Origin: a virus
Length of the DNA stretch: 26,404 bases
Direction: 5' to 3' (one strand)
Virus record (IMG/VR): IMGVR_UViG_3300025806_000184
Coordinates: 1 to 26,404 of that record
A program made the position numbers and the translations under genes. Below are positions 1 through 26,404 of the stretch, in pieces (position 1 is the stretch's first letter; each line of letters opens with the position of its first letter). Under the pieces are notes generated by a model that was not told where the DNA came from, ran no database searches, and saw nothing but the letters and a program-made list of their open reading frames with translations.

Positions 1-921
1 ACTGAGGCACCACAATCAAATACTGTTCTAAGCATGGTAGCTTCAGTTGCTAACTCAGAGAAAACCTTTGTTGATGTAGATCCTACGTTTGTTCCGTGGG
101 GTTCTTTTAAAGATATCACTCAGATTCTTAAATCTCAAATGTTTTTTCCAGTCTATATTTCTGGTCTTTCAGGTAACGGTAAAACGTTTATGGTTGAACA
201 GGCTTGTGCTAAACTGAAACGAGAAGTTATTCGTGTTCAAATCAACCCTGAAACAGATGAAGATGATTTGATCGGTGGCTTCCGTCTTGTTAATGGTGAA
301 ACTGTTTTTGCTAAAGGTCCAGTTCTGAAAGCAATGGAGTCTGGTTCGATTCTTCTTCTAGATGAAATCGATCGTGCTACAAACAAAATTATGTGTCTTC
401 AAGGTATTCTCGAAGGTAAGCCAGTTCTAGTAAAGAAAACTGGTGATATCATTAAACCTGCAGAAGGCTTCAACGTTATTGCTACTGCAAACACAAAGGG
501 TAAAGGATCTGAAGATGGTCGCTTTACTGCAGCTTCGATTATTGATGATGCTTTCCTTGAGCGTTTCAATATCTCTATTGATCAGAAGTTTCCTTCGAAA
601 TCTATTGAAGAGAAAATCCTGACTCGCCATTTCGAGAAGTTTAATAGTAAAAGCCACATGAGTCATGGTGATGCAAACTTCATCGAGAATCTAGTTAATT
701 GGGCTGATATCATTCGTAAAACATTCTATGATGATGGTATTGATGAGGTAATTTCAACTCGTCGCTTGTGCCATATTATGCAAACCTTTACTGTCTTTCA
801 GGATAAAGCAAAGGCTATTGATCTTTGTATCTCACGCTTTGATGATGATACAAAGGAAGCATTTCTAGATCTCTACACTAAAGTAGATTCTGGTGTCGAA
901 CTTAATACACAGGAGGACTAA
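1..921 (+). CDS. cobS: CobS-like AAA+ ATPase (5' end outside window)
   Basis: The reading frame is open to the first base (eleven codons precede the first ATG at 34), so the gene probably begins upstream and this is its C-terminal part. It has a Walker A motif GLSGNGKT at 163-186 and a Walker B motif ILLLDEID around 349-372, followed by an IATANTKGKG sensor-1 segment and an ERF arginine region, in the MoxR/CobS order. CobS-like ATPases are frequent in T4-like marine phages; in cobalamin synthesis CobS is a cobaltochelatase subunit, but the phage role is not established and an unrelated AAA+ remodelling role is possible. The stop TAA overlaps the next start by one base. The family call is firm; the cellular role is unknown. 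Confidence 0.85.
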   Translation, partial: TEAPQSNTVLSMVASVANSEKTFVDVDPTFVPWGSFKDITQILKSQMFFPVYISGLSGNGKTFMVEQACAKLKREVIRVQINPETDEDDLIGGFRLVNGETVFAKGPVLKAMESGSILLLDEIDRATNKIMCLQGILEGKPVLVKKTGDIIKPAEGFNVIATANTKGKGSEDGRFTAASIIDDAFLERFNISIDQKFPSKSIEEKILTRHFEKFNSKSHMSHGDANFIENLVNWADIIRKTFYDDGIDEVISTRRLCHIMQTFTVFQDKAKAIDLCISRFDDDTKEAFLDLYTKVDSGVELNTQED

Positions 922-1193
922 TGCAGTACAAGTTTAATGAAGGTGCTCTCATTGCAGAGTTTAAGAAGTACATTGACTCTACGTATGAGGGTCACTATTG
1001 TCAAGGGGGATTTCAATCCTCTGAGGTGATTGTCGATCGAGGTCATGGCCTAGGGTTTTTCCTAGGCAATGTTGATAAGTATAATGCTCGCTATGGCCAG
1101 AAAGGCGGTCCTAGTGATCATCGAAAAGACTTAATGAAGGTATTGCATTATGCTTTACTTGCGTTAAATGAACACGATAGAGTAAATAAGTAG
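921..1193 (+). CDS. DUF3310-like small phage protein
   Basis: A 90-residue protein. The segment with GLGFFLGNVDKYNARYGQKG followed by DHRKDLMKVLHYALLAL matches the pattern of the DUF3310 (SaV-like) family: a helix ending in LGNxxKYxxRxxxKGG, then a helix with DLxKxxxYxxLL. Some databases label these proteins nucleotide-kinase related, without biochemical support that I know of. An AGGAGG ribosome-binding site at 911-916 and a one-base overlap with the preceding stop support ATG 921 and translational coupling to the CobS-like gene. The stop codon is immediately followed by the gp45 promoter. Function unknown. Confidence 0.7.
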   Translation: MQYKFNEGALIAEFKKYIDSTYEGHYCQGGFQSSEVIVDRGHGLGFFLGNVDKYNARYGQKGGPSDHRKDLMKVLHYALLALNEHDRVNK

Positions 1194-1222
1194 TGTACAT
1201 TTTTATGAAACTGTGTTATAAT
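1194..1222 (+). promoter_or_regulatory. sigma70-type early promoter upstream of the clamp gene
   Basis: TGTACA (1194-1199), a 17-bp spacer, then TATAAT (1217-1222) preceded by TGT, giving an extended -10 element. It starts directly after the TAG of the upstream gene and lies 26 bp before the clamp ATG. It is one of six promoters of the same design in this window. Confidence 0.85.
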
Positions 1223-1248
1223 ATAATATCTAAAACAGGAGAAACAGT

Positions 1249-1932
1249 ATGACAGTAAGTATTTCAAATGATACTTTATCTGTGCTCAGGAACTTTTCCA
1301 GCATTAATCCTAATGTTGTGTTAAAGCCTGGACAGGAAGTCAAGACGATTTCAGAAGCAAAGAACATTCTTGCTGTAGCTGATATCACTGAAGACTTTCC
1401 CACAGAAATGGGTATCTACGATCTTAATGAATTTTTATCAGTAGTAAATCTAGTAAATGATCCACAACTCAGCTTCGGAGATAATCATGTCGATGTTGTT
1501 GGTGGTAACTCAAAGGTTAAGTATTTCTTTTCCGATTCTAGTATTTTGACGACACCACAAAAAGACATTACCATGCCTGATTGTGAAGTTACGATATCGT
1601 TTACCGATGATATTTTGTCGCAAATCCGTAAAGCTGCATCAGCTCTCGGCCACTCTGAAATGTCTATCTCAGCTACTGAAGATGGTGTAAATATTAAGGT
1701 ATTTGACTCAAAGGACAGTTCAGCGAATATATATAATATACAGCTTGCAAATGATGCAGGTTACAAAGAAGGTCAATTCGAATTTGTAATCAACATCAAC
1801 AATTTGAAGCTGTTGGATGGAGACTATGAAGTTAATATCTCATCTAAACTTATTTCCGAATGGAAAAACACAACCAAGCCTGTAAGATATTACATCGCTT
1901 TGGAAAAAAACAGTAACTATAACTCTCAATAG
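1249..1932 (+). CDS. 45: DNA polymerase sliding clamp (gp45)
   Basis: A 227-residue homologue of T4 gp45 (228 residues), the trimeric ring that tethers gp43 polymerase to DNA and, in T4, also activates late transcription through gp33/gp55. Recognisable T4-like segments are LRNFSSINPNVVLKPGQ near the N-terminus (T4 has LLKNFATINSGIMLKSGQ), IYDLNEFLSVVNLVND at about residues 57-72 (T4: IYDLNGFLGILSLVND), and FEFVININNLKLLDGDYEV and YYIALE near the C-terminus. AGGAGA at 1237-1242 is the ribosome-binding site. It is the first gene of a transcript that begins at its own promoter and runs toward the clamp loader, as in T4. Since T4-type late promoter motifs occur in this window, the clamp may also serve late transcription here (inference). 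Confidence 0.97.
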   Translation: MTVSISNDTLSVLRNFSSINPNVVLKPGQEVKTISEAKNILAVADITEDFPTEMGIYDLNEFLSVVNLVNDPQLSFGDNHVDVVGGNSKVKYFFSDSSILTTPQKDITMPDCEVTISFTDDILSQIRKAASALGHSEMSISATEDGVNIKVFDSKDSSANIYNIQLANDAGYKEGQFEFVININNLKLLDGDYEVNISSKLISEWKNTTKPVRYYIALEKNSNYNSQ

Positions 1933-1941
1933 GAGAAAATC

Positions 1942-2214
1942 ATGTCAGAAGAAGTAAACACAACAGAAGCAACTGAAGAAGCCGCACCGGTTCAATTGTC
2001 GCTTGCTGATCTTGCCGCCGTAGTTCAAATCGTTGATGCTGCATCAAAACGAGGTGCCTTTGAAGGTGCTGAGCTAGAATCAGTAGGTGGTGTACGTAAC
2101 CGCTTTGCTGCATTCGTAGAAGCTTCACAAAAGGCTCAGAGTGAAGAAGCTGAAGCCGAAGGTGCTACAGCTGAAGCTGAAGACGGATCAGAAGTCGAAG
2201 TCGAAGAAGCTTAA
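1942..2214 (+). CDS. small acidic conserved phage protein
   Basis: A 90-residue protein with a central predicted helical domain (QLSLADLAAVVQIVDAASKR, then GAFEGAELESVGGVRNRFAA) flanked by strongly acidic, Ala/Glu-rich tails at both ends. It resembles a conserved hypothetical of T4-like marine phages that carries the LxDLxxxVQIxDxxxxRGAFxxxELxxVG pattern. The ribosome-binding site AGGAGA (1931-1936) overlaps the clamp stop codon region, so it is co-translated with gp45. The gene is followed directly by a terminator hairpin. The acidic tails suggest a binding or scaffolding role, but no function is known to me. Confidence 0.7.
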   Translation: MSEEVNTTEATEEAAPVQLSLADLAAVVQIVDAASKRGAFEGAELESVGGVRNRFAAFVEASQKAQSEEAEAEGATAEAEDGSEVEVEEA

Positions 2215-2220
2215 AACTAC

Positions 2221-2246
2221 GGGGGTGTAAAAACCCCCAACTTTTT
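2221..2246 (+). terminator. Rho-independent terminator after the clamp operon
   Basis: GGGGGT (2221-2226) and ACCCCC (2233-2238) form a 6-bp GC stem with loop GTAAAA, followed by CTTTTTATT. This is the only classical stem plus T-tract terminator seen in the window; it separates the abundant clamp message from the clamp-loader genes downstream. Confidence 0.8.
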
Positions 2247-2263
2247 ATTATGAAGGATATATT

Positions 2264-2521
2264 ATGGATCGCAATGAATGTTCGCGCTTAATCGAAGCGC
2301 TTAAAAAGGGTACTGTCACGGTAACCTTTCAAAAAATTGACTCAGATGAAATACGAGTCATGCCTTGTTCTCTCAACCCTGCTGTTCTAGAAGCTAATGG
2401 AGTCACTGCTACAGTTGATGCTATTAGTCCTGAATCTGAACATTTGGCTGTATGGTCACTTGATAAAGATGCATGGAGATCTTTTAGAGTTTCTACAGTT
2501 CTTGGTTGGGAGGTACTTTAA
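2264..2521 (+). CDS. DUF2693 / WYL_2-type SH3-like small protein
   Basis: An 85-residue protein with the pattern LKKGTVTVTFQKIDSDEIRV, then MPCSLNPAVL, then AVWSLDKDAWRSFRVSTV. It fits the DUF2693 family, described as a Sm-like SH3 beta-barrel (WYL_2), found in many T4-like and other phages. ATG 2264 follows GAAGGA at 2252-2257. The stop codon overlaps the gp44 start by one base. No enzymatic residues are apparent. The family assignment comes from the characteristic VxxxDxxxxAWRSFR tail; the role is unknown. Confidence 0.7.
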   Translation: MDRNECSRLIEALKKGTVTVTFQKIDSDEIRVMPCSLNPAVLEANGVTATVDAISPESEHLAVWSLDKDAWRSFRVSTVLGWEVL

Positions 2522-3459
2522 TGTCTAATGAATTTCTATGGGTAGAAAAGTATCGACCACAACGAATTAGTGACATAGTCTTACCTCGTACGATTAAAAA
2601 AACTTTTGAAGATATTGTTAAAGGAGGTGACCTACACAATATGCTTCTCACCGGCACTGCTGGTCTTGGTAAGACTACCGTCGCTAAGGCGTTATGTAAA
2701 GAACTCGATCTTGATTATATCTTGATTAATGGTTCTGAAGAAGGTAACATTGATACACTACGCGGCAAGATAAAGAAATTCGCTTCGACAGTTTCTCTTC
2801 AAGGTGGCTACAAAGTAGTCATCTTGGATGAGGCTGATTATCTTAATGCACAATCTACACAGCCTGCGCTTCGTGGGTTTATCGAAGAGTTCTCTTCTAA
2901 TTGTAGGTTTATTCTAACGTGCAACTTCAAGAATCGTATTATTGAACCATTACATTCTCGTTGTACACCAATCGAATTCAATATCGCAAAGAAAGATCAT
3001 CCAGCATTGATGGCTTCCTTTATGGAAAGATGCGAAATGATTCTCAAAACAGAAGGTGTTGAATATGATAAGGCAGTCATTGCTGAACTCATTATGAAAT
3101 ACTGTCCTGATTGGCGTCGTGTTCTTAATGAATTGCAACGTTACTCAGCATCTGGTGTAATCGATTCTGGTATCTTGGTATCGTTATCAGAAGTAAATGT
3201 TTCAACTCTTATGAAGTCTCTTAAGGAAAAGAACTTTAAAGGTATGCGTCAATGGGTAGTTAATAACATCGATGTAGAACCAGCTGCTCTATTCCGTCAA
3301 ATATATGATAACATGGGTGACTATATCGATCCTCAATCGATACCTCAAGTTGTTCTTATACTTGCAGACTATCAGTACAAAAATGCATTCGTAGCAGATC
3401 ATGAACTCAATGTAGTTGCATGTCTTACCGAGATTATGGCTGGGGTTCAGTTTAAATGA
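2521..3459 (+). CDS. 44: clamp loader large subunit (gp44)
   Basis: A 312-residue AAA+ ATPase matching T4 gp44 (319 residues), which with gp62 opens and loads the gp45 ring. Visible motifs: WVEKYRP near the N-terminus, Walker A GTAGLGKT at residues 45-52, KALC and NGSEEGNIDTLRG shortly after (T4: KALC, NGSDCKIDFVRG), Walker B VVILDEADYL, sensor-1 FILTCN and the SRC arginine-finger motif of clamp loaders. I chose ATG 2521 rather than an in-frame start at 2506 because GGGAGG at 2508-2513 sits seven bases upstream and the resulting N-terminus matches the family. The start overlaps the preceding stop and the 3' end overlaps gp62, so the loader subunits are translationally linked. Confidence 0.97.
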   Translation: MSNEFLWVEKYRPQRISDIVLPRTIKKTFEDIVKGGDLHNMLLTGTAGLGKTTVAKALCKELDLDYILINGSEEGNIDTLRGKIKKFASTVSLQGGYKVVILDEADYLNAQSTQPALRGFIEEFSSNCRFILTCNFKNRIIEPLHSRCTPIEFNIAKKDHPALMASFMERCEMILKTEGVEYDKAVIAELIMKYCPDWRRVLNELQRYSASGVIDSGILVSLSEVNVSTLMKSLKEKNFKGMRQWVVNNIDVEPAALFRQIYDNMGDYIDPQSIPQVVLILADYQYKNAFVADHELNVVACLTEIMAGVQFK

Positions 3460-3830
3460 ACCCATTCGAATATGTAAATGCAATTAATACTACTAAGAAA
3501 GATATAATGGTAGATGACATTGCAGAATCAAAATATACACCTTTCATGGTCAATCGAAGCTTATCGTATTTTCCAGATACGATACTATATGCCAATGAGA
3601 TGAATCTCAATCATCACATTGACAATCGCCTTCAGTTTGATTTTTTTATAAATATAGTTAAGAAGAAAAAACGATTCTCTAAATGGCTTAAACCGACAGA
3701 ATTGTCTGATCTTGAAGTGGTAAAAGAATATTATGGCTATAGCAATGAAAAAGCTAAATCCGTATTATCATTATTTACTAATGAACAATTAACTGAATTG
3801 AATAAAAGGATATGCAAAGGTGGAAAATAA
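3456..3830 (+). CDS. 62: clamp loader small subunit (gp62)
   Basis: A 124-residue protein in the gp62 position, overlapping gp44 by four bases (ATGA). The segment KYTPFMVNRSLSYFPDTI, then YANEMN, parallels T4 gp62 (YSKFMVENALSQFPECM, then YAMNL), and KKKRFSKWLK parallels GKRYGKWAK. T4 gp62 is 187 residues; this one lacks the N-terminal extension and is correspondingly shorter, as in other marine T4-like phages. It joins four gp44 subunits to form the loader in T4. The coupling overlap is consistent with the fixed 4:1 stoichiometry of the complex. Confidence is high because of both similarity and the 45-44-62-regA gene order. Confidence 0.92.
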   Translation: MNPFEYVNAINTTKKDIMVDDIAESKYTPFMVNRSLSYFPDTILYANEMNLNHHIDNRLQFDFFINIVKKKKRFSKWLKPTELSDLEVVKEYYGYSNEKAKSVLSLFTNEQLTELNKRICKGGK

Positions 3831-4236
3831 TAATCAAATACAAACATGGACGCCAGCTGACATGCTGGAAGTTATTCTCAACGAGCCTGATGACTTTCTA
3901 AAGATTAAAGAAACATTAACTCGTATCGGTGTTGCATCACGTAAAGACAACAAGCTATTTCAAAGCTGTCATATCTTGCATAAGCAAGGTAGATACTTTA
4001 TTGTGCATTTTAAAGAGTTGTTCTTACTTGACGGTAAGCCATCTAACTTAATTGAAAATGACATTGAACGTCGTAATACAATTACCACACTGTTAAGCGA
4101 TTGGGGATTAGTTGAGATTGTTAATACTGAACAAGCTATAGCTAAAGCACCACTACGTCAAATTAAAGTTATTCCACATAAGGATAAATCTTTATGGGAA
4201 CTTTGTACAAAGTATAACATCGGTAGTTCAAACTAA
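3820..4236 (+). CDS. regA: RegA translational repressor
   Basis: RegA binds ribosome-binding sites of early phage mRNAs and represses translation, including that of clamp and loader genes in T4. From residue 15 the protein aligns closely with T4 RegA: EPDDFLKIKETLTRIGVA (T4: KPEDFLKVKETLTRMGIA), QSCHILHKQGRYFIVHFKE (T4: QSCHILQKKGLYYIVHFKE), and LLSDWGLVEIV. The start is uncertain. GTG 3820 lies inside the end of gp62 and has AAAGGA nine bases upstream; ATG 3862 would give exactly the T4 N-terminus (MLEVIL versus MIEITL) but has no visible Shine-Dalgarno. I kept GTG 3820 because of the spacing and coupling. Identity is near certain. Confidence 0.95.
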   Translation: MENNNQIQTWTPADMLEVILNEPDDFLKIKETLTRIGVASRKDNKLFQSCHILHKQGRYFIVHFKELFLLDGKPSNLIENDIERRNTITTLLSDWGLVEIVNTEQAIAKAPLRQIKVIPHKDKSLWELCTKYNIGSSN

Positions 4237-4248
4237 CGTTACACTTTG

Positions 4249-4256
4249 TATAAATA
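4249..4256 (+). promoter_or_regulatory. T4-type late promoter motif TATAAATA upstream of hsp20
   Basis: An exact TATAAATA, the T4 late -10 consensus recognised with gp55/gp33 and the clamp, lies in the short intergenic space after regA. It would give a leader of about 55-60 nt before the hsp20 ATG. There is no -35-like hexamer at proper spacing. The match is short and the region is AT rich, so chance is possible. Confidence 0.5.
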
Positions 4257-4261
4257 TATAC

Positions 4262-4284
4262 GGACCGCCGGATAACCGGGGTTC
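4262..4284 (+). other. stem-loop in the hsp20 leader
   Basis: GGACC pairs with GGTTC (one G-T wobble), then one bulged G, then CCGG pairs with CCGG around an ATAA loop, giving about nine base pairs. No T-run follows, so it is not an obvious terminator; it could be a terminator-like end for regA mRNA or a leader structure of hsp20. Confidence 0.55.
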
Positions 4285-4319
4285 TATTACTAACCTTGCT
4301 AAATAAATAGGAGGTCAAA

Positions 4320-4775
4320 ATGACTAATGCAAGACTACACGTACCACGTTCACTTTTTCTAGGATTCGAAGGTTTATTCGATGATCTGGAAAGGATTCAT
4401 TCGTCTGCTCGTAGTGGAGATAATTATCCGCCCCACAACGTCGTTAAGATTGATGAAGAAAATTTCTTGATCGAGCTAGCAGTTGCCGGCTTTACTGAAA
4501 ACGATTTAAACGTTGAAGTTAAAGAAGGTATACTAAAGATTGCCGGAGAGATCAAAGATCAAGGGAATAATGAATACGTTCACAAAGGCATTTCGTCACG
4601 CAGATTTGAGAAATCATTTAGAATTTCTGAATTTGTAGTAATCGACGATGCAGATCTAAGGAATGGCATACTTGTGGTGAAAGCCAGAGTTGAATTTCCA
4701 GAAGAGAAGCGTCCTAGGAAGATCAATATCGGATCTGCTGGGACCTCAACCGAAAAAACCTTTATCCAAGATTGA
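4320..4775 (+). CDS. hsp20: Hsp20 / alpha-crystallin small heat-shock protein
   Basis: A 151-residue IbpA-type small heat-shock protein. After a variable N-terminus (LFLGFEGLFDDLERI), the alpha-crystallin domain spans about residues 38-130: NVVKIDEENFLIELAVAGF, LNVEVKEGILKIAGE, then RRFEKSFRI and the diagnostic ADLRNGILVV (AxxxGIL motif). A C-terminal INI (I-x-I) tail, used to dock in oligomers, is present. These holdases are widespread in T4-like cyanophages and other marine myoviruses, where a role in assembly has been suggested. AGGAGG at 4309-4314 is a strong ribosome-binding site. Its own leader with a late promoter motif suggests late expression apart from the replication genes. Confidence 0.93.
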   Translation: MTNARLHVPRSLFLGFEGLFDDLERIHSSARSGDNYPPHNVVKIDEENFLIELAVAGFTENDLNVEVKEGILKIAGEIKDQGNNEYVHKGISSRRFEKSFRISEFVVIDDADLRNGILVVKARVEFPEEKRPRKINIGSAGTSTEKTFIQD

Positions 4776-4787
4776 TTCGGGTGAATA

Positions 4788-4812
4788 CCAGTAGAAATAA
4801 CCAATCTACTGG
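4788..4812 (+). promoter_or_regulatory. hairpin covering the ribosome-binding site of a 45-residue ORF
   Basis: CCAGTAGA (4788-4795) pairs perfectly with TCTACTGG (4805-4812) around a 9-nt loop. The last two G residues of the 3' arm are the first bases of GGAGA (4811-4815), the Shine-Dalgarno of the ORF starting at 4821, so the folded form would reduce its translation. Confidence 0.6.
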
Positions 4813-4820
4813 AGAATATC

Positions 4821-4958
4821 ATGAAAAAATATTTAAGCCAAGATTCGATTAATTCTGCTCGCGAGAAGTGTAAAGTATGTGCACAATTTGCGGAGTTTGC
4901 AAGTGTAATGGCTATTCCATTTTTTGTAATATGGCTAGTCAATGCAGGAATAAGCTAA
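4821..4958 (+). CDS. small single-pass membrane protein, 45 residues
   Basis: ATG 4821 with GGAGA five bases upstream opens a 45-codon frame. The N-terminal half is polar (MKKYLSQDSINSAREK) with a CxxC pair (CKVC), and the C-terminal half is a hydrophobic helix (VMAIPFFVIWLV) long enough to span or insert into the membrane. It sits between hsp20 and the polymerase promoter. The good ribosome-binding site, in-frame termination and the phage habit of carrying tiny membrane proteins support it as real. I do not recognise a family. Confidence 0.6.
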   Translation: MKKYLSQDSINSAREKCKVCAQFAEFASVMAIPFFVIWLVNAGIS

Positions 4959-4981
4959 GATTTAATCGATGTAACACCCTC

Positions 4982-5005
4982 GATAGACGGCTTCGGCCGT
5001 CTATC
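4982..5005 (+). terminator. C(UUCG)G hairpin upstream of the polymerase promoter
   Basis: GATAGACGGC and GCCGTCTATC form a perfect 10-bp stem closed by a TTCG tetraloop in the C(UUCG)G context, an extraordinarily stable RNA hairpin first noted in T4 intercistronic regions. It lacks a downstream T-run, so it is a weak terminator or an mRNA 3'-end stabiliser. It lies 15 bp before the gp43 promoter. Confidence 0.7.
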
Positions 5006-5020
5006 ACCAATAAATAAAAG

Positions 5021-5049
5021 TGTACATTTGTTCTAAACTATGTTATAAT
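5021..5049 (+). promoter_or_regulatory. sigma70-type early promoter of the DNA polymerase gene
   Basis: TGTACA (5021-5026), a 17-bp spacer, TATAAT (5044-5049) with extended -10 TGT. The ATG of gene 43 is 26 bp downstream. Same design as the other five early promoters. Confidence 0.88.
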
Positions 5050-5074
5050 ATACATCTATTACGTAAAGGTGACT

Positions 5075-7582
5075 ATGAAATTCTATACTAATGTAACACG
5101 CTTCGGCAATCAACTCCTCGTTCGTGGCTATGATGGCAATCGTCGATTCGCCGATAAGATTAAATATCAGCCTACTCTCTTTGTATCGACAAACAAACCA
5201 ACTGAATGGCAATCTCTATGTGGTAAACCCGTAGCTCCTGTTGTTCATGATTCTATGCGTGATGCTAAAGATTGGATTCAAATGAACAAAGACGTTGTTG
5301 GTCGAAACATCTTTGGCAATGATCGACATATCTCTACATATATTAATGATGCTTATCCTGGTCAAATCGAATTCGATCGTAACAAAATCAACGTAACTAC
5401 AATCGATATCGAAGTTGAATCAGATGATGGATTCCCTGAACCTGAATCAGCAGAAAAAGCAATCATATCAATCACGACTAAAAACAATATCGATGATACA
5501 TATTATGTGTGGGCTCTAGGTCATTATGACGTAGACAAGACACTTATGAAAGACCACCCTGTTATCTACAAACAGTTCATTAATGAAGCTCAGTTGCTTA
5601 TGGCATTCACTGACTTCTGGCGTGGTCATAATTGTCCTGATATCGTAACTGGTTGGAACTGCAGATTCTTTGATATTCCATATCTTGTTAATCGTACAGC
5701 CAAAGTTCTTGATGGTGAATTCGTTAAACGATACTCTCCGTGGGGTATGGTAGAAGAACGTGATGTCACTGTCATGGGTCGTACTCAACAGTCTTATGAA
5801 CTTAAAGGTATATCTATTATCGATTACCTCGAGCTCTTTAAGAAGTTTGGTTACTCTTACGGTCCACAAGAATCATATAAACTCGACCATATTGCTCACG
5901 TAGTTCTTGGTGAAAAGAAACTATCCTACGAAGAACATGGTTCATTGCATACTCTCTATCTAAATGATTATCAGAAGTTCATTGATTATAACATCAAAGA
6001 TGTAGAGTTGGTTGATCGATTCGAAGATAAGATGGGTCTTATTACGCTATGTCTAACGATGGCATACAAAGGTGGTGTTAACTACAACGATACTTTCGGT
6101 ACGACTGCTATATGGGATTCAATCATCTATCGTGAATTGTTCCAAAAGAAAGTTGCTGTTCCATTCAGTGAAGTCAAATTCAAATCACCGTATCCTGGTG
6201 GTTATGTTAAAGATCCACAAGTAGGTCTTCACAAATGGGTTGTAAGCTTCGATCTAAATTCGCTATACCCTTCTCTTATTATGCAGTACAATATGTCGCC
6301 TGAAACGATTATCGAAGGTGAACGATATAATGTTGATATCAAGTCGTTGCTTGATAAGAAGACTACATTCGAAGGTAGCGGCAAATCGATTGGTGGTAAT
6401 GGCCAAGTCTTTCGAACTGATAAGAAAGGTATCTTGCCTGATATCATCGATGGTATGTATACTGAACGTGTTGGAATCAAACGTCAAATGCTCGATGCGC
6501 AACAAGCGTTACAGAATGCTGATAAGACTGATAAGCAAACCATATACGGTATCGAGCGTGATATTGCTATTGCTGAAAACAGACAGATGTCTATTAAGAT
6601 TCTTCTAAACTCTCTTTATGGTGCACTCGGTAACAAGTACTTCAGATTCTTTGATCAACGTATTGCTGAAGCTATTACACTATCAGGTCAGTTATCGATC
6701 AAGTGGGCTGAGGTTGCTATTAATGATTACCTCAACAAAGTACTTAAAACAGATAAAGATTATGTCATTGCAATCGATACCGATTCGCTTTATGTAAACC
6801 TTGATCCATTGGTAGAAGCAGTCAAACCTGCTAATCCTGTAGACTTTCTTGATACTGTTGCACAAAAGAAACTCGAACCAGCTCTTACTGAAGCATATGC
6901 TAATCTATTCAATATGATGGGTGGCATCGAAAACAAGATGGTTATGGGTCGTGAAGTTATCGCAGACACTGGTATATGGACTGCTAAGAAACGTTACATC
7001 CTCAATGTGCATGACAACGAAGGCGTACGTTATGCAGAACCTAAGCTTAAGATCATGGGTATCGAAGCTATCAAATCTTCCACCCCCATGCCATGTCGTG
7101 ATGCTCTTAAATCTATTTTCAAGGTAATCATTGACGGCAGTGAAACAAAGACTCAAGCTGCTATTAAAGAGTTCAAGGACTACTTTGTAACACTACCTGC
7201 ACATGATATTGCATTCCCACGTGGTGTGTCTAAGGTCAATGAATACAAAGACAACGATACGATCTACAAGAAAGGTACTCCAATTCATGTTCGTGGTAGC
7301 TTGCTCTATAACAAACGTGTTAAGGATCTATCTCTTACGAAGAAGTATTCACCAATCAAGAACGGTGATAAGGTCAAATTCATCTATCTTCGTAAACCAA
7401 ACGTCATCAAGGAAAACGTTATATCATTCCCTGATTACTTACCATCTGAATTTGTAATTGATAAATATATTGACTATGACTTACAATTCCAGAAAACATT
7501 CCTTGATCCAATCGAACCAATCCTTGGTGCAATCGGTTGGTCTTCCGAAGAAAGAGCTTCTCTTGAAGACTTTTTTGGATAA
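5075..7582 (+). CDS. 43: family B DNA polymerase (gp43)
   Basis: A full-length 835-residue replicative polymerase with 3'-5' exonuclease, homologous to T4 gp43 (898 residues). The exonuclease I motif TIDIEVES puts D111/E113 almost exactly at T4 D112/E114. Exo II is TGWNCRFFDIPYL and Exo III is YNIKDVELVD. Polymerase motifs are DLNSLYPS (D393), KILLNSLYGALGN and DTDSLYV (D568, D570), followed by KKRY. The C-terminus, ERASLEDFFG, mirrors the T4 clamp-binding tail EKASLDFLFG, so interaction with gp45 is expected. I prefer ATG 5075 over an in-frame GTG at 5069 because AAAGGTG just upstream serves as ribosome-binding site. The gene is uninterrupted: no intron, intein or split, unlike some relatives. 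Confidence 0.98.
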   Translation: MKFYTNVTRFGNQLLVRGYDGNRRFADKIKYQPTLFVSTNKPTEWQSLCGKPVAPVVHDSMRDAKDWIQMNKDVVGRNIFGNDRHISTYINDAYPGQIEFDRNKINVTTIDIEVESDDGFPEPESAEKAIISITTKNNIDDTYYVWALGHYDVDKTLMKDHPVIYKQFINEAQLLMAFTDFWRGHNCPDIVTGWNCRFFDIPYLVNRTAKVLDGEFVKRYSPWGMVEERDVTVMGRTQQSYELKGISIIDYLELFKKFGYSYGPQESYKLDHIAHVVLGEKKLSYEEHGSLHTLYLNDYQKFIDYNIKDVELVDRFEDKMGLITLCLTMAYKGGVNYNDTFGTTAIWDSIIYRELFQKKVAVPFSEVKFKSPYPGGYVKDPQVGLHKWVVSFDLNSLYPSLIMQYNMSPETIIEGERYNVDIKSLLDKKTTFEGSGKSIGGNGQVFRTDKKGILPDIIDGMYTERVGIKRQMLDAQQALQNADKTDKQTIYGIERDIAIAENRQMSIKILLNSLYGALGNKYFRFFDQRIAEAITLSGQLSIKWAEVAINDYLNKVLKTDKDYVIAIDTDSLYVNLDPLVEAVKPANPVDFLDTVAQKKLEPALTEAYANLFNMMGGIENKMVMGREVIADTGIWTAKKRYILNVHDNEGVRYAEPKLKIMGIEAIKSSTPMPCRDALKSIFKVIIDGSETKTQAAIKEFKDYFVTLPAHDIAFPRGVSKVNEYKDNDTIYKKGTPIHVRGSLLYNKRVKDLSLTKKYSPIKNGDKVKFIYLRKPNVIKENVISFPDYLPSEFVIDKYIDYDLQFQKTFLDPIEPILGAIGWSSEERASLEDFFG

Positions 7583-7587
7583 AAGGG

Positions 7588-7616
7588 TTTACATTTACTT
7601 AAAACTATGTTATAAT
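7588..7616 (+). promoter_or_regulatory. sigma70-type early promoter downstream of gp43
   Basis: TTTACA (7588-7593), a 17-bp spacer, TATAAT (7611-7616) with extended -10 TGT, starting five bases after the gp43 stop and 25 bp before the next ATG. Confidence 0.87.
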
Positions 7617-7641
7617 ATACAATATTAACGCGGAGAAAACT

Positions 7642-7932
7642 ATGGATATAAAATTATTAAAACTCGTAACAGGTGAAGAAGTACTAGCACGAACTGATGT
7701 TGATCGTGCCGGTATGTATACATTAAAGATGCCAGTTACAATTACTCAAGATAGTACCAATCTAGGCTTTGAACCATTCATGCCTTATGCGGCTAGTGAC
7801 ACATTTGAAATTGATGCGGCTCAAGTCGTATTTTCATGTGATCCTACAGCAGCACTTGCTGATCATTATGTACAATCAACCTCATCTATCGATATGTCAG
7901 CAGCAACACCTCAAGGAGTTATTGCACAATGA
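7642..7932 (+). CDS. LSm/SH3-like small conserved phage protein
   Basis: A 96-residue protein beginning MDIKLLKLVTGEEVLART, a pattern typical of a small beta-barrel (Sm-like) protein conserved in marine T4-like phages, where xxLxTGEEVxxx starts the first strands, followed by a FMPYA segment near the middle. The C-terminal third is low complexity (Ser/Ala/Gln rich). GGAG (7633-7636) precedes the ATG. The gene heads the transcript from the promoter just upstream and overlaps the next gene by four bases. RNA binding is a possibility from the fold class only; I know of no experimental function. Confidence 0.6.
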   Translation: MDIKLLKLVTGEEVLARTDVDRAGMYTLKMPVTITQDSTNLGFEPFMPYAASDTFEIDAAQVVFSCDPTAALADHYVQSTSSIDMSAATPQGVIAQ

Positions 7933-8330
7933 GTCAAAACTGGGTAAAAGATATTGCTGATATGCACGCCAAGTATGGTGTACATGAATGGATTAAAAAC
8001 AATCCTGAGAAGCTAGAACAGCTATTGCACTTCCGTGTAGCATTCCTTAAAGAAGAGTTTGATGAAACCTTTAAAGCTACTGGTGAGAAAGATGCAGAAG
8101 AAATCGTAGATGGTCTAATTGATCTATGTGTTGTTGCAATCGGTACACTCGATGCATTTGGTATTGATGCATATAAAGCATGGGATCAAGTTCATCAAGC
8201 TAACATGTCTAAAGAAGTCGGAGTTAAAAAAGAAAGGCCCAATCCTCTTGGTTTGCCCGATCTGGTAAAGCCTGAAGGTTGGATTAATCCATCACATAGT
8301 GGCAATCATGGTCTCCTTAACAATATTTGA
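7929..8330 (+). CDS. mazG: MazG-like nucleotide pyrophosphohydrolase
   Basis: A 133-residue all-alpha NTP pyrophosphohydrolase-like protein. The metal-binding pattern FLKEEFDE (E43, E46) followed by EEIVDGLIDLCVVAIGTLDA (E58, D61, D65) fits the EExxE ... ExxD signature of MazG, phosphoribosyl-ATP pyrophosphohydrolase and dUTPase-2 families. Such enzymes are common in marine phages and may cleave dNTPs or alarmone-related nucleotides; recent views favour dGTP or dCTP rather than ppGpp. The tail from about residue 105 is a phage-specific extension. AGGAG at 7914-7918 and the ATGA overlap support the start. Its substrate cannot be inferred, though the nearby dCMP hydroxymethylase makes a dNTP-sanitising role attractive. 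Confidence 0.75.
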   Translation: MSQNWVKDIADMHAKYGVHEWIKNNPEKLEQLLHFRVAFLKEEFDETFKATGEKDAEEIVDGLIDLCVVAIGTLDAFGIDAYKAWDQVHQANMSKEVGVKKERPNPLGLPDLVKPEGWINPSHSGNHGLLNNI

Positions 8331-9225
8331 TAGCATATACGATAACAATACATCTAAACGAGTTGATTATAAAGACTTCGATCAGTTCGAACAGATACTG
8401 TATAAGCTAGCAAAAGAAAAATCTTTCAAACAAAAGAAAGATGCACCGCTGATCTCTCCAGCAACTTACGTTGAAAGCTCTAAGCGAGCTAATGCTAACG
8501 TAGTTGCATGGGGAGGTTTTGGTATTGTAGATGTTGATGACTATGTTGGTACTGTAGAAGATATTCAAAAGCAGTATGAAGAATATCGATACATTTGCTA
8601 TTCAACAGCAAGCTCTACAAAAGAGAATCCAAAGTTTCGTTTAGTATTCCCTCTGACTAAGTGGGTCGATAACGAACAGATTAAGCATTTCTGGTATGCA
8701 CTCAATAAAGAAATCGGCGACATTGCTGATGTTCAAACAAAAGATTTATCAAGGATGTATTACATACCAGCAACTTATGAAGGTGCTCATAACTTTATCT
8801 TCTCTCATGATGGTAAGATTATGGACCCTGATGAGTTAATGGAAAAGCATCGCTATATATCTACAAGTGATTCATTCTTTGATCGATTACCTGAATCAAT
8901 TCGTAATGGGTTAATCGAACATCGTAAACAGCAATTAAATAATAAAGACTTTACTTGGACAAGTTATCGCGATTGTCCGTTTGTAAACCAAAGACAAGTC
9001 GAAGAGTATAAAAAAATTAGCGGTACTGGTTGGTATTATAAGATGTACCAAATCATGGTGACGGTGGCGGGGAATGCTACAAAGCGTGGTTATCCAATCA
9101 CAGCTCAAGAGATTGCATATATATGTCGTGATCTTGATAATGATACGGGTGGCTGGTATGGTAAGCGTGATCTAACAAAAGAAGCAGATCGTGCAATTGA
9201 ATATATTTTTAGGAGCAACATTTAA
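8308..9225 (+). CDS. probable archaeo-eukaryotic-type primase (AEP) with PriCT-like tail
   Basis: A 305-residue protein with an AEP-like order of motifs: GIVDVDD (D75, D77) as the catalytic metal motif, YRYICYSTAS followed by ENPKFRLVFPL where many phage and plasmid primases have an S-x-H-x(n)-FRxxxPL block, and TKDLSRMYYIPA, matching the D-x-x-x-K-D-x-S-R-x-x-x-x-P motif. The His of the S-x-H motif appears replaced. Residues from about 240 (GWYYKMYQIMVTVAGNATKR and onward) look like a helical PriCT domain. ATG 8308 is preferred to GTG 8299; neither has a strong ribosome-binding site, and both overlap the MazG gene end. T4 primase gp61 is of a different (TOPRIM) fold, so this could be an alternative or additional primase. 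Confidence 0.55.
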   Translation: MVSLTIFDSIYDNNTSKRVDYKDFDQFEQILYKLAKEKSFKQKKDAPLISPATYVESSKRANANVVAWGGFGIVDVDDYVGTVEDIQKQYEEYRYICYSTASSTKENPKFRLVFPLTKWVDNEQIKHFWYALNKEIGDIADVQTKDLSRMYYIPATYEGAHNFIFSHDGKIMDPDELMEKHRYISTSDSFFDRLPESIRNGLIEHRKQQLNNKDFTWTSYRDCPFVNQRQVEEYKKISGTGWYYKMYQIMVTVAGNATKRGYPITAQEIAYICRDLDNDTGGWYGKRDLTKEADRAIEYIFRSNI

Positions 9226-9929
9226 TGTCAGAAGAGAAATTTGTAACAGGCAATGAACAATTTTTAGCCTTAGATGTCACATTTGGTAAGATGGGTTTAT
9301 CTAAAAAAACACGGCAATCGTATGTAGATGATATAGCAAAACAACGTATAAAAAATCCTCCAACTAGTCGTCCTGGAGCTTCATGGACAGGAGATGTTAA
9401 CAATAATTATGCATTACATAATAATCCTTTATATAAAGAATTATTTTCTAATGTAGGAAAAGCATTAAAAACTTATTGTAAAAACGTGGGAGTAAATTAT
9501 GATAAATTTGATTTTCACGTCGTTAGATCATGGGGAACTGCTTCGAATAAAGGGCAAGAAATCGCTATACACGATCATAGGTATTGTAATCTTTCTATGG
9601 TTTATTATCCCAAAACAGTAAAAAACGCTGGAACATTAGTTTTACAGCCTCCGCACTATGAGCATTTAAATGAATTTATACCAAATTTGTTTAGTGCTTT
9701 CGGGAGTGACGTATTAGATCTTAAAAATAATGCTTCTAGTAAATATGTTAGCATCTTTGCAGATGACGATATGTTTGTAATATTTCCAGCTAAAATACCT
9801 CATAGTGTAGAAAGTAATCAAAATGAAAAACCAAGATATTCAATTGCAATTGATATAGTAGCAACCTTAAAAGACACAAATAATGTTGAACAGTGTCTAC
9901 CACCTTTAACTCAATGGAGTAAAATATAA
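9225..9929 (+). CDS. 2-oxoglutarate/Fe(II)-dependent oxygenase-like protein
   Basis: A 234-residue protein with the double-stranded beta-helix signature of phage 2OG-Fe(II) oxygenases: IAIHDHRYCNLSMVYYPK carries H116 and H118 (the H-x-D/H-type metal motif), AGTLVLQPP follows, and VIFPAKIPHSVESNQ supplies the distal His (H193) with RYSIAIDI giving R204 for 2OG binding. This order matches the putative 2OG oxygenase group with HxHxxSxxSxVYYL patterns. AGGAG at 9211-9215 supports ATG 9225. Codons look more A/T-rich than in the neighbours (many AAA, AAT, TTA), hinting at separate acquisition. The substrate is unknown; protein or nucleic-acid hydroxylation are both possible. Confidence 0.7.
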   Translation: MSEEKFVTGNEQFLALDVTFGKMGLSKKTRQSYVDDIAKQRIKNPPTSRPGASWTGDVNNNYALHNNPLYKELFSNVGKALKTYCKNVGVNYDKFDFHVVRSWGTASNKGQEIAIHDHRYCNLSMVYYPKTVKNAGTLVLQPPHYEHLNEFIPNLFSAFGSDVLDLKNNASSKYVSIFADDDMFVIFPAKIPHSVESNQNEKPRYSIAIDIVATLKDTNNVEQCLPPLTQWSKI

Positions 9930-10180
9930 TGAAAGAAACAACTAAAATGTTTATTGATGGTTTGTGTGTAGGTAGCGCATTAATGTACTTAGCTATTGGT
10001 GTAGCAAATCTATATGGCTGGTTGACAGTCTTTACAGGTATTGCAGTAATTGCATTTGGTTATGCTACGTTACTTATTGCATTAGCAGCAGATGAAGAAC
10101 GAAGATGGCGTCGAGAAAATTATGATAAAGGAACTCATGATTACTATGGGAATAAGATAGAAGAAGATGAAAACAAATAA
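9929..10180 (+). CDS. small two-helix membrane protein
   Basis: An 83-residue protein with two hydrophobic helices, about residues 10-31 (LCVGSALMYLAIGVANLYGW) and 33-53 (VFTGIAVIAFGYATLLIALA), then a charged C-terminal tail. GGAG at 9916-9919 and a one-base overlap with the previous stop support the start. The gene overlaps the next by 14 bases. I do not recognise a family; membrane localisation is clear, function is not. Confidence 0.7.
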   Translation: MKETTKMFIDGLCVGSALMYLAIGVANLYGWLTVFTGIAVIAFGYATLLIALAADEERRWRRENYDKGTHDYYGNKIEEDENK

Positions 10181-10595
10181 ACTAGAAAAATTGTTTGATC
10201 GTCTTCGACAAGAAGGTTGGTTTTGTGGTTGGGGCGAGATGTGTTGCACAAATTGTGCTTGGATGTCTCTACCTGATGAACACGACATTGGTCCATTTAA
10301 AGGTGAAGATGTAGATCTTTCTAAAGTCCTGTTTAATCATGAGCAGGACTGTGAAAGGTGGGATGATGAAGAAATGGACGAAGAAACAGAAGATGCTGAA
10401 CTTGAGTATGATCATATTAGCACATTGAGTTCTGATCAGATGTCTAGCAGTTGCTTCTGCTTTGATGGTCGTAAAGAAGGTGTAAAGAATCTAAAAGCTA
10501 TTCTACCTATTATTGAAGAGATGGGTTGTACATATCATTGGAATGGTACAGGCGATCAACGGATTGAAATAGACTGGAGTAATGATGAGTCGTAA
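10167..10595 (+). CDS. Cys-rich acidic protein, DUF6891-like
   Basis: A 142-residue protein. The N-terminus has EGWFCGWGEMCCTNCAW, resembling the Cys-x-x-Cys segment of DUF6891-type proteins, followed by a very acidic middle (WDDEEMDEETEDAELEYDH). The C-terminus, with CFCFDGRKEGVKNLKAILP and YHWNGTGDQRIEIDW, forms a conserved small domain. The cysteines could bind a metal, which I infer only from spacing. The 3' end overlaps the start of a 54-residue membrane protein. Family assignment is tentative and function is unknown. Confidence 0.55.
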   Translation: MKTNKLEKLFDRLRQEGWFCGWGEMCCTNCAWMSLPDEHDIGPFKGEDVDLSKVLFNHEQDCERWDDEEMDEETEDAELEYDHISTLSSDQMSSSCFCFDGRKEGVKNLKAILPIIEEMGCTYHWNGTGDQRIEIDWSNDES

Positions 10596-10749
10596 TAGAT
10601 ACTGGAGACTTTGGGCTAAGTCACTTGGCGAAAAGGTAGGTGATACTGATCGTGAAGCTGATCAAGTAGCAATGATAAGAAGTATTGTGGTATTGGTAAA
10701 TTTTATCACATGCTTCTTCATTATTGCAGGAGTCATCCATCAATGGTAA
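10585..10749 (+). CDS. small membrane protein, 54 residues
   Basis: ATG 10585 with GGAG at 10576-10579 opens a frame MSRNRYWRLWAKSLGEK, then DTDREADQVAMIRS and a hydrophobic helix (VVLVNFITCFFIIAGVIHQW). This layout, an aromatic/basic start, a D-x-x-EAD-x-VAxIR segment and one C-terminal membrane helix, resembles a small protein I associate with T4-like marine phages. ATG 10582 is possible but too close to the ribosome-binding site. It overlaps genes on both sides. Confidence 0.65.
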   Translation: MSRNRYWRLWAKSLGEKVGDTDREADQVAMIRSIVVLVNFITCFFIIAGVIHQW

Positions 10750-10871
10750 AATATGGCAGAATATTTCTGTTATCTTTCCTTGCAGCAACAATTGATAATA
10801 CTGATGATAATTACGGTGTAAGAACGTCTATGAGACGATTTAAAGAATGCCAAGAGGTTACTCATGCGTAG
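10743..10871 (+). CDS. tiny protein with hydrophobic N-terminus, 42 residues
   Basis: A 42-codon frame begins at ATG 10743 inside the end of the preceding gene and overlaps the gp4 start by eight bases. GGAG lies about ten bases upstream within the neighbour. The product starts MVKYGRIFLLSFLAATIDN and ends with a basic stretch (VRTSMRRFKECQE). It fills what would otherwise be a gap between overlapping genes, which is the main reason to believe it. A short N-terminal hydrophobic segment could be a signal or anchor. No family recognised. Confidence 0.5.
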   Translation: MVKYGRIFLLSFLAATIDNTDDNYGVRTSMRRFKECQEVTHA

Positions 10872-11244
10872 ATCGCATTTTAAAGGTAAGTATATTCCAA
10901 AGAATCCAGATAAGTATAATGGTAATATAAAACAAATAATCTATCGTAGTAGTTGGGAAAGATTATTCATGGTTTATTGCGATCGTAATGAACAAATATT
11001 GTCATGGTCAAGTGAAGAGATTAAAATTCCGTACAGATTTGAAGAGAAAATTAGGACATACTATCCAGACTTCTGGGTTGATATGATCGATAAAGACGGA
11101 AACCGAGTACAAAAGATTATTGAAATCAAACCAGACTATCAGAGATCTATGAAGGTTAATAAAGCAAAATGGACTGCAGCTATAATGCATGCAAAGAATA
11201 ATCAAATGGAATTTCTTGTAATGACTGAAAAGGAGTTGTTCTGA
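10864..11244 (+). CDS. 4: head completion protein, gp4-like PD-(D/E)XK nuclease fold
   Basis: A 126-residue homologue of T4 gp4 (also called 50/65), needed to finish DNA-filled heads before tail joining. Recognisable are GKYIPKNPDKYNGNIKQIIY, then RSSWERLFMVYCDRN, WSSEEIKIPY (E51), YYPDFWVD (D69) and KIIEIKP (E87, K89). The E/D/E-x-K set fits the type II restriction/endonuclease-like fold proposed for this family. It is somewhat shorter than T4 gp4 (about 150), lacking part of the loop between the ExK strand and the last helix. It is a virion-assembly gene embedded among early-type genes, although no late promoter was found close by. Confidence 0.85.
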   Translation: MRRSHFKGKYIPKNPDKYNGNIKQIIYRSSWERLFMVYCDRNEQILSWSSEEIKIPYRFEEKIRTYYPDFWVDMIDKDGNRVQKIIEIKPDYQRSMKVNKAKWTAAIMHAKNNQMEFLVMTEKELF

Positions 11245-11447
11245 TGAGAACACTAAATAGATTGAAAGGTAAGATATTTCGTAAGCTTATAAACTTCGCT
11301 GATCGAATAGATATTTGGTTTCGTAATAATTTTAATGTGAATATGAAACAAAAGGCATTAGAAATCTCGCAGGACAATATTCCCATGAGTAAACTAGATA
11401 AAACTATTGGCGTGCATTTAGGCACCGTTCATAAACCTAAGGATTAA
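11244..11447 (+). CDS. hypothetical protein, 67 residues
   Basis: A basic 67-residue protein (MRTLNRLKGKIFRKLINFAD ...) with an amphipathic, Lys/Arg-rich N-terminal half and a C-terminal DKTIGVHLGTVHKPKD. AGGAG at 11231-11235 is a good ribosome-binding site and the start overlaps the gp4 stop by one base, so it is translated with gp4. I do not recognise a family. Nucleic-acid or membrane-surface contact is conceivable from the charge pattern, nothing more. Confidence 0.55.
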   Translation: MRTLNRLKGKIFRKLINFADRIDIWFRNNFNVNMKQKALEISQDNIPMSKLDKTIGVHLGTVHKPKD

Positions 11448-11453
11448 TATAGT

Positions 11454-11927
11454 ATGACAACAATAAGTGAATTGATTGATAGAATTAACAACCATAGATA
11501 TATCGTAGATGAATGGTTACTTAACGCGTTAGAGCAAGAATATCGTAAAGGTTCTTATAGTAATAAGACCAACGTAGAAGCACTGGCTCTCGAGTTTACG
11601 CTATATAAGGCTGGTGGATTTAGTAGACCATCTACATGGAGACACGATCTTCAATTATCAGAATCAACATTCGTTGATTTAAAGCGCCGTCCAAAGTGGT
11701 CAGAGAATATATCTCTTTCTAATAAAGGTCGGTTGCAAGAATCACATCGTATGGGTCAACTTACTCATATCATGAGCTATACACAAAACATTGAAACAGA
11801 TTATAAGCTAGGAGATGTTCTTACATTTGAAGCTGATGGTTACTTACCAGTCCTAGATGCATTGAGTGTTGCAAGAGATATGCAATCTTACAAATTACTT
11901 AATAAAAAGTGTTTACAAACGGCTTAA
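11454..11927 (+). CDS. conserved hypothetical with nuclease-like motif
   Basis: A 157-residue protein. Residues 41-80 contain VEALALEFTLYKAGGFSRPS, then RHDLQLSESTFVDLKRRP. An acidic helix (E42, E47) followed by D65 and by D75-L-K77 on a predicted strand resembles the E ... D ... (D/E)xK arrangement of PD-(D/E)XK nucleases. That reading is inference from spacing; the rest of the protein gives no recognisable domain. The ATG lacks a strong Shine-Dalgarno nearby. Its last codons contain the -35 element of the next promoter. Confidence 0.6.
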   Translation: MTTISELIDRINNHRYIVDEWLLNALEQEYRKGSYSNKTNVEALALEFTLYKAGGFSRPSTWRHDLQLSESTFVDLKRRPKWSENISLSNKGRLQESHRMGQLTHIMSYTQNIETDYKLGDVLTFEADGYLPVLDALSVARDMQSYKLLNKKCLQTA

Positions 11928-11940
11928 AATGTGTTATAAT
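11912..11940 (+). promoter_or_regulatory. sigma70-type early promoter of the DNA-modification operon
   Basis: TTTACA (11912-11917), a 17-bp spacer, TATAAT (11935-11940) with extended -10 TGT. The -35 is embedded in the end of the preceding gene. It precedes seven chained genes, 11967-17442. Confidence 0.85.
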
Positions 11941-11966
11941 ATATCCATTATTACGAGGAATACTAT

Positions 11967-12308
11967 ATGAAAGAATCTTTAAAAGTCCTGCAAGAATGTG
12001 CAGAATTACAAACTAAAAAATCTAATGATTATCAAAATCCTAACTCAAATATTCGGCAGGCTGATTACTACCCACGTGGCGTTGCATCGTTACTTGATAT
12101 TGTACATGCCAAAACGTTACGTATGTTCTCAGTTCTCGAAGCAATGGAAAATGATCCAAACTATAAACCAAACTTTGAATCACTTGAAGATTCAGCAAAA
12201 GATTTAATTAACTATGGTTCGTTTATTGCTGCTTATATTCGTGGTGGTATCGATGGCCAAGAATCAAATCGTGACTTTCTAAATCGGAGAATAAAGAATG
12301 ACGCTTGA
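11967..12308 (+). CDS. DUF1599 / Nmad1-like protein
   Basis: A 113-residue protein matching the DUF1599 pattern (nucleotide modification associated domain 1): KKSNDYQNPNSN, then VASLLDIVHAKTLRMFSVLE and SLEDSAKDLINYGSFIAAYI. In the family an early acidic pair and a D-x-x-x-D-L-x-N-Y helix recur. The name was proposed from genomic association with nucleotide and DNA-base modification genes, and here it indeed precedes a dCMP hydroxymethylase. A GAGG sequence precedes ATG 11967 and the gene overlaps the next by 11 bases. The molecular activity is not known; an all-alpha nucleotide pyrophosphatase-like or binding role is speculative. Confidence 0.6.
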   Translation: MKESLKVLQECAELQTKKSNDYQNPNSNIRQADYYPRGVASLLDIVHAKTLRMFSVLEAMENDPNYKPNFESLEDSAKDLINYGSFIAAYIRGGIDGQESNRDFLNRRIKNDA

Positions 12309-12963
12309 GATTGATCAAATTCGCACCTACTTTCGTGATGAACTAGATAATGAAAGATTTACTACAGATCGTAATGGTGGTAAAACAATTGAATTGATAG
12401 GTGCATCTTTTTATGCAGACGAGCCGGCTATCTTTGGTACTCCTAACCAGGATTACATCGATGCTGAGCTAGCATGGTATGAATCACAATCAACAAACAT
12501 TAATGATATCTATGTTGATAGGGATCCACCAAAGGCATGGGAAATGTCTGCTAATCGTCATGGTGAGATTAACTCCAATTATGGCCATCTTATTTTTAGC
12601 GATAAATACCATAACCAGTTCGATCAAGTTGTTCGTGAGCTTCGAAGAAATAAAGACTCTCGTCGTGCATCGATGGTATATCAACGGCCTTCAATATGGG
12701 TCGATTATAATGAACAGCAAAAGAATGACTTTATTTGTACTAATGCTGTAACATATTATATTCGTGATAACGAGTTACATTCGGTTGTTCAAATGCGATC
12801 AAACGATGTAATCTTCGGTTATCGTAATGACTATGCATGGCAGGAATATGTACTCTATGCATTAGCTGATGAACTAAGTGTCGACACTGGCACTATTCAT
12901 TGGCAAGTACAAAACTTACATGTATATGAGAGGCACTTTGATCTTGTCAAACAAATGGGATAA
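12298..12963 (+). CDS. 42: deoxycytidylate 5-hydroxymethylase (gp42-type dCMP hydroxymethylase)
   Basis: This 221-residue enzyme of the thymidylate synthase fold should convert dCMP to 5-hydroxymethyl-dCMP using methylenetetrahydrofolate. It follows T4 gp42 closely: KTIELIGASFYADEPAIFG, GEINSNYG, SRRASMVYQRPS, FICTNAVTYYIRDNELHS with catalytic C147 (T4 C148), MRSNDVIFGYRNDYAWQEYV and LHVYERHF. Position D178 in the RNDYAW motif corresponds to T4 D179, the residue that selects dCMP over dUMP, so it is not an ordinary thymidylate synthase. The C-terminus is about 25 residues shorter than in T4. GGAGA at 12286-12290 lies seven bases before the ATG, and the gene overlaps both neighbours. Confidence 0.93.
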   Translation: MTLEIDQIRTYFRDELDNERFTTDRNGGKTIELIGASFYADEPAIFGTPNQDYIDAELAWYESQSTNINDIYVDRDPPKAWEMSANRHGEINSNYGHLIFSDKYHNQFDQVVRELRRNKDSRRASMVYQRPSIWVDYNEQQKNDFICTNAVTYYIRDNELHSVVQMRSNDVIFGYRNDYAWQEYVLYALADELSVDTGTIHWQVQNLHVYERHFDLVKQMG

Positions 12964-13390
12964 ACGTTATATGGAACTGGCCAAGACAGTATCAACTTGG
13001 TCAAAGGATCCATCAAAGAAAGTTGGTGCGGTTGCTATTGGATCTAAAGGCCAAGTTTTGGCTCAAGGATTCAATGGCTTTCCGCGTGGTATCGACGATA
13101 CTGAAAAACGCTTAGTTGATAAAGACACTAAATATAAGTATGTCGTACACGCTGAAATGAATCTTATATATAATGCGACATTTAATGGAACGTCATTAAA
13201 TGGTTCGACAGTTTATGTGTATGGACTACCAGTTTGCTCCGAATGTGCAAAGGGTCTTATTCAGGTTGGTGTAAAACAAATCGTAATGAGTGAACACTCG
13301 ATGGAAGATGCACCTGAAAAGTGGATAGAATCTTGTGAGCTTTCGGTAGCCATGCTTAACGAAGCAGGAATACATTGGAAAACAGTATGA
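12944..13390 (+). CDS. cd: deoxycytidylate (dCMP) deaminase
   Basis: A zinc-dependent deaminase converting dCMP to dUMP, feeding thymidylate synthesis by ThyX. With a TTG start at 12944 the protein is 148 residues and begins MSNKWDKRYMELAKTVSTWS, the usual beginning of this family; GAGAGG at 12928-12933 is upstream. Longer in-frame starts (GTG 12878, ATG 12920 or 12926) would add a non-homologous tail read from gp42 in another frame and are less likely. Catalytic motifs are HAE (H69, E71) and PVCSEC (C98, C101), the C-x-x-C zinc ligands. KKVGAVAIG and GFNGFPRGIDD are also family-typical. It overlaps gp42 by 20 bases and the next gene by four. Confidence 0.93.
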   Translation: MSNKWDKRYMELAKTVSTWSKDPSKKVGAVAIGSKGQVLAQGFNGFPRGIDDTEKRLVDKDTKYKYVVHAEMNLIYNATFNGTSLNGSTVYVYGLPVCSECAKGLIQVGVKQIVMSEHSMEDAPEKWIESCELSVAMLNEAGIHWKTV

Positions 13391-14499
13391 AGAAAATATT
13401 AATTACGGGAATGAATAAGAATCAGACTACAAAGGATTTTTATTTAAGACAACAACTTAAGGTAGTACCATCTCATTATTCTCTTATAAGATGCTTAGAG
13501 GATATGGGTTATGAAGTAGAACAACGGTTAGTAAAGATTGGAGAAGATCTATCTGAATACCATCGTGTTATATGTTTCCTTGCATCTCCACGTCAAGCCC
13601 TCCAGTTAGCATTCTATAACGGTCTGTGGGCCATTCATGCTACACCAAAGGATAACCTTGTATTAGCATTTGATGATTGGCAGACAGAAGATATCTTTAA
13701 AGGTATTTTATCATGCAAAGATAAGGACTCATTGCTGAAAGAGTTTACGATCGGCCAAAACAAAATGTGTGATCCGGATATGTCATTCGAATTACTTGAA
13801 CCACACACTCAAACATTACTTGATGCTGTCAACTATATTGGAGAAAAGAAAGCACCAATGTTATTATCAGTCTTCATGGGTGGTGATCTAAGTAAACTTG
13901 TTGATTATCCTGAAGAACTCCTTGTTGGTTATAATCCTAATCCGTATCATCGTAATCGAGTGCCAGGTAATCGTGGTGATATTCATATCGATGAAATGGA
14001 ATACATGGAACAGATCATGATGCCTTCCGCAGAAGAAGATTCAGTAGCACCGGCCGATAAGCAAAGATGCTTTAACTTTGCATCATTAGTGCAAGGTAAA
14101 ACCAAGCGTTGGTTAAAACAACAGAATGCTGATTCATGGGATATTGAGTTCTTTGGTTCACGTAAAGAAAAGCAACGTCGTCTTGGTGAAGGTGATATGT
14201 GTAAAGTATATGCCGAACAATGGGGATGTTTAATGCCAGGATATAACCATGCCGGATCTGGTTGGTGGAGAGCAAGACCATTACAACTAGCAGATGCAGG
14301 ATCTATTCTTATTGGTGAATACGAAGAGATGATGTTACTATATAATAATGAACAGCTTGCGTCGTTAAAGGCAAGTGATATCGTTAATCTTTCGACAGAA
14401 GAATTATCAAGTCTAGCCAATAGACAAAAAGCAGCTCTACTTCAAGAGCATCCACTTGATAAAACACTACAACAAAAGGAACTGAGTGTTATACTATGA
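13387..14499 (+). CDS. GT-B glycosyltransferase resembling T4 DNA beta-glucosyltransferase
   Basis: A 370-residue protein that I read as a GT-B glycosyltransferase. The N-terminal domain begins MKKILITGMNKNQTT with SHYSLIRCLEDMGYEVEQ, YHRVICFLASP and NLVLAFDDWQTEDIF, paralleling T4 beta-glucosyltransferase (SSETIYLFKVISEMGLNVDI, YDRLIVVNSS, YYLFTDIRLPF). In the C-terminal domain, IEFFGSRKEKQ (253-263) is nearly T4's IEFFGNAREKQ. Then GSGWWRARPLQLADAG (R295, R297) and ILIGEYEEM match the UDP-binding region RVWETMASDAVMLIDEEF. The ATGA start overlaps dCMP deaminase. With dCMP hydroxymethylase upstream, transfer of a sugar to hydroxymethylcytosine in DNA is the natural reading; the sugar donor is not determined by sequence. 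Alternative: a glycan or other acceptor. Confidence 0.72.
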   Translation: MKKILITGMNKNQTTKDFYLRQQLKVVPSHYSLIRCLEDMGYEVEQRLVKIGEDLSEYHRVICFLASPRQALQLAFYNGLWAIHATPKDNLVLAFDDWQTEDIFKGILSCKDKDSLLKEFTIGQNKMCDPDMSFELLEPHTQTLLDAVNYIGEKKAPMLLSVFMGGDLSKLVDYPEELLVGYNPNPYHRNRVPGNRGDIHIDEMEYMEQIMMPSAEEDSVAPADKQRCFNFASLVQGKTKRWLKQQNADSWDIEFFGSRKEKQRRLGEGDMCKVYAEQWGCLMPGYNHAGSGWWRARPLQLADAGSILIGEYEEMMLLYNNEQLASLKASDIVNLSTEELSSLANRQKAALLQEHPLDKTLQQKELSVIL

Positions 14500-15500
14500 A
14501 GTCAATATTAATCGTTGGCGCTGGATTTTCTGGCGCCGTAATTGCAAGAGAGCTTGCAGAAGCTGGACATAGAGTTACAATCATTGATAAGCGGCATCAT
14601 ATTGGTGGAAATGCTTATGACTATGAGTGTAATGGTATTCGTATACACAAGTACGGTCCACATCTATTTCATACGAATAATAAAGAAGTAGTTGATTGGC
14701 TATCTCAATTTACTGAATGGGTTGATTATCAGCATAAAGTAAAAGCTCAATTAGATGATGGAACCTATGTTACTCTACCAGTCAATAAGGAAACAAAGGA
14801 AATCGTAGGTGAAGATAAAATCCTTGATACGTTCTTTAGACCATACACTCTCAAGATGTGGGGTAAGACTTTAGATGAACTTGATCCGTCTATTATTAAT
14901 CGTATTCCTACACGTGATGATGACAACGAGCTATACTTTCCAAATGACGAATATCAGATGATGCCTAAAGATGGTTACACTAAGATCTTTGAGAATATAT
15001 TTAAGCATAAGTATATTAAGGTCTTTACTGGTACGAAGTTTACTACTTCAATGGAAAAGAAGTATGATCATGTATTTAACTCTATGCCGATCGATCAATA
15101 CTTTAAATACAAACATGGTGAACTGCCATATCGTTCTATCAAGTTTCATAATGTAACATTGCCAATGGCTAAGGTTCTACCAACTGCTACTGTCAACTTC
15201 ACTCACGATGGTCCGTATACTCGAGTAACTGAGTGGAAGAATATTCCTAATCACGGCGATTTAAATACGCATACCGTTTTAACATACGAAGAGCCATGTG
15301 ATTATAAAGATAATAATAAAGAAAGATATTATCCAGTCAAAGATGTAGATGGTGTAAATAGAGAAACATATAAGAAATACAAAGAGATGGTTGATACTGA
15401 TCGCATGACGTTTATTGGTCGATGCGGAATGTATGTTTATGTTGATATGCATCAAGCAATATCTTCTGCTCTCGCAACGGCCAAGAGGTTTTTAAAATGA
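14496..15500 (+). CDS. glf: UDP-galactopyranose mutase
   Basis: A 334-residue flavoenzyme interconverting UDP-galactopyranose and UDP-galactofuranose. The FAD-binding start is ILIVGAGFSGAVIAREL (G8, G10, G13), then KRHHIGGNAYDYECNGIRIH and YGPHLFHTN, all close to E. coli Glf (EKRNHIGGNAYTEDCEGIQI, YGAHIFHTN). Later segments match as well: PYTLKMWGK, RIPTRDDDN, PKDGYTKIF, MPIDQYFKYKHGELPYRSIK, YTRVTEWK, RYYPV and FIGRCGMYVYVDMHQAIS. It is slightly shorter than the 367-residue bacterial enzyme because of a reduced middle domain. Start and stop overlap neighbours by four bases each. Glf genes usually serve bacterial surface glycans; in this operon a sugar donor for DNA glycosylation is plausible (inference). 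Confidence 0.94.
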   Translation: MKSILIVGAGFSGAVIARELAEAGHRVTIIDKRHHIGGNAYDYECNGIRIHKYGPHLFHTNNKEVVDWLSQFTEWVDYQHKVKAQLDDGTYVTLPVNKETKEIVGEDKILDTFFRPYTLKMWGKTLDELDPSIINRIPTRDDDNELYFPNDEYQMMPKDGYTKIFENIFKHKYIKVFTGTKFTTSMEKKYDHVFNSMPIDQYFKYKHGELPYRSIKFHNVTLPMAKVLPTATVNFTHDGPYTRVTEWKNIPNHGDLNTHTVLTYEEPCDYKDNNKERYYPVKDVDGVNRETYKKYKEMVDTDRMTFIGRCGMYVYVDMHQAISSALATAKRFLK

Positions 15501-16258
15501 GAATAGCACTTACAGGATCAAGAGGTTTTATTGGAAGTCATGTGATGAATCGACTTATGGCACTAGGTCATGAGATTGATGAATGGGATGAGAAAATTAA
15601 TAAGCCACTTAAACAATTTACTTGTATATCTAAGGGACAAACCGAAGATATAGATTATGTCATTCATTTAGCTGCTTATGCAGATGTAAGAGAAAGCATT
15701 AATGAGCCTCAAAAGTATTGGGATAATAATGTAACTCATACGACTGAGATTCAGAAGTTTTGTGATTTCTATGATATACCATTGCTATATGCTTCATCAT
15801 CTTGTATACATGATTGGCAACTATCACCATACGGAATGAGCAAGAAAGTAAATGAAGAAACAGCTCGCCTTAATCAAATTGGATTACGATTTACAACTGT
15901 TTATGGAGAAGGTGCAAGAGATGAAATGCTAATCGGCAGATTGATTGAAGGCAGAGTAAGTTATCTCACAAATCATATTCGTGATTTTGTACATGTTGAT
16001 GATGTAGTAGATGCAATTCTTCTATTGATTGAAAAAGAGATGGACGGTGTTACTGTTCTTAAGCCAGCTTACGATATTGGTACAGGTAATGGTGTAGTTG
16101 TTTCAGATCTAGGGCCAATTGCAGGATATGATATAGATATTAAACCAGGCGACGAATGTGAAGCTCATGATAATACTGCCGATATAACTGATATGCTAGC
16201 CTTAGGTTGGACACCAAAATATGATATCGAAGAATATATCAAGGATAAGACAAAATGA
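15497..16258 (+). CDS. NAD-dependent sugar-nucleotide epimerase/dehydratase
   Basis: A 253-residue extended short-chain dehydrogenase. Seen in order: TGSRGFIGSH (G7, G10, G13) for NAD binding, YVIHLAAYADV, LLYASSSC, the catalytic Y112-x-x-x-K116 (YGMSKK), TTVYGEGAR and RDFVHVDDVVDA. This is the signature of the UDP-glucose 4-epimerase (GalE) and related GDP/dTDP-sugar enzyme group. It is about 80 residues shorter than GalE, with a compact C-terminal substrate domain. Substrate cannot be decided by sequence, but a GalE-like reaction (UDP-glucose to UDP-galactose) would supply exactly the substrate of the adjacent mutase. The four-base overlaps with genes on both sides tie its expression to them. 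Confidence 0.85.
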   Translation: MRIALTGSRGFIGSHVMNRLMALGHEIDEWDEKINKPLKQFTCISKGQTEDIDYVIHLAAYADVRESINEPQKYWDNNVTHTTEIQKFCDFYDIPLLYASSSCIHDWQLSPYGMSKKVNEETARLNQIGLRFTTVYGEGARDEMLIGRLIEGRVSYLTNHIRDFVHVDDVVDAILLLIEKEMDGVTVLKPAYDIGTGNGVVVSDLGPIAGYDIDIKPGDECEAHDNTADITDMLALGWTPKYDIEEYIKDKTK

Positions 16259-17442
16259 AATATGCAAGTATAGTACCGCTGATTGGTGGAGAAACAATCG
16301 CAATGGAGAATGTGTTTGGGAAACGTCCTGAATATATTCTATCGTATAGTGCGTTTGCTAGCAATGATTCTCAGATTCTAAATCACTATAATAATGAAGT
16401 ACCCTATCATGTGATTGATGAAGGTAATGGCAGAACAGACTATGTTGATGTAGTCAATACTGTATGTCCATGTGCTGGTCTTTCTTCGTTATCTCCACAA
16501 GCTAATGCTAATAGCGCTACGAATGATTGGATGTCAGAATCAGCGAAATACGTACTTGGTAATATTAAACCTAAAGTATTCTGGGGAGAGAATGCTCCAC
16601 GACTTGCATCAAAAATGGGTGAACCAACAGTAAGAAAATTACGCAAGATTGCAGACGAGCATGGGTACACGTTTTCTATATATAAGACTAAGAGCATATT
16701 ACATGGTTTATCGCAAGTTCGAGACAGAACTTTCTACTTTTTCTGGAAAGGAACACAAGTGCCACTCCTTGGTTACGTCTCGAATCCGCACACTCGTATC
16801 GAAGATCATATCCGTTCAATTGAAAGACGTGATGATGATCCAATGAATATACTTACTAATGAAAGAATCCCATCGGAGAATCCTTACTATCGATACGTAC
16901 TTGAAGTAATCGAGGGTGGTATTACACATTCCGAATTTCAAGATAAGATCGAAAGAACTACAAACCCAATGGATGAAATAGAGAAGCATACTAATTACAG
17001 AGTTGTTGCTCAATGGATGCGCGAACAAGGTTATGACAATGAAGCCGCTAAGTGCGATCGTAAGTATCATAAGTTAAAAGCTGGTGGTAACATTATGCGT
17101 AAGACCACGGAAATACCAAAAGATTTTATTGGTGCTTTCGTTGGTCACTTTCCTACAAACCTATGTCACCCTGACGAAGACCGATATCTAACTGTACGGG
17201 AAGCAATGTCAATTATGAAGCTTCCAAATGATTTTAATCTAATTAATCCTAAGGCTAATCTAAATCATATATGTCAGAATGTTCCTGTTACAACTGCAGA
17301 ACATCCAGCTCGTATGATTAAGAAGTGGCTTGAAGGTAATGGAGTAGAATCAGTTGAAACGAAGTTCTTAGTAGAAGATAATAAGAAACGCACCTACGAT
17401 TATGAAAAAAACTGTGTACAATTAGATAGTTTTATGTTATAA
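16255..17442 (+). CDS. divergent C5-cytosine DNA methyltransferase homologue
   Basis: A 395-residue protein with most C5-methyltransferase motifs: PCAGLS with the presumed nucleophile C73 (motif IV), GENAP at 111-115 (motif VI), GLSQVRDRTFYFFW with Q154, R156, R158 (motif VIII), a long variable region from about 165 to 285, YLTVREAMSIMKLPNDF near 311-327 (motif IX) and CQNVPV at 340-345 (motif X). Motif I is unusual: VPLIGGETIAMENVFG replaces the canonical DLFAGxGG, although the GG is kept. The usual ENV reads ENA. This could be an active methyltransferase with altered cofactor pocket, a repurposed enzyme acting on hydroxymethylcytosine, or a binding protein. It is the last gene of the operon, and the next promoter's -10 overlaps its stop. 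Confidence 0.8.
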   Translation: MKYASIVPLIGGETIAMENVFGKRPEYILSYSAFASNDSQILNHYNNEVPYHVIDEGNGRTDYVDVVNTVCPCAGLSSLSPQANANSATNDWMSESAKYVLGNIKPKVFWGENAPRLASKMGEPTVRKLRKIADEHGYTFSIYKTKSILHGLSQVRDRTFYFFWKGTQVPLLGYVSNPHTRIEDHIRSIERRDDDPMNILTNERIPSENPYYRYVLEVIEGGITHSEFQDKIERTTNPMDEIEKHTNYRVVAQWMREQGYDNEAAKCDRKYHKLKAGGNIMRKTTEIPKDFIGAFVGHFPTNLCHPDEDRYLTVREAMSIMKLPNDFNLINPKANLNHICQNVPVTTAEHPARMIKKWLEGNGVESVETKFLVEDNKKRTYDYEKNCVQLDSFML

Positions 17443-17443
17443 T
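17415..17443 (+). promoter_or_regulatory. sigma70-type early promoter of the bS21-uvsX-41 operon
   Basis: TGTACA (17415-17420), a 17-bp spacer, TATAAT (17438-17443) with extended -10 TGT. It lies inside the last codons of the methyltransferase gene, whose TAA (17440-17442) is part of the -10. Confidence 0.85.
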
Positions 17444-17494
17444 ATAATCTAAATTATTAACTGGAAAAAGAAATGAAACCAAAGGAAACCCGAT

Positions 17495-17734
17495 ATGCCT
17501 AGTGTATCTTTACAACCGAAAAACAAAAGTAAAAAGCCGATGCCATTTGATGTAGCTTTACGTAAGTTTAGTAAGCTCGTTGAAGAAGCCGGTATCTTGC
17601 AAAAAGCAAGAGAGAAAGAGTATTATGAAAAGCCTACTGCAAAACGCAAGCGTAAAAAGAAAGAAGCTTTAAAGCGTCAAAGCAGATTAAATGCTGAAAG
17701 CAATATTTATTCAAAGCAAAATAGGAAGTACTAA
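17495..17734 (+). CDS. rpsU: ribosomal protein bS21 homologue
   Basis: A 79-residue basic protein with the bS21 core: [20 protein letters not shown], then [20 protein letters not shown] and EALKRQ. Bacterial bS21 reads ALRRFKRKVEKAGILxELRRREYYEKPSxKRKRK, so the match is strong and in full order. The extra N-terminus ([16 protein letters not shown]) is phage specific. bS21 sits at the 30S platform near the anti-Shine-Dalgarno. Phage-encoded bS21 has been reported, notably in pelagiphages and large phages, and may replace the host copy to favour phage mRNA. AAAGGA at 17481-17486 precedes the ATG by eight bases. It heads the operon encoding UvsX and gp41. Confidence 0.92.
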
Positions 17735-17735
17735 T

Positions 17736-18794
17736 ATGAGTATAATGGATAGGTTAAAGAAGAACTCTAAAATCAAGGAAACACAAGTCCTTGATAAGAG
17801 TATTTTCTTTTCAAAGAAAGAACAATCACCAACTGAAGTGCCAATGGTAAACGTTGCGTTATCGGGTGATCCAGATGGTGGTCTATCATCAGGTCTTACT
17901 GTACTTGCTGGTCCATCAAAGCACTTTAAAACATCATTTGCTTTATTGATGGCCGCAGCTTATCTGCGTAAACATGATGATGCAGTATTGTTATTCTATG
18001 ATTCCGAGTTTGGTTCACCACAATCATACTTTGAAACATTTGGTATCGATACAAGCCGTGTACTGCATACTCCAATTGTTGATGTCGAACAACTCAAGTT
18101 TGATCTTGTTGGTCAGTTAGATAATATTGAACGTAAAGATCATGTGATTGTAGTAATCGATTCAATTGGTAACCTTGCTTCTAAGAAAGAATTGGAAGAT
18201 GCTTTGAATGAGAAATCAGTTGCTGATATGTCTCGTGCTAAAGCTCTTAAAGGTTTATTCCGTATGGTAACACCATATCTTACAATGCGTAACATTCCAT
18301 TGCTTGCTATTAATCATACATATCAAGAGATTGGATTATTTCCTAAGGCAGTTGTTTCAGGCGGTACAGGTATCTATTACTCAGCCGATAACATCTGGAT
18401 CTTAGGTCGTCGACAAAATAAAACTGGTACTGAAGTGACTGGTTATGACTTTGTCATTAATGTGGAGAAATCAAGGTTTGTTAAAGAAAAATCTAAAGTG
18501 CCTATCCAAGTTTCTTGGGACGGCGGTATTGAAAGTTATTCAGGCTTGCTTGATGTTGCTCTTGATGGTGGCTATGTTGCTAAGCCTAGTAACGGTTGGT
18601 ATTGTCGGGTTGATCGTGTTACCGGCGAATTGGTGCAGCCAAAAGTTAGAGAAAAGGAAACTCTGAAGCAAGAGTTCTGGGAACCAATCTTTAAAGATAC
18701 TGACTTTAAAACTTACTTAATTGAAAAGTATCAAATTGGCGCTAAGCAAGCTAACGAAAAGAAAAGTGTACAAGAGGACGAAAATGAGTTATAA
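17736..18794 (+). CDS. uvsX: UvsX RecA-like recombinase
   Basis: A 353-residue strand-exchange protein, homologous to T4 UvsX (391), acting in recombination-dependent replication and repair. Key segments: VPMVNVALSGDPDGGLSSGL (T4: IPMMNIALSGEITGGMQSGL), Walker A-like AGPSKHFKTS at residues 58-67, LFYDSEFG with the catalytic acidic residue, VVIDSIGNLASKKELEDALN (Walker B region), AINHTY, SGGTGIYYSADNIWILGRRQ (loop L2 region) and NVEKSRFVKEKSK. The acidic C-terminal tail is shorter than T4's. I chose ATG 17736 over an in-frame ATG at 17691 because AGGAAG (17723-17728) is seven bases upstream and the longer form overlaps bS21 heavily. It overlaps the next gene by 11 bases. Confidence 0.97.
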   Translation: MSIMDRLKKNSKIKETQVLDKSIFFSKKEQSPTEVPMVNVALSGDPDGGLSSGLTVLAGPSKHFKTSFALLMAAAYLRKHDDAVLLFYDSEFGSPQSYFETFGIDTSRVLHTPIVDVEQLKFDLVGQLDNIERKDHVIVVIDSIGNLASKKELEDALNEKSVADMSRAKALKGLFRMVTPYLTMRNIPLLAINHTYQEIGLFPKAVVSGGTGIYYSADNIWILGRRQNKTGTEVTGYDFVINVEKSRFVKEKSKVPIQVSWDGGIESYSGLLDVALDGGYVAKPSNGWYCRVDRVTGELVQPKVREKETLKQEFWEPIFKDTDFKTYLIEKYQIGAKQANEKKSVQEDENEL

Positions 18795-19086
18795 TAGTAT
18801 ATCAGAAAGTGATTATAAGTTTGTTGAAAGTTCATTATCAGATTTGTATGGAATTAAGCTTACAAGTGGCAAATGGAAAGATGTAATTATAACTTACGGC
18901 AAGATAACAATTAAAGAAGATAAAGAGGCAGTTATTGCTACCTTATCTTTTACATATCATGTCGAAGATGCAGCATCATTTCAGCCAGATCAATTGGAAG
19001 CAGATATAGAGTTTAAAAATTATCTAGGCGACGTATTATCACATATTATTAATAGTAAAGATGACTTAGAAGAAGGCGATAGCTAA
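18784..19086 (+). CDS. conserved protein between uvsX and gene 41
   Basis: A 100-residue protein located where T4 has gene 40. It contains KLTSGKWKDVIITYGKITIK, then ATLSFTYHVEDAASF and FKNYLGDVLSHII, a pattern of a small alpha/beta domain that I associate with a conserved ORF found next to uvsX in marine T4-like phages. I cannot show homology to T4 gp40 from memory, so only the position is equivalent. AGAGGA (18773-18778) supports ATG 18784. It ends one base before the gp41 start codon, so the three genes are coupled. Function unknown. Confidence 0.65.
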   Translation: MSYNSISESDYKFVESSLSDLYGIKLTSGKWKDVIITYGKITIKEDKEAVIATLSFTYHVEDAASFQPDQLEADIEFKNYLGDVLSHIINSKDDLEEGDS

Positions 19087-20469
19087 TTGAAGAATGAAAT
19101 CCCAACACATATACTCAATCATCTTCTCAATAATGAAGATTTTTGTAGAAGAGTAGTACCTTACCTTAAGAAAGAATATTTTGATGGCCAACATAAGATT
19201 GTATTTGATTTAATTACAGACTTTGTTCGTGATCATAATAAGCTTCCTACGAGTAGAGTGTTGGAGATTGAAATCGAAAAGGTTTCAGCTCCAGATGAAA
19301 CACTTACTCAGGCATATGACTTAATTCAAGAAATCTCAGTCAAGTCTGATATCGATACAGAATACCTCATAACTGAATCAGAGAAATGGTGTCGTGATAA
19401 AGCAATCTATGGCGCTATCATGAACTCTATTCAAATCATTGATGGAAAAAACCAAGAGGTGAGTGAAGGTGCAATACCTGAAATACTACAAGAAGCTCTT
19501 GGTGTTTCCTTTGATCAGGCAATTGGTCATGACTATATTAATGATGCTGATTCACGTTATGAGTTCTATAATAACGAAGAAGAGAAGATTCCATTCGATC
19601 TTGATATATTCAATAAGATGACAAAAGGTGGTTTACCAAACAAAACACTCAATATCGCTTTGGCTGGTACTGGTGTTGGTAAGTCATTGTTTATGTGTCA
19701 TATGAGTTCATCTGCCTTAAGCGAAGGCAAGAACGTATTGTATATTACAATGGAAATGGCAGAGGAACGTATTGCAGAACGTATCGATGCTAATCTAATG
19801 GATCTACCTATTCAGCAGTTAACCGAGTTACCTAAGAATGTCTTTGATGAAAAGATTAAAAAGATTGCAAAAGGTTCTATTGGTAAACTGATCGTTAAAC
19901 AATATCCTACAGGTGCTGCACACGTTGGTCACTTTAGAGCTCTACTTAATGAGTTAAAGCTTAAAAAGAACTTTACACCTGATATGATATTCATTGATTA
20001 TCTAAACATTTGTTCATCTTCAAGAGTTAAGAATACTTCAGCAAATAGCTATACGATTATTAAATCAATCGCTGAAGAGTTACGTGGTCTTGCAGTAGAG
20101 TTTGATGTACCTATTATGAGTGCAACTCAAACGACACGGTCAGGCTTTGGTAATACTGATGTTGGCCTTGAAGATACTTCTGAATCATTTGGTTTGCCAG
20201 CAACGGCTGATCTAATGTTTGCTCTTATTTCAACAGAAGAGCTAGAAGAGCTTAATCAGATCATGGTGAAACAATTAAAGAATCGCTATAATGATCCGAC
20301 TAAGTACAAACGTTTTGTAATTGGTATTGATCGAGCTAAGATGAAGCTATATGATGTAGAAGAATCAGCTCAAGACAATATCATGCAAGACATGGCTATT
20401 CCCGATAAACCCATTGCAACGTGGGGAAATAATGAAAACAAAGACACGTTTGCAGATTTTAAAGTCTAG
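19087..20469 (+). CDS. 41: replicative DNA helicase (gp41, DnaB-type)
   Basis: A 460-residue homologue of T4 gp41 (475), the hexameric 5'-3' helicase of the primosome. A helical N-terminal domain (LLNNEDFCRRVVPYLKKEYF) precedes GAIPEILQEALGVSFDQAIG, TKGGLPNKTLNIALAGTGVG with Walker A GTGVGKS (residues 194-200), LYITMEMAEERIAERIDAN, LIVKQYPTGAAHVGHFRALL, IFIDYLNIC (Walker B), AEELRGLAVEFDVPIMSATQ and ESFGLPATADLMFALI. All have direct T4 counterparts. The start is TTG 19087: there is no in-frame ATG before the conserved N-terminus, and AAGG lies ten bases upstream. A rare start on an essential replication gene may keep its level low. It lies directly after the gp40-position gene. Confidence 0.97.
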   Translation: MKNEIPTHILNHLLNNEDFCRRVVPYLKKEYFDGQHKIVFDLITDFVRDHNKLPTSRVLEIEIEKVSAPDETLTQAYDLIQEISVKSDIDTEYLITESEKWCRDKAIYGAIMNSIQIIDGKNQEVSEGAIPEILQEALGVSFDQAIGHDYINDADSRYEFYNNEEEKIPFDLDIFNKMTKGGLPNKTLNIALAGTGVGKSLFMCHMSSSALSEGKNVLYITMEMAEERIAERIDANLMDLPIQQLTELPKNVFDEKIKKIAKGSIGKLIVKQYPTGAAHVGHFRALLNELKLKKNFTPDMIFIDYLNICSSSRVKNTSANSYTIIKSIAEELRGLAVEFDVPIMSATQTTRSGFGNTDVGLEDTSESFGLPATADLMFALISTEELEELNQIMVKQLKNRYNDPTKYKRFVIGIDRAKMKLYDVEESAQDNIMQDMAIPDKPIATWGNNENKDTFADFKV

Positions 20470-20478
20470 GAGAAAAAT

Positions 20479-20643
20479 ATGTTAAATTGGTTAAAAGAAA
20501 GAGTTACAGAAAGAACTACGTTTGATGGAGCATCACTTATTGTTATTTGTGGTTCTGTTATTTTGTTCGGCGGTATTGCTAAGCTACTTGCATGGGCAGG
20601 CTTTCTATGGGGCATTTACACTTTAGTACGTAAGGAAGACTAA
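20479..20643 (+). CDS. small membrane protein, 54 residues
   Basis: ATG 20479 with AGGAGA at 20468-20473 opens a 54-codon frame: MLNWLKERVTERTTFDGASL, then a hydrophobic stretch (IVICGSVILFGGIAKLLAWA) and a second short one (FLWGIYTLV) before RKED. The RVTERTTFDG start followed by one or two membrane helices resembles a small conserved protein of T4-like marine phages. It sits between gene 41 and thyX without a gap. Function unknown. Confidence 0.7.
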   Translation: MLNWLKERVTERTTFDGASLIVICGSVILFGGIAKLLAWAGFLWGIYTLVRKED

Positions 20644-20644
20644 T

Positions 20645-21295
20645 ATGAAAGTAAATCTAGTTTCTTATTCACGAGTACCTGATGATAGTAAACTACCAGA
20701 TGATATGCTACAGCTTGTAGCATATTGTGCACGAGTATCGAATCCCAGTAATCAAAACAATACTGAGACTTCAGAGAAACTAGTAAAGTATCTTATTAAG
20801 CATAAACATTGGTCACCTTTAGAAATGGTCAATGTTTGCTTAGAGGTCGATACTACCCGTGATATTGCTAGACAATTGTTGCGTCATCGATCGTTTACGT
20901 TTCAAGAGTTTTCTCAACGATATGCAAATCCTGATGAAGGCTTTGATGAGATGTTTGAGAAGCGTGAAGCACGATTACAAGACGAAAAGAACAGACAAAA
21001 TTCTGTAGTGACTGATGATGAAGCTATTGCACATGAATGGTTTAGGATTCAAAGCCGAGTAGAGTATATGGCAGCCAAATGTTATAAAGAGGCATTAGCC
21101 TTAGGTATCGCAAAGGAACAAGCAAGAGCGTTACTTCCAGAAGGTCTTACAAAGTCTCGTCTGTATGTGAATGGTACATTAAGATCATGGTTACACTACA
21201 TTGATCTTCGTTCTTCTAATGGTACTCAGCTCGAGCACTGTGAGATCGCAAAGGCTTGTGGTGAAGTTATATATAAGTTATTCCCTATGGATTAA
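20645..21295 (+). CDS. thyX: flavin-dependent thymidylate synthase ThyX
   Basis: A 216-residue FAD-dependent enzyme methylating dUMP to dTMP with NADPH and methylenetetrahydrofolate. The ThyX motif appears as RHRSFTFQEFSQRY (R80 to R92), within the family's RHRxxSxxxxSxR pattern. Other supporting segments are KHWSPLEM, EQARALLPEGLTKSRLYVNG and RSWLHYIDLRSSNGTQLEHC, typical of the C-terminal FAD and dUMP-binding regions. It starts one base after the previous stop. With dCMP deaminase giving dUMP in the neighbouring operon, the phage has its own dTMP route alongside hydroxymethyl-dCMP production. ThyX is common in marine phages. Confidence 0.96.
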   Translation: MKVNLVSYSRVPDDSKLPDDMLQLVAYCARVSNPSNQNNTETSEKLVKYLIKHKHWSPLEMVNVCLEVDTTRDIARQLLRHRSFTFQEFSQRYANPDEGFDEMFEKREARLQDEKNRQNSVVTDDEAIAHEWFRIQSRVEYMAAKCYKEALALGIAKEQARALLPEGLTKSRLYVNGTLRSWLHYIDLRSSNGTQLEHCEIAKACGEVIYKLFPMD

Positions 21296-21302
21296 TCTAT
21301 AC

Positions 21303-21379
21303 GCCCTCTTAGCTCATTTGGTAGAGCAGCTTGACTTGTAATCAGCAGGTGATCCGTTCGAATCGGATAGAGGGCTCCA
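21303..21379 (+). tRNA. tRNA-Thr (UGU), with encoded CCA and a bulged anticodon stem
   Basis: Acceptor GCCCTCT (21303-21309) pairs with AGAGGGC (21369-21375), followed by T and CCA. The D arm is GCTC-ATTTGGTA-GAGC and the T arm is ATCCG-TTCGAAT-CGGAT, both perfect. The anticodon loop CTTGTAA gives UGU. The anticodon stem is odd: six bases GCTTGA on the 5' side face five TCAGC on the 3' side, leaving one unpaired T, so the molecule is 77 nt rather than 76. It follows thyX by seven bases and is probably on the same transcript. It would read ACA and other Thr codons common in AT-rich genes. Confidence 0.9.
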
Positions 21380-21439
21380 ATATATAACCTTGGACCGTTA
21401 TATCAGAATGACTGCGCTGCAAAGACAGTCCCATCAACA

Positions 21440-21515
21440 GGGCCTGTAGCATAACGGTTAATGCATCCGACTCATAATCGGCAGACTCTTGGTTCAAATC
21501 CAAGTGGGCCCACCA
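21440..21515 (+). tRNA. tRNA with CAU anticodon (elongator Met or Ile2), CCA encoded
   Basis: Acceptor GGGCCTG pairs with TGGGCCC (two G-T wobbles), discriminator A, CCA at 21513-21515. D arm GCAT-AACGGTTA-ATGC, anticodon arm TCCGA-CTCATAA-TCGGC (the outermost pair is a T-C mismatch), variable AGACT, T arm CTTGG-TTCAAAT-CCAAG. The anticodon is CAU. The loop CTCATAA and the GACTCATAATCG core are shared with bacterial Ile2, which reads AUA after lysidine modification, and with elongator Met, so identity is undecided; initiator Met is unlikely because the anticodon stem lacks three G-C pairs. Confidence 0.88.
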
Positions 21516-21572
21516 TATATCAAAAAGTTATAACCATATAACAAAAAGATCTAAAAAGAATGCAAAAAACAG

Positions 21573-21601
21573 TGTACACATAGTGATACCTGTGGTATAA
21601 T
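21573..21601 (+). promoter_or_regulatory. sigma70-type early promoter of the small-gene cluster
   Basis: TGTACA (21573-21578), a 17-bp spacer, TATAAT (21596-21601) with extended -10 TGG. The 126-bp stretch between the second tRNA and the next ATG holds only this promoter and an A-rich segment. Confidence 0.83.
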
Positions 21602-21641
21602 AGCACTATAAATTAATAAAACAAGTGAAGGTAATTATATT

Positions 21642-21917
21642 ATGAAAAAGTCTATTATTAATGCAATCAACTCTATCAGCTCAACCAAAGAGATGAACGA
21701 AGCTATTGAATTATTAAAAGCCAAGCAAAAGCAAATTCGTTCTATCGAGTCTGCAGCTGCTAGGTCTACTTTCTCTTCTGGTGATCATGTTTATATTAAT
21801 AGCAGAAAATCTGGTCGCATGACTGGTATCGTCGAAAAAGTTAATCGTACTAAAGCCGTTGTTAGTATCGATGCAGTTCTATACACTGTTCCACTTACTA
21901 TGCTTAATGCAGCTTAA
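21642..21917 (+). CDS. small KOW/SH3-like conserved phage protein
   Basis: A 91-residue protein with an N-terminal helix (INAINSISSTKEMNEAIELL) and a C-terminal small beta-barrel (FSSGDHVYINSRKSGRMTGI, then VEKVNRTKAVVSID and YTVPLTML) that has the G-x-V ... K-x-G-R-x-x-G-x-V-x-K-x-N layout of KOW/SH3-like folds. Such two-part proteins recur in T4-like marine phages. GAAGG precedes the ATG. Being first behind its own promoter, it may be abundantly made early. Nucleic-acid contact is plausible from the fold only. Confidence 0.65.
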   Translation: MKKSIINAINSISSTKEMNEAIELLKAKQKQIRSIESAAARSTFSSGDHVYINSRKSGRMTGIVEKVNRTKAVVSIDAVLYTVPLTMLNAA

Positions 21918-21931
21918 TTGGAGATTACATT

Positions 21932-22090
21932 ATGAATTTAACTCTTTTAAAAAATCACTATCATGGAGAAATGCGAGATCGTGCAGCTAAAGGTCTTAGG
22001 CATATGAACTTCATCGATTGGAAAGATCAAAAAGCTTTACTTGCAATTTACTTTGAAATGAAACAGAAAGAAATCTTGGAGGCTAAATAA
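21932..22090 (+). CDS. hypothetical protein, 52 residues
   Basis: ATG 21932 with GGAGA at 21920-21924 opens a 52-codon frame: MNLTLLKNHYHGEMRDRAAK, then GLRHMNFIDWKDQKALLAIY and a charged helical end. Good ribosome-binding site and a one-base overlap with the next start support it. The helical, charged make-up suggests a small soluble protein. No family recognised. Confidence 0.65.
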   Translation: MNLTLLKNHYHGEMRDRAAKGLRHMNFIDWKDQKALLAIYFEMKQKEILEAK

Positions 22091-22275
22091 TGTTTACTAA
22101 AGAAGCTTATGCTGAAGAAATGTGGGAGCGTAAGGCAAATGGATTTGCCACGGAGTCATTCGAATCATGGAAGGCTCGTAAGGAAGCTACACGTGATTAC
22201 TTCGAGAACGTGTGGAAATCAACCCTCGACATTGAGGAAGAACGTCAACAAGCCGCTGAAGCGTGGGGTGTATAA
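22090..22275 (+). CDS. hypothetical protein, 61 residues
   Basis: A 61-residue charged, largely helical protein (MFTKEAYAEEMWERKANGFA ... DIEEERQQAAEAWGV), overlapping the previous stop by one base with GGAGG at 22078-22082. The next gene starts right after its stop. No domain recognised. Confidence 0.6.
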   Translation: MFTKEAYAEEMWERKANGFATESFESWKARKEATRDYFENVWKSTLDIEEERQQAAEAWGV

Positions 22276-22548
22276 TTGAACGCATATGAAATGGTTAAAG
22301 ATGCCCTTAACGAAATCGTTGCTGAAGATGCAGCGATTGTTAAAGCTCAGCTAGCTGAATACCATAATTGGATAGATACGAACGCGACTGATGTTCAAAA
22401 GCAAGCTTGTTCTAAAGCACTTAATTACGGTTGGAGTCTAAAGTCTGCTGATGAGCAATTTATTAAATTGGTACTCGGACAAAGCACTATGAAGATCTTT
22501 AGTAATGGTCGTATCCGACGAACTAAGCCAACTCGAGGAGATGTATAA
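22276..22548 (+). CDS. hypothetical protein, 90 residues (TTG start)
   Basis: A 90-residue protein starting at TTG directly after the preceding stop, giving MNAYEMVKDALNEIVAEDAA. GGGGTG lies about eight bases upstream, inside the previous gene. The in-frame ATG 22291 is an alternative start but has no ribosome-binding site. The N-terminal two thirds are helical, followed by a basic tail (GRIRRTKPTRGDV). Similar basic-tailed small proteins occur in early regions of T4-like phages and may bind nucleic acid, but I recognise no family. Confidence 0.55.
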   Translation: MNAYEMVKDALNEIVAEDAAIVKAQLAEYHNWIDTNATDVQKQACSKALNYGWSLKSADEQFIKLVLGQSTMKIFSNGRIRRTKPTRGDV

Positions 22549-22865
22549 TGAGAACTAAATCTTTTGTTTTTACCGCTGATGTTAACTCAGTGTTTGATAT
22601 GATGCAGATCGAAACGTTACGGTCTTCAATTAAATCCGTTAATGCAATGGCTAAAGAGACTGATCGTATAAATGATTATCGTTATAACACAGGTTATGAT
22701 GATATGTTACCTGCAGTAACTCCAAAGTATCGAGTTTCATTAATGCCACGTGGTCCACGTAGAGCTGCAGCTATTGCTGATGGTGTAAGTAAATATTCCT
22801 ATGATTCATGTCTACCAATTAGACATGCTGAAACAATTGATGTATATATCCATGAAAGGAGATAA
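22548..22865 (+). CDS. hypothetical protein, 105 residues
   Basis: A 105-residue protein: MRTKSFVFTADVNSVFDMMQ, a helical middle with ETDRINDYRYNTGYDDMLPA, and VSLMPRGPRRAAAIADGVSK near the C-terminus. GAGGAG at 22535-22540 lies seven bases before the ATG, which overlaps the previous stop by one base. Its gene ends one base before the next start. Strand-helix-strand composition; function unknown. Confidence 0.6.
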   Translation: MRTKSFVFTADVNSVFDMMQIETLRSSIKSVNAMAKETDRINDYRYNTGYDDMLPAVTPKYRVSLMPRGPRRAAAIADGVSKYSYDSCLPIRHAETIDVYIHERR

Positions 22866-22866
22866 T

Positions 22867-22983
22867 ATGAGTGAAGAAAAGGTTGAAGCACCAGAGTATG
22901 TTCGTGAAGAAGATATTTGTCTTTGCGGTGAATTGATTGAAGAATGCAAAGATGCCTATGATCACATGGCCAAGGGATACTAA
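22867..22983 (+). CDS. tiny Cys-containing protein, 38 residues
   Basis: ATG 22867 follows a strong AAAGGAGA. The 38-residue product, MSEEKVEAPEYVREEDICLC then GELIEECKDAYDHMAKGY, has CLCGE and a later Cys, a possible metal-binding knuckle. I prefer this start to an in-frame ATG at 22801 because of the ribosome-binding site and because the longer form lies within the neighbouring gene. A similar short acidic protein ending in CKDAYDHM is, to my memory, present in other marine T4-like phages. Confidence 0.65.
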   Translation: MSEEKVEAPEYVREEDICLCGELIEECKDAYDHMAKGY

Positions 22984-22984
22984 G

Positions 22985-23371
22985 ATGAGTGATGTTAAAT
23001 TGTTATATAATGCTTTACAAACTCCTGACGGTACAGTTATTACCTCACGTTCTGTACACGATTATAATTCGTATATTGATGAAAATGGTAAAAACTATTT
23101 TACTGACGGCGGGTTAAACTATGTCCGATGTTCTGCGCATGGTGATGAAGTTCATTTAAGTGTATGGTCAGATGATGATCATGAAATTATCCGCGAAAGA
23201 GTCGAATGGGGGACTTATGGTAAAGACGGAGATAGAGCATTAAGCTGGGTAAAGATTAAAGATATGTCAATCGATCATCTTAAAGCTTGTGCAAGGACCA
23301 ATCAAAGCCCAACAAAAATGCTTGGTGTATTCATTAATGAAATCAGCTATAGGAATGATCAATGTTTATAG
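22985..23371 (+). CDS. conserved hypothetical protein, 128 residues
   Basis: A 128-residue protein beginning at ATG 22985, one base after the previous stop. It carries LQTPDGTVITSRSVHDYNSY, NYFTDGGLNYVRCSAHGDE, IRERVEWGTYGKDGDRALSW and KIKDMSIDHLKAC, all typical of a conserved small phage protein of unknown function. An in-frame ATG at 22937 would overlap the preceding small gene by 47 bases and is less likely. No catalytic pattern is apparent. The last bases overlap the start of a tiny membrane protein. Confidence 0.7.
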   Translation: MSDVKLLYNALQTPDGTVITSRSVHDYNSYIDENGKNYFTDGGLNYVRCSAHGDEVHLSVWSDDDHEIIRERVEWGTYGKDGDRALSWVKIKDMSIDHLKACARTNQSPTKMLGVFINEISYRNDQCL

Positions 23372-23466
23372 ATATGGTATACGGATTGTTTTTATCTGTT
23401 ATCTGCTTAGGCGGTACAATTACTGTCTTTGAACTCATTGATTACATAAGGAATCGCAAATGGTAG
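23362..23466 (+). CDS. tiny membrane protein, 34 residues
   Basis: AGGA (23351-23354) then ATG 23362, overlapping the previous stop. MFIDMVYGLFLSVICLGGTI then TVFELIDYIRNRKW: one membrane helix with a basic C-terminal end, consistent with cytoplasmic C-terminus. It overlaps the next gene by seven bases. No family recognised. Confidence 0.6.
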   Translation: MFIDMVYGLFLSVICLGGTITVFELIDYIRNRKW

Positions 23467-23624
23467 TAGAACATTTTATTATATTCTCATTTTGTCTAAT
23501 TGGTGCAGCATGGACAGCATATCACCATGGGGTAAAGATTGGTGCAGAAATATTATTAGACATGTTAGAAGAGCAAAAAGTTGTAAGAGTACATGAAGAT
23601 GGAAGCGTAGAACCGTATAAATAG
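23460..23624 (+). CDS. small membrane-anchored protein, 54 residues
   Basis: ATG 23460 with AAGGA upstream. An N-terminal hydrophobic helix (FIIFSFCLIGAAWTAYHHG) is followed by a helical KIGAEILLDMLEEQKVV and VRVHEDGSVEPYK. The helix-then-YxxGxxxGAE layout is a type of small anchored protein I have seen in cyanophage-like genomes. Its stop codon region holds a T4-type late promoter motif. Function unknown. Confidence 0.65.
   Translation: MVVEHFIIFSFCLIGAAWTAYHHGVKIGAEILLDMLEEQKVVRVHEDGSVEPYK
23616..23623 (+). promoter_or_regulatory. T4-type late promoter motif TATAAATA before the virion-protein-like operon
   Basis: An exact TATAAATA overlaps the end of the preceding small gene, 31 bp upstream of the next ATG. 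There is no sigma70 -35 at the right spacing. The downstream genes look like internal head proteins, which fits late expression. A nearby TATAAT (23626-23631) also lacks a -35. Confidence 0.6.
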
Positions 23625-23654
23625 TTATAATATCTAATTTTTAACGAGGTTTAA

Positions 23655-25040
23655 ATGCTAAACTTTTCAGGTTTCCAACCACTTTCAGAAGCTGTTAGAA
23701 TGACACCTGCTCAACTATTAAAACCTAATGGTCAGACAGGGGAAGCTCGTATTGATATTCTTCTTCGTCTTATTAAATCAAATCAGCCCTTAGAGCTTGC
23801 TAAAGGTGGTACATTCCTTGTTACTGATATAGAACATGCTGTTGCTGGTATTGAAACATGGAAAAAAGATAAGTCTGAAACTAAAAAGCCTATTCCTCTT
23901 AAAGGTGATAATGATACATTCATTACAACATCCGATCTAGGTAAATCAAAAGTCTTTGGTGGCGGGGGTGGAGCCGGTGGTGGTACTCTCAATACTAAAA
24001 ATACAGAATCACATCAATGCGTAATGCTTCAAGCTATGCTAGATCATGGTGTTCAATCACAAGATTACTTTACTGATAAGATTATGAAAGATGCTTATAA
24101 GAAAGTATTTGTTGATGCATCTCTAGAAGAAGTAATGAGTGTAAGTGATGATTGGATTACCTCATCATATGAATCTGCAGTATTACTATTTAAGAATGGA
24201 TACATTCAAAAAGGTATGACATTCCACCGTGGCGATAAAGTCATGGCTGAAATTTACGCTAAGAAAACCGTTGCATTTAAGAACAACGGTTTTTCTCCAT
24301 TAAAGGATGACAAATGGAACCCAGGCGATATCTGGGCGGTAGCAAAAGGATTCAATGTTAAGAAAGAACTTGGTGATGATAGTGTTAAAACATTAAATGA
24401 AGATATTCTACAACACTTTGTACAAAAGCGTTTAGTTGGTATATCACTTAAGAAAGTGAAAAAGAAAGCCAAGCATATCGAAATGAATGTCGAAAGACCA
24501 CCAGATGTTGATGATCATAAAGTAAAACAAATTCTATTACAAGGTGCTAAGCGCGGTGACTTCTGGTCAACAAAGGGTGGAGCAATTGTATATGATGCAG
24601 GTGCTCTTCTTTTAAAAGATAATAGTGCTGGTGGTACTGTTAAGGCAGAGCTTAAAGGTAAGACTGCAAGAGGCGGTGGTGCAGGTTGGGGAATACTTAT
24701 AGATGCTGGTAAACAAGTATTCCGTAAAACTGTTGTATCAGATAAATTTAAAGCAGATGTTTTTGGTGTTGCTAAAAAGATAGAAAAAGGTGATAAGAAA
24801 TCAATTGAAAAATTCTATAAGATGTATAATCACTTTTATGACGATTCGATCGAAGATTTTTCAGCTAATCTAAAGAAGAAAGATAAGTTTTGGATTTCTG
24901 CTAAGTACGGTGTAATAAGTATATGCTACATGGTTTCAATTAATAGTGGACCAAAAGCAAATCGATTTATTACTAAAATTGTAAACTATGCTGGATCAAA
25001 GGCAGAAGATTCAAGCGCATACATTAAGGTATATGAATAA
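23655..25040 (+). CDS. conserved virion-associated-type protein with capsid-targeting-like N-terminus
   Basis: A 461-residue protein I recognise only as a conserved T4-like marine phage hypothetical. Its N-terminus, MLNFSGFQPLSEA, contains LSE-A at 10-13, fitting the (L/I)xE-(A/G/S) cleavage rule of the T4 prohead protease gp21. A glycine run (VFGGGGGAGGG) lies at residues 100-110 and separates an N-terminal region from a larger domain with MTFHRGDKVMAE, KDDKWNPGDIWAVAKGF, VGISLKKVKKKAK and AELKGKTARGGGAGWG. The last has an E-x-K that might belong to a nuclease-like fold (weak inference). GAGG precedes the ATG. A late promoter motif upstream and CTS-like neighbours suggest packaging into the head. 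Confidence 0.65.
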   Translation: MLNFSGFQPLSEAVRMTPAQLLKPNGQTGEARIDILLRLIKSNQPLELAKGGTFLVTDIEHAVAGIETWKKDKSETKKPIPLKGDNDTFITTSDLGKSKVFGGGGGAGGGTLNTKNTESHQCVMLQAMLDHGVQSQDYFTDKIMKDAYKKVFVDASLEEVMSVSDDWITSSYESAVLLFKNGYIQKGMTFHRGDKVMAEIYAKKTVAFKNNGFSPLKDDKWNPGDIWAVAKGFNVKKELGDDSVKTLNEDILQHFVQKRLVGISLKKVKKKAKHIEMNVERPPDVDDHKVKQILLQGAKRGDFWSTKGGAIVYDAGALLLKDNSAGGTVKAELKGKTARGGGAGWGILIDAGKQVFRKTVVSDKFKADVFGVAKKIEKGDKKSIEKFYKMYNHFYDDSIEDFSANLKKKDKFWISAKYGVISICYMVSINSGPKANRFITKIVNYAGSKAEDSSAYIKVYE

Positions 25041-25333
25041 TGAATACTTTCAAAGAATATATTAGTGAAGCTAAGATTAAATGGAAGAAAGTTGCAGATG
25101 GATATGGTCCTGGCAATAAGAAAGTATTTAAACATGTAACTTCAGACGGTAAGTTTGAGATTCGTTTATCCGGCATGGACTCAATGAAGTTTAATAAAGA
25201 CGGTAGTACAAAAGTGTTACCTACGATATTTGATAAAAGCGGTCATACACCAAGACATCCGATTATAGGATATAAAAATGTCGGATTAGCTAAGAAAGAA
25301 GTTCAACGTTGGAGAGATGATCATGGAATTTAA
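25040..25333 (+). CDS. small putative internal head protein
   Basis: A 97-residue basic protein starting MNTFKEYISEAK. This resembles the capsid-targeting sequence of T4 internal proteins (T4 IPIII: MKTYQEFIAEA), with ISE-A at 8-11 matching the gp21 protease site. The body (KWKKVADGYGPGNKKVFKHV, KFEIRLSGMD, GYKNVGLAKKEVQRW) looks like a small basic alpha/beta domain. The start overlaps the previous stop by one base and the gene overlaps the next by 11 bases. Function after packaging is unknown; injection with the DNA is possible. Confidence 0.65.
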   Translation: MNTFKEYISEAKIKWKKVADGYGPGNKKVFKHVTSDGKFEIRLSGMDSMKFNKDGSTKVLPTIFDKSGHTPRHPIIGYKNVGLAKKEVQRWRDDHGI

Positions 25334-25712
25334 AGAGATAGATACATTCTTAGAGTACTACGACGAAAAGAGTAACTTTGGTTTATATGAAGGAACTCGT
25401 GTTCCATTGGAAAGTCCAATGATTGAAGCATCTGAACCTGAATTAAACTCACCAAAGCGTAGCTCTGGTAAAAAGAAATATGTTGTTTACGTAAAAAACC
25501 CAAAGACTGGTAATGTAAAGAAAATCGAGTTTGGTGATGAGAAAGGTGGACTTACATCGAAGATTAATGATAGAGATGCTGCAAGAAACTTTGCAGCTCG
25601 TCATAACTGTGATACTAAAACTGATAAAACAAAAGCAGGCTATTGGGCATGTCGTTTACCAAAGTATGCAAGTAATTTAGGATTAAAGGGCGGTGGAAGT
25701 TATTTCTGGTAA
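25323..25712 (+). CDS. DUF5872-like small virion-type protein
   Basis: A 129-residue protein. GGAG at 25311-25314 favours ATG 25323 over ATG 25317. The N-terminal part (MEFKEIDTFLEYYDEK) has LYE-G at 21-24, a possible prohead protease site. The basic C-terminal domain has GKKKYVVYVKNPKTGNVKKI, EFGDEKGGLTSKINDRDAAR, NFAARHNCD, YWACRLPKYASN and GGGSYFW. It fits the KKxxVYVKxPxTGxVKxxxFGD ... ARHNCD ... YWxCR pattern that I recall as DUF5872, found in T4-like phages alone or joined to head genes. Two conserved cysteines may bind a metal. Likely a capsid or internal protein; not proven. Confidence 0.65.
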   Translation: MEFKEIDTFLEYYDEKSNFGLYEGTRVPLESPMIEASEPELNSPKRSSGKKKYVVYVKNPKTGNVKKIEFGDEKGGLTSKINDRDAARNFAARHNCDTKTDKTKAGYWACRLPKYASNLGLKGGGSYFW

Positions 25713-25953
25713 TCCATACGTTGATGATGGTAATATAAGAACGTTCGATATTAAACAACCGGCTACAGATTATGTGTGGCACCGAGATGAAGAAGATCGA
25801 ACAATCAAATGTATAGAAGGCGAAGGTTGGCAATTACAAATAGAAGATTGCTTACCTTTCCTTTTAAAGTTAAATCAAGAAGTTTGTATACCTAAAATGG
25901 TGTACCATCGTCTTATAAAAGGTTATAATACTCTAAAGGTAGAAATTAAATGA
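25693..25953 (+). CDS. cupin-like small protein (GTG start)
   Basis: An 86-residue protein. Segments VWHRDEEDRTIKCIEGEGWQ, LQIEDCLPFLLKLNQEVCIP and MVYHRLIKGYNTLKVEI follow the cupin pattern of T4-like marine phages: HRDxEDRxIxVLEGEGWxxQxxxxLPxLLxxGxxxxIxxxxYHRxIKG. No ATG lies before the conserved region; GTG 25693, inside the preceding gene, is the most upstream start, with AGGA about ten bases upstream. The stop overlaps the next start. The two His may bind a metal; substrate unknown. Unlike its neighbours it has no capsid-targeting-like N-terminus. Confidence 0.7.
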   Translation: MEVISGNPYVDDGNIRTFDIKQPATDYVWHRDEEDRTIKCIEGEGWQLQIEDCLPFLLKLNQEVCIPKMVYHRLIKGYNTLKVEIK

Positions 25954-26404
25954 GATCATTAAAAGGTTATTTATCGGAAGCAGCGGGTAAGAACACACAT
26001 ATGACACATCTCGAAGATTTGATTCTCGATGGTGGTGTCAAAGGAGCTCGTCAAGCTATTAATGCATTACGTTCTTTACGTGATATGTTATCTGGTAGTG
26101 CTAAAAGTGCAACTGATGTGACTGTTAAATGGGACGGAGCTCCTGCTGTATTTGCTGGTGAAGATCCAATTACTGGTGAGTTCTTTGTTGCAAAGAAAGG
26201 TGTATTCAATGCCAACCCTAAAGTATATAAGAGCCATGCAGACATTGATGCAGACACCTCTGGTGATCTCTCTAAGAAGTTAAAGATGGCCTTTGATAAT
26301 CTAAAGGATGTAGGTATTAAAGGTGTTATTCAAGGTGACTTCATGTATGATAAGTCGGACCTTGGATCAGAAACAATTGATGGTGTAAAATATACTACGT
26401 TCCA
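25950..26404 (+). CDS. putative capsid-targeted nucleotidyltransferase/ligase (3' end outside window)
   Basis: The frame starts at ATG 25950, overlapping the cupin stop, and runs off the window after 151 codons. It begins MRSLKGYLSEAAG, a capsid-targeting-like peptide with LSE-A at 8-11. Then come LEDLILDGGVKGARQAINAL, VKWDGAPAVFAG with a KxDG motif (K60, D62, G63), EFFVAKKGVFNANPKVY and IKGVIQGDFMYDKSDL. In the ATP/NAD ligase, RNA ligase and capping enzyme superfamily, KxDG is motif I with a covalently nucleotidylated lysine, and the GxIQGDFM segment fits motif IV-like D/E positions. It is a conserved protein in cyanophages and pelagiphages (I recall the name DUF6267). Function is unproven; the missing C-terminus prevents checking of motif V. 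Confidence 0.65.
   Translation, partial: MRSLKGYLSEAAGKNTHMTHLEDLILDGGVKGARQAINALRSLRDMLSGSAKSATDVTVKWDGAPAVFAGEDPITGEFFVAKKGVFNANPKVYKSHADIDADTSGDLSKKLKMAFDNLKDVGIKGVIQGDFMYDKSDLGSETIDGVKYTTF

Follow-up and report, generated by a model that had tools for sequence, protein, structure and literature searches.

The internal proteins IPI-III of bacteriophage T4 are late-gene products with non-homologous basic bodies and a common leader, a short propeptide at the N-terminus that is hydrophobic at positions 4 and 7, ends in (L/I)xE-(A/G/S) and is cut by a cognate prohead protease (here and below, the hyphen after E marks the cleavage position). In IPIII, residues 4 and 7 were mapped as targeting determinants, residues 8 and 10 as processing determinants (PMC9026906), and Ip1-3 are inhibitors of type IV restriction enzymes (PMC12373910). 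Alt, a packaged ADP-ribosyltransferase of the same phage, is an enzyme that likewise is packed in the head, undergoes trimming by the protease and is injected, while in the phages phiKZ and SPN3US many head ejection proteins, also bearing propeptides cut by the prohead protease, are packed with the DNA. Among cyanophages, cytidylyltransferase/NMNAT-like proteins (T4-GC190) have been discussed as possible virion components; the accessible portions of the relevant papers mention no capsid-targeting tag and leave undecided whether these proteins are cargo or contaminants. For cyanophages and other T4-like phages of the sea, a search of open-access full text found no report of capsid-targeting sequences; a T4 review speculates in general terms.

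The window, i.e. the whole 26,404-base IMG/VR fragment analysed here, derives from a marine T4-like phage and ends in five closely spaced plus-strand genes, P1-P5, which run from position 23655 to the window end and are preceded on the 5' side by genes for a DNA polymerase, a UvsX-like recombinase and a gp41-type helicase (table 1). In the nearest relative, L082, which is 98% identical to the window over the P5 stretch, the operon extends further with several more tagged genes, and the full-length counterpart of P5 has 413 aa. Very probably, this is a late operon whose tagged, basic products serve as cargo: they are packed into the head, where the prohead protease trims them, and are most likely injected. 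The mechanism is that of T4 and is already known; what appears unreported is the cargo (DUF6267, an NMNAT-like enzyme and a kinase), the operon itself, the breadth of the system in marine phages and the link between tag and virion protein lists. The cargo families are unrelated to the T4 internal proteins, the glutamate of the cleavage site is found at residues 8-14 (about 23 in P3), and a single late operon encodes four tagged proteins, with several more in L082 and predicted enzymes among them. Alt is the proposed parallel for such enzymatic cargo, although no Alt homology is present here and the enzyme types are different. The propeptides of phiKZ and SPN3US, in contrast, are mostly long (>100 residues) and are cleaved at AxE. 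The T4-GC190 proteins of cyanophages turn out to be tagged and occupy a similar genomic place, after the gp41-type helicase and, in several phages, before gp61/nrdA; in the nearest relatives of the window a T4-GC190-related gene lies close downstream of the DUF6267 gene, and the window stops before it.

Table 1. Features of the operon in the window and genes that follow P5 in the nearest relative, L082. Cleavage positions are predicted.
Feature	Position	Strand	Description
Late-promoter box TATAAATA	23616..23623	+	upstream of P1; shares bases with the stop codon of the preceding gene
P1	23655..25040	+	461 aa; phrog_1462 family (PHROGs match, E 4e-38); peptide MLNFSGFQPLSE-A
P1 propeptide	23655..23690	+	12 residues; F4, F7, LSE-A; predicted cut after E12
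P2	25040..25333	+	97 aa, basic
P2 peptide	25040..25069	+	MNTFKEYISE-A
P3	25323..25712	+	129 aa (131 with the alternative start at 25317); phrog_7595
P3 propeptide	end 25391	+	longer, terminus GLYE-G; LYE-G at residues 21-24; predicted cut after E23
P4	25693..25953	+	86 aa, GTG start; untagged, acidic
P5	25950..26404	+	DUF6267 protein, truncated by the window end
P5 peptide	25950..25979	+	MRSLKGYLSE-A
L082, 1st after P5			very basic 116-aa protein, MKSFKEFEEA
L082, 2nd			502-aa cytidylyltransferase-DUF5824 protein, RFSEYLSEE
L082, 3rd			136-aa protein
L082, 4th			222-aa P-loop kinase, MINFKEHTNLMEG; Zeta_toxin/AAA_33
L082, 5th			small protein, MKTFAEYIKEG

The peptides to which a first-pass annotation of this DNA had drawn attention, namely MLNFSGFQPLSEA at 23655, MNTFKEYISEA at 25040, MRSLKGYLSEA at 25950 and LYE-G in the protein starting at 25323, are all present, and the T4 peptide with which they had been compared, MKTYQEFIAEA, is correct, being the start of both IPI and IPIII. 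The annotation had counted three tagged proteins plus an LYE-G motif in a fourth; the motifs stand, but the count was too low, since P3 belongs to the set (43 of its 50 distinct relatives keep the site), so that four of the five operon proteins are tagged. The P2 peptide lies in the exact T4 register, with F4, Y7, I8 and E10, and the corresponding residues of P5 are L4, Y7, L8 and E10. The targeting residues 4 and 7 are thus found in register in P1, P2 and P5, P3 carrying a longer variant, and at the level of sequence the peptides of P1, P2, P5 and P3 end in LSE-A, ISE-A, LSE-A and LYE-G, respectively, as predicted cleavage sites of the (L/I)xE-(A/G/S) type.

Such a motif is short and fairly permissive, and in a loose form it matches about 2.6% of internal protein positions, which raises the question of whether ordinary N-termini merely happen to resemble it. 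A strict pattern was therefore built on the mapped residues of T4, with the internal positions of the same proteins as background. It is found in three of the 41 window genes (P 1e-4) and in three of the last five (P about 1e-7), and in ten T4-like genomes its matches are mostly N-terminal; in T4 itself it recovers IPI, IPIII and gp24, which are known substrates of the T4 protease. With the motif conserved, in addition, in more than 100 relatives, the probability of a fortuitous resemblance is close to nil, and the N-terminal enrichment together with the P values of the strict pattern led us to rule out a chance origin of the tags.

Conservation of the tags exceeds that of the proteins which carry them. 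Among 55 distinct relatives of P1, 53 are hydrophobic at position 3 or 4, and 53 have a hydrophobic-x-E-[AGSEL] site with the glutamate anywhere from position 8 to 14, the tag being kept while the bodies diverge down to about 45% identity. Nine of ten P2 homologues carry the tag, no relative of P2 being found among annotated phage genomes; in P3 the conserved form is G-[LIK]-[YF]-E, and a C48C1 protein with a P3-like body begins MKKFKQYIDEG. The pattern is present in 134 of 150 homologues of P5 and in none of 70 homologues of P4, so that untagged P4 is the internal negative control of the operon. When the tagged families were counted by single-linkage clustering, families were merged, apparently via shared domains.

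The annotation had also placed a late promoter motif just upstream of the operon. The box is indeed there, one of only three copies in the window. Of 65 distinct relatives, 60 have it at most 100 nt 5' of P1, compared with 0 of 207 cases within 100 nt upstream of the downstream genes P2-P5; this conservation marks it as belonging to the operon head, as opposed to a chance overlap with a stop codon. Judging from this box, the operon would be expressed late, as T4-type internal proteins are.

The prohead protease gene, which had been expected outside the window, was recognized by PF03420 in 12 of 14 records, including all the long relatives (G007, G001, G002, G003, G004 and G005), and is absent from the remaining two, namely a 67-kb fragment and the window, a 26 kb fragment that holds no protease or head genes. 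It is established that the T4 major capsid protein is cut at LTE-A, at residues 63-66. The capsid proteins of several relatives carry comparable sites, similarly placed in their N-terminal part, i.e. ISE-A (G001), ISE-G (G007), LSE-A (Melnitz) and LGE-A (DLP6), whereas the strict site is missing at that place in G002, G003, C48C1 and P-SSM7. The scaffold gene adjoins the protease gene, and in nine of nine genomes its product ranks first to fifth in cleavage-site density among 50-128 proteins.

Besides the tag, the cargo resembles the T4 internal proteins (pI 9.6-9.7) in charge, a property that is independent of the motif. Once the peptide is removed, the tagged proteins have pI values of 9.4-10.0 (10.0 for P2; computed on the L082 homologue for P5), and untagged P4 has 5.1; in this computation P3 was trimmed one residue early and a 77-aa protein was begun late, which leaves the conclusion unaffected. 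Across five relatives a pI above 9 is found in 15 of 19 tagged proteins and in 153 of 723 others (P 1e-5). Structure models place the tag ahead of the fold, at low confidence, in both P1 (AlphaFold2, pLDDT 85 overall, residues 1-10 below 50) and P5 (residues 1-17 unstructured). The P1 model, though confident, found no fold match in the PDB, and an assignment of P1 to the PD-(D/E)xK nucleases, considered on account of a DKWNPGDIW...ISLK motif, was unsupported.

Virion mass spectrometry has been published for the cyanophages S-SM1 (PMC3037559), S-SZBM1 (PMC9146016), S-CREM2 (PMC10665884) and S-SCSM1 (PMC9602691), and the cytidylyltransferase is reported from the virions of all four. It begins MKKFSAFLNEA in S-SM1, MRFRQFIIEA in S-SZBM1, MKNFSSFLTEA in S-CREM2 and MKSFLQFLKEA in S-SCSM1. 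After the predicted cut, the N-terminus would be AAESGASVQAK in place of EAAESGASVQAK for S-SCSM1_91, AVAAAAK in place of QFIIEAVAAAAK for S-SZBM1_140, and ADEK in place of NFSSFLTEADEK for S-CREM2 gp154. In S-CREM2 the T4-register peptide is found in five of 52 virion proteins as opposed to one of 167 others (P 0.003), a separation that the loose pattern did not give (P 0.53); the five include a SAM hydrolase, a kinase and the cytidylyltransferase, and a Cas9-like virion protein of this phage has FASFMAEA at residues 19-26. The S-SCSM1 record labels proteins 89-93, which are encoded after the helicase and before gp61/nrdA, 'virion protein'. One of them, SSCSM1_90, is homologous to P1 (profile E 2e-31; phrog_1462) and has no clear tag at its N-terminus; among the four phages, S-SCSM1 alone possesses such a homologue. 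The tag is, therefore, not the sole route of entry, and this detection supports the presence of the family in the particle, not the role of the tag.

Taken together, T4-register residues, a conserved tag, the late box, a protease in relatives, capsid-protein sites in several of these, basic bodies and the published cyanophage data bear out the head packaging that the first-pass annotation had predicted, and packaging is strongly supported. The tagged proteins would be synthesized late in infection and dock on the prohead core via the N-terminal capsid-targeting sequence, with its hydrophobic residues at positions 4 and 7; closure of the shell would lock them in, and a T4-type prohead protease would cleave after (L/I)xE to yield basic mature proteins, which would remain with the DNA and most likely enter the next host alongside it. 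For the phage of the window, targeting and cleavage, and likewise an early role inside the host, are what we infer from these resemblances; in view of the tags and of similarly tagged proteins in related virions, the proteins probably enter the host with the phage DNA.

How far the virion lists can be trusted matters here, as they come from CsCl-purified particles and may include lysate proteins. The authors of the S-CREM2 (PMC10665884) and S-SCSM1 (PMC9602691) studies consider some detections to be possible contaminants, and the S-SCSM1 record gives the virion-protein label also to a translational repressor. That the detections reflect contamination throughout, and that the peptide is an inherited, functionless N-terminus, is nevertheless extremely improbable, given that the tagged cytidylyltransferase recurs in four phages while the untagged DUF6267 homologues of S-SZBM1 and S-CREM2 are absent from the virion lists of these two phages, and that the tag is found on unrelated bodies and persists while its spacing shifts. 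The peptide might instead direct proteins elsewhere (e.g. to a replication or membrane site), its match to a protease site being incidental; it is short, and packaging in the phage of the window is deduced from relatives. Against such a destination, which we regard as very unlikely, the tag marks virion-detected proteins of S-CREM2, S-SZBM1, S-SM1 and S-SCSM1, coincides with the mapped residues of T4 and ends in the tripeptide at which the capsid proteins of several relatives are probably cut.

A role confined to the prohead, where the packed proteins would act in the core, in DNA condensation or in head maturation with no delivery to the host, deserves more weight, though it too is unlikely. 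T4 core proteins also bear such cleavage sites, basic bodies would fit DNA binding and relatives have, next to the protease gene of their head cluster, a small gene with a tag-like start (MLTFAELREA in G007, VRTFKELREA in C48C1). However, the tagged families include several predicted enzymes (cytidylyltransferase, P-loop kinase, ligase-like DUF6267), tagged families vary among phages as core proteins do not, and the tagged internal proteins of T4 are injected (PMC12373910). Head packaging followed by injection is thus the reading we retain. It would extend the T4 capsid-targeting system beyond three small inhibitors and Alt, to ocean phages in which a late operon encodes mostly uncharacterized and partly enzymatic proteins, and would provide a simple sequence rule for which uncharacterized genes of marine T4-like phages encode particle cargo. 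It also offers a possible answer to the doubt voiced in two cyanophage papers as to whether the NMNAT/cytidylyltransferase is virion-borne or a contaminant.

What the cargo does in the host can be approached from its predicted activities. The annotation had noted that internal proteins of T4 relatives often counter host defences; searches of Pfam, PHROGs and PADLOC found none of the operon protein bodies to be homologous to a known internal or anti-defence protein, a few weak PADLOC hits being judged chance matches, and an anti-defence role stays plausible because Ip1-3 of T4 inhibit restriction enzymes. The cargo looks enzymatic, with P5 in the operon and, in the nearest relative, an NMNAT-like cytidylyltransferase together with a P-loop kinase; we therefore give tentative preference to cargo that acts on nucleotides, NAD or RNA ends when infection starts, over inhibitors of restriction enzymes. 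A more specific and, as it stands, rather doubtful proposal is that the operon is an injected kit, in which an RNA-ligase-like DUF6267 protein, an NMNAT-like cytidylyltransferase and a polynucleotide-kinase-like P-loop enzyme would reverse NAD depletion or RNA cleavage caused by defence systems; damage would then be countered before any phage gene is expressed. As to P5 itself, its membership of DUF6267 is clear (PF19782, E 4e-46, 158.5 bits where the cut-off is 27) and, to go by motifs and model comparisons, it may be akin to the RNA-ligase-type nucleotidyltransferases. Alignment with T4 RNA ligase 2 (RnlB) by hhalign gave no match and the PDB search with the model nothing significant (best DNA ligase IV, E 1.1). 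The motifs K-x-D-G, E-G-x-V and K-x-V-D-R are invariant across ten diverse members and, beyond its own family, RNA ligases are among the weak named matches of the model in BFVD (best E 0.025, prob 0.89). The family members retrieved in that search include an S-PM2 protein named cytidyltransferase.

A small gene adjoining the prohead protease gene in two T4-like relatives (G007 and C48C1) possibly encodes a gp67/gp68-type core protein carrying the same capsid-targeting tag as the operon proteins. Tag-like peptides are found in cyanophage virion proteins, namely the Cas9-like gp12 of S-CREM2 and S-SCSM1_93; in the latter the sequence lies at the C-terminus, and T4 Alt undergoes a cut at its own C-terminal end as well.

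As for the operon itself, the modelled DUF6267 fold matches an S-PM2 protein named cytidyltransferase (BFVD A0A0M6VVW4), and phrog_455 spans both domains, which suggests a fusion of, and a functional tie between, DUF6267 and cytidyltransferase, two operon neighbours. The AlphaFold2 model of P1, the first operon protein, is confident (pLDDT 85), no PDB match to it was found at E < 1, and the predicted structure is possibly a new fold.

Since a second late-promoter box, TATAAATA, lies 71 nt upstream of the Hsp20-like gene, the sequence suggests that this gene is late as well. The genes placed within 12298-17442 in the table below, their likenesses likewise read from the sequence, lie between the polymerase and recombinase genes.

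Features of the window and of related phage records
Feature	Record	Position	Remark
P1	window	23655-25040	
Second TATAAATA	window	4249	
Hsp20-like gene	window	4320-4775	
Thymidylate synthase/hydroxymethylase-like gene	window	within 12298-17442	
Deaminase-like gene	window	within 12298-17442	
UDP-galactopyranose mutase-like gene	window	within 12298-17442	
Epimerase-like gene	window	within 12298-17442	
Cytosine methyltransferase-like gene	window	within 12298-17442	
Protease-adjoining small gene	G007	5799-6035	N-terminus MLTFAELREA
Protease-adjoining small gene	C48C1	14434-14628	N-terminus VRTFKELREA
S-CREM2 gp12	L250	7704-10313	FASFMAEA, residues 19-26
S-SCSM1_93	L277	7727-7936	RTFKEFLEYIE
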